DNA from: an uncultured Coriobacteriaceae bacterium
Lineage (GTDB): Bacteria; Actinomycetota; Coriobacteriia; Coriobacteriales; Atopobiaceae
Assembly: GCA_902788705.1 (NCBI GenBank)
Contig: CADALE010000006.1
Location: forward strand, 1-64,000
Reading direction: 5' to 3'
Length of the DNA: 64,000 nucleotides
Below, piece by piece: positions 1-64,000 of the stretch. Each line of letters starts with the position of its first letter. Within the stretch, counting starts at the first letter, position 1. The notes below the pieces were generated by a model. That model was not told the origin of the DNA, did not search any database, and saw only the letters and a list, made by a program, of their open reading frames with translations. The translations under genes and the position numbers were made by a program.

Positions 1-1
1 C

Positions 2-64
2 GCTTCCATGGAGCTCGTCGAGGGCAAGGCCCTTCCTGGAGTGGAGGCGCTTCTCGATGCGTAA
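2..64 (+). CDS. pgk: phosphoglycerate kinase, C-terminal end only
   Basis: The frame starting at base 2 ends in SMELVEGKALPGVEALLDA and TAA, which is the usual C-terminus of bacterial phosphoglycerate kinase (Glu-Gly-Lys-x-Leu-Pro-Gly before the last helix). The rest lies upstream of the window. The stop overlaps the tpiA start by 8 bases, so the two glycolytic genes are translationally coupled. Only 20 residues are visible; the identification rests on this motif and the tpiA neighbour. Confidence 0.8.
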   Translation, partial: ASMELVEGKALPGVEALLDA

Positions 65-824
65 GAGGATGATTGCTGGCAACTGGAAGATGAACAAGAC
101 CTTCTCCGAGGCTGTCGTCCTGGCTCAGGGCCTGGCCAAGGAGCTTGCGGACGGCACCGGCGACGTCGACGTCGTCGTCGCTCCCCCCACGATCAACCTG
201 AAGGGCGTCGCGGAGGTCATCGAGCAGGAGAACGCCCCGTTCGCGCTTTCCGCCCAGAACGTGTACTGGCAGGAGTCCGGCGCCTACACCGGCGAGACCG
301 CTCCCAACATGCTCGAGGCCATTGGTGCTACCTACTGCATCATCGGCCACTCCGAGCGTCGTGACTACTTCGGCGAGACCGACGAGGACATCAACAAGAA
401 GGCCAAGGCCCTTATGGCCCATGGCATCGTGCCCATCAGCTGCTGCGGCGAGTCCCTCGAGATCCGCGAGGCCGGCAAGCACGTCGAGTTCGTCGTCGAC
501 CAGATCAAGAAGGACACCGAGGGCCTCGTGATTGACGACCCCGCCAAGTACGTCATCGCCTACGAGCCCATCTGGGCCATCGGCACCGGCAAGACCGCTA
601 CGGCCGACGACGCGCAGGAAGTGTGCGGCGCCATCCGTGCCACCCTCGTCGAGATCTTCGGCGAGGAGACCGCCGCGGGCATCCGCGTGCTGTACGGCGG
701 CTCGGCCAACCCCAGCAACATCGCTGGCTTCCTGGAGAAGGAAGACGTTGACGGCGCCCTCGTGGGCGGCGCCTCCCTCAAGGCCGACGGCTTTGCCGAC
801 ATGGTGCGCAGCGCCATGGCATAA
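57..824 (+). CDS. tpiA: triosephosphate isomerase
   Basis: Interconverts dihydroxyacetone phosphate and glyceraldehyde 3-phosphate in glycolysis; a cytoplasmic TIM barrel. The 255 residues match the family length. Visible catalytic residues are Asn9 and Lys11 (AGNWKMN), His98 (IIGHSERR) and Glu170 (YEPIWAIGTGKTA), with the phosphate-binding GG near residue 235 (LVGGASL). The start overlaps the end of pgk, with GGAG at 43-46 serving as ribosome site inside pgk. A strong hairpin follows the stop, so tpiA ends the glycolytic operon. Identification is secure. Confidence 0.98.
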   Translation: MRKRMIAGNWKMNKTFSEAVVLAQGLAKELADGTGDVDVVVAPPTINLKGVAEVIEQENAPFALSAQNVYWQESGAYTGETAPNMLEAIGATYCIIGHSERRDYFGETDEDINKKAKALMAHGIVPISCCGESLEIREAGKHVEFVVDQIKKDTEGLVIDDPAKYVIAYEPIWAIGTGKTATADDAQEVCGAIRATLVEIFGEETAAGIRVLYGGSANPSNIAGFLEKEDVDGALVGGASLKADGFADMVRSAMA

Positions 825-849
825 GCCCTTGCACTAGGGTTTGAGCAGG

Positions 850-879
850 GGGACCCGGGCTCATCGCCCGGGTCCCTTT
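850..879 (+). terminator. intrinsic terminator after tpiA
   Basis: Perfect 11-bp inverted repeat GGGACCCGGGC / GCCCGGGTCCC with a 5-nt loop, followed by TTTG, 26 bases after the tpiA stop. Confidence 0.85.
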
Positions 880-965
880 GCGTGCGCAGCGAGGCCCTTG
901 AGCCCGTGTCGCATGCGACGAGGGCTCCGACCCCTCGCTGCGCTCCGTGGCTGACTCGTCTTACG

Positions 966-994
966 TGGTATGCTACGATTGTTTGTACACAATC
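966..994 (+). promoter_or_regulatory. extended -10 promoter with inverted-repeat operator for the MFS gene
   Basis: TGG-TATGCT at 966-974 looks like an extended -10. It is followed at 977-994 by a palindrome with perfect outer arms, GATTGT-TTGTAC-ACAATC, placed where transcription would start. A repressor bound here would block the MFS gene at 1010. No regulator gene is adjacent, so the cognate factor is unknown. Confidence 0.5.
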
Positions 995-1009
995 AATCGA
1001 AGGGAACGC

Positions 1010-2260
1010 ATGACTGACGGAGCTCGCGACGAGTCCCTCTTTCGCATGCCCAACTACCCCGCGTGGTTTGGCGCCGACACGGCCCTGCTCTGCGGGTCGG
1101 CCGTGCATTGGATCGTCATCTCGCTCATGGCCTACGAGCTTTCGGGCTCGGTTACCATGGCGGGATGGTTCTCCACCGCGCGCGGCGTCATGAGCGTCAT
1201 CACCCAGGTGGTGGGAGGGGCCTTCGTGGATCGTCACGACCATCGAACGCTCCTGCTTGTGCAGTCGGGCGTGTGTGGCCTGCTCTGGCTCACGATGGGC
1301 ATGCTCTATGCCACCGGGCGCCTTACCTTCACGCTCTTCATGGTACTCTGCCTCTCGTCGAGCGCCGTCTTCGGGTTGCTTGACGGCACGTCAAACGCCG
1401 CGCTCATCACGGTGGTGGGGCCCGAGCGCTATGCCCAGGCCGAGAGCCTCAACCAGGGTCGCGATGCCGCCGTGCGCATGTCGGGGTCGCCGCTTGGGGC
1501 CACGCTGTTTGGCCTGTGGAACCCCGCGCCGTTCTTTGCGAGCGCCTTCTGCGACCTCGTGGCCTTTGCCTGTTCGCTTACCCTCAGCCTTCCTGACCGC
1601 CCCGAGGTCAGGCAGGCCGAGCACACTGTCTCGTCGTTCGTGCGCGACCTCGTCGAGGGATGGCGGTGGGTGTTTGCCAGCAAGACCATCGTGAACGCCG
1701 TCATCATCATGGGCCTCTTCGAGTTTGGCGGCTTCGCCATGCGTCAGGCCATCAACCTGCAGATGGTCTCGTCGGGCGTCGACGCCCTGCTCATCAGCCT
1801 CATCAACGTGATCAGTGGCGTGGCCACCTTGGCGGGCTCGCTCGTGTCGTCCCGCGTGTGCGACCGCGTCCCCGTGGGTAGGGGCGTGATCGGCATCCTG
1901 GCGTTCATGGCGCTTGGGTACGCCCCGCTGGTCTTCTCGAGCGCCTATGGGTCGGTGGTGCTGAGCTCGATCCTTACGAGCCTGCCCATGCCGCTCTTCG
2001 GCGCGCTGGTCAACGGCTTCGTGTTCTCGAAGACGCCGGTCGATCGCCAGGGACGCACGCGTGCTGCCGTGATGACCGCGATCATGTTCTTTGGCAGTGG
2101 TTCAGGTGCGCTTGCGGGCGAGCTGCTGCCGCGCATCGGGTTCACGGGCTTCGTGGTGGCGATGATGGCACTGGTCCTGTGTTCGGTGGTGCTCGCGGCA
2201 CTCAACCCGCGCATCCGCGCCATCCCGTCAAGCCCGCACTGGGCCGAGGTCGAGCTGTAG
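1010..2260 (+). CDS. MFS transporter
   Basis: A 416-residue integral membrane protein of the major facilitator superfamily, with regularly spaced hydrophobic helices and the loop 2-3 signature GGAFVDRHDHRTLL (G-x3-D-R-x2-R form). It resembles drug-efflux type MFS proteins, but the substrate cannot be read from the sequence. The ATG at 1010 is preferred over the upstream 947 start because GAAGGGA precedes it at proper spacing and the palindrome at 977-994 would otherwise be coding. It is a stand-alone gene, probably controlled by that palindrome. Confidence 0.85.
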   Translation: MTDGARDESLFRMPNYPAWFGADTALLCGSAVHWIVISLMAYELSGSVTMAGWFSTARGVMSVITQVVGGAFVDRHDHRTLLLVQSGVCGLLWLTMGMLYATGRLTFTLFMVLCLSSSAVFGLLDGTSNAALITVVGPERYAQAESLNQGRDAAVRMSGSPLGATLFGLWNPAPFFASAFCDLVAFACSLTLSLPDRPEVRQAEHTVSSFVRDLVEGWRWVFASKTIVNAVIIMGLFEFGGFAMRQAINLQMVSSGVDALLISLINVISGVATLAGSLVSSRVCDRVPVGRGVIGILAFMALGYAPLVFSSAYGSVVLSSILTSLPMPLFGALVNGFVFSKTPVDRQGRTRAAVMTAIMFFGSGSGALAGELLPRIGFTGFVVAMMALVLCSVVLAALNPRIRAIPSSPHWAEVEL

Positions 2261-2411
2261 GCCAGGGCTTGGCACCTGCGGCTCCAACATCGGGCCCGCT
2301 ATGCATGGAAGCGGACCCATTGCTGCATACCTTGTCATTTGCGTGCACGTGCTGCCCTTGTGCTATCCTTAAGCACTGTTGGTAACGAAGCCTCTCAAGA
2401 AGGAGCCTTCC

Positions 2412-2660
2412 GTGGGAATCCTCAACATCTTGCTCACCATCGTGCTGTTTGTTTCCGGCATCCTCACCGTCATCCTGGTGCTCATGCATTCGGGCAAGGG
2501 CACGGGCGTGTCCGACCTCATCGCCGCCTCGATGTACAGCTCGTCGGCGGGCTCGGCCGTGGTCGAGAAGAACCTTGACCGCCTCACCGTCATCACCTCG
2601 GTCATCTTTGGCGTGACGGTCCTCATCATGACGCTCACATTCCCGCTGGGCGTCATCTAG
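2412..2660 (+). CDS. secG: preprotein translocase subunit SecG
   Basis: A small membrane subunit of the SecYEG channel that assists protein export. The 82-residue product has two hydrophobic helices (about residues 4-24 and 54-76) separated by the SecG-typical loop MHSGKGTGVSDLIAASM. The GTG at 2412 is chosen because AGAAGGAG at 2398-2405 sits 6 nt upstream; an ATG at 2379 would place that ribosome site inside the gene. A TGC-TATCCT extended -10 lies at 2361-2369. The position after pgk-tpiA is common in Gram-positives and agrees with the call. Confidence 0.92.
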   Translation: MGILNILLTIVLFVSGILTVILVLMHSGKGTGVSDLIAASMYSSSAGSAVVEKNLDRLTVITSVIFGVTVLIMTLTFPLGVI

Positions 2661-2687
2661 GGTTAGTCATATAGGGTAATGGCCTGA

Positions 2688-2728
2688 GGGGTCAGGAGGG
2701 GAAATCCCTTCCTGGCCCCTTTGCTTTT
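2688..2728 (+). terminator. intrinsic terminator after secG
   Basis: A 14-bp near-perfect stem (GGGGTCAGGAGGGG with CCCTTCCTGGCCCC, loop AAAT) followed by TTTGCTTTTG. It may also end the convergent gene at 2786 on the other strand. Confidence 0.8.
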
Positions 2729-2785
2729 GTGTGACAAAGGCCACGACGGGGCCTTTGGGCAGGGGTCCTTCGCCTTCGCCCGCGA

Positions 2786-3280
2786 TCAGCTTGCCTCGCT
2801 GCCCCTGCGACGTAGCCATCCCACGTACTCGGCATACGTTGCCAGCTCGCGGATCTCGCCAAGCTGGAGCATGGAGAAGGGAATGCGCTCGTCGTCACCG
2901 AGCGGCAGCTCGTCGTGGAAGTCGGCCCATCCCGCGCGCTCGCCAAGCGGCGAGAGCGCCTGGACCCGCTGCGTTGACAGGGGCAGGCCGCTCACGTAGA
3001 TGCAGCGCCTCGTGACGTCCACCAGCAGCGGGTACTCCGTGATGTCAAGGAGGCCAGGGTAGTATTGGCCGCCCTCCCCGTACCCGTGGAGGTCGCGCTC
3101 GTCTGCGGGCCACTTGGATCCCATTCGCTGCGCAGCCTCCTCGGGGGCGTCGCAGCCATCCAGGAGCGCCACAAGGTAGGAGGGCCACTCGAGCAGCCTG
3201 CCCCCGAACGTCTCGGGCAGGAACACCCAATCCACGAACTGGTCATCGACGAACACCGACACGGTTGGCCTGAACGACAT
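2786..3280 (-). CDS. hypothetical protein
   Basis: A 164-residue soluble protein that I do not recognise. It starts MSFRPTVSVFVDDQF and is rich in Asp, Glu, Trp and Tyr, with no signal peptide, membrane helix or metal motif visible. The ATG at 3280 follows GGAGGTGGGATC, an excellent ribosome site, which argues against the longer upstream frame. It is divergent from the glutamine synthetase-like gene; a TGC-TACAAT extended -10 on the minus strand lies at 3311-3319. Codon use matches its neighbours, so it is probably a real resident gene. Confidence 0.7.
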   Translation of the reverse strand: MSFRPTVSVFVDDQFVDWVFLPETFGGRLLEWPSYLVALLDGCDAPEEAAQRMGSKWPADERDLHGYGEGGQYYPGLLDITEYPLLVDVTRRCIYVSGLPLSTQRVQALSPLGERAGWADFHDELPLGDDERIPFSMLQLGEIRELATYAEYVGWLRRRGSEAS

Positions 3281-3368
3281 GATCCCACCTCCACGACATG
3301 GCCTTTGTTGATTGTAGCAACTGCCCAAGGCAAGGGTGACCCCACCTGATGCCTCGCCGCTTGCGTGC

Positions 3369-3414
3369 GAAACGGGTGCGTAACGTGCGTGTGGGATGCT
3401 AGGCATGGGATAAT
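3369..3414 (+). promoter_or_regulatory. promoter of the GS-like gene with GlnR-type box
   Basis: GAAAC (3369-3373), six bases, GTAAC (3380-3384), six bases, GTGGG: this follows the GTnAC/GAAAC half-site grammar with 6-nt spacers described for actinobacterial GlnR. TGG-GATAAT at 3406-3414 is an extended -10, so the box covers the -35 region. The gene at 9525 encodes a GlnR-like protein, giving a candidate partner. Confidence 0.5.
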
Positions 3415-3449
3415 GACGTATCCTATGCTTTCCTAGGGAAGGAGCGCAC

Positions 3450-4787
3450 ATGGGCACCGACATGAACATCGACTTCGTACTTCGCACAATCGAGGAGCGC
3501 GACATCCGCTTCGTACGCCTGTGGTTCACCGACGTACTGGGCAACCTCAAGTCGTTCTCCATCGCGTCCGAAGACCTCGACCAGGCCTTCGAGGAGGGCA
3601 TCGGCTTCGACGGGTCGGCCGTCGAGGGCTTCGTGACCCCCGAGGAGTCCGACATGCTGGCCTTCCCCGATCCCACCACCTTCCAGATCGTGCCCAGAAT
3701 GGGCAACCAGGCACCTACGGCGCGCGTCTTCTGCGACATCAAGACGCCGTCGCGCGACCCCTTCGACGGCGACCCGCGCGGATGCCTCGAGCGCGTGTTC
3801 CGCGCCGCCGACGACAAGGGCTACGTGCTGATGGTCGGGCCTAAGATTGAGTACTTCTACTTCAGGGACGAGGGCCCCATCCCCGTCCCGCTGGACAACT
3901 CCGGCTACTTCGACCTCACCTCGTCTGACGCCGTCACCGACCTGCGCCACCAGACCATCCTCATGCTTGAGCGCATGTCGGTGCCGGTAACCTACTCCTA
4001 CCACACCAACGGCGTGTCGCAGAACGCGGTCGAGCTTCGCTATGCCGACGCACGCGCCTGTGCCGACAACATCATCACGGCCCGCCTGGTGGTACGTCAG
4101 GTGGCGCATGCCAACAACCTGTTTGCCTCGTTCATGCCTAAGCCGCTTACCGAGGTGTCGGGCTCGGGCATGTTCCTGTACCAGTCCATCTTCGATCACG
4201 AGGGCAACAACCTGTTCTGGGCGCCCAAGGAGCAGCATCCGGCGCACCTCTCCGAGCTTGCCCAGCACTACGTGGCCGGCCTGCTCAAGTATGCACCCGA
4301 CTACACGCTCATCACCAACCCCACGGTCAACTCGTACAAGCGCCTCGTGCGCAACGGCGAGGTGCCCATCTACGCAACGTGGGGCCGCAAGGACCGCACG
4401 GCGCTCGTGCGCGTTCCCGCCCACAAGCCGGGCAAGCACCAGTCCACGCGCGTCGAGCTGCGTCAGGCCGACCCCACGGCCAACCCCTACCTCACCTTTG
4501 CCGTGACGCTGGCTGCCGGCATTCGTGGCGTGGAGGAGGGCCTGCGCCTTCCCGACGAGGTGTCCACCGTGGGCATGACCGACGCCGAGGCCCGCAAGCT
4601 GGGCATCGAGCGCCTTCCGCGCTCGCTGGGCCGCGCCATCGAGCGCTTCGAGAGCAGCTCGTTCGTGCGCGAGGCGCTGGGCGACCACATCTGCGACTAC
4701 CTGCTTGACGTGAAGCGGCGCGAGTGGCATGACTACCGCTCCACCGTCACCGACTGGGAGCGCGAGCGCTACTACGCCGGCTGCTGA
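3450..4787 (+). CDS. type I glutamine synthetase homologue lacking metal ligands
   Basis: A 445-residue protein, the length of GSI-alpha enzymes such as B. subtilis GlnA, and collinear with them (GFDGSAVEGF, ASFMPKPL, NPTVNSYKRLV, STRVELRQADPTANPYL). Aligned by eye, four of the six metal and active-site ligands are replaced. GPEPEF is GPKIEY (first Glu to Lys), HHEVAPGQHE is YHTNGVSQNA (both Glu lost), and GSGMH is GSGMF (His lost). Only the second Glu of the first motif and the Glu of RVELR remain. I infer that it is not a normal synthetase but a regulatory or altered-specificity homologue. A catalytically intact type III enzyme lies at 27862. The ribosome site is GAAGGAG; a GlnR-type box precedes the gene. 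Confidence 0.85.
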   Translation: MGTDMNIDFVLRTIEERDIRFVRLWFTDVLGNLKSFSIASEDLDQAFEEGIGFDGSAVEGFVTPEESDMLAFPDPTTFQIVPRMGNQAPTARVFCDIKTPSRDPFDGDPRGCLERVFRAADDKGYVLMVGPKIEYFYFRDEGPIPVPLDNSGYFDLTSSDAVTDLRHQTILMLERMSVPVTYSYHTNGVSQNAVELRYADARACADNIITARLVVRQVAHANNLFASFMPKPLTEVSGSGMFLYQSIFDHEGNNLFWAPKEQHPAHLSELAQHYVAGLLKYAPDYTLITNPTVNSYKRLVRNGEVPIYATWGRKDRTALVRVPAHKPGKHQSTRVELRQADPTANPYLTFAVTLAAGIRGVEEGLRLPDEVSTVGMTDAEARKLGIERLPRSLGRAIERFESSSFVREALGDHICDYLLDVKRREWHDYRSTVTDWERERYYAGC

Positions 4788-4813
4788 CGGAGCATTCCAA
4801 AGATTGTGTGCAT

Positions 4814-4850
4814 GCGGGGCGCCATCCAAAGGGAGGCGCCCCGCCCTTGT
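4814..4850 (+). terminator. hairpin terminator after the GS-like gene
   Basis: Perfect 10-bp inverted repeat GCGGGGCGCC / GGCGCCCCGC with an 11-nt loop, followed by a weak CCTTGT tail. Confidence 0.7.
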
Positions 4851-4949
4851 GCGTCAACCTGCCCAAGCGGCTTTCGGGAGTTGGGCCACATATTGATGAT
4901 ATGCCTCTTTTTATGCGCGTTTTTAAGGAAACGACCCGATCGCTATTCG

Positions 4950-5004
4950 TTCTGACAATGTGACAGCTTGATAAAATTGCGCCCCTGTCCACGGGTTTGT
5001 CACA
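4950..5004 (+). promoter_or_regulatory. promoter of the amino-acid ABC operon, with inverted repeat
   Basis: TTCTGA (4950-4955), 16-nt spacer and TAAAAT (4972-4977) form a plausible promoter in an AT-richer patch. TGTGACA (4959-4965) and TGTCACA (4998-5004) are inverted copies flanking the -10 and might bind a regulator. GTGAC-n6-ATAAA here is only a weak match to the GlnR half-site pattern. A leader of about 140 nt follows with no gene in it. Confidence 0.4.
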
Positions 5005-5119
5005 ATGTTGGGTGAATATGATTGCGTCCGCTCGCAAGGAGCGGGGCCGTTGCGCGAAACACCCGGTACACCCGCCGGTCGCGCAGGCGGCTCATAAACC
5101 TCAAGGAAGGGGATATTCC

Positions 5120-5977
5120 ATGAGCAGCCACAACATCACCCTCGATCGCCGAAGCTTCCTCGCCGCCTCCGCCTCCGTTCTGGGCATGGCCCTTGCCGCA
5201 TGCGGTGGGTCCGGCTCGTCGGACGCCGCGCCTGCCGAAGAGGTTGCCGCAGGGGAGGCCATCGAGTACACCCTCGTCACCGACGGCAAGCTGATCGTTG
5301 CCTCCGACCTCGACTTCCCGCCCCTCGACTCCTTCGAGGGCGGCGTTGCCCAGGGCTTCGACGTCGACCTCTCCAACGAGATCGCCTCTCGCCTTGGCCT
5401 GGAGTGCGAGTACCTGCCCCCGATGGACTTCGACTCCATCATCCCGATGATCAAGCAGGGCGGCAAGGCCGACATTGGCAACTCCGCCTTCTCCATCACC
5501 GAGGAGCGCAAGCTTGAGATCGACTTTACCGACGCCTACCTCGACTCCAACCTGGGCGTTGCGGTCAAGAAGGGCCTTGGCGTCGTTGGTGACGAGGCGG
5601 CCATCGTCAACGCCCTCAACGCTCCCGACATGACCGTCGCGGTTCAGGCCGGCACCACCGGCGCCGACTGGGCCGCGGAGAACCTGCCCAACGCCACCAT
5701 CGTGCCGCTTGCATCCGTCACCGTGTGCATGACCGGCGTGTCCACTGGCCAGTACCAGGCGTTCTGCGCCGACCTGCCCGTCATCAGCCACCAGTGCACC
5801 GTCTCGTTCACCGACTGCGAGATCGCCCTCGAGATTCCCACGGGCGAGCAGTACGGCATCGTCGTTTCCAAGGACAACCCCGGCCTCACCGCTGCCATCA
5901 ACCAGGCCCTCGCCGACATGGAGGCCGACGGCACCATGGCTGAGCTCAAGGAAAAGTGGTTCGGCGCCAACGAATAG
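5120..5977 (+). CDS. amino-acid ABC transporter substrate-binding lipoprotein (1)
   Basis: A 285-residue periplasmic-type family 3 binding protein for polar amino acids, anchored outside the membrane. The N-terminus carries a twin-arginine motif DRRSFLAA and a lipobox LAAC (Cys around residue 30), so it is probably a Tat-exported lipoprotein. The SBP_bac_3 core follows (GFDVDLSNEIASRLG, ADIGNSAFSITEERK, VAVQAGTTGADWA). The start is at 5120, after AAGGAAGGGGA; an upstream in-frame extension has no ribosome site. It is followed 73 nt later by a paralogue with blocks of near identity, then permease and ATPase genes. Substrate (glutamine, glutamate or another) cannot be fixed. Confidence 0.9.
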   Translation: MSSHNITLDRRSFLAASASVLGMALAACGGSGSSDAAPAEEVAAGEAIEYTLVTDGKLIVASDLDFPPLDSFEGGVAQGFDVDLSNEIASRLGLECEYLPPMDFDSIIPMIKQGGKADIGNSAFSITEERKLEIDFTDAYLDSNLGVAVKKGLGVVGDEAAIVNALNAPDMTVAVQAGTTGADWAAENLPNATIVPLASVTVCMTGVSTGQYQAFCADLPVISHQCTVSFTDCEIALEIPTGEQYGIVVSKDNPGLTAAINQALADMEADGTMAELKEKWFGANE

Positions 5978-6050
5978 CATCCGACGGCCACCCCTGCCCT
6001 GGTAGGCACGGGTGGCCTGCCAGCATCATCCCGTACGAAAGGACATCATC

Positions 6051-6881
6051 ATGAGCACCATTTCCCGTCGTCAGTTCCTCGCGACTGCCGCCCTCAGCCT
6101 CGGCACCATGGGTCTCGTTGCCTGTGGCGGCGCCTCCTCCGGCGACACCGGCACCGATACTGCCGCCGACGCCGCTGCCGAGTACACCCTGGTCAACGAG
6201 GGCAAGCTCACCTGCATCTCCAACCTCTACTTCCCGCCCTTCGAGTCGATGGACGAGACCACCGGCGAGCCCGTCGGCTTTGACATCGACGTGTCCAAGG
6301 CGCTTGCCGAGCACATGGGCCTCGAGGTCAATTGGCTGCCCAGCCAGGCCTTCGACTCGCTCGTGCCCACCATCAAGGCTGGCGGCACCGCCGACATCGC
6401 CATTGCCGGCATGACCATCACCGACGCCCGCAAGGCCGAGGTTGACATGTCCGACCCCTACGTCGACTCCAACCAGTCCGTCGTCACCAAGGTTGGCTCC
6501 GAGGACACGCTTGACACCCTTAACGCCGAGGGCAAGAAGATTGCCGTGCAGGCGGGCACCACGGGTGCCGACTGGGCCACGGAGAACCTGCCCAACGCCA
6601 CCATCGTGCCGCTTGACGACATCATCTCGGCCATGAACGGCGTGCTTACCGGCAGCTACGACGGCCTGGTCACCGACCTGCCCGTGGCTGGCTACCAGAT
6701 CAAGAACTCCTTCACCGACCTGCAGATCCTCGAGCCCATCCCTACGGGCGAGCAGTATGGCATCGCGGTCTCCAAGGACAACCCCGGCCTTACCGCCGCC
6801 ATCAACCAGGCCCTGGCCGACATGGAGGCCGACGGCACCATGGCAGCCATCGAGACCGAGTGGTTCGGCGCCGAGGTGTAA
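6051..6881 (+). CDS. amino-acid ABC transporter substrate-binding lipoprotein (2)
   Basis: A 276-residue paralogue of the preceding gene. It has a twin-arginine signal SRRQFLATAAL and lipobox LVAC, then a family 3 solute-binding fold with GFDIDVSKALAEHMG and IAIAGMTITDARKAEVDMS. The latter is closer to the canonical ligand-pocket motif than in paralogue 1, which reads IGNSAFSITEERK. The last 40 residues and the segment AVQAGTTGADWA.ENLPNATIVPL are almost identical between the two, indicating recent duplication or gene conversion. The ribosome site is GAAAGGA. It shares one permease and one ATPase downstream, so two receptors may feed one channel. Confidence 0.9.
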   Translation: MSTISRRQFLATAALSLGTMGLVACGGASSGDTGTDTAADAAAEYTLVNEGKLTCISNLYFPPFESMDETTGEPVGFDIDVSKALAEHMGLEVNWLPSQAFDSLVPTIKAGGTADIAIAGMTITDARKAEVDMSDPYVDSNQSVVTKVGSEDTLDTLNAEGKKIAVQAGTTGADWATENLPNATIVPLDDIISAMNGVLTGSYDGLVTDLPVAGYQIKNSFTDLQILEPIPTGEQYGIAVSKDNPGLTAAINQALADMEADGTMAAIETEWFGAEV

Positions 6882-6992
6882 GCACGCCCACCGAAGCGGA
6901 TGGCTGCCAAGCGCCTGCCATCCACAAGCACCAACCTAGCTGCGGGGTCCCTCCAAAGGGGTCCCGCAGCGTCAAATATGAAAGGGGAGGGA

Positions 6993-8390
6993 ATGAGTCG
7001 ATTCCGTCGCGGCCATGTCGTGGCCCGGAGCTGCCTCTTCGTTGCGCTCCTGCTGGCGGCCGCGCTCCTCATGCCGTCGGAGGCATATGCGCTCACCACC
7101 AACAAGGCAACGGCTCGGCCCAACGAGAACGGTGGCTCCAACGTCATCGGCGGCCTTGCCACGCGGCTTACCTGGGAGGGCACCGTCGAGGACGGCGAGA
7201 GCGTGTCGTCCGTCACGCTCGTGCTGCCCGAAGGGGGCACCTTCGCCGGCTCGTCCACCAAGATCACGGCCCTCGACGGCCTTGACCGCGCCGCCGTGGA
7301 CGGCTTCGCCACGGCCAACGACAACCAGCTTGTCGTGGTGTTCTCGCAGCCTGTCGACGAGGGCCTGCTTATCAGGCTCGAGGTGGAGGGCATGGCGTTT
7401 CCCTCCGAGGGCGGCGACGTCGTGGTGAGCGGCACCTACGAGAACGCGTCGGGCACGCAGCAACTGGCCGACTCCAAGCCCATTTCCACCATCGCCAACA
7501 CGTCGCTGCAGATGCTCGTGGCCACGCTTGACGAGATGGAGGCTGTGCAGGCGTGGAACTCCAACCCGTTCCTGGGCATGTTCTTCAAGCCGCAGCTGCT
7601 GGTCACGGCCTTCTCGTCACTGCTGCCGGGATGGTTGCTGTGCCTGGTCATCGTGGTCGTTGCCTATCCGTTTGCCATCGCATTGGGCCTCGTGTTCGCG
7701 TTCATGAAGATCTCGCGCCATCGGCTTGTGCGCGCCATCGCCATCGTGTACATCAATGTGCTGCGTGGCACGCCGCTCTTCCTGCAGATCTACATCATGT
7801 TCTTCGGTCTGCCCATGATGAACGTCAACATCGACAACAACGTGCTGGGTGTCATCGTCATCGCCATCAACGCGTCGGCCTACCTCGCCGAGATCTTCCG
7901 TGCGGGCATCCAGTCCATCCCACAGGGCCAGTACGAGGCCGCGTCCAGCCTGGGCATGAGCTACTTCCAGACCATGTTTAACATCATCCTGCCGCAGACC
8001 ATCCGTCGCGTCATACCCACCGTTACCAGCGACTTCATCACGTCGTACAAGGACACCTCGCTGCTGTCGTCGGTGGGCGTGATGGAGCTCATGATGTTTG
8101 CCAAGAACCTCACGTCGGTCTCGGGCAACATGACCCCCTACGTGGCCGCTGCCATCTTCTACCTCATCGTCACGCTGCCGCTGATCAAGGTGGTCACCTA
8201 CATCGAGAACCGCATGGCGCATGCCGAGCGCGGTGGCGGTCCCCGGCCGAAGGCTGGCGAGCGCAGCGCCGTGGAGGAGGCCGCTTCCGACGACCTTGCG
8301 GCCGCGGAGCTGTCCACGCATTTCGAGGGGCTTGGCGAGGGCCAGCTTGCGCCCGTGCCGGTCTTTGCCCGCATGGCTCAGGAGGTGTAG
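6993..8390 (+). CDS. amino-acid ABC transporter permease with N-terminal ectodomain
   Basis: A 465-residue protein, roughly twice the usual HisM/GlnP permease. Residues about 10-32 form a signal-type helix ending MPSEAYALT. Residues about 33-205 are a hydrophilic, probably external beta-rich region with no family I can name. From about residue 210 it is a standard permease with several membrane helices and the EAA loop GQYEAASSLGMSYFQ that contacts the ATPase. A hydrophilic tail of about 60 residues ends the protein. The start at 6993 follows AAAGGGGAGGGA. It sits between the binding proteins and the ATPase, only 3 nt before the latter. The ectodomain may dock or capture substrate; that is inference. 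Confidence 0.88.
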   Translation: MSRFRRGHVVARSCLFVALLLAAALLMPSEAYALTTNKATARPNENGGSNVIGGLATRLTWEGTVEDGESVSSVTLVLPEGGTFAGSSTKITALDGLDRAAVDGFATANDNQLVVVFSQPVDEGLLIRLEVEGMAFPSEGGDVVVSGTYENASGTQQLADSKPISTIANTSLQMLVATLDEMEAVQAWNSNPFLGMFFKPQLLVTAFSSLLPGWLLCLVIVVVAYPFAIALGLVFAFMKISRHRLVRAIAIVYINVLRGTPLFLQIYIMFFGLPMMNVNIDNNVLGVIVIAINASAYLAEIFRAGIQSIPQGQYEAASSLGMSYFQTMFNIILPQTIRRVIPTVTSDFITSYKDTSLLSSVGVMELMMFAKNLTSVSGNMTPYVAAAIFYLIVTLPLIKVVTYIENRMAHAERGGGPRPKAGERSAVEEAASDDLAAAELSTHFEGLGEGQLAPVPVFARMAQEV

Positions 8391-8393
8391 CTG

Positions 8394-9266
<873 letters not shown>

Positions 9267-9340
9267 TGGGCAGTCACGAGGCGTGCCCGTGACCCCACGA
9301 AGGTGCCTCGAGCGCCAGCACAAAACTGTTTCACATTTCC

Positions 9341-9388
9341 AACGGGCGTGACGCAGGCGCAATTTGCCAGCGTCACGCCCGTTTCTTG
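9341..9388 (+). terminator. terminator of the amino-acid ABC operon
   Basis: Perfect 14-bp stem AACGGGCGTGACGC / GCGTCACGCCCGTT with a 15-nt loop and a TTCTTGCT tail, ending the operon before the GlnR-like gene. Confidence 0.85.
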
Positions 9389-9446
9389 CTATCAAAACTC
9401 GAAAGAAGGCCAGCGTATGGGCGTTACGTGCGCCTTTTGGCACCAT

Positions 9447-9491
9447 TTGTGCTAGTCTTATTCGGTACGTATCTTTTCATATGTGTTTCAT
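9447..9491 (+). promoter_or_regulatory. promoter and direct repeats before the GlnR-like gene
   Basis: TTGTGC (9447-9452), 17 nt, TATCTT (9470-9475) is a candidate promoter. TTTCAT occurs at 9475-9480 and 9486-9491, an 11-nt direct repeat. On the minus strand this reads GAAAC-n6-GAAAA, a GlnR-like half-site pair, with CTTAC five bases before it. Autoregulation is possible but unproven. Confidence 0.4.
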
Positions 9492-9524
9492 TCTGTAAGC
9501 GGTACGAAAAAGGGGGTCTGCGGA

Positions 9525-10199
9525 ATGCATCATAAGAACATCCTGCATATAGCCCGAACCTCCCGCCACCATGACCATATGCGCGAACTCAGCCACTCCC
9601 TCGACGTGTCCATCGCGCTCGCCACGCCCGTCACCTTCCCCCAGGCCATCTCGTCGGGGCACGAGTTCGACCTGGTCATCCTCGATCCCGAGGGCATCGA
9701 CCACAACACCCTCAATGCTGTCGACTCGTTCATATCCGACAACGGCTTCATCCCGATGCTGCTGATCACCGACGAGGACAAGCTCGCGAAGATGCACCTG
9801 CCTGTCCAGGGGCGCAACGACTTCATCCTCTCAACTGCCGGCAAGGCCGAGTTTGAGGTGCGTTGCTCGCTTTTGCTGTGGCCAGGCGAGGAGAGCGCTC
9901 CCGCCGACATCGTCACCATCGACAACATGACCATCAACCTGGCCACCTACCAGGTGTACATCGACTCCGCGCCGGTTGACCTCACGCTCATGGAGTACTC
10001 GCTGCTGTCGTTCCTTGCCACGCACCCGTCGCGGGCCTACTCGCGCGAGACGCTGCTGCATCGCGTGTGGGGCTTCGAGTACTGCGGTGGCACCCGTACG
10101 GTTGACGTGCATATCCGTCGCGTGCGCTCGAAGGTCGGGCCTCAGGTGGCCGCCCACATCGTCACGGTGCGTGGCGTGGGCTACCTCTTCAAGCTGTAG
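9525..10199 (+). CDS. GlnR-like atypical OmpR-family regulator
   Basis: A 224-residue two-domain regulator. Residues about 1-115 form a degenerate receiver (FDLVILDPEG keeps the Asp, but the acidic pair and conserved Lys are not evident). Residues about 130-222 are a winged-helix DNA-binding domain ending GGTRTVDVHIRRVRSKVGP...VRGVGYLFKL. The linker LSTAGKAEFEVRCSLL and the winged helix resemble actinobacterial GlnR, an orphan regulator that works without a kinase. No sensor kinase is adjacent. The position beside the amino-acid ABC operon and GS-like gene supports a nitrogen role. The ATG at 9525 is preferred, preceded by AGGGGG. Assignment as GlnR is by remembered similarity, so moderate confidence. 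Confidence 0.75.
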   Translation: MHHKNILHIARTSRHHDHMRELSHSLDVSIALATPVTFPQAISSGHEFDLVILDPEGIDHNTLNAVDSFISDNGFIPMLLITDEDKLAKMHLPVQGRNDFILSTAGKAEFEVRCSLLLWPGEESAPADIVTIDNMTINLATYQVYIDSAPVDLTLMEYSLLSFLATHPSRAYSRETLLHRVWGFEYCGGTRTVDVHIRRVRSKVGPQVAAHIVTVRGVGYLFKL

Positions 10200-10345
10200 G
10201 GGCCTATCCTTCGCAACCAATCATCGCTTGCGTGACATTGGCCACGTGGCGTTGTCACGTGGCGGGACGCTCTGGCATTCGCAACTAAATGTCGCGTGCA
10301 TGGGGTACCATAACCATGTATGGACATCGGTTGGTTGGGGTTGCC

Positions 10346-11113
10346 ATGAAGGTTGGTCGCATCATATTGGGTGACATCACCATCGCGACGCTTGCGGTGG
10401 TGCTGTGGTCTCCCATCGTGGGACTCACGCCCTTCGATCCAAGCATCGTGCGCGCGGCGCTGGCCATCACCAGCTACGTGGCCATTCCCGCTGCCGCCGT
10501 GGCAATTAATCGCCCGCTGCTGGGCATGGGCTCGCAGGACGAGCCCCGCTCCATCAACCCCGAGGCCCGCGGTGATGACCATGGCAGGGGAGACGAGCTG
10601 TACGAGGCCCTCCAGCGCCAGTCCAAGCTCCAGCACGTGGGCGGTTACGCCTCGGACGCAGCCCGCCAGGTAGACGCCGCAAGGCGCAAGCGCCACCAGA
10701 TCATCGACATGCTGTCCACGGGCAAGCTCACGCCGGGCTCGCTGGCATGGTCGCGCTTTGCCTCGGGCATCGAGGAGGCCGAGTCCACCATCAGGCGCAA
10801 CGCCGCCCTCGTCTCGTCGGCATGCACGTCGTTTGACGGGAACGACTACGTGCAGCTGTACCAGTCGGTATCCTCGGGCACGTACCGCGACGACAACATC
10901 GACGACGACCTCCAGATTGAGCGGCTGCGCATCTACCAAGAGACCATCTCCCAGCTCAAGGGCATCGTGGGTAACAACGAGCAGCTCCTTCTGGAGCTCG
11001 ACCGCTTTGCCTCGGAGGTCTCCATGCAGGCCATGACCCCGTCGGACGAGAGCTCCGAGCGGATGCTCGCCGAGATGAGGGTGCTGATAGAGGAAGCTCG
11101 CCGCTACGACTGA
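10346..11113 (+). CDS. XpaC-like membrane-associated protein
   Basis: A 255-residue protein with two N-terminal hydrophobic segments (about residues 5-25 and 33-52) and a long charged, helical C-terminal region (EEAESTIRRNAALVSSAC, LRIYQETISQLKGIVG). It resembles XpaC-type proteins that sit next to TelA homologues in B. subtilis and elsewhere, and here too a TelA gene lies two genes downstream. The start is uncertain: ATG at 10346 has TTGGGG before it, while in-frame ATGs at 10316 and 10289 are possible. TACCAT at 10307 may be a -10. Exact function unknown; probably envelope stress related. Confidence 0.6.
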   Translation: MKVGRIILGDITIATLAVVLWSPIVGLTPFDPSIVRAALAITSYVAIPAAAVAINRPLLGMGSQDEPRSINPEARGDDHGRGDELYEALQRQSKLQHVGGYASDAARQVDAARRKRHQIIDMLSTGKLTPGSLAWSRFASGIEEAESTIRRNAALVSSACTSFDGNDYVQLYQSVSSGTYRDDNIDDDLQIERLRIYQETISQLKGIVGNNEQLLLELDRFASEVSMQAMTPSDESSERMLAEMRVLIEEARRYD

Positions 11114-11138
11114 CGGCAGTCAATAAGAAGGGGCAAGA

Positions 11139-12842
11139 ATGGCAAGCAACAAGAACGGCGCTTTGGGCAGGGTTGTCTTCGCGGGCGCGCTGGTGCTCGT
11201 GTTCGTCCTCGCGCTCGGGGGCATCTGGGCCCTGCGCAACTGGAACAAGAGCGACCGCGTGATAGACGCAGAGGACGCGTCGCGCACCATCACAAACCTG
11301 TACAACAGGATCGATCCCGAGACCGCCGCTCCCATCAAGGAGGCGGTGGACGCCAGCGACATGCTGGCCGAGGCCGACGAGCTGCCCGATATCGACACCT
11401 GCGAGGTCACCGTTTTCGGCGGCGAGGGCGCCCCTGAGCTGTGGGCATCGGGCGAGAAGAGCGGCAGCGGCACCGACGGCTGGATGCGCGAGATGGCCGA
11501 GGCCTACAACCGCTCCGGGCGCACAGTGGACGGAGAGGTGGCCTCCATCACGCTGCGCAAGGTGTCCTCGGGCCTGTCGGTTGACTACATCGCCTCGGGC
11601 AAGGCCGTGCCGGCCGGCTACTCGCCGTCCAACATGCTGTGGGTACGCCTGCTCAACGCGCGCGGGGTCAGCACCACCACGGTCACCGAGCGCACGGTTG
11701 GCAACCTGGCGGGCATCGCCCTTTCCAACGACAAGCGTGACTGGCTGGCCTCCGAGTACGGCTCGACGGGCCTTTCGGCCATCGTGAGTGCCGTCACCGA
11801 GGGCGAGCTGGTGGTTGGCTACACCAATCCCAACACCTCAGCTGCGGGCCTCAACCTGCTGGCTGCGGCACTTGACTACTTCGATCAGGCCAATCCCGTG
11901 TCCAGCGAGGCGCTTTCCGGCTTCGCGGCGTTCCAGTCAAACATCCCCTTCGTGGCCATGACCACCCAGCAGATGCGCGACGCCGCGCAGCGAGGCAGCC
12001 TTGACGGCTTCGTTACCGAGCTGCAGGTGTACAACCTCGATGCCGACCTGCAGCGCAACTACGCCTTCCTGCCCTTTGGCTGGCGGCACGACAACCCGCT
12101 CGTGGCCATCGAGGGCACCAGCGAGCACGACCAGGCCATCCTGGCCGACTTCGCGGCCTTCTGTGCCGAGGAGGGTGGCAGCCTTGCCAAGGAGTACGGC
12201 TTCGACCAGATGGACACCTACCAGAGCGAGTCGCAGATGCCCGAGGGCTCCACGCTCGTGCGTGAGCTAGAGGCATACAAGGAGAACAAGGACGCTGGCT
12301 CGGCCGTCATCGCGGTGTTCGTGTGCGACGTCTCGGGCTCCATGGTGGGCGAGCCCATCCAGACCCTGCAGTCGTCGCTCGTCAACTCCATGCGCTACAT
12401 CGGCAAGGGCAACTACGTGGGCCTCGTCTCGTTCAACGGCGACGTCACCATCAACGTGCCCATCGCCAAGTTCGACATGAACCAGCAGGCGCTCTTCAAG
12501 GGCGCCGTCACCAAGGGGCTGCGTGCCGCCGGCAACACGGCCACCATCGACGGCGTCATCGTCGGCGCGAAGATGATCCAAGACGCCCTCGTCGAGCACC
12601 CCGACGCGAAGCCCATGCTGTTCGTGCTGTCCGACGGCCAGCAGAACGCAGGCCACTCGCTGCGCGACATCGAGGACGCCCTCGTGGGCCTGCGCATCCC
12701 GGTGTACACCATCGCCTATGGCAGCGACGCCGACATCGTGTCGCTCAAGGCCATCTCGGCCATCAACGAGGCAACCACCATCAACGCCTCCACCGACGAC
12801 ATCATCTACCAGCTTAAGAGCCTCTTCAACGCCAACATGTAG
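11139..12842 (+). CDS. membrane-anchored binding-protein/VWA domain protein
   Basis: A 567-residue protein with one N-terminal membrane helix (about residues 12-34). An extracellular solute-binding-like region follows (about 75-370; FAAFCAEEGGSLAKEYGF), then a von Willebrand A domain (about 385-560). The VWA has a complete MIDAS: CDVSGSM, the Thr in GNTATIDG and the Asp in VLSDGQQ, so it should bind a divalent metal and a protein ligand. The ribosome site is AAGAAGGGG, 25 nt after the previous gene. It is cotranscribed with the XpaC-like gene and telA. The architecture is seen with tellurite/stress genes; its ligand is unknown. Confidence 0.8.
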   Translation: MASNKNGALGRVVFAGALVLVFVLALGGIWALRNWNKSDRVIDAEDASRTITNLYNRIDPETAAPIKEAVDASDMLAEADELPDIDTCEVTVFGGEGAPELWASGEKSGSGTDGWMREMAEAYNRSGRTVDGEVASITLRKVSSGLSVDYIASGKAVPAGYSPSNMLWVRLLNARGVSTTTVTERTVGNLAGIALSNDKRDWLASEYGSTGLSAIVSAVTEGELVVGYTNPNTSAAGLNLLAAALDYFDQANPVSSEALSGFAAFQSNIPFVAMTTQQMRDAAQRGSLDGFVTELQVYNLDADLQRNYAFLPFGWRHDNPLVAIEGTSEHDQAILADFAAFCAEEGGSLAKEYGFDQMDTYQSESQMPEGSTLVRELEAYKENKDAGSAVIAVFVCDVSGSMVGEPIQTLQSSLVNSMRYIGKGNYVGLVSFNGDVTINVPIAKFDMNQQALFKGAVTKGLRAAGNTATIDGVIVGAKMIQDALVEHPDAKPMLFVLSDGQQNAGHSLRDIEDALVGLRIPVYTIAYGSDADIVSLKAISAINEATTINASTDDIIYQLKSLFNANM

Positions 12843-12888
12843 CGCGTGCCGCAAGCAGCCAAGCGCTTCGAGAGAAGGAGCAACCCAC

Positions 12889-14058
12889 ATGACCACCGAG
12901 AACCCCTTTGCCCTGATCGTTCCCGATCCTGACGAGATCTCCGGCGAGGTGGAGGCCAAGCTGGCCGTAAGCGACGCCCAGCACCAGGCCACCGGAAGCG
13001 TCGCTGACCAGCAGGCCGACGCCATCATGTCCATCGACCTCAGCGATCTGCAGAGCCGCGAGCAGGCACGTCGCGCCATCGAGCAGCTGGGCGCTGGAAC
13101 CACGGCGCTCTCCGCCTCGCAGAGCCGCATGACCGCCACCTCGCTGCAGGCCCTGGCCGAGCAGGGAACGAACGGCTCCGAGATTGCCAGCAGCCTCTCC
13201 GACCTGGCCATCCGCATGCGCAGGCTTGACCCCTCCCACATCGACTTCGCACGCAGGGGCCTGCTGTCGCGCCTGCACGACCCCGTGGAGCGCTACTTCG
13301 AGCAGTTCCGCAGCGCTCGCGCCGAGATCGAGACGGTGATGGTGAGCCTCAAGCACGGCCGCGACACGCTGGCCGCCGACAACGTCGAGCTTGAGCGCCA
13401 GGAGGTCGCCTTGGTGAAGGACTCCCAGCAGCTGGCCAAGGAGCTTGACATGGCCAACCAGCTGGAGGATGCCCTCACGGCCGCCATCGAGCGCGCCGAG
13501 GCCGAGGGCGTCGACCCCGAGCGCGTCCGCTTCGTGCGCCAGGAGATCCTGTTCCCGCTCGAGCAGAAGCGCCAGGACCTACAGACGCTGCTTGCGGTCA
13601 ACCAGCAGGGCATCGTGGCCATGTCGGTGCTGCGCGAGAACAACCGTGCGCTCATGACCAACATCGACCGCACCAGCCAGATCAGCCTGCGGGCCCTCGA
13701 CACGGGCGTCATGATCCAGCGTGCCCTGCACGACCAGCAGGCACAGATGGAGAAGGTAAAGATGGTGGGCGAGGTCACCGAGTCCATCATCCGCGGCAAC
13801 GCCGAGGCGCTGCGCACCCAGGGCGCCGAGATCCAGCGGCAGTCCTCCGAGGCCATGATTGACCCCTCGGTCATCAAGGAGAGCTTCGAGATGGTGTTCG
13901 CGGCACTCGAGGAGGGCGACGCCTATCGCGAGGCCGCCATCCCGCGCATGCAGGCCACCATCGCTGAGCTGCAGGACATCACCGACCGCGGGCAGGCGCG
14001 GCTTGACCGCCTTGCGCAGGCCGGGCGCCTGGCGCTTGAGGAGGGCGGCAACCAGTAG
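12889..14058 (+). CDS. toxic anion resistance protein, TelA family
   Basis: A 389-residue, almost wholly helical, soluble protein of the TelA/KlaA/YaaN family. Recognisable pieces are DPVERYFEQFRSARAEIETVM, the stretch QEILFPLEQKRQDLQTLLAVNQQG, MSVLRENNRALMTNIDRT, and ALDTGVMIQRALHDQQ. The family is linked to tellurite and colicin tolerance and to envelope stress, but the biochemistry is not known. AGAAGGAG precedes the ATG at 12889. It is third in the XpaC-like / VWA / TelA operon, which ends at a very strong hairpin just downstream. Confidence 0.88.
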   Translation: MTTENPFALIVPDPDEISGEVEAKLAVSDAQHQATGSVADQQADAIMSIDLSDLQSREQARRAIEQLGAGTTALSASQSRMTATSLQALAEQGTNGSEIASSLSDLAIRMRRLDPSHIDFARRGLLSRLHDPVERYFEQFRSARAEIETVMVSLKHGRDTLAADNVELERQEVALVKDSQQLAKELDMANQLEDALTAAIERAEAEGVDPERVRFVRQEILFPLEQKRQDLQTLLAVNQQGIVAMSVLRENNRALMTNIDRTSQISLRALDTGVMIQRALHDQQAQMEKVKMVGEVTESIIRGNAEALRTQGAEIQRQSSEAMIDPSVIKESFEMVFAALEEGDAYREAAIPRMQATIAELQDITDRGQARLDRLAQAGRLALEEGGNQ

Positions 14059-14097
14059 CCGGCAGGCGCGTAGCACGTAGCCACCAATCGCCCATGT

Positions 14098-14152
14098 AGC
14101 GGCGTCCCTCCCGGATAGGTCGTCTTTCCTATCCGGGAGGGACGCCGCTTTT
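14098..14152 (+). terminator. strong terminator after the TelA operon
   Basis: A perfect 21-bp inverted repeat, arms 14098-14118 and 14129-14149, with a 10-nt loop and TTTT tail. Confidence 0.92.
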
Positions 14153-14314
14153 CCGGTCGCGTCTCGCGCATCGGGACATGGCCCTTTCAGGAAGCAAGAA
14201 GGTTGGTCACGGCTGCGTGTTTTTTGCGCTCCGTCCGGTATCCCTCGCGACAGGAGGGGTACATTCACCTGTGAGCGCCACCGTGGCGCTTCATCAGGAT
14301 ATGAGGTGATTCGT

Positions 14315-15997
14315 ATGGATGACGAGAGGACCAACCTTCCTCAGGACCCAGGGGGCGACCAGCCTTGGTCGCAGCAGGAGACCACGAGCCTCTCAGGCCC
14401 CGACTCCGCAGACCCGACGCAGGAGCGTCCCGCAACGGTTCCCGTCGCGCAGGAGCCTTCGTATGGCGACTACCCGCAGGCCTCTGGCCAGAGTGCCTAC
14501 GGGCAGCAGCCGAGCGCACAACAGGCCTATGGCGCGCCCGTGTTCCCGCAGGGCTACCAGGGCCAGACGGCCGACCCTTACCAGCAGTCGGCCTACCAAC
14601 AGACCTACCAGCAGCCTACCTTCCGACAGGAGGCCTACCAGCAGGGATATGACCCCCAGGGGTATGGCTACCAGCCGCAGCAGGCTTCCTTGGCCTCCTA
14701 TGAGGCTCCGCAGAAGAAGCAGCGCGTTGGGCTGAGGTCAGCCCTCTTTGGTCTGGCAGGAGGCATCGTCGGCGCGTTGGCCGTGGTGCTGGCGCTGCGC
14801 GCTGGCGGGCTTATTGGCAGGACCACCGTCACGCAGGTCACGCAGGAGAGCGCCGCAGGCCAGACCATCTCCATCACTACGAACGACCAGGACGTCACCG
14901 TGTCGCAGGCTGTTGCCGCGAAGGCCCTCCCGTCGGTCGTCTCGGTGTACGTGACTACCCCCGAGGGGTCGGGTCTGGGCTCGGGCGTCATCCTTGACAC
15001 CGAGGGCAACATCCTCACCAACTGGCATGTGGCTGGCGACGCGACGGCCATCAACGTGAGCATCGGCGGCAAGAACTACGACGCCACCCTTGTGGGCGGC
15101 GATGCCTCGTCCGACCTCGCGGTGGTCCACGCCGAGCTGAACGGCGACACGGTCACCCCCATCGAGGTGGGCGACTCCGACGCGCTCGTGGTGGGGGACT
15201 GGGTGATGACCATCGGAAGCCCCTTCGGGCTTGACCAGTCGGTCTCGGCGGGCATCGTGAGCTCGCTTGCCCGCAACGAGCTGATGACCTCCACCTACGG
15301 GACCACCATCTACGCCAACCTGATCCAGACCGACGCCTCCATCAACCCCGGCAACTCCGGCGGAGCGCTGGTCAACAGCAAGGGCCAGCTGGTGGGCATC
15401 TGCACGCTGTTCTCGTCTGACACCGAGAGCTTTGCCGGCATCGGCTTTGCCATCCCCGGCAACTATGCCGTCCAGATTGCCAACAAGATCATCGCGGGCG
15501 AGCAGGTTACCCATGCCTATATCGGCCTCACCATGCAGACGGTGAACGCGCAGAACGCAGCGGCCAACAACCTTGCCGTCAACCAGGGCGCCTATGTGGT
15601 GGAGGTTGCCGAGGGCAGCCCGGCCGAGGCTGCGGGCATCCAGAGCGGCGACATCGTCATCGCCATGGGTGGGCAGCAGATCACCTCGGCTGACGGCATG
15701 ATCCTGGCGGTTCGCAGCCACAACATCGGCGAGACCGTCAGCGTGACGGTGATGCGCGGCAGCGAGGAGCTTGCCTTCGACGTGACGCTGGGCTCTGACG
15801 AGGCGCTGCAGGCCCTGCAACAGCAGCAGCTTCAGGAGCAGCAACAGCAGCAGGAGCAGTACCTGCAGCAAAACCCGTACGGCAACGGCCCGGTTGGGGA
15901 TGGCTACGGCAACGACGGCTACGATGACATCCTCGAGGAGCTGTACGAGTACCTGTACAACAACAACCACGGCGGCAGCTACGAGCTGGGGGAGTAG
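14315..15997 (+). CDS. HtrA/DegP-type membrane serine protease
   Basis: A 560-residue envelope protease for misfolded proteins. Residues 1-130 are a cytoplasmic Gln/Tyr/Pro-rich low-complexity region (SAYGQQPSAQQAYG). A membrane helix (about 145-167) follows, then a trypsin-like domain with catalytic His (NWHVAGDA), Asp (SSDLAVV) and Ser (NPGNSGGALV), and one PDZ domain (about 400-490). A Gln-rich tail with poly-Gln and an acidic Tyr-rich end (ILEELYEYLYNN) closes the protein. ATG 14315 is preceded by GAGGTG; a GTG at 14306 would overlap that site. Both low-complexity tails are unusual additions to the family. Confidence 0.93.
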   Translation: MDDERTNLPQDPGGDQPWSQQETTSLSGPDSADPTQERPATVPVAQEPSYGDYPQASGQSAYGQQPSAQQAYGAPVFPQGYQGQTADPYQQSAYQQTYQQPTFRQEAYQQGYDPQGYGYQPQQASLASYEAPQKKQRVGLRSALFGLAGGIVGALAVVLALRAGGLIGRTTVTQVTQESAAGQTISITTNDQDVTVSQAVAAKALPSVVSVYVTTPEGSGLGSGVILDTEGNILTNWHVAGDATAINVSIGGKNYDATLVGGDASSDLAVVHAELNGDTVTPIEVGDSDALVVGDWVMTIGSPFGLDQSVSAGIVSSLARNELMTSTYGTTIYANLIQTDASINPGNSGGALVNSKGQLVGICTLFSSDTESFAGIGFAIPGNYAVQIANKIIAGEQVTHAYIGLTMQTVNAQNAAANNLAVNQGAYVVEVAEGSPAEAAGIQSGDIVIAMGGQQITSADGMILAVRSHNIGETVSVTVMRGSEELAFDVTLGSDEALQALQQQQLQEQQQQQEQYLQQNPYGNGPVGDGYGNDGYDDILEELYEYLYNNNHGGSYELGE

Positions 15998-16025
15998 CGG
16001 GCAACGCACCATCAAAGCAAGCAGA

Positions 16026-16053
16026 GGGGCCATCCAACCGGGTGGCCCCTTTT
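16026..16053 (+). terminator. terminator after htrA
   Basis: Ten-bp stem GGGGCCATCC / GGGTGGCCCC (one mismatch), 4-nt loop, then TTTT. Confidence 0.85.
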
Positions 16054-16148
16054 CAGTCAAGGCGTTGCGAAACGACGCGGCACCAGATGTCGTAGAGTAT
16101 TCTTCAGTTGAAGGATGTGCCCGCAAGGGGTACGAGAGAGGAGAGCCC

Positions 16149-16289
16149 ATGGCCGAGTGGGGAACCTGCTGGGGTTGCAGGTATCTGGATTCGAGCGAGC
16201 GCGACGGCGAGAAGTGCTACTGCGAGTGGTATCGCACGTACGAGTACCCTGGCGAGCTGCAGAAGTGCGAGCACCGCGACAGCAACTAG
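16149..16289 (+). CDS. small cysteine-rich protein
   Basis: A 46-residue protein with five cysteines at residues 7, 10, 23, 25 and 40 (CWGC, CYC, KCEH) plus His42, a spacing suggestive of one zinc or Fe-S site. It has five Tyr and three Trp. A strong GAGAGGAGA ribosome site precedes the ATG, TATTCT at 16097 may be a -10, and a good terminator follows, so it is likely a real monocistronic gene. I do not recognise a family. Confidence 0.65.
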
Positions 16290-16320
16290 CGGCAGCCACG
16301 CCACAGGGCACGGCACGGAG

Positions 16321-16359
16321 GGGCCGGGAACGACAGTCGTCGTCCCCGGCTCTTTTTTG
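16321..16359 (+). terminator. terminator after the Cys-rich gene
   Basis: A 14-bp near-perfect stem (arms 16321-16334 and 16339-16352) followed by TTTTTT. Confidence 0.9.
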
Positions 16360-16411
16360 TCCGGCGAGCGGAGTATCCTTATCATGGCAAACGACGATGG
16401 GGGGAGGGTCT

Positions 16412-18004
16412 ATGAACGAGATTCGCTGCCCGCACTGCGGGAAGGTGTTCCAGGTTGACGAGTCAGGCTATGCGCAGCTAGTCAAGCAGGTGCGTGACGC
16501 CGAGTTCCAGCACGATGTTGCCGAGCGCGAGCGCCTGCTGGGCGAGGCGCACGCAAACGCCGTGGCGGCGGCCGAGGCGCGGGTGCGCTCCGAGGGCGAG
16601 CGTGCGGTGGCCCAGCGCGAGCTTGAGATTGCCCAGCTGCGCCAGCAGCTCGAGGCTCGCCAGGCCGAGGAAGAGCTTGCCCTGCGCGCCGCGGTGGCCG
16701 ACGTCACGCGCGAGCGCGACGCGCTGCAGGCCCAGCTTGACCGGCAGGCAGACGCGCTCGAGCTTGCCCGCGCCACGGCACGACAGGAGGAGGCCGAGCG
16801 TGCCCAAAGGCAGGCGCGCGAGCAGCGCGAGGCGGCCGATCGCCAGGTGGACGAGCTGCGGCGCAAGGCTGATGAGGAGTCTCGTGCCCTGCAGGCCAGC
16901 CTCGCCGAGCGTGATGCGCGCATCGCGGCTTTGCAGCAGCAGCTGTCCGCCCAAGGAGAGGCCGCCGAGGCCCAGCGCCAGCTGGCAGTTGCCACGGCCA
17001 CGGCTGAGGCCGAGCGACGTGTGGTTCAGCTGGAGGGCGAGGTTCGCCAAGCCAGAACCGAGCGCGAGCAGGCCGAGGCGACGCTCACCGTGCGCATGAA
17101 CGAGCAGGTTGCCCTGCGCGACGCCCAGCTGCGCGACAGGGAGGCCGAGATTGCGCGCCTGCGCGACCAGCGCGCCAGGCTTACCGTGAAGCTCATCGGC
17201 GAGTCGCTCGAGCAGCATTGCGAGACGGAGTTCAACCGCTGGCGTGCCACGGCCTTCCGCAACGCACAGTTCCACAAGGACAACGACGTCGTGGATGGCT
17301 CCAAGGGCGACTACGTGTACCGCGAGGTGGACGAGGACGGCGTCGAGGTGCTCTCCATCATGTTCGAGATGAAGACCGAGGAAGACGGCACGACCCACCA
17401 CCACAAGAACGCGGACTTCTTTGCCAAGCTCGACCGTGACCGGCGCAACAAGGGCTGCGAGTATGCGGTGCTGGTAAGCATGCTCGAGCTGGACAACGAG
17501 TTCTACAACGGTGGCATCGCCGACGTAAGCTACGAGTATCCCAAGATGTACGTCATCCGCCCGCAGCTGTTCGTGCCCATGATCACCATCCTGCGAAACG
17601 CGGCCCTCAACGGCCTGGAGGCCCGCCGCGAGCTTGCCGCCGTGCGGCAGCAGAACATCGACGTCACCCACTTCGAGGAGGCCATGGAGGACTTCAAGGC
17701 CAAGTTCGGGGCAAACTACGCGCGGGCAAGCAAGAGGTTCAACGACGCTATCGACCAGATAGACCGTGCGATTGCCGACCTGCAGCGCGTGAAGGAGAAC
17801 CTCACTGCCTCCGAGCGTCAGCTTCGTCTGGCAAACGACAAGGCCGAGGCACTTACCATCCGCAAGCTCACCTGGCGCAACCCCACGATGCGAGAGGCCT
17901 TTGCCGAGGCTCGCGCCGCGCGCGAGGCGCAGGGGGCGCTGGAAGCAGGTACCGTCGATGATGTCGATGACGAGCCGATAGAGCCTGACGAGACCGAGGA
18001 GTGA
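16412..18004 (+). CDS. DUF2130 family coiled-coil protein
   Basis: A 530-residue soluble protein. Residues 1-12 form a zinc-ribbon-like head ([11 protein letters not shown]). Residues about 20-270 are one long Ala/Glu/Arg/Gln-rich coiled coil, and about 270-460 form the DUF2130 domain ([68 protein letters not shown]). The domain is reminiscent of nuclease-fold proteins, but its activity is not established. ATG 16412 has GGGGGGAGGG just upstream. TATCCT at 16374 may be its -10. No obvious functional partners are adjacent. Confidence 0.85.
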
Positions 18005-18012
18005 TGTGGTGC

Positions 18013-18047
18013 GGCCTCACGTGGCCTGGATGGTCAGGCCTGAGGCC
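18013..18047 (+). terminator. hairpin after the DUF2130 gene
   Basis: Nested stem GGCCTCA-(CGT)-GGCCTG / CAGGCC-TGAGGCC, 8 nt after the stop. There is no T-run, so terminator function is uncertain. Confidence 0.45.
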
Positions 18048-18155
18048 ATCGCGCGCTCATCCCTAGCTTGATGCCCGCCCCATGCCCTTCTGCAAAGGTC
18101 GTGGGGCAGGCATTGGTCTACGGGCGCTCTCGTCACAAACGAGTCTGTATGATAG

Positions 18156-18175
18156 ATACCCCTATAGGGTATACT
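18156..18175 (+). promoter_or_regulatory. CsoR operator overlapping the copper operon promoter
   Basis: ATACCCCTATAGGGTAT (18156-18172) is the A/T-flanked CCC...GGG pseudopalindrome typical of CsoR operators. It overlaps TATACT (18170-18175), a good -10, about 30 nt before csoR. Copper-free CsoR would repress csoR-copA from here. Confidence 0.88.
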
Positions 18176-18203
18176 GTGTGCGTCAGCAATGCGAGGGAGA
18201 ACC

Positions 18204-18515
18204 ATGGGCGAACAGGCTTGCGGCTGCTGCGCGCCGCACACGAAGCACACCCCGCGCTCGGACGAGCTGAAGGCCGACGTAACGCGGCGGCTCAACCGGG
18301 CCATCGGGCAGCTGAACGGCATCAAGGCGATGGTTGAGGAGGATCGCTACTGCGGTGACGTCCTCACCCAGCTTGCCGCGGTCGAGAAGGCCGTGGAGGC
18401 CATCTCGCGCATGGTGATGCGCGACCACCTACAAACCTGCGTCACCGAGCGCATCCAGGCGGGCGACACCGAGGTCATCGACGAGGTCATGGACCTGCTG
18501 CGCAAGTTTGGCTAG
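18204..18515 (+). CDS. csoR: copper-sensing repressor CsoR
   Basis: A 103-residue all-helical repressor that binds the operator upstream and releases it on binding Cu(I). The copper fingerprint is complete: Cys in EEDRYCGDVLTQL, then His and Cys in MVMRDHLQTCV (the C-H-C triad of copper CsoR rather than nickel RcnR or persulfide CstR). The usual DNA-facing Arg/Lys stretch RRLNRAIGQLNGIK is present. The N-terminus adds CGCCAPH, extra thiols not needed in the family. The ATG at 18204 follows GAGGGAGA. copA starts 64 nt downstream. Confidence 0.94.
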   Translation: MGEQACGCCAPHTKHTPRSDELKADVTRRLNRAIGQLNGIKAMVEEDRYCGDVLTQLAAVEKAVEAISRMVMRDHLQTCVTERIQAGDTEVIDEVMDLLRKFG

Positions 18516-18579
18516 GCATGTTGCAAAGGCGACGCGCAGGGGCTGGGTCGGCGCAGCGCCACGAGAGGAGATGCGTCCC

Positions 18580-21243
18580 ATGAAGGAGACGTTCGACATC
18601 ACAGGCATGACCTGCGCCGCCTGCTCCGCGCGCGTAGGCAAGGCTGCCGGCGGGTGCGCCGGCGTGGAGGAGGCCAACGTCAACCTGCTCAAGAACAGCA
18701 TGGAGCTGGTGTACGACGGCTCGCCTTCCACTGTGGAGGCCGTGGTCAAGGCCATCGAGCGCGAGGGCTATGGGGCCACGCCCCGCTCGGCCCGCTCCGC
18801 CTCGGCTCCCGGAGCCGCGGCGGCATCGACGGCGCCGACCAACGACGTCACGGCCAAGGCCATCGAGGAGAAGCGCCTCCAGCTTATCGTGAGCGCCATC
18901 TTCTCGGTGCCGCTCTTCTACATCGCCATGGGCCCGATGCTTGGCTGGCCTGAGCTCCCAGGCCTCGGTGGCATGGAGGGGATGATGGCCAGCGCCCTCG
19001 TGCAGCTCCTGCTATGCATCCCCATCCTCTTCGTCAACCGTCACTACTTCGTGGGCGGCTTCCGCACGCTGTGGCATGGCGCGCCTAACATGGACTCGCT
19101 CATCGCCATCGGCTCGGCGGCCAGCTTCGCGTTCTCCGTCGTGAACACCTTCCTGATGGCGCAGGCCTTCGGCCACATGGACATGGACGGCGCTCACCAG
19201 GCCATGATGAACCTGTACTTTGACTCGGCAGGCATGATCTTGACCCTCATCACCTTGGGAAAGCTCTTCGAGGCGCGTGCCAAGGGACGCACCACCGACG
19301 CCATCACCAAGCTCATGGACCTCGCGCCCAAGACGGCCACCGTCGTGCGAGACGGCAGCGAGGTGACCATCCCCACCGATGAGGTGCAGGTGGGCGACCG
19401 CGTGGTCGTGCGAGCGGGCGAGAGCGTGCCGGTGGACGGCGTGGTGGTGGAGGGTTCGGCCCTCATCGACGAGAGCGCCATCACCGGCGAGCCCATCCCG
19501 GTGGAGAAGACCGTGGGCAGCCAGGTGACCGGTGCCACCGTAAGCACCAGGGGATGGTTTGCCTTCGAGGCTCGCGCCGTGGGCGAGGACACCGCGCTTG
19601 CGCGCATCATTGCGCTCGTGGACGAGGCAACGGGCTCCAAGGCTCCCATCGAGCGCCAGGCCGACCGCATCGCTGGCGTGTTCGTACCCGTGGTACTGGC
19701 CATCGCAGCCGTCACCTTCGTGGTCTGGATGCTGCTCGCCAACTTCCCGACAGCCCTGACGCACGCCATATCGGTGCTGGTCATCAGCTGTCCCTGCGCC
19801 TTGGGCCTGGCAACGCCCACGGCCATCATGGTGGGTACGGGCCGTGGCGCGGCACATGGCATCCTCATCAAGGACGCTGAGTCGCTCGAGACCGCCGGCT
19901 CCCTCAAGACCGTCGTCCTCGACAAGACGGGCACCGTGACCGAGGGTGCCCCGCGCGTGACCGACGTGGTGCTGGCTGAGGGTACAGCCGAGGTCGACCT
20001 CCTGTTTGCCGCCGCAGCGCTCGAGCGCAGGAGCGAGCATCCGCTGGCCTCGGCCATCTGCGCTTATGCCGACGAGGTGGCACCCGGCATCGACCGTGGC
20101 GTCTCGATCGAGGACTTCGAGCAGATCCCGGGCGGTGGCCTTGTGGCCGCCGTCGACGGACGTGTGACCCTTGCGGGCAACGCGCGCCTGATGGAGGAGG
20201 GCGAGGTGGACGTCTCTGCGCTGGCCCCCCAGGCCGAGGCGCTGGCCAGGCAGGCCAAGACGCCCCTCTACGTGTCGTCCGACGGCACGCTTCTGGGCAT
20301 CGTGGCCGTGGCTGACCCCGTGAAGCCCACGAGCGCCGAGGCCGTGAGGCGCCTGCATACCATGGGCGTGCGCACGGTCATGCTCACGGGCGACCAGGAG
20401 GCCACGGCGCGCGCCGTCGCGGCGCAGGTGGGGGTGGACGAGGTCATCGCGGGCGTGCTTCCCGACGAGAAGGAGCACAAGGTCCACGAGCTACAGGGTT
20501 CGGACGTGAAGGTGGCCATGGTGGGCGACGGCATCAACGACGCACCGGCGCTTGCCCGTGCAGACGTGGGCATCGCCATCGGCGCGGGTACCGACATAGC
20601 CATCAGCTCGGCCGACGTGGTGCTCATGCGCTCCGACCTTGCCGACGTCGCAACGGCCATCGAGCTCTCGCGCGCCACCATGCGCAACATCCGCCAGAAC
20701 CTGTTCTGGGCGCTGTTCTACAACGCCATCTGCATCCCGGTGGCCATGGGCGTGCTCAGCCCGTGGGGCATCACGCTCAACCCGATGATCGGTGCGGCGG
20801 CCATGGGCTTCAGCTCGGTGTTCGTGGTCACCAACGCGCTTCGGCTGCGCACGTGGAAGCCAAGCGGTACCGCTGCCCCGGCGAAGGCGGACTCCCTTGA
20901 CCGGGAGGTTGCGCCTGCGCTACGTTCGAGTGACGAGGGCGGGCAGGCTGCGCCACACACGGCGGTGGCCGGGAACGATTACGTGGACCCTGAGGGCGAC
21001 AATGCCGTCGCCGTCACAGACGAGAAGGGAGAAGCAATGCGTGCAGTAGAGCTCAAGGTGGAGGGCATGATGTGCGAGCACTGCGTGGCGCACGTGAAGG
21101 AGGCCCTGGAGAAGGCGGGCGGCCACAACGTGCAGGTAAGCCTGGACCAGGGCACGGCCACCATGGAGGTGGGCCTCATCACCAAGGACGAAAAGCTCGT
21201 CCACGCCGTGGAGGAAGCTGGCTATAAGGCAACCGTGGCATAG
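18580..21243 (+). CDS. copA: copper-exporting P1B-type ATPase with N- and C-terminal HMA domains
   Basis: An 887-residue Cu(I) exporter. It has an N-terminal metal-binding domain (TGMTCAACSARVG), membrane helices with the CPC motif SCPCALGLATP, phosphorylation site DKTGT, HP motif RRSEHPLA and hinge GDGINDAPALA. After the last helices comes a linker of about 60 residues and then a second, C-terminal HMA domain (VEGMMCEHCVAHVKEAL), which is unusual; CopZ is normally a separate chaperone. An in-frame ATG at 21037 with its own ribosome site precedes this domain. The start at 18580 follows GAGAGGAG. It is operonic with csoR. Confidence 0.95.
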   Translation: MKETFDITGMTCAACSARVGKAAGGCAGVEEANVNLLKNSMELVYDGSPSTVEAVVKAIEREGYGATPRSARSASAPGAAAASTAPTNDVTAKAIEEKRLQLIVSAIFSVPLFYIAMGPMLGWPELPGLGGMEGMMASALVQLLLCIPILFVNRHYFVGGFRTLWHGAPNMDSLIAIGSAASFAFSVVNTFLMAQAFGHMDMDGAHQAMMNLYFDSAGMILTLITLGKLFEARAKGRTTDAITKLMDLAPKTATVVRDGSEVTIPTDEVQVGDRVVVRAGESVPVDGVVVEGSALIDESAITGEPIPVEKTVGSQVTGATVSTRGWFAFEARAVGEDTALARIIALVDEATGSKAPIERQADRIAGVFVPVVLAIAAVTFVVWMLLANFPTALTHAISVLVISCPCALGLATPTAIMVGTGRGAAHGILIKDAESLETAGSLKTVVLDKTGTVTEGAPRVTDVVLAEGTAEVDLLFAAAALERRSEHPLASAICAYADEVAPGIDRGVSIEDFEQIPGGGLVAAVDGRVTLAGNARLMEEGEVDVSALAPQAEALARQAKTPLYVSSDGTLLGIVAVADPVKPTSAEAVRRLHTMGVRTVMLTGDQEATARAVAAQVGVDEVIAGVLPDEKEHKVHELQGSDVKVAMVGDGINDAPALARADVGIAIGAGTDIAISSADVVLMRSDLADVATAIELSRATMRNIRQNLFWALFYNAICIPVAMGVLSPWGITLNPMIGAAAMGFSSVFVVTNALRLRTWKPSGTAAPAKADSLDREVAPALRSSDEGGQAAPHTAVAGNDYVDPEGDNAVAVTDEKGEAMRAVELKVEGMMCEHCVAHVKEALEKAGGHNVQVSLDQGTATMEVGLITKDEKLVHAVEEAGYKATVA
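21037..21243 (+). CDS. possible CopZ-like chaperone from an internal start within copA
   Basis: ATG at 21037 is in frame with copA (codon 820) and is preceded by AAGGGAG at 21025-21031 with 5-nt spacing, as good as any start in the window. It would give a 68-residue free HMA domain with GMMCEHC and the full ferredoxin-like length, that is a CopZ chaperone. The preceding codons encode an acidic linker. Whether ribosomes start here is not shown; it could be only the C-terminal domain of CopA. Confidence 0.4.
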   Translation: MRAVELKVEGMMCEHCVAHVKEALEKAGGHNVQVSLDQGTATMEVGLITKDEKLVHAVEEAGYKATVA

Positions 21244-21283
21244 GAGCCAAGGAAGCAGGCCAACGACACTTCTTGGGGGGAGA

Positions 21284-22363
21284 ATGTCAAAGGTTACCTA
21301 CGTCTTTTGCCATGGCCTCAACGGCTGAGGCCGCTACGACGAGCAATACGAGAAGAGCCCCTACTGGGGAGCGAAGTCGGGTGACGTGGTGGCCGAGCTG
21401 CGCGACAAGGGCTTTGAGGCCTATGCCGCCAGCGTGGCCCCGCAGGGCAGCGCGTGGGACCGTGCCTGCGAGCTCTATGCGCAGATTGCGGGCACGATGG
21501 TGGATTATGGCCGCGCACACAGCGAGGAGTATCGACACGCGCGCTTTGGGCGCGACTTCTCGGGCGATGCGCTCATCCCCTCGTGGGATGACGATACGCG
21601 ACTGGTGCTCATCGGCCACTCGTTTGGTGGCGCGACGGTGCGCTTGTTCGCAGAGCTCTTGGCCCACGGCTGGGAAGGGGAGCGCGCCGTCACGCCCGAG
21701 GGCGAGCTCTCGCCGCTGTTCGCAGGCGGACTTGGCAGCCGCGTGCGCGCCATCGTGACGCTCGCGGCGCCGACCAACGGGACGGTTGCCTACGACATGG
21801 CGCAAGACCCGGTCTTTGACCCCAGGCGCGTGCGGGTTGGCCTCAAGTATCGGCTCCTCGACCGCCTGGTGAAGTCGAGGACCCGCATCCAGATGGACGG
21901 GCGTGACCCGCGCGACTGGGCAAGCTTCGACATGCTGCTTGACAATGCCCAGGCGCTCAACGCGCGCATCTCCACGCTGCCGCATGTGTACTACCTCTCG
22001 GTGGCGGCCGACGCCACGACGCCGCAGGAAGACGGCACGTGCGTGCCCGATCTGGAGGCGCTTGACCCGCTGTTCGTGAGGTCGGCCACGCTCATGGGCG
22101 TGTATGGCGGCACCACCAAGGCGGGATGCGTGGTGGACGACGCGTGGCACGCCAACGACGGCCTGGTCAACACCATCTCCGCCCGCGCCCCCATCGGCGC
22201 CCCGCAGAAGCCGTTCGACCGCGCGCACATCGAACCGGGCGTGTGGAACGTCATGCCCGACATGCACGTTGACCACGGATTCTTCCAGGGCGGCTTCATG
22301 AAGAGACAGGACCCGCACGAGTTCTATCGGGAGCTCATGGACGTGCTGGAGGCACTTGGCTGA
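21284..22363 (+). pseudogene. lipase of the Staphylococcus/Geobacillus L1 type, interrupted by TGA
   Basis: From ATG 21284 (ribosome site GGGGGGAG) the frame reads MSKVTYVFCHGLNG, then TGA at 21326-21328, then GRYDEQYEKSPYWG and onwards without another stop to 22363. In related lipases this motif is HGFTGWG, so the TGA sits at the conserved Trp and is one base from TGG. Without it the product would be 359 residues. It would have nucleophile Ser about 113 (IGHSFGG), the Asp in DDAWHANDGLVNT and the His in VDHGFF, and no signal peptide. A restart at GTG 21386 would lose the oxyanion-hole HG strand. A real nonsense mutation, readthrough or a sequencing error are all possible. Confidence 0.8.
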
Positions 22364-22424
22364 GCCTTGGGGCTGCGCTTGTCGTCTGGTCGTTGGCTCC
22401 TTTGGTGTCGCTGGGACGTGGTAA

Positions 22425-24653
<2,229 letters not shown>

Positions 24654-24669
24654 CGGACGTCCTTGGCGA

Positions 24670-24760
24670 GGGCGGGGCGTCCCGCCCCTCGATCCGAGCC
24701 TACGACATGCATTTCAACAAGGGGGCCCGACCATGGGTACGATCCATGGCCGGGCCCTCT
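24670..24760. terminator. two hairpins between convergent ligA and the DUF4956 gene
   Basis: Hairpin 1: GGGCGGG / CCCGCCC at 24670-24687. Hairpin 2: a 14-bp near-perfect stem (24723-24736 with 24744-24757, loop 7 nt). They lie between convergent stops and probably act in both directions. Confidence 0.7.
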
Positions 24761-24786
24761 AGGTACAGTCGATTGCTAGGCGGCCG

Positions 24787-25473
24787 CTACAGCTCCTCGT
24801 GCGCAGACTCCTGAAGCGACAGCGCAATCTCGAGATTGCCGTTGCGGCAGCGCAACTCGTCCAGGAAGGCACGCTCGGAGGCTCCGTCGGCCATGCCCAC
24901 GTTGTAGGTCAGCTTGTACAGGCTGCCCATGTTGGCCGTGCGTACCGAGACCAGCTCGCGATAGGTGGTGTAGCGGTCGAGCACCTCGTCGAAGAGCGTC
25001 GTGTAGTCGAGGTCCTCGGGCACCGTGATGCGCAGGGTGCGGTCCTTCGACGCGCTGGACGAGCCGAAGTCCAGCAGCTGGTACGCGAGGTACGCCACCG
25101 AGATCACGACGGTGGTGACCGCCGCATACACTAGGTAGCCCATGCCGCAGGCCAGGCCAACCACCATGGCAAGGAAAATGAAGCCGATGTCGCGGGCCGA
25201 GCCGGCCACGCTGCGGAAGCGAACGAGGCTGAAGGCGCCGGCCACGGCCACGCCCGTGCCCACGTTGCCGTTCACCAACGCGATCACCACGCACACGATG
25301 GCGGGCAGCACGGCAAGGGTGGTCACGAAGCTCTGGGTGTGGCGCCCCCGGAAGCTGTACACGAGGGCGAGGCCAAGTCCCAGGCCTAGGGCGGCAACGA
25401 TGCAGGTGGCGAACGACGCGAGCGAGAGCGCCTCGGTGGCGGTTGTGGTGGTGGAGAACAGTGAGTCAAGCAT
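24787..25473 (-). CDS. DUF4956 family membrane protein
   Basis: A 228-residue protein with four to five hydrophobic helices in the first 140 residues, including the family-typical GVAVAGAFSLVRFRSVAG followed by ARDIGFIFLAMVVGLACG. A cytoplasmic alpha/beta tail of about 85 residues follows (RTLRITVPEDLDYTTLFDEV). It lies 62 nt downstream of the VTC-domain gene, an association common in bacteria that suggests one membrane complex. The function is not established. Confidence 0.85.
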   Translation of the reverse strand: MLDSLFSTTTTATEALSLASFATCIVAALGLGLGLALVYSFRGRHTQSFVTTLAVLPAIVCVVIALVNGNVGTGVAVAGAFSLVRFRSVAGSARDIGFIFLAMVVGLACGMGYLVYAAVTTVVISVAYLAYQLLDFGSSSASKDRTLRITVPEDLDYTTLFDEVLDRYTTYRELVSVRTANMGSLYKLTYNVGMADGASERAFLDELRCRNGNLEIALSLQESAHEEL

Positions 25474-25535
25474 GGTGGGCTCCTTGGAGAATGGGCGTGC
25501 TGGAAGCAGGCGGTGTGCGGGCGTTGCGTGCGACC

Positions 25536-26339
25536 CTAGGCCACGGCGGTCCCGAGGCGCATGTGCCCGGGCACGTGCGCGCGGCGAGGTGCCGGCAGGA
25601 TGCTGGCGGCCACGTTTTTGGCACGCTCACGCGTGGCGTGTGTCGAGGCGGTGACCCGCTCGGTCTGAAGCGTCCAGTAGACCGTGCCGTACTTGGAGAA
25701 GCTGGACTTGAAGATGTGCTCGGCCGAGAGGAACCTCACGAGCCACAGGGGAATCGCCCCGCCCGTCTTCACCTCCAGCAGGACCAGCCCGTCATCTAGG
25801 ATCTGCCTGCCCTCGTCGCCCTGCGTGAGAGTGAGGCCTTCGGTGCGGAAGCGCACGCGACGGTCGAAGGTCATGCGAAACTCGTGGTCATCCGTGGCGT
25901 AGAAGGCCTCGCGGTCGTAGGCGATGAAGGCTGCCGGCTGCAAACCGCCATAGCGGCGGATCGAGAAGTCAAGCTCGCGCTCGATCTGGTTCTGGGGGTC
26001 GCCGTGCCCAGCCAGGAAGGAGGCTGCGCGCTCGGCGCTCATCGTGGCTCGACGCTTGTACACCACGCCGTCGCACTTCTTCTTCAGCTCGAGGAACACG
26101 GGGTCGGTGGGCCTACGCACGCCATAGCTGCGCACGCGCACCTTCTCCTTGTAGGTCGGCCTCTCCAGAGAGCGGCGGATGAGCAGGCTGCTGGGCGTGT
26201 CGTAGTACACGTTGCACACGGTGGAGGGGCCCCACTCGTCAGGCACCATGTAAGGCGCCATCGCTTGCATGAGGCGAGCGGCCTGCTCCTCGGTGAGCCG
26301 ATACTTGATCTCGTATCGCTTGAACGTGAGCTGCATCAT
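25536..26339 (-). CDS. VTC-domain protein (polyphosphate polymerase type)
   Basis: A 267-residue VTC/tunnel-fold protein (triphosphate tunnel metalloenzyme superfamily). The basic and acidic strands lining the tunnel are visible: FKRYEIKYRL, KEKVRVRSYG, PVFLELKKKCDGVVYKRRA, MTFDRRVRFRTE and LVLLEVKTGG. Family members with this set make polyphosphate from ATP or bind phosphates. The start is one of two adjacent ATGs (26339 or 26336) after GAAAGGGA. The downstream DUF4956 gene is its likely partner. The promoter carries two 8-bp direct repeats, suggesting activation by an OmpR/PhoB-type regulator. Confidence 0.85.
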   Translation of the reverse strand: MMQLTFKRYEIKYRLTEEQAARLMQAMAPYMVPDEWGPSTVCNVYYDTPSSLLIRRSLERPTYKEKVRVRSYGVRRPTDPVFLELKKKCDGVVYKRRATMSAERAASFLAGHGDPQNQIERELDFSIRRYGGLQPAAFIAYDREAFYATDDHEFRMTFDRRVRFRTEGLTLTQGDEGRQILDDGLVLLEVKTGGAIPLWLVRFLSAEHIFKSSFSKYGTVYWTLQTERVTASTHATRERAKNVAASILPAPRRAHVPGHMRLGTAVA

Positions 26340-26371
26340 GGCAAGTCCCTTTCGTACGTGCTTCTGTGAAT

Positions 26372-26404
26372 ACGATACGGACCGAACCTTAAAACACCTT
26401 AAAA
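26372..26404 (-). promoter_or_regulatory. VTC operon promoter with 10-bp-spaced direct repeats
   Basis: Read on the minus strand, TTTTAAGG occurs at 26404-26397 and again at 26394-26387, ten bases apart, in the -35 region. TATCGT (26377-26372) may be the -10. Tandem direct repeats in phase with the helix over the -35 are typical of OmpR/PhoB-family activator sites. Confidence 0.5.
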
Positions 26405-26515
26405 GGGGTTTTGGCACCACATTTGCCCGACGTTGCTGAGGGCAACCTGAAAGCTCTTTGGCATGCGAGGCTCCTGGGATGCTCCTTGACACGCTTCGTG
26501 AGGTGCCGGTAAGAG

Positions 26516-26552
26516 ATCGCGGACCCTGGCGCCAATGGCCAGGGTCCGCGAT
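26516..26552 (-). terminator. hairpin terminator after the phospholipase C-like gene
   Basis: Perfect 15-bp inverted repeat (26516-26530 with 26538-26552), 7-nt loop, about 40 nt beyond the stop of the minus-strand gene at 26591. Confidence 0.8.
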
Positions 26553-26590
26553 GATCGCACGGCTCGGTGGGGCTCAGCTCGCTAGGATGG

Positions 26591-27520
26591 CTACTCCTTC
26601 TCGGGCTGGCCGCTGTAGTTGATGCCTCCGGCCAGCTCCTCGAAGGCTGCCTGGTCGCCGCGCACGAAGGCCTCCGCGAATGCCGGCCAGAGGTCAAACG
26701 AGTCAAAGTAGAGGTCGGCGAAGGTGTCGGTGCGCACCTCACCGGTTGCCGGATCGGTCCAGGGATGACGGTCCAGGTTGGCTGCCGGGCACTCGTCGTC
26801 CCATGTCACGTAGTGCGCGAGCGACATCAGCTTCGAGTGCCCCATCAGGAGCCGCTCGAGGTGTACGACCGCCTCGGTGCGTGCGGAAGGCGCGGGGTCC
26901 ACGAGGGCATAGGCAAGCTCGTAGTCGCGCACGCTCTTCGTGTAGGCGTCGGCCCCCACCTCGATGCCAAACACCTGCCAGGCAACCTGCGAGAACAGCG
27001 CTCCCGCCACGCGGGTGATGCGCTTGGTGCGGGCAAGGTTGCCCGGCGTGGGGGCATCCTCCACCGTGAGGCCGCGCTGGCTCCAGAGCATCCATGTGTC
27101 GAGCTCGCTCTCGATGACGCCATGCACGTCGCCCTGCAGGCCCTCCAGCTCGGGGTTGCCCTGGCACAGGGCGTCCTGCTGGGCAAACACAAACGGGTGC
27201 TCGGCGCGGTCCAGCACATAGTGGGCAACAAGCCCCAGGCAGAAGGCGCGCCCGACGGGTCGGTCGTCCTCGGGCAGGTGGTTCACGGCCTCGCGGAAGG
27301 CGAAGAGGGCCTGGGCTACGCGGCCCGCGTGCATCTCGTCGGCCAGACGGTGGCAGAGAGCAGCTTGCTTAGGCAGCGTCACGAACCGGGCCCACAGGGG
27401 GTCGGGCCCTTGGTTGCCCAGCAGGAAGGCCAGCAGCTCCTCCTCGCCCGAGACGAGACCCTCGGGGAGTCGGGCGGCGGCGTCCTCGCCAAAGAGGTGA
27501 TGCGTGATGATGGCTGGCAT
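26591..27520 (-). CDS. zinc-dependent phospholipase C family protein
   Basis: A 309-residue, mainly helical protein with the His/Asp/Glu ligand pattern of the zinc PLC family: N-terminal THHLFGED, NQGPDPLW, GLVAHYVLDRAEHPF and the HGVIESELDTW motif. There is no signal peptide, so the protein is probably cytoplasmic, unlike secreted clostridial toxins. Such intracellular versions are common and of unknown substrate. A single gene with its own terminator downstream; codon use is like its neighbours. Confidence 0.8.
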   Translation of the reverse strand: MPAIITHHLFGEDAAARLPEGLVSGEEELLAFLLGNQGPDPLWARFVTLPKQAALCHRLADEMHAGRVAQALFAFREAVNHLPEDDRPVGRAFCLGLVAHYVLDRAEHPFVFAQQDALCQGNPELEGLQGDVHGVIESELDTWMLWSQRGLTVEDAPTPGNLARTKRITRVAGALFSQVAWQVFGIEVGADAYTKSVRDYELAYALVDPAPSARTEAVVHLERLLMGHSKLMSLAHYVTWDDECPAANLDRHPWTDPATGEVRTDTFADLYFDSFDLWPAFAEAFVRGDQAAFEELAGGINYSGQPEKE

Positions 27521-27861
27521 GGGTGCTCCTGTCGCGCGCTCATTCTGTTCAGCTACATTCTAGTCGGAATCGGAAAGGCGGAGGGTGACGAAGGCCACCA
27601 AAACGAGGGGCGAGGCTGGCCGCCATCTGGGGCCATGCGCGATCTCTCCCACCTGTCCAGTCCGATCGTGGGACTCTGACGAGCAAAGTGATTGCATCCT
27701 TGTTGCCGCCCGCGCGTGCGACAACTGCTCACGTGCCCTTCATATCAGGGAAACATTCTGCAGTTACGCTGTGATGCGTCAGGCGGTGCGCGCAGGTTTG
27801 GTACCGTATGGCTCACGGGCCTGCGCATCGCTGGCGCGCGTGCCACAGAAAGGGGAACGAC
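27521..27861. other. divergent intergenic region before the type III glutamine synthetase
   Basis: 341 bases without a convincing gene. It must hold the promoters of the minus-strand gene at 27520 and of glnN. TACCGT at 27801-27806 may be the glnN -10. GAAAC (27750) and GTTAC (27763) resemble GlnR half-sites, but their 8-nt spacing is wrong, so I do not call a box. Confidence 0.4.
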
Positions 27862-29952
27862 ATGGCCAAGGACAAGGTGAGCGCGGAGTTCGGCGAGCTG
27901 CTCTTCACGGACGCCGACATGCAGGAGCGCCTGCCCAAGCCGACCTATCGCGAGCTGATGCAGGTCATCAAGGACGGCAAAGCGCTCGACCTCGACATCG
28001 CCAACGAGGTGGCCCACGCCATGAAGGAGTGGGCGCTCGAGAAGGGCGCCACGCACTTCACCCACTGGTTCCAGCCACTGACGGGCATCACGAGCGAGAA
28101 GCACGACAGCTTCCTCACGCCCAACGGCGACGGAACCATCCTCATGGCCTTCAGCGGCAAGGAGCTGGTGCAGGGCGAGCCCGACGCGTCAAGCTTCCCC
28201 AGCGGCGGCCTGCGTGCCACCTTCGAGGCGCGCGGATACACCGTGTGGGACCCCACCAGCCCCGCCTTCATCAAGGACGAGGTTCTGTGCATCCCCACCG
28301 CATTCATCAGCTACACCGGCGAGGCCCTGGACAAGAAGACGCCTCTGCTGCGCAGCCAGGTGGCGCTCGAGGCACAGGCCAAGCGGGTGCTTGCGCTCTT
28401 CGGCCGCGAGCCGCATCGCGTCACCACCACCATTGGCCCCGAGCAGGAGTACTTCCTCATCAAGGAGAGCGACTACGCGGCCCGTCCCGACCTCATCCTC
28501 ACCGGACGCACGCTCTTTGGCTGCGCGCCGGTAAAGGGGCAGGAGCTGGAGGAGCACTACTTCGGTGCGATCCGTCCCACGGTGAACGAGTTCATGAAGG
28601 AGCTGGACGACGAGCTCTGGAAGCTAGGCATCCCCGCGAAGACCAAGCACAACGAGGTGGCGCCGTGCCAGCACGAGCTTGCCCCGATCTTCGAGGAGGG
28701 CTCTGTCGCCATTGACGACAACCTGCTGACCATGGAGAAGATGAAGCTGCTGGCCAGCCACCATGGCCTGGTGTGCCTGCAGCACGAGAAGCCGTTCGAG
28801 TACGTGAACGGCTCGGGCAAGCACAACAACTGGTCCATCTCGGCTGATGGTCGCAACCTCCTGGAGCCTGGCCCGCACCCTGAGGACAACCTACAGTTCC
28901 TGGTGTTCCTTGCCATGCTGGTGGCCGCCGTCGACGAGCACGCCGACCTGATGCGCATGAGCGTGGCCTCCGCCGGCAACGACCATCGCCTTGGCGCCAA
29001 CGAGGCGCCTCCGGCCATCGTGTCGGTGTTCCTTGGCGACGCGCTCTCACCTGTGGTGGACGCGCTCATCAAGAAGGAGAGCGTGGAGGCGGCCGAAGCC
29101 ACCACCATCGACCTGGGCATCCCGCAGCTGCCGCCCGTGCTGCAGGACAACACCGACCGCAACCGCACCTCGCCCTTCGCCTTTACCGGCAACAAGTTCG
29201 AGTTTCGCATGCCGGGCAGCCAGCAGAACCTGTCCGACCCCAACGTGGTGCTCAACACGGCGGTGGCCGAGCAGTGCGAGCGCTTCGTGGACTACGTGGC
29301 CGCCCGGTCCGACGAGCCGTTTCTGACGGTGGCCATGCGCTTCGTGCGCCACACCTTCCGCGACCACCAGCGCATCATCTTCGACGGCAACGGCTACTCG
29401 TCCGAATGGGAGGAGGAGGCGCACCGTCGCGGCCTGCCCAACCTCAAGACCACGCCTGACGCGCTTGCGGCCCTCATGGATGCCGACAACATCGCGCTCT
29501 TCGAGAGGTATGGCGTGCTGACCGAGGCCGAGCTGCACGCGCGCTTCGTGGCCAAGGCCGAGCAGTATGCCAAGCTCATAAACATCGAGGCCAACTGCAT
29601 GGTGGACATGGCGCGGCGCCTGTATGTACCTGCCATTTCGTCGTATGCGGGCGACCTTGCCACCGCGGTGGCGGCCAAGGCCGAGCTTGGCGTGGCGAGC
29701 AAGGCCGAGAAGGCTCTCGTGGCGCGGCTGACCTCGGGGATCGACGCCGTGTGGCATCTGGCGGACGAGCTTGAGGAGGCTGCGTCGAAGGCCTCTGCAG
29801 CAACGAATCCGGCCGAGCAGGACATGCTGTGCCGCGACGAGGTGATTGCCGCCATGGAGGCCCTGCGCGCCGAGGTGGATGCGCTCGAGCCCGTGGTGGG
29901 CGACCGCTGGTGGCCCGTGCCGACGTACAACACCATGCTGTACTACGTCTAG
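27862..29952 (+). CDS. glnN: glutamine synthetase type III
   Basis: Makes glutamine from glutamate, ammonia and ATP. At 696 residues it has GSIII length (about twice GSI). Catalytic motifs are intact: [23 protein letters not shown], the His of [10 protein letters not shown], and [10 protein letters not shown]. The type III N-terminal extension ([13 protein letters not shown]) and C-terminal helical region are present. AGAAAGGGGAAC precedes ATG 27862. Since the GSI homologue at 3450 has lost metal ligands, this is probably the working enzyme, at least within this window. A structured repeat begins 18 nt after its stop. Confidence 0.96.
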
Positions 29953-29970
29953 CCTTATTGACGTGGGGTC

Positions 29971-30040
29971 GTCGGGGCCTCTGCCTGTGCTCGGCTCAGC
30001 GCTTCGCGGATGTCGCCGACGCACAGGCGGAGGCCCCGAC
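29971..30040. repeat. conserved-loop hairpin, copy A
   Basis: Arm 1 at 29971-29995 pairs with arm 2 at 30015-30040 (24 Watson-Crick pairs, one G-T, one bulged C at 30020). The 19-nt loop is TCAGCGCTTCGCGGATGTC. The same loop, with a different but equally complementary stem and the same bulged C five pairs from the loop, occurs at 50926-50997. There is no T-run, so it is not a standard terminator. Function unknown. Confidence 0.9.
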
Positions 30041-30229
30041 GCGTCACTGCGGGCTGCCTCCGGCGTGGGAGACTTAGTGCTTCGCGGATGTCGCCGACGC
30101 ACAGGCGGAGGCCCCGACGCGTCACTGCGGGCTGCCTCCGGCGTGGGAGACTTAGTGCTTCGCGGATGTCGCCTGCGCACAGGCGGAGGCCCCGACGCGT
30201 CACTGCGGGCTGCCTCCGGCGTGGGGGAG
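30001..30229. repeat. three 78-bp tandem repeats
   Basis: Units start at 30001, 30079 and 30157 with GCTTCGCGGATGTCGCC and are nearly identical; the first contains the loop and arm 2 of hairpin A. Units 2 and 3 have loop variants TTAGTGCTTCGCGGATGTC and lack the matching arm 1, so they form only a short CGGAGGC/GCCTCCG stem. The 78-bp length keeps reading frames open on both strands, but no start or ribosome site supports translation. Confidence 0.92.
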
Positions 30230-30353
30230 GTCTGGCCAATTCTTGCGATAGTTGCACAACATTTCCGCCTTCCAAGGTCCAAGATGGCTAAAAAGCCGCG
30301 TGGCATACCCATTAGCCAGGCGCCACGCCCCATCCCCATCAAACGGAGGACAG

Positions 30354-31052
30354 ATGGCCAACGACCCCGAGCTCGCACGATACAGCGCCCAGATGGACGA
30401 GGCCCAGCGCGACATCGACCGCGCCAAGGATCGCCTGCAGCGCGCAAAGCAGGACCGCGATGCGTTGCGGTCCACCTTGGACGGGGTGCGTGCGCGCATC
30501 GATGACCTCAAGCGCTCCGTTGCCAACGAGCGCGAGGCGGCGCGCTACTGCTCGCAGAACCACGACCGCATCAGCGCCCAGAACCACCGCTACAATGCCG
30601 ACGGCTTCAAGCGTGTCCTCGACGACCAGTACGCCATCAAGAACAGCTATGCCGAGCAGATGTCCCGCTACCGTGCCGAGGTGGATGCGGCGCGCGCCGA
30701 GCTTGATGCCGCGAAGGCCCGAAAGCAGCAGGCACGGGAGGCGTTCCAGGCGCGCCTTGCGCAGCTGAGGGCCCAGAAGGCCGAGCGCGACGCCAAGTGG
30801 CGCGAGAAGCCCTGCGCCATCTGTGGCCAGACGCTGCGCTACAACGTGGACTGGACGCACATCCCAAGCGTGCACCGCGAGTGCCGCGAGCGCCAGAAGG
30901 CCGAGCGCGACGCCAGGTGGCGCGAGAAGCCCTGCGCCATCTGTGGCCAGGCGCTGCGCTACAACGTGGACTGGACGCACATCCCCAATGTCCATCGCGA
31001 GTGCCGCGAGCGTGCCGCCGCAGAGCGTGCCGCACGAAGCGCAAGGGCCTAG
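30354..31052 (+). CDS. coiled-coil protein with duplicated zinc-binding module
   Basis: A 232-residue protein. Residues about 1-140 form a charged coiled coil (RDIDRAKDRLQRAKQDRDAL). Residues about 141-220 are two copies of a 40-residue module WREKPCAICGQTLRYNVDWTHIPSVHRECRER (written here as WREKPCAICGQ and VHRECRER around a Trp/Thr/His core), with Cys-x2-Cys and His-x3-Cys ligands. The modules differ at very few positions and are encoded by a 120-bp tandem repeat. The ribosome site ACGGAGGAC precedes ATG 30354. It resembles treble-clef fingers but I do not recognise the family. The next gene starts 9 nt downstream. Confidence 0.75.
   Translation: MANDPELARYSAQMDEAQRDIDRAKDRLQRAKQDRDALRSTLDGVRARIDDLKRSVANEREAARYCSQNHDRISAQNHRYNADGFKRVLDDQYAIKNSYAEQMSRYRAEVDAARAELDAAKARKQQAREAFQARLAQLRAQKAERDAKWREKPCAICGQTLRYNVDWTHIPSVHRECRERQKAERDARWREKPCAICGQALRYNVDWTHIPNVHRECRERAAAERAARSARA
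30773..31012 (+). repeat. 120-bp tandem duplication inside the zinc-module gene
   Basis: Copy 1 30773-30892, copy 2 30893-31012, exactly 40 codons each and nearly identical at the nucleotide level, including silent positions; a recent in-frame duplication. Confidence 0.93.
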
Positions 31053-31061
31053 GTGAATCCC

Positions 31062-31583
31062 ATGGGTCTCCTCGATCGTCTTGCTGACCTGCTTGGCTTT
31101 GGCTCTGAGGAGCCCGCCGCCTGCTCTGGGGCAGATGCGCCGCCCCAGGCCCGAAGCGTGCCCGAAGGTGGCTGGGCATCGGCCATGACCTCCGTCGTGC
31201 GGGATCGCGAGGAGGCAGACCGTCGTGCCCGAGAGGAGGCAAGGCTTGCCTCCGACAGGAACACGTCGGCCCTCCTCAGCGACGAGGAGTTCATCGACTG
31301 GGCCAGCCGAGAGGTGCTTGCCCAGGGCCTGGACTTCGCGCGCGCGAACCGCTTCGGCATGACCGTCGACATACGCGGCATCCGCAGCGAGGCGGCGGCG
31401 CGGCTTGCGCGCTCGAGGCCCGAGGGCCTTCGCGGTTACGACCTGCTGCGCGTGCTCGAAGGCATCGCCCGGCGATGCAACGAAGAGCTACGCGGAAGCC
31501 CCTTCTTCGTGCGGACCGACGAGCGTGGGGAATACTGCGAGCGCGTGCTGGTGTTCTGCCGCAACAGCTCGATTCAGCTGTGA
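31062..31583 (+). CDS. hypothetical protein
   Basis: A 173-residue soluble protein that I do not recognise. It has an amphipathic N-terminus (MGLLDRLADLLGFGS), a charged helical stretch (DREEADRRAREEARLA), then a compact region with DEEFIDWASREVLAQGLDFARANRFG and a C-terminal FFVRTDERGEYCERVLVFC. ATG 31062 is preferred because AGGTGA sits 5 nt upstream; a GTG at 31053 is an alternative. It lies 9 nt after the zinc-module gene, hence probably cotranscribed. No membrane helix. Confidence 0.65.
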   Translation: MGLLDRLADLLGFGSEEPAACSGADAPPQARSVPEGGWASAMTSVVRDREEADRRAREEARLASDRNTSALLSDEEFIDWASREVLAQGLDFARANRFGMTVDIRGIRSEAAARLARSRPEGLRGYDLLRVLEGIARRCNEELRGSPFFVRTDERGEYCERVLVFCRNSSIQL

Positions 31584-31586
31584 TGG

Positions 31587-32972
31587 TCACGAGGCAAGGG
31601 GATACCAGTCTTCGACGCCCCCTTCTCCATCCTGCATTCCTATATTCTCGAAGGGCTGGGACTCGCTGATGATGCAAGGAAGGCTCATGAGGTCCATCAA
31701 CTCGAGCTCTGACCAGCCGCCATATTCCCAGCGAGGAATCTCACGGTAGAAGTCGTAGATGAGCTTAGTGAGCCTTGGCGCCGAGTTTGTGCCCTCGCAC
31801 AAGAACCATCCAGTCTTGGTAAGCCACCCCAGCACCGCCGCAAGGCTCTGACCCTGCATCATCACGAGGTAGATGAGCAAGTCCACCATCTGGTCTGCGA
31901 AGGTGAGGTCGTCCTGACCTTGCGGGACGTGAGCGTCGAAGAAACTGGTAAGGCGACGTACGCACTCGAGACCATACACATATGAGGCGAAATCTCCCGA
32001 CGGCGCTGCTGTTCCCTCGAACCGAGAGATGAGGGACCCGCGGCGATCGACCAGCAGCTCTTTGCTCAGTTTGGTTTGCATGGGCACCTTCCAACTGAGA
32101 TAGAGGGACGGGGCGGAGGGGCATGTGTATTTGAACCAGTAGGTTGTGTCTCTGCGTATCCACCCCAGCAGTTCGTGCTGCAGGTAGTCCTCTCCGTCTA
32201 CCGAAAACGAGTGACAGTGCGTGACGTGACTCCCCAGCAGCAGGTTGAGAGCCTCGTCGAACTCCTCTCGCGATAGGCACGTGTCTTGAGACTGCTCTTG
32301 CAGGTGACTAAAGAGCTGGCTGGGTGTGGCGATGCCACAGAGCGATAGGTAGGCGTCCATCTCTGTGGCTACTGTCGAGAGCAGACTTCGTCGCCGTGAA
32401 ATGCTGGCATAGCCAACCTTGGAAAACACCCGCTGCAGCTCGTCTGGCATGAACGAGCAGATGGAGGAACCATCTTGGCAGGCAAACACAAAGGGAAGCA
32501 AGTTTGGGATGCTTCTCTCGGAGCGCTGCGAGCCCTCGTGCGTGATGACTGCCCCCGAAGCGGCCCGGCACGTTATGTCAAAAGACTCGTCATCGATGGT
32601 GGCGAGGAATGTGGCAAATTGATCCGTGGCCATCGGTACGCCCATGGCAAGCGCTTGCACGAGCTCGTCCTTTCGAGCGCCGCTCCGCAGGTGGAGGTTC
32701 ACGACCTTCATGGCCTCCTTCAGGGAGCTAGCCGTGGCGCCATCGAGCGCTTCCTCGAGCGTGCACCCAAGCGATGCCTTCGTGGTGGCAGACGAACGCC
32801 TTTGTGGGGTCTGCCAAGACAGGGGAGGCGCCCCGAAAAGCCTGCTGTGATTTGTGGCACCGCGCCATCCCCGTTGATCTTGCTGCCTGGCAGCGCGGTC
32901 CTTCTGGTCTAACCCGGCGAGGCGCCCAACCTTGAAGCCCGTAAGTACGTCCTGGTTTTTGATGGTCCACAT
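31587..32972 (-). CDS. hypothetical protein, lower-GC accessory gene
   Basis: A 461-residue protein, unrecognised. GC content is visibly below its neighbours and codon use is less biased, which suggests acquisition. The N-terminal 60 residues are Arg/Gln-rich and odd. Residues about 75-110 (LKEAMKVVNLHLRSGARKDELV, here as LKEAMKVV and GARKDELVQAL) recall a SAP-type helix-extension-helix. The rest is helical with several Trp and Cys and no catalytic motif that I can name. Start: ATG 32972 with GGAGGA upstream; a 32987 ATG would contain that site. It ends 3 nt from the convergent 31062 gene. Confidence 0.65.
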   Translation of the reverse strand: MWTIKNQDVLTGFKVGRLAGLDQKDRAARQQDQRGWRGATNHSRLFGAPPLSWQTPQRRSSATTKASLGCTLEEALDGATASSLKEAMKVVNLHLRSGARKDELVQALAMGVPMATDQFATFLATIDDESFDITCRAASGAVITHEGSQRSERSIPNLLPFVFACQDGSSICSFMPDELQRVFSKVGYASISRRRSLLSTVATEMDAYLSLCGIATPSQLFSHLQEQSQDTCLSREEFDEALNLLLGSHVTHCHSFSVDGEDYLQHELLGWIRRDTTYWFKYTCPSAPSLYLSWKVPMQTKLSKELLVDRRGSLISRFEGTAAPSGDFASYVYGLECVRRLTSFFDAHVPQGQDDLTFADQMVDLLIYLVMMQGQSLAAVLGWLTKTGWFLCEGTNSAPRLTKLIYDFYREIPRWEYGGWSELELMDLMSLPCIISESQPFENIGMQDGEGGVEDWYPLAS

Positions 32973-33015
32973 TGCGTATTCCTCCAATCGAACACGTGTA
33001 TCCTTTCATGGAATG

Positions 33016-33056
33016 ATACTAGCATCCTTGTAAAGAAAAAGCAAACAAATGTTTGT
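33016..33056 (-). promoter_or_regulatory. AT-rich promoter of the accessory gene with inverted repeat
   Basis: On the minus strand TTGCTT (33044-33039), 17 nt, TAGTAT (33021-33016). An inverted repeat ACAAA-TG-TTTGT at 33045-33056 abuts the -35. On the plus strand TATAAT at 33068-33073 is a separate strong -10 in the same AT-rich island. Confidence 0.5.
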
Positions 33057-33194
33057 ATTATGGGGTGTATAATAAGAACGAGAACCTGAGGATAGGAACA
33101 TTTGTATGGTATTAGAAGGGGATTCATGCGCCCGCGAAAGGCTGTCCGCCGCGTGGGCTACAATGTGAGAGCCCCTCGACGGAAAGGACCTTCC

Positions 33195-35852
33195 ATGGCC
33201 GAAGAGACGTCAGCCCGCACCATTGCCGTCATCGACGGAAACTCGCTCATGCACCGTGCGTTCCATGCGGTGCCGCCCACCATGAACGCGCCAGACGGCA
33301 CCCCCACCAACGCGGTCTTTGGCTTTTTGTCCATGTTCCTCAAGCTGGTGGACAGCTTCGCCCCCGACGGCATCATCTGCGCCTTCGACAAGGGCAAGCC
33401 CAAGGTGCGCATGGAGAAGCTGCCGCAGTACAAGGCGCAGCGCCCGCCCATGGACCCGCTGCTGCGCGAGCAGTTCCCCCGCGTGAAGCAGCTGATGCGC
33501 GCGCTTGACGTTCCCGTGGTCGAGCTCGAGGGCTGGGAGGGCGACGACATCCTGGGCACCTTGGCGCGCCGTGGCGAGGCAGAGGGCTACGAGATGCTGC
33601 TCATCACGGGCGACCGCGACGTGTATCAGCTTGCCACCGACCACGTGAAGGTGGTGGGCACCAAGCGGGGCCTGTCCGACGTGGCCATCATGACGCCCGA
33701 GAGCGTGGACGACCTGTACCATGGCATCACGCCAGAGCTCGTGCCCGACTTCTATGGCCTGAAGGGCGACACCTCCGACAACATCCCCGGCGTGCCGGGC
33801 ATCGGCCCCAAGAAGGCGGCCGCCCTCATCGTGCAGTACGGCAGCCTCGACGAGGTGATTGCCCATGCCGACGAAGTGAAGGGCAAGATGGGCGAGAACC
33901 TGCGCGCTCACATCGATGACGCGCTGCTCTCGCGCGAGATCGCGACCATCCGCACCGACGCCCCCATCGAGCTTGACCTCGCGGACGCGAAGTTTCCCAC
34001 GTTCGACGTGGAGGTGGCCCGAGCCGAGCTTTCGTCGCTGGGCATCACGGGTATGGCCAAGCGCGTGCTGGAGCTTGCGGGCGGCGTGTCGGCCGTGCCA
34101 GCGGGGCGTGCGCTTGAGGTGCCTGCAATGCTGCAGGGCGACGAGGCTGCCCGGACTCTCGCCGCCGCCATCGAGGCTGGCGAGTGGGTTGGCGTGGCGA
34201 TTGACGACGACCGCGATGCCGACGCCCTCTTCGGGCTTGGTCACACGTTGTGGGTGGCCACTGCCACGGCGCTCCTGCGCCTGGATGACGATGCGGCCGA
34301 CCAGGCGCTCGTTGCCCTCGTGCGTGACGGACGCCTTGCCTCGGACGACGTGAAGGGCACCCTTCGTACGGTGATTCCCCAGGATTCGTCAGAGCTGGCG
34401 CTTGTCGACCCGCTTGACGTAGACCCACAGCGCATCTTTGACACGTCGGTGGCCGACTACCTGCTGGAGTCCGACCGATCCTCCTACGAGGTAGCCGACC
34501 TCGTGCAGCAGCGCCTCGACCTGGCCGTTCCCGAGCCCACGGACGACACTCCGCGTCGCGCGCTTGACGCGCTGTGTGCCCGTGCCTTGCGGGAGCCCCT
34601 CCTGAAGGCCCTTGAGGAGGACGGCTCGCTGGCGCTGATGGACGAGGTCGAGATGCCGCTCCTGCCGGTGCTCATGTCCATGGAGCGGGCGGGCCTCCAC
34701 GCCGACCGCGACATCCTTGCCCAGCAGTCAGCCGAACTTGGGTCCGAGATAGCGGGCATGGTGGCGCGCATCCACGAGGAGGCGGGGGAGCCATTCAACG
34801 TCGACTCGCCCATGCAGCTCTCGCACGTGCTGTTTGACGTGATGGGCCTGCCCACCTATGGCCTCAAGAAGACGCAGCGTGGCTACTACTCCACCAACGC
34901 GAAGGTGCTGGAAGACCTCGCCACGCGCTACGACATCGTGGCCGACGTGCTCGAGTATCGCGAGCGGGCAAAGATCAAGAGCACCTACCTCGATGCGCTG
35001 CCAGCGCTCGTGGCAGGCGACGGGCGCATCCACACCAGCCTGAACCAGACCGTGGCGGCCACCGGGCGCCTCTCCAGCTCTGACCCCAACCTGCAGAACA
35101 TCCCCACGCGCTCCCAGCTGGGCCACCGCGTGCGCACTGCCTTCACGGTGCCTGAGGGGCACGTGTTCCTGGCGTGCGACTACTCGCAGATCGAGCTGCG
35201 CCTGCTGGCGCACCTCTCGGGGGACGAGGGGCTGGTGGCCGCCTTCAACGAGGGCGCCGACTTCCACGCCGCCACGGCCTCGCGCGTCTTTGGCGTGCCG
35301 GTCGGCGAGGTTACCCCAGCGCTGCGCAGCCGCGCGAAGGCCGTCAACTTCGGCATCGTGTATGGCCAGCAGGCATATGGCCTGGCCACGTCGCTCAAGA
35401 TACCGCGCTCCGAGGCTCAGCAGATGATAGACCGCTACTTCGAGGCCTACCCCGCCGTCAAGGCCTTCCTTGACGGTCAGGTGGCCTTTGCCCACAAGCA
35501 TGGCTGGGTGGCCACCATGTACGGGCGCAAGCGCCACATCGCCGAGATCAACGCGCGCAACCGCCAGCTGCAGGCCTTTGGCGAGCGTACGGCCATGAAC
35601 CACCCCATGCAGGGCACGGCAGCCGACATCATCAAGATCGCGATGGTGCGCGTGGCGCAGCGCCTGAGGGACGAGGGCCTGCGGTCCAAGCTGGTGCTGC
35701 AGATCCACGACGAGCTTGACTTCGAGGTGCCTGTAAACGAGGTGGAGGTGCTGTCGGCCCTCGTGCGCGAGACCATGGAGGGCATCGCGCAGCTTCGTGT
35801 GCCGCTGGTGGCCGACGTGAGCTATGGCGCCAACTGGGCGGAGGCCAAGTGA
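33195..35852 (+). CDS. polA: DNA polymerase I, without a functional 3'-5' exonuclease
   Basis: An 885-residue repair and Okazaki-fragment polymerase. The 5'-nuclease domain (about 1-290) has [32 protein letters not shown] and GDTSDNIPG. The middle exonuclease-like domain (about 300-440) lacks the DxE, NxxxD and YxxxD residues, so proofreading is probably absent, as in several actinobacteria. Polymerase motifs A ([17 protein letters not shown]), B ([14 protein letters not shown]) and C ([10 protein letters not shown]) are intact. ATG 33195 follows GGAAAGGA; the upstream extension lacks support. TACAAT at 33159-33164 may be the -10. The stop overlaps rnhA. Confidence 0.96.
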
Positions 35853-36349
35853 GCGCCGATGGTGCCATGCGTGTCGTGGCCTACACGGACGGCTCGTCGC
35901 GGGGCAACCCCGGCCCTGGGGGCTACGGCGCGGTGCTGCTGTACGTGGACCCGACGGGCGTCGAGCATCGCAAGGAGCTGAACGGCGGCTACCGGGTAAC
36001 CACCAACAACCGCATGGAGCTTCTTGGAGCCATCGTGGCCCTCGAGGCCCTCAGGCGTCCGTGCGAGGTCGAGCTGCACTCCGACTCGCAGTACGTGGTG
36101 AACGCCTTCAACCAGCACTGGGTGGAGGGCTGGCAGCGAAAGGGCTGGAAGAATGCCCAGAAGCAGCCGGTAAAGAACGTCGACCTCTGGCAGCGCCTGC
36201 TGAGGGCGATGGAGCCGCATCGCGTCACGTGGCTGTGGGTAAAGGGTCACGCAGGACACGCGCTAAACGAGCGTGCCGACGAGCTAGCCACGCGGGCGGC
36301 TGACGGACTGGATGGGCCCCTGCTTGACGACGAGGGATTTACGGGCTAG
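35849..36349 (+). CDS. rnhA: ribonuclease HI
   Basis: Degrades RNA in RNA-DNA hybrids, for example primers. The 166-residue protein has catalytic residues Asp ([12 protein letters not shown]), Glu (NNRMELLGA), Asp (LHSDSQYV) and Asp (NERADELA), plus the basic-protrusion region [13 protein letters not shown]. The GTG at 35849 overlaps the polA stop as GTGA, implying translational coupling, which fits a shared job in primer removal; an ATG at 35867 is an alternative start. Confidence 0.95.
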
Positions 36350-36404
36350 GTCTCTTCGCTGCAGGAAGGCCTTGCGGTGAGCGGGGTGGAGCGAACGGCG
36401 AGTT

Positions 36405-37697
36405 CTACACCTCGGTCTTTCCGATCATGATGTTCAGAATCTCGATGTCGGTAGGCTGCATGCCAACGCGCCCCACGTAGCCCATCGCACGGATGCTCTC
36501 CTCGGGCGTGTCACCCACGAGGCCGTCGCCTGGCAGGAAGTTGTCGTCCGCGAGGGCCATGTCGCAGCCCAGTATTGCCGCGTCCACGGCCGCGCTGATC
36601 TTGGCGGCACAGCTGGGCTTGGCGCCGTCGCATACGATGCCGCCTACGTTGACCAGCGTGTTCACGACCGTGGCCTCGAACTGCCCGAAGTCGCCACCGC
36701 GCAGCATGCAGATGCCGGCCCCGGCCCCGCAGCTTGCGCTGACGGCCCCGCAGAAGGCGGAGAGCTCACCCACGTAGTACTTCACGTGGATGGCCGTGAG
36801 GTCGGAGAGCGCCACCGCGCGCACGAGGTCCTCGTGGCTGGCCCAAAGCTCGTGGGCATACTCAAGAACCGGCATCGAGCACGTGATGCCCTGGTTTCCG
36901 CTGCCGCAGCAGATGACCACCGGCATGGCGCAGCCGCTCATGCGCGCGTCCGATCCTGCCGCCGCGCTTGCGCGCGCCTTGCAGGTGATGTCGTTCGAGC
37001 GGCTTCGCAGCAGCGTGCGGCCAATGTTGGCGCCCCAGTTGCCGCGCAGTCCCTCGTCCGAGATGGCCTTGTTGGTCTCTATCTGGTTGGAGATGAGCCC
37101 GTCGATGTCGGAGAGGCTCGCGGTGTGCGCAAACTCCCAGATGGACGAGAGCGACAGCGTGGTGCGTGGGTCCTCCGACGCCTGTCCGTCCTCGCTTGCG
37201 GCCGCCCGGACACCTCCCACCGTGACGGGCTCCCCGTCGAGCGTGAGCTCGGTCACGTTGGTGTGGCGCTCCTCAAGCCGTGCCACGGCAACGTGACCTT
37301 GGGCACGGGCAACCACACGCACGTAGAGGTTGGGCACATCCTCGGCAAGCTCGACCGTGCACAGGCCTTGCCTTACCAGCTCGGGCGCCGCGCCGCGGTG
37401 CTCGTCCGTGAGCGCCTCCAGCACCTCCAGCGCGCGCGTCTCGTCGCCACCCAGCGCACCAAGAATCGCCGCGGCCTCGATGCCACGCATGCCACCCGAG
37501 TTGGGCACGGTCACGCTCTTCACGTTCTTGACGATGTTTCCGCTGCATGCCACGCACAGGTGCTGCGGCATGCCGCCTAGCGCGGCCCGGGCGAGGGCCG
37601 ACGCATAGGCCACGGCGATGGGCTCGGTGCATCCCAGGGCGCACACCAGCTCCTCTCGCAGGATGGCAACGTGGTTGTCGTAGGTGGCTTTGTCCAT
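36405..37697 (-). CDS. cyuA: L-cysteine desulfidase / serine dehydratase-alpha family protein
   Basis: A 430-residue member of the UPF0597 family, which includes Fe-S L-cysteine desulfidases (cysteine to pyruvate, ammonia and sulfide). Key features are ALGCTEPIAVAYA near residue 20, NSGGMRGIEAA, SGCAMPVVICCGSGNQGI, and the cysteine-rich ligand region AFCGAVSASCGAGAGIC with later GGIVCDGAKPSCAAKI. The start at 37697 follows GGGAG. It is convergent with rnhA and divergent from dnaE. The family call is firm; the choice between cysteine and serine as substrate is not. Confidence 0.85.
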   Translation of the reverse strand: MDKATYDNHVAILREELVCALGCTEPIAVAYASALARAALGGMPQHLCVACSGNIVKNVKSVTVPNSGGMRGIEAAAILGALGGDETRALEVLEALTDEHRGAAPELVRQGLCTVELAEDVPNLYVRVVARAQGHVAVARLEERHTNVTELTLDGEPVTVGGVRAAASEDGQASEDPRTTLSLSSIWEFAHTASLSDIDGLISNQIETNKAISDEGLRGNWGANIGRTLLRSRSNDITCKARASAAAGSDARMSGCAMPVVICCGSGNQGITCSMPVLEYAHELWASHEDLVRAVALSDLTAIHVKYYVGELSAFCGAVSASCGAGAGICMLRGGDFGQFEATVVNTLVNVGGIVCDGAKPSCAAKISAAVDAAILGCDMALADDNFLPGDGLVGDTPEESIRAMGYVGRVGMQPTDIEILNIMIGKTEV

Positions 37698-37955
37698 GAT
37701 GGCTCCCTTGGGCTGGCAGCTGGCTGCTCCATAAAGTATCGCACGACCGGTGCCTACGCACAAAGGGCCCTTCGCTGAAGAGGGCCATGGCATCGGCGTC
37801 ACTGGCAGGGCGTGCCGCGCTTCGCCTCGGCCCCTTTGCGCGATTCTTTCCGCTCACAGCGAACACACGTTTTCTGTCCCGCCGCTCGTGTAGAATGGAC
37901 TCTCGACACCTTCGGTCGGCGGCATGCCCGCGCGGCCTCCAGCGAAAGGCTCTCC
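37698..37955. other. divergent intergenic region before dnaE
   Basis: 258 bases with no convincing gene. TG-TAGAAT at 37889-37896 is a likely dnaE extended -10. CGAACACACGTTTT at 37860-37873 is an imperfect (GAACN4GTTT) match to the GAACN4GTTC SOS box found before ruvC. Confidence 0.4.
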
Positions 37956-40900
37956 ATGGCATTCGTGCACCTCCATAACCACTCGACGTTCTCGATACTC
38001 GACGCCGCCACGCGCATCCCCGACATGGTGAAGCGCGCGGTCGAGTACGAGATGCCCGCCATCGCCCTCACCGACCATGGCTACATGTTTGGCATCCCCG
38101 ACTTCGATCTGGAGTGCCGCAAGTACAACACCGCCCAGCGCGACTTCAAGCAGTGGTCGCATGACCGCGAGTGCTTCGCCAAGGGGTGGGAGCTGGACGA
38201 GCCTGCTGCCGACGCGCCGGATGCCGGCCCGCACGACCGTGTGCACGCGCAGTGGGAGCGCGACGTGGCGGCATGGTCGGGTGCGGGTGGTGCCGCCAAC
38301 CGCGATGCGGGCCTGGCCGCGGTCGACGCTTGCAAGCCGCAGCCGCTCATCAAGCCCATCTTTGGCTGCGAGGCGTACTTCATCACCGACGACACCATCG
38401 AGAAGGGCACAAGGCAGCGCCGCTACCACCTCATCCTGTTGGCCAAAAACCACACGGGCTTCGTCAACCTCATGAAGATGATGTCCAAGGCGGCCAACGA
38501 GATGTTCTACTACCGGCCGCGCACCACGCTGGACATGCTCAGGCAGTACCACGAGGGCATCATCTGCCAGAGCGCCTGCGTGCAGGGCATCATCCCGCAG
38601 AACATCCTGGACGGCAACTTCGACGAGGCCGAGCGCTGGGCGCGTACCTACCAGGACATCTTCGGTGACGACTTCTACATCGAGATCCAGGACCACAACC
38701 TCGAGTTTCGCGGCGGCTTCACCGACCGCACGCTCGACGAGCAGCTGGTCAAGCTTGCGCACAAGCTGGGCATCAAGGTGGTGTGCACCAACGACATGCA
38801 CTACCTCGAGCGTGAGGGTGCCCCCATCCAGGACATCGTGAGCTGCATCGGCACGGCCAGCCACCTCGATGACACAAACCGCAAGCACATGGAGGGTTCG
38901 GAGTTCTACCTCAAGAGCGAGCAGGAGATGCGCGAGCTGTTCTCCTGGTGCCCCGAGGCGTGCGACACCACGCTGGAGATTGCGTCCAAGTGCGATTACG
39001 AGCTTGACTGGACCCACATGTACCTGCCCAAGTTCCCTGGCCTGGAAGAGGGGGAGACCTCCGAGGAGCGCTTCCGCAAGGAGTGCGAGCAGGGGCTTGA
39101 GCGCCGCTATGGGCCCGACTGGCGCACGCTCGAGGTGAACGGCGTCAACGTGCGCGAGCGCTTCGAGTACGAGTACGACGTCATCTGCACCAAGGGATTC
39201 GCCGACTACTTCCTCATCGTGCAGGAGTACGTGCGCTGGGCCAAGGAGAACGGCATCGGTGTGGGCCCGGGCCGCGGCTCGGCCGCCGGCGCCATCGTGG
39301 CCTACGCGATGGACATCACCACCTTCGACCCGCTCGAGAACGGCCTCATGTTCGAGCGCTTCCTGTCGGTCGAGCGCTCCGAGATGCCCGATATCGACAT
39401 GGACTTCGACGACGAGAGGCGGCTGGAGGTAATCCAGCACGTGCGCGAGCTGTACGGGTCAGACCGCGTGAGCCACGTCATCACCTACTCCACCATCAAG
39501 GCCAAGCAGGCCATCAACGACGCCACCCGCGTGCTGGGCTTCCCGGTGTACGTGGGCCAGCGTCTCTCCAAGATGGTCTCGAACGACCCCAAGGCAAAGC
39601 TCAAGTTCGTGCTGGAGAAGACCCCTGGCAAGGAGGACCTGTACAGCCCCGACTTCGTGGAGGCCTACCAGCGTGACGCCGACGCGCACCGCATCATCGA
39701 CGCGGCGCTTGCCATTGAGGGCCTCACGCGTGGCGAGGGCGTGCACGCCTGCGCCGTGCTCATCACGCCCACGCCCGTCAATGACCACGTGCCCACCAAG
39801 CTGGACACCAAGGGCGGAGTCGAGATCACGCAGTTTGAGGGCCACTCCGTGGCCGACATGGGCCTGCTCAAGATGGACTTCCTGGGCCTGCGCACCCTCA
39901 CGGTCATCTCCAAGGCCCTGCGCAACATCCGAGCAAACCACCCGACCGTCGACGACATCGCGGCCATGCCGCCCCAGGTTCAGCGCACCATCAAGCCCGG
40001 CGCCACCTGCGTCGACATCGACGTGGACACCATTCCCTTCGACGACCCCGCCATCTTCGGCCTCATGGGGCGCGGACATACGGCCGGTGTGTTCCAGATC
40101 GAGTCGGCAGGCATGACGGCAACCATCAAGGGCATGCAGCCACGCGAGTACAAGCAGGTCGTGGCACTCATCGCGCTCTACCGTCCCGGACCGCTGGGCG
40201 CCGGCATGGTGAGCGACTACATCGACCGCATGAACGGCCGCAAGCCCGTGGCGTTCTACGACGACCGCCTGGCCGACATCTTGGACGAGACCTACGGAAC
40301 CATGGTCTACCAGGAGCAGGTCATGCAGATCAGCATGAAGATGTGCGGCTTCTCAGCTGGCGAGAGCGACTCGCGCATCCGCAAGCCGGTGGCAAAGAAA
40401 AAGATCAAGATGCTCACCGACGAGGTGTTCCACTGGGAGGATGGCAAGGACGAGACCATCTACGACCACTGGATGAACGGCGCTGAGGCCAACCACTACA
40501 CGCGCGCCATCGCGCAGAAGATCTGGGATGACGTGCTCGAGTTCGCCTCGTACGCCTTCAACAAGAGCCACTCGGCTGGCTATGCCATCCTGGTCATGCA
40601 GACCGCCTGGCTGAAGGCCTACTTCCCCAAGGAATACATGGCGTCGGTCCTCACCTCCTACATGGGCAAGACCGACAAGATCGTTCACTACGTCACCGCA
40701 TGCCGGCACGAGGGCATCGCCATCCTGCCCCCCGACATTAACGAGAGCGGCAAGGACTTCACCGCCACCGCCGAGGGCATCCGCTTCGGCTTCGCGGGCA
40801 TCCGCGGCGTGGGCGAGGGCGTGGGCGAGGCCATCATGGCCGAACGTGCCTCGGGCGGACCGTTCAAGAGCCTGCACGACTTCGTCGACCGGGTGGACAC

Positions 40901-41867
40901 CAACTCGGCCAATCGCCGCGTGGTGGAGGCCCTCATCAAGAGCGGCGCCTTCGACTCGACGGGCTACCCGCGCCGTCAGCTGCTCTCCTTCGTCGACAAG
41001 AACAACCCCGAGAACATCATCGACACCTACGCCAAGCGCCAGAGGGACCGCGCGTCGGGCCAGAGCTCGCTCTTCGACCTGTTTGCTGACGTGGAGGGCT
41101 CGGGCTTCGAGGACGACGTGCCCGAGCCGGATGGCGTGGAGTGGGACCGCTCCACCAAGCTTGCCCAGGAGCACGAGGTGCTGGGCATCTACGTCTCTGA
41201 CCACCCGCTGCGGCCATACGAGTACGCCCTCTCCATGAAGCGCGACTTCACCATCGGCGAGATCGAGGAGTCCGAGGAGGTCATGAACCCCGTCACGGGC
41301 ACCATGACCACCCGTTACAAGGTTCCAGACGGTCGCCAGATCCGTCTGGCGGGCATGGTCACGTCGGTGGCGAAGAAGACCACCAAGAACGGTGACTCCA
41401 TGGCCATCGTCACGCTCGAGGACATGGAGGGCGAGATCTCGCTCGTCATCTTCCCCAAGACGTACAAGGAGTGCGCCTCCATCCTCGCCGGCGAGGTGGA
41501 CCCCGATACTGGCGAGTCGCGCGGCGACATCTTCGTGCATGTGACGGGCAAGCTGGAGCGCGGCGACCGTGGCAACCAGGTAATCTGCAGCTCGGTCGGC
41601 TCGATGGAGCTCTCCGACGAGTCCAACCGTCCCCGCGTCATGGAGGTGTTCATGGCGCCGAAGCTGCTCTCGTACGACCGCATGGAGCAGCTGAGCGGCA
41701 TCCTGGGGCGCTATCCGGGGCTTGACCACGTGGAGCTTCTGGTGTCCAACGCCAACGGGGAAACCATGCGCATGGAGCTGCCCACGAGGGTCGACGGGCG
41801 CAACATGGTGATGGCCGCCGAGGTGCGCGACCTCGTGGGCGAGGAGGGTAGCATACAGTTTGCCTAA
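37956..41867 (+). CDS. dnaE: DNA polymerase III subunit alpha
   Basis: The 1303-residue replicative polymerase. The N-terminal PHP domain (HLHNHSTFSILD, ALTDHGYMFG, CTNDMHYLERE) is interrupted by an insert of about 75 residues (about 53-128, Asp/Ala/Trp-rich) between the second motif and IFGCEAYF. Catalytic aspartates are in PDIDMDFDDERR, with GPGRGSAAG for triphosphate binding. Helix-hairpin-helix (GIRGVGEGVGEAI) and an OB domain (IRLAGMVTSVAKKTTKNG) follow. The ATG at 37956 is preceded by GCGAAAGG. Monocistronic as far as seen. Confidence 0.96.
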   Translation: MAFVHLHNHSTFSILDAATRIPDMVKRAVEYEMPAIALTDHGYMFGIPDFDLECRKYNTAQRDFKQWSHDRECFAKGWELDEPAADAPDAGPHDRVHAQWERDVAAWSGAGGAANRDAGLAAVDACKPQPLIKPIFGCEAYFITDDTIEKGTRQRRYHLILLAKNHTGFVNLMKMMSKAANEMFYYRPRTTLDMLRQYHEGIICQSACVQGIIPQNILDGNFDEAERWARTYQDIFGDDFYIEIQDHNLEFRGGFTDRTLDEQLVKLAHKLGIKVVCTNDMHYLEREGAPIQDIVSCIGTASHLDDTNRKHMEGSEFYLKSEQEMRELFSWCPEACDTTLEIASKCDYELDWTHMYLPKFPGLEEGETSEERFRKECEQGLERRYGPDWRTLEVNGVNVRERFEYEYDVICTKGFADYFLIVQEYVRWAKENGIGVGPGRGSAAGAIVAYAMDITTFDPLENGLMFERFLSVERSEMPDIDMDFDDERRLEVIQHVRELYGSDRVSHVITYSTIKAKQAINDATRVLGFPVYVGQRLSKMVSNDPKAKLKFVLEKTPGKEDLYSPDFVEAYQRDADAHRIIDAALAIEGLTRGEGVHACAVLITPTPVNDHVPTKLDTKGGVEITQFEGHSVADMGLLKMDFLGLRTLTVISKALRNIRANHPTVDDIAAMPPQVQRTIKPGATCVDIDVDTIPFDDPAIFGLMGRGHTAGVFQIESAGMTATIKGMQPREYKQVVALIALYRPGPLGAGMVSDYIDRMNGRKPVAFYDDRLADILDETYGTMVYQEQVMQISMKMCGFSAGESDSRIRKPVAKKKIKMLTDEVFHWEDGKDETIYDHWMNGAEANHYTRAIAQKIWDDVLEFASYAFNKSHSAGYAILVMQTAWLKAYFPKEYMASVLTSYMGKTDKIVHYVTACRHEGIAILPPDINESGKDFTATAEGIRFGFAGIRGVGEGVGEAIMAERASGGPFKSLHDFVDRVDTNSANRRVVEALIKSGAFDSTGYPRRQLLSFVDKNNPENIIDTYAKRQRDRASGQSSLFDLFADVEGSGFEDDVPEPDGVEWDRSTKLAQEHEVLGIYVSDHPLRPYEYALSMKRDFTIGEIEESEEVMNPVTGTMTTRYKVPDGRQIRLAGMVTSVAKKTTKNGDSMAIVTLEDMEGEISLVIFPKTYKECASILAGEVDPDTGESRGDIFVHVTGKLERGDRGNQVICSSVGSMELSDESNRPRVMEVFMAPKLLSYDRMEQLSGILGRYPGLDHVELLVSNANGETMRMELPTRVDGRNMVMAAEVRDLVGEEGSIQFA

Positions 41868-42019
41868 GCCTCGGTGGAGGGGCATGGCGGTGCGAGGCCA
41901 TGGCTTCGCGGGGCGCCACACGCGTCGGGCATGAGTGCGTACGCCAAAGCACCCGCCCGCTTTGCGCATCCATCGGGTACCATATGGTCATCGTCGTTTC
42001 GCAAGGAGAGGAGCCAGAC

Positions 42020-42400
42020 ATGGCCGACGTCAAGTTCTACAAGTGCAAGAAGTGCGCAAACCTGTTCGTGAAGGTGCAGGAGGGCCCGTGCACCCCCGTG
42101 TGCTGCGGCGAGCCCTGCGACGAGCTGGTTGCCGGCTCCACCGACGCCGCGACCGAGAAGCATGTCCCGGCCGTTACCCGTGAGGGTGGCAAGATCGTGG
42201 CCAAGGTGGGCGAGGTTGCCCATCCCATGCTGGACGCCCACTACATCCAATGGATCGCCCTTGCCACCGACGACCGCCTCGAGATCCACAAGCTCAAGCC
42301 GGGTGAGGCCCCCGAGACCACGTTTGCGTGCGACGGCGCTGAGAACGCCACCGTCTACGAGTACTGCAACCTGCACGGCCTCTGGAAGGCCGAGATCTAG
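42020..42400 (+). CDS. desulfoferrodoxin (superoxide reductase)
   Basis: Reduces superoxide to peroxide in anaerobes. The 126-residue protein has a desulforedoxin-type N-terminal iron site (YKCKKCANLF and CTPVCCGEPC) and a C-terminal non-heme iron centre with His ligands in EKHVPAV, VAHPMLDAHYIQWI and the Cys/His of YCNLHGLWKA. GGAGAGGAGCC precedes ATG 42020; TACCAT at 41978 inside the palindrome ACCATATGGT may be the -10. It indicates an anaerobic host. The next gene starts 9 nt later. Confidence 0.95.
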   Translation: MADVKFYKCKKCANLFVKVQEGPCTPVCCGEPCDELVAGSTDAATEKHVPAVTREGGKIVAKVGEVAHPMLDAHYIQWIALATDDRLEIHKLKPGEAPETTFACDGAENATVYEYCNLHGLWKAEI

Positions 42401-42409
42401 GTTCTTGGC

Positions 42410-44158
42410 GTGCGCATAGGCATCGCACAGATTGACACCACAGCGGGCGACCTCGCGCAGACGGAGCGCCGCATGGCCACACAGGCTGATGCGGCGTCGT
42501 CTCGCGGGGTCGACCTGCTTGTGTTCCCGGTCGCTACGCTCTGCGGTCCCATGCCGCTCGACTTTGGCATGCAGACGGCGTTCATGCGCGATGCCGAGGA
42601 CGTCTTGGGCCGCCTGGCCTCAGTTGTGCCCTGCGACTGCCTGGTTCCCGTCGTGAAGGTGCTTGACGAGTTCCCCGTCGTGGAGGTCGTGCTGCTGCGC
42701 GGTGGCGCGGCGACGCCGCTGCGGTTTGGGCCGCTCTCTGGTCCCAGCCTGCGGGAGGACACGACGGACGAGACGATGCGCACCGCACTGGCCCTACCAG
42801 TCGTGGAGGCCAAGGGGGGCAACGTTCAGCTGGCCTTTTCGTACGAGGACCTGGATGACCTCTGCGAGTATGGCACGGATGCCGATGCCGTCTGCCTCCT
42901 TTCGGACTATGGCTTTGCGGTGGATGACGTCTCGTCTGCCCTTGGCGCCGCCCTGGCGGAGGCACGCTTCTCCGACGACGCGACCGACCTTGGTGCCTGG
43001 CTCGTGTGCGTGGGCTCGGTCGGGGGGTACGGCATGCAGGTCTTTGCCGGGTCAAGCTGTGTCATCTCGCCTGCCGGGCAGCTGGTTGCGGTTTCGCCCG
43101 CCTTCGAGGAAGACTTGCTTGTGGCCGACCTGCAGGCTGCGACAGGGCCAGACGCGCAGGACGGCCTGGAGCCCGAGCTGTATGACGGCAGGGCGCATCT
43201 GTGGCAGGCCCTGGTGCTGGGCATTCGCGACTTCGTGAGGGACGTGGGCAAGTCTGATGCGGTGCTTGCCCTGGACGGGTCCATCGCGTCGATGCTGCTG
43301 GCCGTGCTGGCCACCGATGCCTTGGGACCCACGCACGTGCACGCGGTCTTGGCAGCCGCCGAAGCCCACCCGCGCGCAAGGATGCTGGAGGGACTTGTCT
43401 CGTCGCTGCGCATCGCCTCAAGCAAGGCGTACCCAGATGCCTCTGGCGACGAGGCCGCGTCGTCGGACGCCGCCATGGTGCAGCTAGCCGCGCGAGCGCG
43501 TGAGCTGGGCGCCGTTGTCCTGAGCTCGCACGACAAGACGGCGCTGGCGCTAGAGCTGCGTGAGGACCGCCTCTCCCTTGGGTCGTTCGCGCCCTTGGGT
43601 GATGTATACCGAAGTGACGTGCTTGACGTCGCTCGCCTTCGCAACACGGTGTCGCCTGTGATGCCGCCTCTGGAGGTGCTGGACTGCGACCTTCCCAGCT
43701 TGGGGCTTGCCCAGCGGTGGGGTCGCGAGCGACTGCTCCAGCAGGTAGATGTCGTGCTGGCCTCACATGTCGAGGGTGGCTGGGGCCTGTCCGAGATTGC
43801 GATGAGCATGGGGGATGACGAGCTGGTCTCGGCGGTGCTGTCATGCCTGCGCAACCATGACCTCGCCCGGGCTTCGATGCCGCCCTGCCTTGCGCTGACC
43901 ACACGCACCCTCGACGAGTACCGCATGCCGCTTGGCTTGGCCTGGCGCGACCATCGTCGCGAGGTCACGCCCCTTGTTGGCACCCAGCGCGAGGAGACCC
44001 ATTCACGCGAGGCGTCACCCAAGTCTCGCCGCACGTCAAGGCAGCCATCTGCTGGCGACGACGTCATGGACGAGTACGCGGTGCGCGAGGCGCTGGGGCT
44101 TTTGCACGACCTTGCATCCGAGCGTACGCCCGAGTGGCACCCCTTCTCCGAGAACTGA
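42410..44158 (+). CDS. NAD synthetase (glutamine-type) homologue, catalytically dead
   Basis: A 582-residue protein collinear with glutamine-dependent NadE: nitrilase domain about 1-250, synthetase domain about 265-500. Compared by eye, all catalytic parts are lost. VFPELALTG is VFPVATLCG (Glu to Val), the Lys motif is absent, PICEDIW is FSYEDLD (Cys to Tyr), P-loop SGGIDS is DGSIAS, and GNKSE is SHDKT. The fold-defining regions (PAFEEDLLVADL, ALVLGIRDFVR, TDALG, YRMPLGLAW) are kept and the frame is open, so it is a maintained pseudoenzyme. GTG start with a weak ribosome site 9 nt after desulfoferrodoxin. Its role is unknown. Confidence 0.8.
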   Translation: MRIGIAQIDTTAGDLAQTERRMATQADAASSRGVDLLVFPVATLCGPMPLDFGMQTAFMRDAEDVLGRLASVVPCDCLVPVVKVLDEFPVVEVVLLRGGAATPLRFGPLSGPSLREDTTDETMRTALALPVVEAKGGNVQLAFSYEDLDDLCEYGTDADAVCLLSDYGFAVDDVSSALGAALAEARFSDDATDLGAWLVCVGSVGGYGMQVFAGSSCVISPAGQLVAVSPAFEEDLLVADLQAATGPDAQDGLEPELYDGRAHLWQALVLGIRDFVRDVGKSDAVLALDGSIASMLLAVLATDALGPTHVHAVLAAAEAHPRARMLEGLVSSLRIASSKAYPDASGDEAASSDAAMVQLAARARELGAVVLSSHDKTALALELREDRLSLGSFAPLGDVYRSDVLDVARLRNTVSPVMPPLEVLDCDLPSLGLAQRWGRERLLQQVDVVLASHVEGGWGLSEIAMSMGDDELVSAVLSCLRNHDLARASMPPCLALTTRTLDEYRMPLGLAWRDHRREVTPLVGTQREETHSREASPKSRRTSRQPSAGDDVMDEYAVREALGLLHDLASERTPEWHPFSEN

Positions 44159-44206
44159 GCGCCCTGCCTCATCCTTTGCCATGACCATGGCGTGTGCACT
44201 TTGCCC

Positions 44207-44249
44207 GTGACAGGTCAGGTCGTTCGTGGTATTCTAGAACGAACGTTCG
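44207..44249 (+). promoter_or_regulatory. ruvCAB promoter with LexA (SOS) box
   Basis: GTGACA (44207-44212), 17 nt, TG-G-TATTCT (-10 at 44230-44235). Directly after it AGAACGAACGTTCG (44236-44249) contains GAAC-N4-GTTC, the Gram-positive/actinobacterial LexA operator. The box covers the transcription start, so LexA would repress ruvCAB until DNA damage. Confidence 0.85.
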
Positions 44250-44270
44250 CAGCATGGGAGGTGAGGCATC

Positions 44271-44900
44271 GTGATCATCCTTGGCATCGACCCGGGCTTG
44301 GCCCATACGGGCTGGGGCATCGTGGAGACGCGCGGCTCGCTGTGCCGCGCCAGGGCCTATGGTTGCGTCACCACCCATTCGGGCGAACCCATCGACCTGC
44401 GCCTCGGCAAGATCTTCGACGAGGTCAGCCGTGCCATCGAGGCATACCATCCCACGCAGCTTGCCATCGAGCAGCTCTTCTTTGGCGAGAACGCGCGCTC
44501 GGCCGTTGCGACGGCACAGGCACGCGGTGTGGCCATCGTGGCCTGCGCCCAGGCGGGCCTAGAGGTGGGGGAGTACACCCCCATGCAGATCAAGCAGGCG
44601 GTGGTGGGCACCGGTGCGGCTGACAAGCGCCAGGTCATGTTCATGGTGCGCAGCATCCTTAACCTCGACCACGAGCCAAGGCCTGACCATGCGGCAGACG
44701 CGCTGGCAGCCGCCATATGCCACGCACACCTCTGCCGTACCAAGGCGCTCGCGCGCGACGCGTCGCCCGACGAGGTGCGTGCTGCCGAGGTGGCGCAGCT
44801 CGAGCTGAGCCGCCTTCAGTCGCGTGAGGTCACGGCGGCGGCACGCGCTGCCAACGCACGGCGCCATGCGCATGGCGCAGAAAGGAATGACATCGCATGA
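44271..44900 (+). CDS. ruvC: Holliday junction resolvase RuvC
   Basis: Cuts Holliday junctions in recombination. The 209-residue protein has acidic active-site residues in LGIDPGLAHTGWG (Asp7), AIEQLFFGEN (Glu) and the pair in HAADALAAA. The last 40 residues extend past the usual end and are Arg/Ala-rich. GTG start after GGGAGGTGAG. First gene of ruvCAB; its stop overlaps ruvA by 4 nt. SOS-controlled. Confidence 0.96.
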   Translation: MIILGIDPGLAHTGWGIVETRGSLCRARAYGCVTTHSGEPIDLRLGKIFDEVSRAIEAYHPTQLAIEQLFFGENARSAVATAQARGVAIVACAQAGLEVGEYTPMQIKQAVVGTGAADKRQVMFMVRSILNLDHEPRPDHAADALAAAICHAHLCRTKALARDASPDEVRAAEVAQLELSRLQSREVTAAARAANARRHAHGAERNDIA

Positions 44901-45529
44901 TCGTGCAGCTGACGGGCACCCTTGTCGAGGCCATGCCCACCCATGTCGTACTGGACGTGGCCGGCGTCGGCTACGAGCTGGGCATCTCCTACAACACGGC
45001 CTCCCAGCTCCCGCCCCTCGGCAGCTCGGGCGTCACGCTCCTTACGCGCCTCATCGTGCGCGAGGATGCGATGGAGCTCTACGGCTTCGCCACGCGCGAG
45101 GAGCGCGCCTTGTTTGACAGGCTGGTCGCCATCTCGAGGGTCGGGCCCAAGCTTGCGCTCTCGGTGCTCTCCACCTTCACGCCAGCGGCGCTTGCCACGG
45201 TGGTCTCCACGCAGGATGCCACGCGCATGGCACAGGTGCCTGGCGTGGGAAAGCGCACGGCCCAGCGGCTCCTGGTCGACCTCGAGGGCGTCTTCCAGAA
45301 GGATGCCGAGCTTCGCTCGCTCGTGGGCCTCGACACGCCGCTGCCGCTTGACGGAAAGGCGCCCAAGGGGCAGGATTCGGTGGATGACGAGGCGGCCGCT
45401 GCGCTCATGTCCATGGGATTCTCGCCACAGGAGGCGCAGGTGGCGCTCGAGGGGCATGAGGAGGCTGGCGCGCTCACCATCGAGGCCACGCTTGCCTACG
45501 CGCTCAGGCGGCTGGGGGGAGGCATCTGA
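44897..45529 (+). CDS. ruvA: Holliday junction helicase subunit RuvA
   Basis: Binds the four-way junction and loads RuvB. The 210-residue protein has an N-terminal OB fold ([20 protein letters not shown], first 20), helix-hairpin-helix motifs ([17 protein letters not shown] and [16 protein letters not shown]) and a C-terminal RuvB-binding three-helix domain ([22 protein letters not shown], about 150-205). ATGA overlap with ruvC, with an AGAAAGGA ribosome site inside ruvC. Confidence 0.96.
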
Positions 45530-46587
45530 TGTGGGAATCTGACGAGGAGGACCTGTTCAGCTCGTCGCTGCCTGTGGGACGCAACTCCCAGCGCAGCGTG
45601 ACGGCAGAGCTTACCTCCGACGACCTAGAGGTCGAGCGTACGCTGAGGCCTCGCACGCTGGATGACTATTGTGGCCAGGAGCGCGTGCGCGAGAACCTGC
45701 GCGTGCTCATCCAGGCAGCGCGCGACCGAGGCGAGCCGCTCGACCACGTCATCTTCTCGGGCCCTCCCGGGCTTGGCAAGACCACCTTGGCCGGCATCGT
45801 CGCCAACGAGATGGGTGCCAAGCTGCACACCACCTCTGGTCCCGCCATCGAGCGCACGGGCGACCTTGCGGCCATCCTCACCAACCTCGAGGAGGGCGAC
45901 GTCCTGTTTGTCGACGAGATTCACCGTCTCAACCATCAGGTCGAGGAGGTGCTCTATCCCGCGATGGAGGACTTCTTCCTGGACATCGTGATTGGCAAGG
46001 GACCAGCGGCCCGCTCCATTCGCCTCGACATCCCACGCTTCACGCTGGTTGGCGCGACCACGCGCACCGGACTGCTCACCGGTCCTCTGCGCGACCGTTT
46101 CGGCATCTCGTACCGGCTCGACTACTATTCGCCCAAGGAGCTCTCACAGATTGTGATTCGCTCGGCCGCCATCCTTGGGGTGCAGATTGACGAGCAGGGC
46201 GCGGCCGAGATCGCCTCGAGGTCGCGCGGCACGCCCCGTCTAGCCAACCGCCTGCTCAAGCGCGTCCGTGACTATGCGCAGGTGAAGGCCAGCGGAGCCA
46301 TTACTTGGGAGGTCGCGTCCGAGGCGCTCTCGTTTTTCGAGATCGACGAGCTGGGCCTCGACTGGATGGATGTCCGCATCCTCACGGCCCTCACCAAGAC
46401 GTTCCGGGGACGTCCGGTGGGGCTTACCACCATCGCGTCGGCGGTGGGGGAGGACCCATCCACGCTGGAAGACGTCTACGAACCCTACCTGCTGCAGATG
46501 GGGCTCATTACGCGCACCCCGCAAGGGCGACAGGCCATGCCTGCTGCCTTCGAGCACTTGGGAACCGTCCCGCCTGCCACCTCATAG
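45529..46587 (+). CDS. ruvB: Holliday junction helicase ATPase RuvB
   Basis: The hexameric motor for branch migration. The 352-residue protein has [11 protein letters not shown], Walker [12 protein letters not shown], Walker [10 protein letters not shown], sensor 1 GATTRTG, arginine-finger region GPLRDRFGI and the C-terminal winged helix ([16 protein letters not shown]). Its ATG shares one base with the ruvA stop (TGATG). Last of the ruvCAB set; the next gene follows by 18 nt and may be cotranscribed. Confidence 0.97.
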
Positions 46588-46605
46588 CTTTGGATTGGAG
46601 CAGCG

Positions 46606-46998
46606 ATGCTGCAACACGACTATCTGCTTGAGATCATTGCCGAGTTCGTGCAAACCGTCATGAACGCCCTGCGCCATGCGCGCAAGAATGGCGACCGTGA
46701 GTCGCTGCAGGAGCTTGATGCCGCCGTGTGCGACCTGCTTGATCTTGACCCCCAGCTGGCACTTCGCCTCTCGCCAGACTCGCTGGTCACGATGATGCTG
46801 CTCTCCGGCATGGGAGACTCCCTTGCGGAGTACGTCGCCTACTCCCTCAGGATGGCGGCAGACGCCTATGACCAGCTGGGCGACTCGCAGACCGCCCTCG
46901 AGCGCCGGGCGCAGTCGCAGGCGGTGGCAGAGTCGTTTGGCTGCGACCAGGACGTGGTGCCGCACGAGTTCGAGGCCTTCGAGGCTGGGTTAGCCTAG
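46606..46998 (+). CDS. DUF6483-like hypothetical protein
   Basis: A 130-residue, helical, acidic protein beginning MLQHDYLLEIIAEFVQTVMNAL, with a TPR-like second half (YSLRMAADAYDQLGDSQTAL). The N-terminal pattern resembles the DUF6483 family found in anaerobic Gram-positives; I hold this loosely. GGAGCAGCG precedes the ATG. It is 18 nt after ruvB, so perhaps part of the SOS operon by readthrough. Confidence 0.6.
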   Translation: MLQHDYLLEIIAEFVQTVMNALRHARKNGDRESLQELDAAVCDLLDLDPQLALRLSPDSLVTMMLLSGMGDSLAEYVAYSLRMAADAYDQLGDSQTALERRAQSQAVAESFGCDQDVVPHEFEAFEAGLA

Positions 46999-47115
46999 GT
47001 TCGAATGATTTACGCTTTTCGTGGCAATGGGCAGCCTGATGAGTGTTTATGTCACACTATAGGGTCATGACATGCGACGATGCCCTGTCAGGGCAAGGCG
47101 AACGGAGGTTAGCGC

Positions 47116-48933
47116 ATGGCATCTCATAGCGGCGTCGAGTTCTATGACGCAGACGGGGCTTACGAGCGCAAGGGGCACACGGGATGCGCCGTGCTCATAG
47201 TGCTGCTCTGCCTCGTGTTGGCGGCTGCAGGCGTGGCGGGCTTCTTTGGGTACCGCCTCTACAAGTCAGCCAAGGTGGTGCAGGATGACGCCCGCGTGGT
47301 CATGTCCTCGGTCGACACCATCAAGGATTCGGTCATGTCCGGCAATTCCGAGGCACTCCAGCAGTCGGCGGCCACCATCAGCACCAACGCACATGCCATT
47401 CATGATGAGGTCAACACGTCGCTCTGGCGCTACGCCTCGCTTATCCCGAAGTATGGCGAGGACATCAAGAGCGTTCAGGTTCTGGCCGACGTGCTGGTGG
47501 ACCTCTCGGACAACGCGCTGACGCCCATAGCGTCCAGCAGCGAAGTGATGAACCTCTCCAACCTGCTCTCCGACGGCTCGATCAACGTCGCGGCCCTGCA
47601 GTCGCTCTCGGGCACGCTTGACGCGGCCCTGCCCGTCATCTCCCGGTCGGCCGAGGCTGTCGACGCGCTTCCCGAGGCCAACGTCGACAGGGTCAACGAC
47701 ATCCTGGCTAAGGTGAAGGACAAGCTGGTCACGGGCGACGAGATGCTTCGGAAGGTGCAGGAGGTGCTTCCGTACGTGCCCGCCATGCTAGGCGCCGACG
47801 GACAGACCCGCAACTACCTCATCATCGCACAGAACAACGCCGAGGCGCGGTCGCTGGGCGGCCTTCCGGGTTCGTGGGGCGTGGTCTCCATTACCGACGG
47901 CCACATCTCGTTGGGCGACTTCACCACGATCCTGCACCAGGAGGGCCTGCAGGTTGACGGCACCGAGGAAGAGCATGCGTTCTTTGCCACCAACTTTGAC
48001 ACCAACCCTGCGCAGGTCAACGTGCTCTGCGACTTCTCGCGCGTGGGCGTGCTTAGCCAGCAGTACTGGATGCAGGCCACGGGCCAGTGGGTCAACGGCG
48101 TCATCGCCCTCGACCCCATCTTCCTGCAGCACATGATCGGCCTCACTGGCAGCATCGAGATCTACGACGGAAGCGTCCTTGACGGCAACAACACCGCATG
48201 GCGGCTCCTCAGCGACGTCTATTGGCGCTATGGCTACGACAGCGACGAGCAGGACTATTACTTTGCCGAGGTGGCGGGCCTTGCCGCCAAGAGCTTCTTC
48301 AACAACATCGGCAACGCCAGCATCACCGAGCTTGGCAAGACGGTCTTCCAGCTGATCGACGACCACCGCATCTATGCGTGGATGGAGAATGCCGACGAGG
48401 AGCGCATCGTCGAGTCGTTTGGCATGGATGGCAAGGTGAAGTCCGACCCCACGCAGCCTGAGCTTGGCATCTATGTGGATGATGACACGTACTCCAAGAT
48501 GTCCTGGTATCTCAACACCGACATCGCGGTGGGCGATGGCGTCAAGAACGAGGACGGCACTACTTCGTATGACGTGAAGGTAGTTTTCACCAACATCATG
48601 ACGCCGGAGGACTCCTGGGTGTCTCCGCTGTACGTGCACGGCGGCAACGCCTACAAGCGGTCGATGGGCGACATGCTGTACTTCATCCACTTTCTGGCGC
48701 CGGCTGGCGGCAGCATCGAAGACCTTGCGTCGGAGGAGGCAGACTGGATCACCGACGGCTGGGTGTATGGCGTACAGGCCAAGCGTAGCTATACGCACAC
48801 CGACTGCCTGGAGTCCACCACGTACACGATGCGCGTGGTCGTGCCTGCCGAGGCAACTGAGCCGCTTACGGTGAGGACTACCCCTCTGGCGCGCGAGGAT
48901 GCGCTCACCATTACTTACGCCTGGGAGCAGTAG
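47116..48933 (+). CDS. DUF4012 family membrane-anchored protein
   Basis: A 605-residue protein with one membrane helix (about residues 24-47, CAVLIVLLCLVLAAAGVAGF) and a large external part. This has an initial helical region (residues about 55-220) and the DUF4012 domain (RNYLIIAQNNAEARSLGGLPG, VSITDGHISLGDF, GVIALDPIFLQHMIGLTG). DUF4012 proteins occur near exopolysaccharide or teichoic-acid loci, but none are visible here. GAACGGAGG precedes the ATG. Likely envelope function; otherwise unknown. A terminator follows. Confidence 0.85.
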   Translation: MASHSGVEFYDADGAYERKGHTGCAVLIVLLCLVLAAAGVAGFFGYRLYKSAKVVQDDARVVMSSVDTIKDSVMSGNSEALQQSAATISTNAHAIHDEVNTSLWRYASLIPKYGEDIKSVQVLADVLVDLSDNALTPIASSSEVMNLSNLLSDGSINVAALQSLSGTLDAALPVISRSAEAVDALPEANVDRVNDILAKVKDKLVTGDEMLRKVQEVLPYVPAMLGADGQTRNYLIIAQNNAEARSLGGLPGSWGVVSITDGHISLGDFTTILHQEGLQVDGTEEEHAFFATNFDTNPAQVNVLCDFSRVGVLSQQYWMQATGQWVNGVIALDPIFLQHMIGLTGSIEIYDGSVLDGNNTAWRLLSDVYWRYGYDSDEQDYYFAEVAGLAAKSFFNNIGNASITELGKTVFQLIDDHRIYAWMENADEERIVESFGMDGKVKSDPTQPELGIYVDDDTYSKMSWYLNTDIAVGDGVKNEDGTTSYDVKVVFTNIMTPEDSWVSPLYVHGGNAYKRSMGDMLYFIHFLAPAGGSIEDLASEEADWITDGWVYGVQAKRSYTHTDCLESTTYTMRVVVPAEATEPLTVRTTPLAREDALTITYAWEQ

Positions 48934-48961
48934 GCTCACAGCACATACGATGGCGTACGAG

Positions 48962-49000
48962 CTGGCGCCCGACTTCACAAGAAGCCGGGCGCCAGTCCTT
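48962..49000 (+). terminator. terminator after the DUF4012 gene
   Basis: CTGGCGCCCG / CGGGCGCCAG perfect 10-bp stem with a 14-nt loop and TCCTTA tail. Confidence 0.75.
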
Positions 49001-49014
49001 ATAGGATGTCCTAT
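49001..49014. promoter_or_regulatory. 14-bp palindrome upstream of the cold-shock gene
   Basis: ATAGGA-TG-TCCTAT, arms perfect, immediately after the terminator and about 160 nt before the csp start. Possible operator or leader element; no known factor. Confidence 0.3.
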
Positions 49015-49174
49015 CGCTTGAAGATTACGCCCGCTTGGCTCCGCGCAGAAGGATTGTTGTGCATAAGGCCGTGGTGTTGGGGTAAGATAGCCCATGCGGT
49101 TCATCCGCGAAGGTATCGCGCACAAGCGCAGCGGTTTGCTCCCTTGCGAGGGGGCAAAGAAAGAAAGGCACGTC

Positions 49175-49306
49175 ATGGCACAGGGTACTGTTAAGTGGTT
49201 CAACCCCGACAAGGGCTACGGCTTCATCTCTCGCGAGGATGGCGACGACCTGTTCACGACCGGCCAGAACGGCAAGCTCCAGGCTTCCAACGTCCGCAAG
49301 ATCTAG
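49175..49306 (+). CDS. internally deleted cold-shock domain protein
   Basis: A 43-residue protein. It begins as a normal cold-shock domain, [19 protein letters not shown] with RNP1 (KGYGFI), runs to DGDDLF, then jumps to [16 protein letters not shown], which is the usual C-terminal strand. About 25 residues, including RNP2 (FVHFS) and strands 3-4, are missing in frame. The gene has a normal ribosome site (GAAAGAAAGG) and terminator and open frame. It could be a shortened functional protein, a decayed gene, or an assembly error. A leader of about 85 nt after TAAGAT (49083) is typical of csp genes. Confidence 0.75.
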
Positions 49307-49329
49307 CTCCTGCGCTAGACACACGAAGG

Positions 49330-49360
49330 GGAGGGTCGCCAACGGCGGCCCTCCTTTTTT
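49330..49360 (+). terminator. terminator after the cold-shock gene
   Basis: GGAGGGTCGCC / GGCGGCCCTCC stem (one G-T), 3-nt loop, TTTTTT. Confidence 0.93.
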
Positions 49361-49464
49361 GTGTGTTGGGACCCCTGAGGCCCTTGGCCCGCTACCATAG
49401 GGCTGCATGAGAAGTCTTTGGTAGCGGCGGCGTGCGTCGCCCTCCTGCCAGAAAGGGGATTGCG

Positions 49465-50913
49465 ATGATTGACGAGGCGTTCAAGGCTCAGGTTGACCGA
49501 TATGTGGACGAGGTGTGGGAGGACGTCGTCGAGGACATCCGCTCACTCGTGCGCATCGACTCGGTCGAGGACCTCGCTGCGGCCGAGCCCGGAAAGCCGT
49601 GGGGCCCAGCCGCCTACGATGCCCTCGCGAAGGGGCTGGAGATAGCCTCGCACATCGGCCTTGAGGCCCATGACTGCGATGGCTACATCGGCTATGCCGA
49701 CCTTGCCGGCGAGTCGAGCAGGCAGATTGCCACCATCGCCCATACCGATATCGTGCCGACGGGCCTTGGCTGGACGGTTCCCGCGCTCGACGTGACGCGC
49801 AGGGATGGCTATCTGCTGGGACGTGGCGTGCTGGACGACAAGGGCCCCTTCGTGCTTTCGCTGTATGCCGCCAAGTTCTTCGTAGACCAGGTGGCGCGCA
49901 CGGGCAAGCGCCTGCCCTATACGATTCGCTGCATCGTGGGCAACAACGAGGAGACCTCGATGGCTGATGTCGAGTGGTATCTCGAGCACTTCGAGGCGCC
50001 TGCCTTCTGCTTCACTCCCGATGCCGACTTCCCGCTCATCTGTGGCGAGAAGGGCATCCTGCATGGCGTCTTCCGCACCAATGGCGCCGTGGCAGGCGAG
50101 GGACAGCCTATCGCGAAGCTGGACGGCGGCACCGTGCCCAACGCCATCCCGGGCCTCGCGACCGCCCTCGTCCGCGAGGATGCTGCCGACTTCCTGCTTA
50201 CGCGCTGCACCATGGGCATCGAGGCGAATGCCACGGAGGACGGCCTCGTGCAGGTCACGTCCCATGGCATCGGCGGGCACGCGGCCTTCCCCCAGGGGAC
50301 GGACAACGCCATCGGAAAGCTCGTGCGCCTCATGCTCGAGCAAGAGGGCGGGCCGGCTGGCTCGTCCGCCCAGACCCTTGCGTTCCTGAGGCTCGTCGAG
50401 CAGCTTACGCGCACGAGCGACGGCAGCGCCTTGGGCATCGACTCGTCCGACGAGGTGTTTGGCGCGCTCACGCTTAACGCGGGCGTGATCCGCACGCTTG
50501 ACGACGGAAGCTGCACCATCACGGTGGACGTGCGCTATCCCAGCTCCATCACCTCTGACGAGGTGTTTGCTGCCTTCGAGGCCCTTGCTGACACGCACGG
50601 CTGCAGCTTTGAGCGGGGCATGGCCCAGGTGCCGTTTTACATGGACCCCAGCCTGCCAGCCATCCAGACGCTGCTGGGCACCTACAACGAGTACATGGGC
50701 ACGAACAAGGAAGCCTTCGTCATCGGTGGTGGCACCTATGCGCGTCACTTCCCGCGTGCCTGCGCGTTTGGTCCGCACGACCCGAGCGTGGTCGACCCCG
50801 AGTGGGTGGGCATCGAGCACGGTCCCGACGAGGGCGTGAGCGAGGAGTGCCTGCGCCGCGCGCTGAAGATCTATATCGTGTCGATCGCACGCCTGATGGA
50901 GCTCGACCTGTAG
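49465..50913 (+). CDS. M20 family dipeptidase (PepV/Sapep type)
   Basis: A 482-residue zinc dipeptidase. Metal and catalytic motifs: AHTDIVPTG (His, Asp), GRGVLDDKGP (bridging Asp), NNEETSMADV (Glu pair) and, near the end, IGGGTYARHFP with a later His. A lid domain lies at about 200-380 (SHGIGGHAAFP). The start at 49465 follows AGAAAGGGGA; TACCAT at 49393 may be the -10. Peptide use fits an amino-acid-fermenting anaerobe. A structured repeat begins 13 nt after the stop. Confidence 0.92.
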   Translation: MIDEAFKAQVDRYVDEVWEDVVEDIRSLVRIDSVEDLAAAEPGKPWGPAAYDALAKGLEIASHIGLEAHDCDGYIGYADLAGESSRQIATIAHTDIVPTGLGWTVPALDVTRRDGYLLGRGVLDDKGPFVLSLYAAKFFVDQVARTGKRLPYTIRCIVGNNEETSMADVEWYLEHFEAPAFCFTPDADFPLICGEKGILHGVFRTNGAVAGEGQPIAKLDGGTVPNAIPGLATALVREDAADFLLTRCTMGIEANATEDGLVQVTSHGIGGHAAFPQGTDNAIGKLVRLMLEQEGGPAGSSAQTLAFLRLVEQLTRTSDGSALGIDSSDEVFGALTLNAGVIRTLDDGSCTITVDVRYPSSITSDEVFAAFEALADTHGCSFERGMAQVPFYMDPSLPAIQTLLGTYNEYMGTNKEAFVIGGGTYARHFPRACAFGPHDPSVVDPEWVGIEHGPDEGVSEECLRRALKIYIVSIARLMELDL

Positions 50914-50925
50914 CCCACGAGCTTG

Positions 50926-50997
50926 GGCCTGCGCGTCGAGCTGCCGTGGGCTCAGCGCTTCGCGGATGTCGCCCACCGGCAGGTCGACGCGCAGGCC
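50926..50997. repeat. conserved-loop hairpin, copy B
   Basis: Arm 1 at 50926-50951 pairs with arm 2 at 50971-50997 (one mismatch, one bulged C at 50976). The loop, 50952-50970, is TCAGCGCTTCGCGGATGTC, identical to hairpin A at 29971-30040, while the stem sequence is unrelated. The bulge lies five pairs from the loop in both. It starts 13 nt after the peptidase stop. Confidence 0.9.
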
Positions 50998-51300
50998 TCC
51001 CGCCCAACGCGGGCCACGTCCTCGCGGCGTGGGGGATTATGGTGAGGGGCGCCCTCGGGCGCCCCTCCCACCGCCCTGGGCCCGGCGCTCCGCGGATGTC
51101 GCCCACCGGCAGGTCGACGCGCAGGCCTCCCGCCCAACGCGGGCCACGTCCTCGCGGCGTGGTGGGGATGGCGAGGGGCGCCCTCGGGCGCCCCTCCCAC
51201 CGCCCTGGGCCCAGCGCTTCGCGGATGTCGCCCACCGGCAGGTCGACGCGCAGGCTTCCCGCCCAACGCGGGCTACGGCCTCGCGGCGTGGGGGATTATG
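50952..51300. repeat. three tandem units of 129-130 bp
   Basis: Loop-like starts at 50952, 51082 and 51211 (TCAGCGCTTCGCGG, CCGGCGCTCCGCGG, CCAGCGCTTCGCGG, each then ATGTCGCCCACCGG). Each unit contains further hairpins, including GAGGGGCGCC-CTCG-GGCGCCCCTC and CCACG...CGTGG. The inner stem TGGGC/GCCCA is kept in all units. A block at 51010-51040 (CGGGC...TCC...GGCGTGGGGGATTA) matches the tail of the 78-bp units at 30050-30076. Confidence 0.92.
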
Positions 51301-51332
51301 GTGAGGGGCGCCATGGCGCCCCTCTCATTGTT

Positions 51333-51364
51333 CATGGGCTCAGCGCTTCGCGCTACCGCCCATG
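51333..51364. repeat. degenerate fourth copy of the conserved-loop hairpin
   Basis: CATGGGC (51333-51339) and GCCCATG (51358-51364) pair perfectly around TCAGCGCTTCGCGCTACC, an 18-nt loop that keeps the first 13 bases of the family loop but not GATGTC. GACATCCGC at 51396 is an inverted copy of the loop end. Confidence 0.7.
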
Positions 51365-51426
51365 TCGGAAGCGCGGCATGCTGGCGGCGGTCCCGACATC
51401 CGCAGTCCCGGGCGTCGCGGTGGCAC

Positions 51427-52095
51427 TCAGATGATGAGGTTCTCCCAGCTCGTGAGGCGCAGGTCGGCCACGTCGCAAACCCGCTCCCAATCCTGGCTGG
51501 GGTCCTCGGCCCAGACGGCGCAGGTGGCAAATCCCGCCCCATGGGCTGCCAAAAGCCCGGGCTCGATATCCTCGAACACGATGCAACGCTCAGGCGAAAC
51601 GCCCATGCGCCGCGCCGCCTCGAGATAGATGGCCGGCTGGTCCTTGGGGGCACCAACCTCACAGCCAAACACGCAGGCATCGAAGAGCTCCGAAGCGTCC
51701 ACGTGCTCCATGCTGTATATGAGCTCGGGCTCGTTGGAGGTGGCCAGCGCGCAGCGAATGCCCAGCTTGCGCAGTGAGAGCAGGTAGCTTCGCACGCCTG
51801 GCCTCAGCGTCACGTCGGAGCGATAGAGCGCATGGCTCAGCCTCGTCCATTCTGCGACGACCTCCTCCTCGGTGTCGCTGAGGCCATAGGTGTCTATTGT
51901 GTAGCGCGCGCCTCGCTCGAAGCCCAGCACCGAGAGGATGCGAGCGTACTCATCGGTGTACTCGACGCCTCGTGAGCCAAGAAACACCTGGTCAACCATC
52001 TTCCAGATATGGCCCGTCACGGCGACGGTGCCGTCAAAGTCGAAGATTGCCCCCTCGAAGCTGGGCAGCCAAAGGCAAGGGGCATCGATGGGCAT
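51427..52095 (-). CDS. HAD-superfamily hydrolase (beta-PGM/phosphatase-like)
   Basis: A 222-residue phosphatase or phosphomutase-like protein. Motif I is IFDFDGTVA, motif II is LATSNEP, motif III is the Lys in APKDQP and motif IV is VFEDIEPG. A helical cap occupies residues about 25-90, as in the beta-phosphoglucomutase subfamily. ATG 52095 with TAGGAGGACC upstream is clearly better than the long upstream frame. Substrate unknown. Convergent with the peptidase gene across the repeat array. Confidence 0.85.
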   Translation of the reverse strand: MPIDAPCLWLPSFEGAIFDFDGTVAVTGHIWKMVDQVFLGSRGVEYTDEYARILSVLGFERGARYTIDTYGLSDTEEEVVAEWTRLSHALYRSDVTLRPGVRSYLLSLRKLGIRCALATSNEPELIYSMEHVDASELFDACVFGCEVGAPKDQPAIYLEAARRMGVSPERCIVFEDIEPGLLAAHGAGFATCAVWAEDPSQDWERVCDVADLRLTSWENLII

Positions 52096-52205
52096 GGGTC
52101 CTCCTAGGTGCGGTTGCAATGGTGACGAGTCTAGCATGTTCACCGTTGCGAGAGGCGCATTCGTCTTGGCAAACCCACGCCAGCCACGCAGCCACGGCGC
52201 GTGTG

Positions 52206-54689
52206 CTAAGCCTCGGGGCCGTCCTCGATGGAGCGGATCACACCGTACAGGATGTCGTCCGCCGCGAAGGCCCCCATGATCCACGCGAAGTTGCGTGCCA
52301 CGGGGAAGATCTCGGCGTCGAGCGCCGCTCGGGCACAACCCGTGAAGGCCTCCATCATCTCCTGGGTAGGCGCGATGGGGATGTCCCGGTCGCTCAGGAT
52401 CTGGTGCGCCTCGTCCTCGCTGAGGCCCTCCTTGAGCGGGGTGGGGCTCTGCACCTCGAGTGCACTCACCTCCATGGCAATGATGGGCATGAGCTGCGGC
52501 ATGAAGCGCAGCGCGTAGGCGTAGCATGCCTGGGCTGCCTGTGGATGCCCTGTCTGCCATTGGAAGTAGGCCATCCGGTAGTACCCCAGCGCAATTCCCT
52601 GCGGGTCGTGCGCGACGGTCAGCAGGCGCCTCAGTGCGTCTACCGCCTCCTGCGGATTACCGCTCATCTCGAGGCAACGTGCAAGGTGCAGGTAGGCCCG
52701 CGCGTCAAGCGGTGCCAGTTCCACGAGTCGACGCGCGTGGGCGGTTGCCTGCTCGGCCTTGCCCTGCATGAGCTGGGCGACCGACAGGAGGAAGTGCGCC
52801 TGCACATAGCTGCCCGGCACCAGAAGCGGCTCATGGCCCGCAAGGGCGTAGAGGCGGTTGTAGAGCGCGCGCTCGACATAGCTGGCAAAGAAGCGATGCT
52901 CGACATAGGCGGTGTCTGCATAGATACCCGCGGCATCGAGCGGCTCGACCACGGGCGCAAGGACGCGCTCGGCGCCCGGGGCATCGTGCTGGGAAAGCAG
53001 CTCGCTGGCACGCACCACCGCGCGTGACAGGGCATCCCCGCTCATGAACTCCGAGACGATGGAGCCTGCGTCCTCGTCGATCGACCCGCCGATGAGCTTG
53101 GAGATGGTGCGCTCTGCCGCGCTGCGCACCGTGGGGTCGGGGTCATCCCCGGCAAGGCGCATGATGAGCTGCACGTTGTGCTCGGTGGTGCTGCCAAGCT
53201 CTGCCACGATGCTTGCCGCCACCAGAGCGCGATTGCCACCTTCGTCTATGGAGAGCCCCGACACGCGCTCGGTGCCAAGCTCGTCCGCGAAGGGGTGGGC
53301 GATTCTGCGGACGGAGAGCGAGACGGGCTCGTAGCGCCTTGGCGGGCAGAAGCGCTGGTCGTCCAGGGAGAAGGTCTGCTCCACCGGGCGAAGGATGCCA
53401 TCGTCGTAACGCAGGACCGCGGCGAAAGCGTGGTACACCTCGCGAAGGTCGCCCAGCTCGGTGAGGTCGAGGCGCGAGAATCGCCAGCGGTCGAAGTCGA
53501 CGGAAAGGTAGCAGGCCCGACGAGTAGCCGTCTCGAGGATACCGGCAACCCACACGTGCACGATGCGCTCGGAGCAGCGGAATGCCGCGTTTGCCACCAG
53601 CAGGGCGAGCCTGAGCGCGTAGTCAGACGCAGCCTTACGACGCATCTCGCGGCTTGTGGTCACCAGCCCAAGGCCGTCCACATAACGCGTGGCGGGGAAG
53701 ACGCCCTCGGGCGTGAGGTCGATCTCGATGCCCACGTTGCCGTCGGCCACATTGACGCGCCACGATGCGGTAAGGCGATGCGGCAGCTGGAAGCTCTCAA
53801 TGGCGGTGGAGATGCCCAGGCGCACGGCCCACTCGGTGTCAGGTGACTCGTCCTCGATGATGGGCACGTGCTCGGACAAGTTGGGAGATTGCGCCGCCAC
53901 CGAGCGCGTGAGCTTCTGTACCAGCTGGAAGTGCTCCTCCACCGTGGGAGCGTCGGGGTCCTCGAAGTACGTGTTGCTGAACCGCAGGGCGTTAAGGGCA
54001 GACTCGAGGGCCAACACCCGAATCTTTGCGAGGTAGGGGAGCTTGTGCGACTGGATGCGCAGGTAGAACATGTCGGATGCGGGCGGCCGCACGACGCGTA
54101 TGACGGGGAGCTCGACGTCGTCCTTGAAGAGCCCCGCCTCGCAGAGGATGCGCGCCGCGAAGCGCTCGAACGGAGAGGGGGCGGGGTCGGTGCCCTCTGC
54201 CTCGCGGGTGCGAATGTCGCCTACGAACAGCTTGAGCTCGGTGATGGGGTCGGGCACGCCGACGATGCGGGAACTGAGCGCCTCGAGGTCAAGCCTGCTA
54301 TGAGGGGGCTTGGGTTCAAGCGAGACGGGCCCGCTCTCCGCTGGCACCATGGAGAGATCCGCCTCGGAGGGCTGCCCTTCAGGTGCTGCGACAAACCGTG
54401 GCCCTTGATTGGCGGACGGCTCCGCCACCTGCGCAGACTCGTCCGAAGGTGCGGGTGTGGGCTGCTTGTCGGCGTCGCGCTGACCGTCCATCTGAAGGGC
54501 CTTGCGCCTCAGGAGGATGACGCTTGTCGATGCGGTGCCGACGAGGGTGGCTGCGAGTACCGCCACGAGCGGCGCCACGCCAAATCCGACAGCCATGCCC
54601 AGAGCGAGCGACACCAGCATGACCTCGGCAAGCGCGACGAGCGTGCTGCGCAGGAAGTCGTGCTTGCTGTTGTCGTGCCGTTGCGTCAT
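52206..54689 (-). CDS. large membrane-anchored TPR protein
   Basis: An 827-residue protein with two N-terminal membrane helices (about residues 15-36 and 38-60) and a Pro/Ser/Glu-rich linker (about 70-130). A large unrecognised middle region follows (about 140-590). TPR-like repeats occupy about 620-745 (AHFLLSVAQLMQGKAEQATAHA, here as LLSVAQLMQGKAEQA; AYLHLARCLEMSGNPQEAVDAL region). No enzymatic motif is seen. Start ATG 54689 after AAGGAGGGG. It faces away from the ArsR operon. It may scaffold an envelope complex; the function is not assigned. Confidence 0.75.
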   Translation of the reverse strand: MTQRHDNSKHDFLRSTLVALAEVMLVSLALGMAVGFGVAPLVAVLAATLVGTASTSVILLRRKALQMDGQRDADKQPTPAPSDESAQVAEPSANQGPRFVAAPEGQPSEADLSMVPAESGPVSLEPKPPHSRLDLEALSSRIVGVPDPITELKLFVGDIRTREAEGTDPAPSPFERFAARILCEAGLFKDDVELPVIRVVRPPASDMFYLRIQSHKLPYLAKIRVLALESALNALRFSNTYFEDPDAPTVEEHFQLVQKLTRSVAAQSPNLSEHVPIIEDESPDTEWAVRLGISTAIESFQLPHRLTASWRVNVADGNVGIEIDLTPEGVFPATRYVDGLGLVTTSREMRRKAASDYALRLALLVANAAFRCSERIVHVWVAGILETATRRACYLSVDFDRWRFSRLDLTELGDLREVYHAFAAVLRYDDGILRPVEQTFSLDDQRFCPPRRYEPVSLSVRRIAHPFADELGTERVSGLSIDEGGNRALVAASIVAELGSTTEHNVQLIMRLAGDDPDPTVRSAAERTISKLIGGSIDEDAGSIVSEFMSGDALSRAVVRASELLSQHDAPGAERVLAPVVEPLDAAGIYADTAYVEHRFFASYVERALYNRLYALAGHEPLLVPGSYVQAHFLLSVAQLMQGKAEQATAHARRLVELAPLDARAYLHLARCLEMSGNPQEAVDALRRLLTVAHDPQGIALGYYRMAYFQWQTGHPQAAQACYAYALRFMPQLMPIIAMEVSALEVQSPTPLKEGLSEDEAHQILSDRDIPIAPTQEMMEAFTGCARAALDAEIFPVARNFAWIMGAFAADDILYGVIRSIEDGPEA

Positions 54690-54864
54690 GCCCCTCCTTA
54701 GACCGATACCTAGACTATACCCAGTGGGTAGGGTTTTGTGCAGCAGCGTTTTGCCTTCGTCCCATGGCAGATGCTCCTAGCGGCATTGCGTTCGCACGCT
54801 CTCGCAGCACTTGTGCGCACACGGTGAAGAATCGACCGATCGAGCGTGGAACCACCTCTTGTAC

Positions 54865-54893
54865 TTGAACTTATGAACACTTGCTCATATATT
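54865..54893 (+). promoter_or_regulatory. ArsR/SmtB-type operator within the arsR-P-type ATPase promoter
   Basis: TTGAAC (54865-54870), 17 nt, TATATT (54888-54893). Inside the spacer, TATGA-ACACTTGC-TCATA (54872-54889) is the imperfect inverted repeat typical of SmtB/ArsR operators (TGAACAnn..nTTCA-like). Metal binding by the regulator should free the promoter. Confidence 0.82.
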
Positions 54894-54924
54894 TGAACGA
54901 AAGGACAGGCAGAAAGGAACCACC

Positions 54925-55281
54925 ATGGCTTCTGAGGTCACGCATGGCAACCTTGACCAGACGGTGACGTGCTTCCTTGGCGACGAGGACGTCATCTACG
55001 AGGCGACGCAGATATTCGACGCGCTCTCGGACTACACGCGCTTCCGCATCCTGGCGGCCCTGTGCGCGGGGGAGCGTGGGGTGTCCGACCTGCAGGAGGT
55101 GTGCCAGGTGTCGCAGTCTGCCATATCGCACCAGCTGCGGATGCTGCGCGACCGCGGTCTGGTGACGGCGCGCCGCGACGGCCAGCGGGTCATCTACCGG
55201 CTGGCGGACGACCACGTGGCGATGCTCATAAGCGTGGGCCTCAGCCACGCCGCGGAGCTCACGGGCAAGGAAGGGGAGTAG
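54925..55281 (+). CDS. ArsR/SmtB-family metalloregulator
   Basis: A 118-residue winged-helix repressor of the ATPase operon. The DNA-recognition helix is SDLQEVCQVSQSAISHQLRMLRD. Metal-site candidates are Cys16 (QTVTCFLGDED), the alpha3 Cys in QEVCQVSQ and C-terminal Asp/His (ADDHVAMLISVGLSHAAE), the alpha5 position used by zinc sensors such as SmtB/CzrA. It therefore probably senses Zn or Cd/Pb. The ribosome site is AGAAAGGAACC. The ATPase gene starts 3 nt after its stop. Confidence 0.9.
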   Translation: MASEVTHGNLDQTVTCFLGDEDVIYEATQIFDALSDYTRFRILAALCAGERGVSDLQEVCQVSQSAISHQLRMLRDRGLVTARRDGQRVIYRLADDHVAMLISVGLSHAAELTGKEGE

Positions 55282-55283
55282 TC

Positions 55284-57806
55284 ATGGTCGAGGAGAAGAC
55301 GCTGGACCAGCAGGCCCTCCACGAGGAGTGCTGCTGCGACCACGACCACAACCACGAGCAAGGCGAGTCGTGCTGCTGCGAGCACGAGCATCACCACGAG
55401 CATGAAGAGTCATGCTGCTGCGAGCACGAGCATCACCACGAGCATGAGGACCACTGCGGCTGTGGCCACGACCACGAGCATGATCACTGCTGCTGCGACC
55501 ACGACCACGACCATGAGGACGCCTGCGGCTGCGGCCACGAGCATGGTCACCACCACCATCGCGACCACTGTGGCTGCGGCTGCGACCACGACCATGACGA
55601 GGCGCCAGAGACCCGCGAGCTCTCGGCGGCGCCAACCTTCAGCTACCACGTGCTGGACATCGACTGTCCTCACTGCGCCATGGGCGTGCAGAACGCGGTG
55701 CGTGCGCTGCCCAGCGTGGCCGACGCGCGGCTGGTCTATGCCACGTCCACGCTCGACGTGGTCATGGCCGAGGGAGCCTCCTCGTACGAGTGCCGTCGGG
55801 CCATCCTCGAGACGGTCCGCTCCATCGGGCAGGACCTCGAGCTCTCCGACGAGGAGCGCGAGGAGCTCTCGGCCCAGCGCTCCTGGTACCAGGAGAACCG
55901 CGAGCGCGTGCTCATGTCGATTTCCGGGGCGATGCTGGTGGCAGGGCTCGTGACCGAGCACCTCATGGGCAGCGAGGCACGCGCCATCCCCTTCTACGTG
56001 CTGGCAGCCCTGGCCGGGCTCGTCTTCGTGGCCCCGATGGCGCTGGCGTCGCTGCGGCGTCGCACGGCTGACATGAACGTGCTCATGGGCATCGCGGTCA
56101 TCGGCGGCCTCATCATGGGCTTCTCGGGCGACACCTCCACCTTTGGCGACGCCGCCATCGTCATCTTCCTGGACCAGGTGGGCGAGTGGCTCGAGGGCTG
56201 GTCGATGCGCAAGACGTCGGGATCCATCAAGAACCTGATGCAGCTTGCGCCAGACCTCGCCCACGTCATCTCCGACGGCGGCGTGCACGATGTCGAGGTG
56301 TCCAGCGTGGAGGAGGGCGAGCGCATCCGGGTGCTCCCGGGCGAGCGCGTGCCCCTCGACGGCATCATCCTCACGGGCAGCTCGTCGTTCAACGAGGCTG
56401 CCATCACGGGAGAGAGCACGCCCAAGGACAAGGGCGAGGGCGACGAGGTGTACGCCGGCTCCCTCAACACGAGCGGCGTCGTCGAGCTCGAGGTGACGGC
56501 TGACGAGGACTGCACGATGCTCGCGCGCATCGTCTCGATGGTGCAGGGCGCTCAGGCCGAGAAGGCTCCCTATGAGAGCTTCGTGGACCGCTTTGCTGCG
56601 GTGTACACGCCCATCGTGGTGTGCTGCGCGGCCGTGGTGGGCCTTGCGGTGCCGCTGGTGCTCTCTGCCTTGGTGGGCTTCTCAGGCCAGCTCTGGCACG
56701 ACTGGGTGTACCGCGCGCTGTCGCTGCTGGTGGTTGCCTGCCCCTGCGCCCTGGTCATCTCCACGCCCGTCTCGTTCGTCTCGGCCATCACCCGCGCCGC
56801 CAACAACGGCGTGCTGGTGAAGGGTGGCGCCTATTTCGACATCGCCAGCAAGGTCACGGCCATGGCCTTCGACAAGACCGGCACCCTCACCACCGGCAAC
56901 CCCTCGGTCGTCGCGGTGCGCTGCGCTGACGGTGCGTCCCAGGACGACGTGCTGGCCATCGCCCATGCGCTGGAGGAGTCGTCCACGCACCCGCTGGCCC
57001 GCGCCGTGGCTGCCCACGCGCATCAGCTGGGCATTCCCGAGGTAGGCGCGAGCGACGTGCAGGAGGTCGCGGCCAATGGCGTGCGCGGCACCGTGGGCAG
57101 CGAGGCATGCGCCATCGGCAAGCTGGCCTTCGCCGCCGAGCAGGCGCACGTGTCGGCGCAGGTGGAGCAGGCGGTGGCGGAGGTGGCCCAGCTTGGTGCC
57201 ACGGCGCTCGTGGTCACGAGGGGCGACGAGGCGATCGGCGTCATCGGCGTGGCCGACGCCATCCGCCCCGAGGCGCCGGCCGCGATGGCCGACCTGCGTG
57301 GCGTCGCGCGGATCAAGACCCTCGAGATGCTCACGGGCGACATCCGCCAGGCGGCCGAGGCGGTGGCGCGCCAGGTGGGCATGACCCACGCCGTGTCCGA
57401 GCTGCTGCCCGACGGCAAGGTGCAGTACGTGCGCGACCTGCAGCAGCAGGGCGAGGTGGTGGCCATGGTGGGCGACGGCATCAACGATGCGCCTGCGCTG
57501 GCCACGGCAGACCTCGCCATTACGATGGGCGCCGCCGCATCCGACACGGCACTCGAGGTGGCCGACGTGGCGCTGCTCTCCGACGACCTCGCGCAGCTCC
57601 CGCGCTTCTTCGCGCTCTCGGTGCGCACCATGCACATCGTGACCGAGAACATCGTCTTCGCCATCCTGGTCAAGGCCCTCGTCTTCGTGCTGGTCATCGC
57701 CGGGGTCGCGGGCATGGGTGCCGCGGTCTTCGCCGACACGGGCGTGGCGCTGCTCGTCATCCTGAACGGCCTGCGCCTCATGGTGGACTCGCGCCAGCCC
57801 TGGTAG
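55284..57806 (+). CDS. Zn/Cd/Pb-type P1B ATPase with His/Cys-rich head
   Basis: An 840-residue metal exporter. The first 105 residues are extraordinarily rich in His, Cys, Asp and Glu (CCCEHEHHHEHE repeats, CGCGHDHEHDH) with about 19 cysteines, a metal-binding head. An HMA domain (LDIDCPHCAMGVQ) follows, then membrane helices with CPC motif ACPCALVISTP, DKTGT, HP motif ESSTHPLARAV and GDGINDAPALA. This pattern is that of ZntA/CadA exporters. ATG 55284 follows AAGGAAGGGGAG at the end of arsR. Zinc is the most likely substrate; cadmium and lead cannot be excluded. Confidence 0.93.
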   Translation: MVEEKTLDQQALHEECCCDHDHNHEQGESCCCEHEHHHEHEESCCCEHEHHHEHEDHCGCGHDHEHDHCCCDHDHDHEDACGCGHEHGHHHHRDHCGCGCDHDHDEAPETRELSAAPTFSYHVLDIDCPHCAMGVQNAVRALPSVADARLVYATSTLDVVMAEGASSYECRRAILETVRSIGQDLELSDEEREELSAQRSWYQENRERVLMSISGAMLVAGLVTEHLMGSEARAIPFYVLAALAGLVFVAPMALASLRRRTADMNVLMGIAVIGGLIMGFSGDTSTFGDAAIVIFLDQVGEWLEGWSMRKTSGSIKNLMQLAPDLAHVISDGGVHDVEVSSVEEGERIRVLPGERVPLDGIILTGSSSFNEAAITGESTPKDKGEGDEVYAGSLNTSGVVELEVTADEDCTMLARIVSMVQGAQAEKAPYESFVDRFAAVYTPIVVCCAAVVGLAVPLVLSALVGFSGQLWHDWVYRALSLLVVACPCALVISTPVSFVSAITRAANNGVLVKGGAYFDIASKVTAMAFDKTGTLTTGNPSVVAVRCADGASQDDVLAIAHALEESSTHPLARAVAAHAHQLGIPEVGASDVQEVAANGVRGTVGSEACAIGKLAFAAEQAHVSAQVEQAVAEVAQLGATALVVTRGDEAIGVIGVADAIRPEAPAAMADLRGVARIKTLEMLTGDIRQAAEAVARQVGMTHAVSELLPDGKVQYVRDLQQQGEVVAMVGDGINDAPALATADLAITMGAAASDTALEVADVALLSDDLAQLPRFFALSVRTMHIVTENIVFAILVKALVFVLVIAGVAGMGAAVFADTGVALLVILNGLRLMVDSRQPW
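55365..55448 (+). repeat. 42-bp tandem repeat encoding the His/Cys-rich head
   Basis: Units 55365-55406 and 55407-55448 encode ESCCCEHEHHHEHE twice, with two to three base differences; degenerate copies continue to about 55600. Confidence 0.9.
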
Positions 57807-57827
57807 CGACCCAATGCACGAGCCTGC

Positions 57828-57872
57828 ATGCCCGCCGGCCAGCCTCACGACGGTTGGCCGGCGGGCATCTTC
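57828..57872 (+). terminator. terminator after the metal ATPase gene
   Basis: A 17-bp near-perfect stem (57828-57844 with 57852-57868), 7-nt loop, CTT tail, 22 nt after the stop. Confidence 0.85.
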
Positions 57873-57946
57873 ATGCAATTCCTCCCGACATTGCGCCTCG
57901 CCCGCTCGTATCATAGGCAATGATGGCCAACGTCATGGGAGGCAGT

Positions 57947-58711
57947 ATGGACAAGGTACGCAAGGCACTGGGTATGGGAATCACCTGCGCGCTGGTGGCA
58001 GCGCTCACGGGTTGCTTCGCGCAGCCTACGGTGTCGGGCCCGCAGGTCGCGTCGACGAACGAGGGCACCTCGATGGGCGTCATCACGGTGAATGCGTCGA
58101 GCGAGGTGCGAGTGGTTCCCGACAAGGCGAGCTTCAACGTCTCGGTGGTCACCCAGGGAGAGACCCCCGAGGAGGCGCAGCAGGCATCGGTGCAGCCCGT
58201 CGAAGCCGTAATCGAGGCGCTGCGGCAGGCCGGCCTCGACGACAGGAGCATCCAGACCTCCTACACCAACCTCTCTCCGCGCTACGACTGGAGCGGCGAG
58301 GTGGAGGCCATCGTGGGCTATGAGATGCGCACGGCCATCTCGGTGAGCGACGTGGACGTGGATGGCGTCTCGGAGCTGATGTCGGCCTGCGTGGCGGCTG
58401 GCGCAACGGGCGTGGATGGCCCGAGCTATTACGCATCCTCGTATGACGAGTCCTATGCGGAGGCGTTGGCGCAGGCCGTGGCGTCGTCCCAAGACAAGGC
58501 TCAGGCCATGGCCGACGCTGCCGGCGTGAAGCTGGGCGAGGTCGTGTCGATCGTAGAGGGCTACCAGAACACGAGCTTCCGGTATGCGGAGGAGATGGAG
58601 ATGGACGTGGCGTCCAGCGACGCCCTGGATGCCGGTGCTGGCGCGGCCAAGGTGTCGCCCGGAGAGGTGTCGATCGAGGCGCAGGTCACGGTGGGCTACG
58701 CCATTGACTAG
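57947..58711 (+). CDS. SIMPL-domain (DUF541) lipoprotein
   Basis: A 254-residue surface lipoprotein with signal peptide and lipobox LTGC (Cys about residue 23). The SIMPL/DUF541 domain follows: ITVNASSEVRVVPDKASFNVSV (about 45-66), TSYTNLSPRYDWSG, VGYEMRTAISVSDVD and the repeat-like AQAVASSQDKAQAMADAAG. Family members (E. coli YggE, BP26) are envelope proteins of unclear biochemistry tied to oxidative stress. ATG 57947 follows TGGGAGG; upstream ATGs at 57920 and 57923 are weaker. Convergent with hypA. Confidence 0.88.
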   Translation: MDKVRKALGMGITCALVAALTGCFAQPTVSGPQVASTNEGTSMGVITVNASSEVRVVPDKASFNVSVVTQGETPEEAQQASVQPVEAVIEALRQAGLDDRSIQTSYTNLSPRYDWSGEVEAIVGYEMRTAISVSDVDVDGVSELMSACVAAGATGVDGPSYYASSYDESYAEALAQAVASSQDKAQAMADAAGVKLGEVVSIVEGYQNTSFRYAEEMEMDVASSDALDAGAGAAKVSPGEVSIEAQVTVGYAID

Positions 58712-58759
58712 CCACGGGCTGGCGCTTGTCGACACGCCGCTCGGCGCCGCCCTTGGGGC

Positions 58760-59104
58760 CTACCACCCCTCGATGGTGTCTATCTCGGCCTCGTTGCCAC
58801 GCAGGAGCACCGTGTCGGGGCTTCCGCAGTGTGGGCACACCTTGCCGTGCTCGATGGTGCCGTAGGTGCGGCCACAGGCGTTGCACACCGTCACCGCGTC
58901 AATCTGCACCACCTCAAGCTGGGCACCCGCAAGCAGGTCGGTGCGGTCGGCCGCCCATCGCCAGCAGTCAAGCAGGTAGTCGGGCAGCACGCCCGACACC
59001 TCGCCCAGATTCAGCGTCACCTTCGTGATGGAGGTCAGCTCGTTGGCGCGGCCCACCTCCTCGAGGGTGTCGATCATGTGGAAGACGATTCCCAGCTCGT
59101 GCAT
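58760..59104 (-). CDS. hypA: hydrogenase/urease nickel-insertion protein HypA
   Basis: A 114-residue nickel chaperone. The N-terminal nickel-binding Met-His-Glu (MHELGIV) and a four-Cys zinc site (VCNACGRTYG and KVCPHCGSP) are present. It lies downstream of the large Fe-S/FAD oxidoreductase and, beyond it, hypB on the same strand. No hydrogenase structural genes are in the window, so the target is elsewhere. Confidence 0.95.
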   Translation of the reverse strand: MHELGIVFHMIDTLEEVGRANELTSITKVTLNLGEVSGVLPDYLLDCWRWAADRTDLLAGAQLEVVQIDAVTVCNACGRTYGTIEHGKVCPHCGSPDTVLLRGNEAEIDTIEGW

Positions 59105-59214
59105 GGCGCTGGTCCTATGCGTGCGGGAACGCGCTGGGTCGGCTCATGCGGTGTCCTCTCGCGCGTGCGGCCGGGCGACATGAGCCGCCCGGCCGACACC
59201 TTTACGTACGTGCG

Positions 59215-62200
59215 TTACTTCGCGGCCTTGGGGCCCCGCTTGCCACGCAGGATCTTGATGCCACGCTTTGCCGCATAGGGCAGCACGGCCTTCACCTTGT
59301 CCTCGGCCTTGTACATGGTGCTTGCCTCGGGCACGTCGCGCGACAGGTGGATGGCGTCAAACTCGCAGCGCGTGGTGCACAGGCCGCAGCCGATGCACTT
59401 GTTCGTGTCCACGATGGAGGCGCCACACGAGAGGCAGCGGGCCGTCTCGACGCGAATCTGCTCCTCGGTGAAGGTTCGCTTGGGGTCGTGCCAGTTGTGC
59501 AGGATCTGCTCGACGTGCTCGCACGGGGCCACCTGGCGGCCGGCGTGGTCGTAGCCCTGGGGGTTCAGCACGATGTCGGACTTGTCAAGCTCGACATAAT
59601 GGCGCTGGTTGCGCGACACGGTGAGGCTCGAGCCGGTCTGCACGAAGCGGTGCAGGCTGATGGCGGCCTCGTGGCCCGCCGCGATGGCGTCGATGACGAA
59701 CTTGGGGCCGGTATAGACGTCGCCGCCGATGAAGACGTCCGGCTGCGTGGTCTGGTAGGTCTTGGGGTCGGCCGAGACGCGGCCGCCGCGGCCCACCTCG
59801 ATGTCCTCGCCCTCCAGCAGGCTGCCCCACTCGATGCTCTGGCCGATGGAGAGGACTACGTCGTCGCAGGGGACGAAGGTCGTGGTGGCCTCGTCATAGG
59901 CGGGGGAGAAGGTGCCGTCGGGAAGGTAGACGTTGGTGCAGCGCTTGAAGGTGACGCCACACACCTTGCCTTCGTCGTCGACCTCGATGGAGGCGGGCCC
60001 CCAGCCGTTGAGGATCTCGACGCCGTCCTCCAGCGCCTCCGCGATCTCGAGGGGAAGGGCCGGCATCTCGTCGCGCTGCTCGAGGCAGACCATCCTCACG
60101 TGCTCCGCGCCGCAGCGACGCGACACGCGCGCGGCGTCGATGGCCACGTTGCCGCCGCCTATGACGACGGTGGTGCCGGTAACCTCATGCGCGGGGTCCT
60201 CGATGGCGGTGCGCAGGAAGTCGACGGCGTTCGTGACCCCCTTCGCGTCCTCGCCCGGCACCCCGGCCTTGCGGCCACCCTGGCAACCGATGGCCAGGTA
60301 GAAGCCGGCAAAGCCCTGCTCGCGAAGGTCGTCGAGCGTGACGTCCTTGCCCACCTCGATGCCGCAGCGAATCTCGACGCCCATCTCGCGCAGCACGTCC
60401 ACCTCGGCGGCCACCACGTCCTTCTCCAGCTTGTAGCTGGGGATGCCGTAGGTCATCATGCCGCCGGGCTTCTCGCTCTTCTCGAAGACCACGGGGTTGT
60501 AGCCCATGTTGGCAAGGTAGTACGCGCAGGTGAGGCCTGCCGGACCAGCGCCCACGATGGCGATCTTCTCAAGGAACCGCCCGCGCGTGGAGGGGATGAC
60601 CGGCTCGGGCACGTAGCGGTGCTCGGCCTCCAGGTCCTTCTGCGCGATGAACATCTTCACGTCGTCGATGGCGACGGCCTCGTCAACCGTGCCGCGCGTG
60701 CAGGCAGCCTCGCAGCGCTTGTTGCAGACACGTCCGCAGACGGCAGGGAAGGGGTTCTCCTTCTTGATGAGGGCAAGCGCGTCGCGATACCTGCCCTGGG
60801 CGGCCATGCGCAGGTATCCCTGCACCGAGATGTGCGCAGGGCAGGCCACCTTGCAGGGGGCCGTTCCGGTGTCGTGGCATTCGATGCGGTTGTTGTTCTT
60901 GTAGTCGGGGTCCCAGTCGTCCTCGCCCCAGCTGCGCGCGTCGGGCAGCGGCTGCTTGGGATACTGGATGCGCCCGTGGGTGGTTGCCAGCTTCTGGCCC
61001 AGCTGCACGGCGCCGGCGGGGCACACCTCCACGCAGCCGCCGCATGCCACGCAGCTTTCCTCGTCTATGTGCGCACGGTAGGCGCTTGCGCTCATGTTGG
61101 GCGTGTTGAACAGCTGGCTCGTGCGCAGGGCGTAGCACACGCTCACGTCGCAGTTGCAGATGGCAAAGATCTTCTCCTCGCCGTCGATGTTGGTGATCTG
61201 GTGCACGTAGCCGTTCTTCTCGGCCTCGAGCAGGATGTCGATGACCTCGTCGTAGGTAATGAAGTGGCCCTTGCCGGTCTCCACGAGGTAGTCGGCCATG
61301 TCGCCGATACCCAGGCACCAGTTTTGCGGGTCGCGACCGCCGTTGTCGCCACGCGCGCGCTCGGCCAGCGCGCAGCTGCACGAGCTGGCGGCGTAGCGGT
61401 CGTACTTCCTAAGCCAATGGTTCAGGTGCTCAACGGAGGCGGTGACGCTCTCCTGGCGGATGGCATGCTCGACGGGGATGACGTGCATACCGATGCCCGC
61501 GCCTCCGGGCGGCACCAGCTTGGTGGCCACGGTGAGCGGCAGGTAGGTCATGCGCTCGAAGAAGGTGCCAAACTCGGGATGCTCCTCCAGCAGGCGCTGG
61601 TTCATGACGGTGAACTCGGCCGAGCCCGGCACGTAGCGAGGCAGCACGTAGCGGCGCTCGTGGTCGGGGTTGGTGCCGTCGAGGTTCTCCCAGTTGTACT
61701 CCATGATGCCCTTGTAGCACAGGTCGTCAAGGAGCTGCTGCACGCGCGCCGGGTTCATGCCGGAGCCCTCCACCACCTGCTGGAAGGTCTCGGGCACGCG
61801 CACCTTCATGTGCTTGAGGAGCTCGGCCTCCTCCTCGGTCATGACGGCGGCCAGGCCCCAGTACTCGGGATCGTCGGCCGTGGCCTTGCGCAGGTGCAGC
61901 TTGATGGGGATGCGGTCGGTGATCTTTGCGCCCTCGCGAAGGACGCCCGGCCTGAGGGGCTGGGTGGCGGCGGGGCCCGGCTCGTCGGGTGTGCCGGGCT
62001 TCCAATGCGTTGCCGTATCGTTCTCCGAGAAGTACTCCTCCGCGATGACGTGGTGCGGCTCGCCGTTGGGCGTGGTCGTGGGCACGGTGTTGCGCACGGC
62101 GACTTCCTCGTCGGTCATGTCGCCGCGCATGGCCTGCGCGCGCTCGTTGACGCTGGCGCCGCCGTAGGCTTCCTGCGGCCTTCCGGTCGGGCCTCCGGGC

Positions 62201-62217
62201 CTGTCAAACTGGTTCAT
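59215..62217 (-). CDS. multidomain Fe-S/FAD oxidoreductase, GltD-like
   Basis: A 1000-residue soluble redox protein. Residues about 1-380 form a region with winged-helix-like and cysteine motifs (SSCSCALAERARG, ICNCDVSVC). A 2[4Fe-4S]-type motif CVACGGCVEVCPAG follows, then a GltD/NfnB-like part: CGRVCNKRCEAACTRG, FAD-binding IVGAGPAGLTCAYYLANMG and NADP-binding VIGGGNVAIDAARVSRRCG. The end carries CLSCGASIVDTNKCIGCGLCTTRC, another ferredoxin-like cluster. It likely moves electrons between NAD(P)H and ferredoxin or a partner. Flanked by hypB and hypA in the same orientation, which suggests a link to hydrogenase metabolism (inference). Confidence 0.85.
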   Translation of the reverse strand: MNQFDRPGGPTGRPQEAYGGASVNERAQAMRGDMTDEEVAVRNTVPTTTPNGEPHHVIAEEYFSENDTATHWKPGTPDEPGPAATQPLRPGVLREGAKITDRIPIKLHLRKATADDPEYWGLAAVMTEEEAELLKHMKVRVPETFQQVVEGSGMNPARVQQLLDDLCYKGIMEYNWENLDGTNPDHERRYVLPRYVPGSAEFTVMNQRLLEEHPEFGTFFERMTYLPLTVATKLVPPGGAGIGMHVIPVEHAIRQESVTASVEHLNHWLRKYDRYAASSCSCALAERARGDNGGRDPQNWCLGIGDMADYLVETGKGHFITYDEVIDILLEAEKNGYVHQITNIDGEEKIFAICNCDVSVCYALRTSQLFNTPNMSASAYRAHIDEESCVACGGCVEVCPAGAVQLGQKLATTHGRIQYPKQPLPDARSWGEDDWDPDYKNNNRIECHDTGTAPCKVACPAHISVQGYLRMAAQGRYRDALALIKKENPFPAVCGRVCNKRCEAACTRGTVDEAVAIDDVKMFIAQKDLEAEHRYVPEPVIPSTRGRFLEKIAIVGAGPAGLTCAYYLANMGYNPVVFEKSEKPGGMMTYGIPSYKLEKDVVAAEVDVLREMGVEIRCGIEVGKDVTLDDLREQGFAGFYLAIGCQGGRKAGVPGEDAKGVTNAVDFLRTAIEDPAHEVTGTTVVIGGGNVAIDAARVSRRCGAEHVRMVCLEQRDEMPALPLEIAEALEDGVEILNGWGPASIEVDDEGKVCGVTFKRCTNVYLPDGTFSPAYDEATTTFVPCDDVVLSIGQSIEWGSLLEGEDIEVGRGGRVSADPKTYQTTQPDVFIGGDVYTGPKFVIDAIAAGHEAAISLHRFVQTGSSLTVSRNQRHYVELDKSDIVLNPQGYDHAGRQVAPCEHVEQILHNWHDPKRTFTEEQIRVETARCLSCGASIVDTNKCIGCGLCTTRCEFDAIHLSRDVPEASTMYKAEDKVKAVLPYAAKRGIKILRGKRGPKAAK

Positions 62218-62266
62218 CTCCCTCTCCTTATGCTGTGTGGGCCAAGGGGCTACCCCTCGAGGCCCG

Positions 62267-62935
62267 CTATGCCTTCCACTGGCGCACTTCGCGGCGCAGC
62301 CACTCGTACCAGGCGTCCATGCCCTCGCCGGTCTTGGCCGAGACGGGCAGGATGGTGGCGTTCGGGTTGCGCAGCCTCACGTTTTTCTCAAGCTCCCCCA
62401 AGCTGAAGTCGAAGTGCTGCGCCACGTCCATCTTCGAGACGATCACGAGGTCGGACACCTCGAACATGAGCGGGTACTTGAGCGGCTTGTCGTGGCCTTC
62501 CGGCGTGGACAGGATCATGACCTTGCGCGCCGCGCCGGTGTCAAACTCCGCCGGGCAGATGAGGTTGCCCACGTTCTCGAGGAAGACGAGGTCGAGTCCC
62601 TCGATGCCTAGCTCGCGCAGGCCCTGCTCGGTCATGGCCGCATCCAGGTGGCACATGCCGCCGGTGTGCAGCTGCACAGCCTTCGCGCCGTGGCGCTGCA
62701 CGGTGTAGGCATCCACGTCGGAGTCCACGTCAGCCTCCATCACGCCGATGGCAAGCTCGTCGCGCAGGGCGTCGAGCGTGGCCGCGAGCAGCGTGGTCTT
62801 GCCGGAGCCGGGCGAGCTCATGAGGTTGACGAGCATCGTTCCCTGGTCGTGCAGGCGGTCGCGCAGCGCCTGGGCAGCGCGGTCGTTGTTGGCCAGAACG
62901 TCCTCCTTGACCTCGATGACCTTGATGCGGTCCAT
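62267..62935 (-). CDS. hypB: hydrogenase nickel-incorporation GTPase HypB
   Basis: A 222-residue GTPase driving nickel insertion. The P-loop is SSPGSGKTTLL; GIGVMEADVDSDVDA-type switch region, the metal-site TGGMCHLDAAM, NVGNLICPAEFD, and the G4-like SKMDVAQHF are visible. The N-terminal CxxCGC high-affinity nickel motif of E. coli HypB is absent, as in many other species. AAAGGAAGC precedes the start. It lies 46 nt downstream of the HAD gene and 49 nt before the oxidoreductase. Confidence 0.95.
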   Translation of the reverse strand: MDRIKVIEVKEDVLANNDRAAQALRDRLHDQGTMLVNLMSSPGSGKTTLLAATLDALRDELAIGVMEADVDSDVDAYTVQRHGAKAVQLHTGGMCHLDAAMTEQGLRELGIEGLDLVFLENVGNLICPAEFDTGAARKVMILSTPEGHDKPLKYPLMFEVSDLVIVSKMDVAQHFDFSLGELEKNVRLRNPNATILPVSAKTGEGMDAWYEWLRREVRQWKA

Positions 62936-62982
62936 GCAGCTTCCTTTCGGTAGATGATTCTTTGAACTTCTTCCTGGCTATA

Positions 62983-63687
62983 CTACCGCAACGCGAGCCC
63001 GGCCTCGCCCATGCCCAGCAGCACTTCCTCCAGCTCCCCGACGGTGTCCGCCACCGCGACGGCGCCTGCGCTCGCAAGCTCCTCACGCGTGCCCGTACCT
63101 CCAAACAGCACCCCCACGCACGGGATGCCCACGGCCTTGGCGCCGTCAACGTCGTGAAAACGGTCACCAACCATCACGGTGTCGTGGGCGGGGCAGCCGG
63201 CGGCCTCTAGGGCGGCGCGGATAGCCTGCTCCTTGGTGTCCACCACGCCCTGCTGGCTTCCTACCAGAACGTCGAAGAGCCCTGACGCGTCGTTGTCGGC
63301 CACGCCGCGCTCGATGAGGACTTGCAGCTTGGACGAGGCGATGCAGGTCATGCGCCCCTTGCGGCGCAGGCGCTCCAGCAGCGTGCGGATGCCGGGAAAG
63401 AAGGGCCACGCCTCGGGGCCGATGCGGAAGTAGATCTCGCGGTAGCGACTCGTGATCAGGGCCGCGTCGTCAGGGCTTACCCCAAACACCATACTGAACG
63501 CCTCGGGAAAGGGCGGGCCGATGAGCTCGCCTACGCGCTGCTCCACCACCTGCCGGGGAATGCCCCACTCCAAAAGCACCGTGGAGGCAGTTCGCACGAT
63601 GGCCGACTTCGTGTCGGCGATGGTGCCGTCAAAGTCGAAGACGATGCAGCGACGGTCCGAGACGTCGATTCCATGGCGCGTGATCAT
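62983..63687 (-). CDS. HAD-superfamily hydrolase (phosphoglycolate phosphatase-like)
   Basis: A 234-residue phosphatase-like protein with motif [12 protein letters not shown], motif [10 protein letters not shown], motif III Lys in VVDTKEQAI and motif [14 protein letters not shown]; a small helical cap lies at about 30-95. It resembles Gph/PpaX. ATG 63687 with AAAGGAGAG is clearly the start. First gene of a possible operon with hypB. Confidence 0.85.
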
Positions 63688-63793
63688 GGGAAGCTCTCCT
63701 TTCGTTTCTCCTGATGGTAGCGCTGGTAGGCCCCCTGCGCGACCGCCTGCCCGCAAGGCGCTTGTTTCCACCCTGCAACGCGGGCGAGGGTGT

Positions 63794-63828
63794 TTGTGTG
63801 AATGGGACACCTCTGGGCTATCATTCAC
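63794..63828 (+). promoter_or_regulatory. serC promoter with flanking inverted repeat
   Basis: TTGTGT/TGTGTG near 63794-63800 and TATCAT (63819-63824) form a candidate promoter. GTGAATG (63798-63804) and CATTCAC (63822-63828) are perfect inverted arms spanning it, a possible operator. Confidence 0.45.
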
Positions 63829-63865
63829 CCGTCAAAAGGTACCACTCACCGACAAAGGAGGCACT

Positions 63866-64000
63866 ATGTCTCGCGTCTATAACTTCTCCGCTGGTCCTGC
63901 GGTGCTTCCCGAGAGCGTGCTCGCCGAGTGCGCGTCCGAGATGCTTGACTACCGTGGCTGCGGCATGTCCGTCATGGAGATGAGCCATCGCTCCAAGATG
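63866..64000 (+). CDS. serC: phosphoserine aminotransferase, N-terminal part
   Basis: The first 45 codons of a SerC/class V aminotransferase, cut by the window end. [17 protein letters not shown] and [13 protein letters not shown] are family hallmarks ([17 protein letters not shown]). AAAGGAGGC precedes ATG 63866. It makes phosphoserine for serine synthesis. A perfect GTGAATG/CATTCAC inverted repeat lies over its promoter. Confidence 0.93.

Follow-up and report, generated by a model that had tools for sequence, protein, structure and literature searches.

How two hairpins in one bacterial genome come to share an identical loop while the stems beneath it are unrelated is the question raised by this locus. 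The window, the whole stretch of 64,000 nucleotides analysed here, lies on contig C6 of a 2.64-Mb Atopobiaceae genome. It carries two plus-strand hairpins, copy A at 29971–30040 and copy B at 50927–50996, which have the core TCAGCGCTTCGCGGATGTC exactly in common where 0.04 matches (up to three mismatches) are expected by chance. Their stems of 20–25 bp are unrelated in sequence yet near-perfectly paired. Each hairpin has a single bulged C at position 6 of the 3′ side, begins shortly after a stop codon (18 nt for copy A, 13 nt for copy B) and lacks a T-run after the stem. These features had been described in an initial annotation made from the sequence, and all of them were recovered here. Folding yields minimum free energies of −58.9 kcal/mol (z −9.1) for copy A and −56.0 kcal/mol (z −6.4) for copy B.

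Copy A follows glnN (27862–29952, plus strand), which encodes a type III glutamine synthetase with Pfam GSIII_N and Gln-synt_C domains and whose product is ~80% identical to GlnN of Olsenella sp. Marseille-P4559 and of rumen MAGs. Its 20-bp stem is formed by a 5′ arm at 29971–29990 and a 3′ arm at 30021–30040, enclosing a conserved tip, TCGGC-TCAGCGCTTCGCGGATGTC-GCCGAC, at 29991–30020 (core 29996–30014, bulged C 30020). Copy B is built in the same way behind a gene for a Sapep-family dipeptidase (49432–50913, plus strand; NCBIfam TIGR01887 above cut-off), with arms at 50927–50946 and 50977–50996 and the tip TGGGC-TCAGCGCTTCGCGGATGTC-GCCCAC at 50947–50976 (core 50952–50970, bulged C 50976).

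Both hairpins run into plus-strand tandem repeats detected by TRF. At copy A, a 78-bp unit spanning the loop, the 3′ arm and downstream sequence, without the 5′ arm, is repeated 2.9 times at 30001–30225 (98% matches). At copy B, a 129-bp unit is repeated 3.2 times at 50943–51352, with degenerate tips at 51082 and 51211. The repeats behind both copies hold only the loop and 3′ arm. Loops with unpaired flanks, which had been named beforehand as evidence against the hairpins, do occur in these repeats; as local duplications they do not refute the pairing of the full copies. A small plus-strand hairpin with a truncated tip, ATGGGC-TCAGCGCTTCGCGCTACC-GCCCAT, was recognised by pattern match in the sequence at 51334–51363. 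There is also a second, ordinary hairpin, GAGGGGCGCC-CTCG-GGCGCCCCTC, at 51044–51067 (plus strand), with GGGGGATTATGGT just before it and a repeat at 51303. Several tipped hairpins have, 60–220 nt behind them, a CGTGGGGAAGATGGTG-like box with an ordinary hairpin after it, namely at window 51044–51067, L137 at 7136, L138 at 9289 and L136 at 7021, and in relatives the ordinary hairpin sometimes has a T-run. Elsewhere in the window, a 120-bp tandem duplication within an ORF (30773–31012) doubles a zinc-ribbon-like CAICGQTLRYNVDWTHIP..HRECRER segment, and coding tandem repeats of 42 bp and 36 bp at 55329–55540 yield a Cys/His-rich stretch.

The search for further copies that had been suggested found the 19-nt core ten times exactly, at nine places in the genome, together with an eleventh, variant copy. 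Each exact occurrence is flanked by arms that pair and show no sequence similarity between copies, although the arms of the gyrB copy pair with a few mismatches. The host genes are glnN, the Sapep dipeptidase gene, nrdD, gyrB, gyrA, htpG and those for a PRC-barrel protein, a LuxR-type regulator and an NlpC/P60 protein. The tip common to the genome copies is TTCGC-TCAGCGCTTCGCGGATGTC-GCTNN, from which copies A and B are set apart by the pairing of this flank and by the bulged C. In seven clean copies, 17 of the 20 stem pairs have changed on both sides, the other three being constant C-G, and none of 500 shuffles reached the observed values. This is the excess of covariation expected of a structured RNA. 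However, an inverted duplication can produce the same covariation, so it should not naively be read as compensatory mutation under selection.

The eleventh copy (G000:C6:141701-141769, L268; minus strand, 24 bp) lies antisense and in frame within an ABC-transporter ORF, with a second hairpin of 13 bp alongside. The linker that holds it is longer than in 13 of 14 congeners; the exception, G014, also has a tipped hairpin there (L272). An inverted match of the linker to nearby coding DNA is short (25/28, z 1.3) and not significant.

The family extends well beyond this species, into gut relatives of Olsenella and Collinsella. A covariance model, another of the checks that had been proposed, was built from seven own-genome copies (R1) and detected copies in 11 of 18 congeners, whereupon the notion of a novelty confined to the one species was dropped. 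With E-values that are rough, strict filtering of the multi-genome searches and many MAGs among the genomes, a second model (R2) found the element in 69 of 140 genomes of the family (E ≤ 1e-3) and 83 of 299 genomes of the order (E ≤ 1e-5). All carriers belong to the Atopobiaceae and Coriobacteriaceae; outside these two families no match was found in a sample of 296 genomes of the phylum, which, being GC-rich and full of hairpins, doubles as a negative control. Among the carriers that have a name are Olsenella sp. SW781, with 19 matches, Olsenella sp. Marseille-P4559 and, from the second family, Collinsella aerofaciens (L077). The exact 21-mer had no match in the genome-contig collection, from which the own genome is possibly absent. 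Exact-loop or near matches in two congeners (L037, L038) and one viral contig (L052) are coding, have no long stem and were set aside as chance.

The initial annotation had called the loop invariant, and within this genome it is. In relatives, the constant part shrinks to GCUC(A)...(A)GUCGC, which in the aligned copies reads GCUC(A), an inner hairpin of 3–6 bp with a variable loop, then (A/G)A(G)UCGC. The general layout is GCUCA-inner hairpin-(A)AGUCGC, a tip of about 25–60 nt, on top of a ~20-bp stem of any sequence. The inner helix varies with its pairing kept, as CGC/GCG, CAC/GUG, CUGC/GCAG, CUGCGC/GCGCAG or UUGC/GCAA. Rfam gave no match in the window, and elsewhere only sub-threshold matches to miRNA families, that is, generic long hairpins. 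The L17 downstream element (PMC2864571) and Collinsella-1 (RF01700) are comparable as structured RNA candidates, the former in 3′ UTRs and the latter in Collinsella, but there is no Rfam match at gathering score and Collinsella-1 is absent even at E up to 5–10. No description of the element was found in the literature. The element is real, widespread and, as far as could be found, undescribed.

The copies occupy a characteristic position. In 54 of 68 non-redundant copies, the stem starts 0–35 nt after the stop codon of a long ORF on the same strand, most often ~23 nt after it, whereas on the opposite strand an ORF ends at that distance in only about five of the 68. Such strand-specific context is expected of a structured RNA, and the further copies and family-wide distribution support the earlier suggestion of a strand-specific structured 3′ element. 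A U-tract directly after the stem is lacking, with TTTT within 12 nt in 1 of 68 copies and T at 26% against a background of about 20%. The 5′ arm is pyrimidine-rich, with 6% A and with C/T at 95% at two positions counted from the tip. G-U wobbles are rare: among 1500 stem pairs, 1409 are Watson-Crick, 24 are G-U and 67 are mismatches.

What the stems are made of is clearest at gyrB. In six of seven occupied species, the sequence that follows the gyrB hairpin is the final ~40–150 nt of gyrB itself in decayed, reverse-complementary form (z 4.6–17.8). Aligned blocks have 83/96 identities in the own genome (z 10.9) and 110/128 in G003 (z 17.8), and the other five occupied species score z 9.2, 5.0, 4.7, 4.6 and 2.0. 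Across the family, inverted similarity between the flanks exceeds z 3 at 14 of 73 tipped hairpins but at only 1 of 33 ordinary hairpins (Mann-Whitney p 2.5e-4), and in direct orientation at 1 of 73. Other clear cases are L167, L219 and L203. No inverted copy beyond the stem was found at ~80% of tipped hairpins, copies A and B included, so the origin of these two is inferred from the family. A test of whether the gyrB copies match the allele of their own species gave opposite answers with different alignment targets, reversing when other species were aligned, and a claim of recent, repeated formation drawn from it was withdrawn.

At least part of the family thus consists, on the evidence of the alignments, of inverted duplications of the host gene end that pivot on the conserved tip. 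That local DNA has been copied in inverted orientation about such a tip accounts, at least partly, for stems that are unrelated and still pair. The initial annotation had taken different stems that still pair as strong evidence for a selected structure. This argument is not supported in that form: at gyrB the palindrome continues as the decayed inverted copy of the gene's own end and pairing can arise by copying; pairing alone is no proof of selection on structure. Selection or active correction is better supported by the contrast between the inner ~20 bp, ~96% paired across all copies, and the outer inverted copy, in which many indels and substitutions have accumulated. For this reason, the element is probably also kept as a 3′-UTR RNA. 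Differences between orthologous stems are almost all double changes, with hardly any single ones, and the gyrB copies of G005 and G012 have tips that share long identical ends on stems that differ at about half of their positions, both perfectly paired. It thus seems that the two arms of a stem are rewritten together, whether through template-switch correction (PMC7202029), renewed copying or strong selection, three routes that are inseparable here.

Comparison of orthologous sites adds a further aspect. The gyrB-gyrA spacer of six congeners is 41–80 nt long and holds no hairpin, while in seven species it is much longer, with a tipped hairpin 8–14 nt after the gyrB stop codon. Downstream of gyrA, a locus found in 16 congeners, each of these has a hairpin that begins ~20 nt past the stop codon. 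It is tipped in five (own genome, G002, G003, G007 and G014); in the rest it is ordinary and terminator-like, at 19–28 nt. Presence and absence at orthologous sites, together with the one copy inside coding sequence, do show mobile-like behaviour. A folded single-stranded DNA substrate for a recombinase or HUH-type nuclease, which the initial annotation had put forward as an alternative, is a candidate possibility.

The best reading of these results, held with moderate confidence, is that of an element centred on its tip, which arises by inverted duplication and leaves a paired hairpin in 3′ UTRs. On this view, local DNA, in most cases a gene's 3′ end plus the nucleotides just past its stop codon, would have been duplicated in inverted orientation about the tip. 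Most likely, either a 3′ DNA end bearing the tip folds back and primes synthesis or a polymerase switches template at the tip, the flank being copied in reverse in both cases. Each event would produce a perfectly paired stem unrelated in sequence to all others. Since one arm is coding and the other unconstrained, the outer part would later decay. The ~20 bp adjoining the tip would stay paired, and their transcription would yield a 3′-UTR or intra-operon hairpin that probably affects mRNA 3′-end processing or stability. This reading draws on the shared tip, the host-derived outer arms at a minority of sites, the empty and occupied orthologous sites and the bias of strand and position; from these, we infer the fold-back step, the means by which the tip spreads and the function as RNA. 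Counting against it are the ~80% of tipped hairpins that show no inverted copy past the stem, the non-significant match of the ABC-transporter linker, the pyrimidine-rich 5′ arm, which the copying of random local DNA leaves unexplained, and the presence of some hairpin in the same gyrA slot in every species. In a more far-reaching and tentative form, an active system in Atopobiaceae and Coriobacteriaceae may set the tip behind genes and copy the gene end backwards, repeatedly and at the same genes. Perfect 3′-UTR hairpins with host-derived stems would then keep arising from a mobile DNA or RNA that inherits only its turning point.

The main rival to tip-centred duplication is a conventional cis-acting 3′-UTR RNA, in which a protein or RNase binds the tip (a UCA/AAGUC internal loop and the inner hairpin) and compensatory mutation preserves the stem as an anonymous ~20-bp spacer; the RNA would set mRNA 3′ ends or stability. 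Strand bias and the fixed position after stop codons speak for it, as do an apex conserved across two families, covariation of both stem and inner stem, the unrelated housekeeping genes that the copies follow, the pyrimidine/purine strand bias of the stem and the pairing of the inner stem while the outer flanks decay. It also has a precedent in substrates of the yeast RNase III Rnt1p (PMC4334505), some of them in mRNAs, which likewise combine a conserved tip with an anonymous stem; the Rnt1p tip, however, is an NGNN tetraloop rather than an internal-loop motif, and the enzyme is eukaryotic. On its own, such an RNA leaves unexplained the inverted copies of gyrB ends, the empty sites free of hairpins and the copy inside an ORF. 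It also does not explain why all ten sites have identical 19-nt tips, including the non-essential triloop, when other species tolerate varied tips. It is held to be less probable than tip-centred duplication. The two readings are compatible, one concerning origin and the other present function. The internal loop of the commonest tip reads like positions 1406–1408/1492–1496 of the 16S rRNA decoding A-site (numbering as in PMC5774723). This likeness of letters may serve as a lead only; the tip has no G1405-C1496 pair and several species have other letters.

A mobile palindrome of REP or MITE type, moved as a unit with its own stem by a transposase (e.g. HUH), would fit the presence and absence at orthologous sites, the homogeneity of the tip within the genome and the copy inside an ORF. 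REP/RAYT elements (GTAG- and CGTC-tagged) are likewise short palindromes located mostly 3′ of coding regions, many likely transcribed, some in genes, at tens per genome (PMC3733652). However, REP families share stem as well as loop, being classed by a common stem sequence of 5–13 bp (PMC3733652), whereas the tipped hairpins have stems of about 20 bp or more that are unrelated between copies, with only the tip in common. No common tetranucleotide such as GTAG or CGTC was found at the stem foot in the flanks examined, no target duplication was seen, and outer arms match the host gene, which makes such an origin improbable. That the tip was inserted into loops of pre-existing intrinsic terminators, whose stems it now crowns, was raised by gyrA, where the tipped hairpin fills the slot of the congeners' ordinary terminator-like hairpins. 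It was rejected, as a very improbable reading, on the empty gyrB-gyrA sites, which lie inside an operon and have no hairpin of any kind; the single U-tract among 68 copies also argues against it. The same gyrA replacement and the position after stop codons would suit a terminator assisted by a factor, but several copies lie between likely operon genes (gyrB-gyrA, nrdD-nrdG) and about 10 of 68 have a canonical T-run terminator 40–90 nt downstream, and this too is considered highly unlikely.

Among known processes, tip-centred duplication is closest to fold-back inverted duplications in yeast, which form by self-primed synthesis at short inverted repeats and have a palindrome centre with arms from the flanking DNA (PMC10622511). 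The continuation of the arm as an inverted copy of the flank, seen here at gyrB in six of seven species and at 14 of 73 hairpins overall, is not detectable for copies A and B. The centre in yeast is any repeat near a break, whereas here it is the same tip at one locus after another and in different species. Template switching at quasipalindromes in E. coli (PMC7202029) would keep inverted repeats perfect, with paired double changes and few wobbles, but needs a pre-existing inverted repeat and brings in no tip.

To our knowledge, no bacterial repeat keeps its loop while taking its stem from the host, and a constant tip together with a mirror copy of the gene end is not accounted for by any bacterial repeat or RNA element of known type. 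If correct, the proposal describes a new route to structured 3′ UTRs, and bacteria would have a counterpart of the hairpin genes to which inverted duplications give rise. The proposal is also a warning that a copying process can generate covariation, the usual proof that an RNA structure is functional. The origin and the function of the element are both accessible to experiment, since cultured strains of Olsenella and Collinsella are among the carriers.

Other palindromes and repeats were seen in the own genome. On C8, L134:3047-3126 and L134:11642-11715 form a second palindromic family with a conserved stem of 23–26 bp, CGTACATCYGTGACGTTTC, and similar 28-nt loops, which is REP/MITE-like and unlike the tipped hairpins. 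C32 has, near a contig end, a further palindrome whose arms, at least 45 bp long, enclose a 23-nt loop (L138:13206-13318). Several diverged, partly inverted copies of CTTCCGACATATTGGGGGATGCGGGTGTCGG are present ~250–420 nt behind the tip of the C14 copy (L137), and repeated units like CGCGGGACAACGCACCCCGGGCGGGTGCGATG lie ~150–420 nt behind that of the C32 copy (L138).
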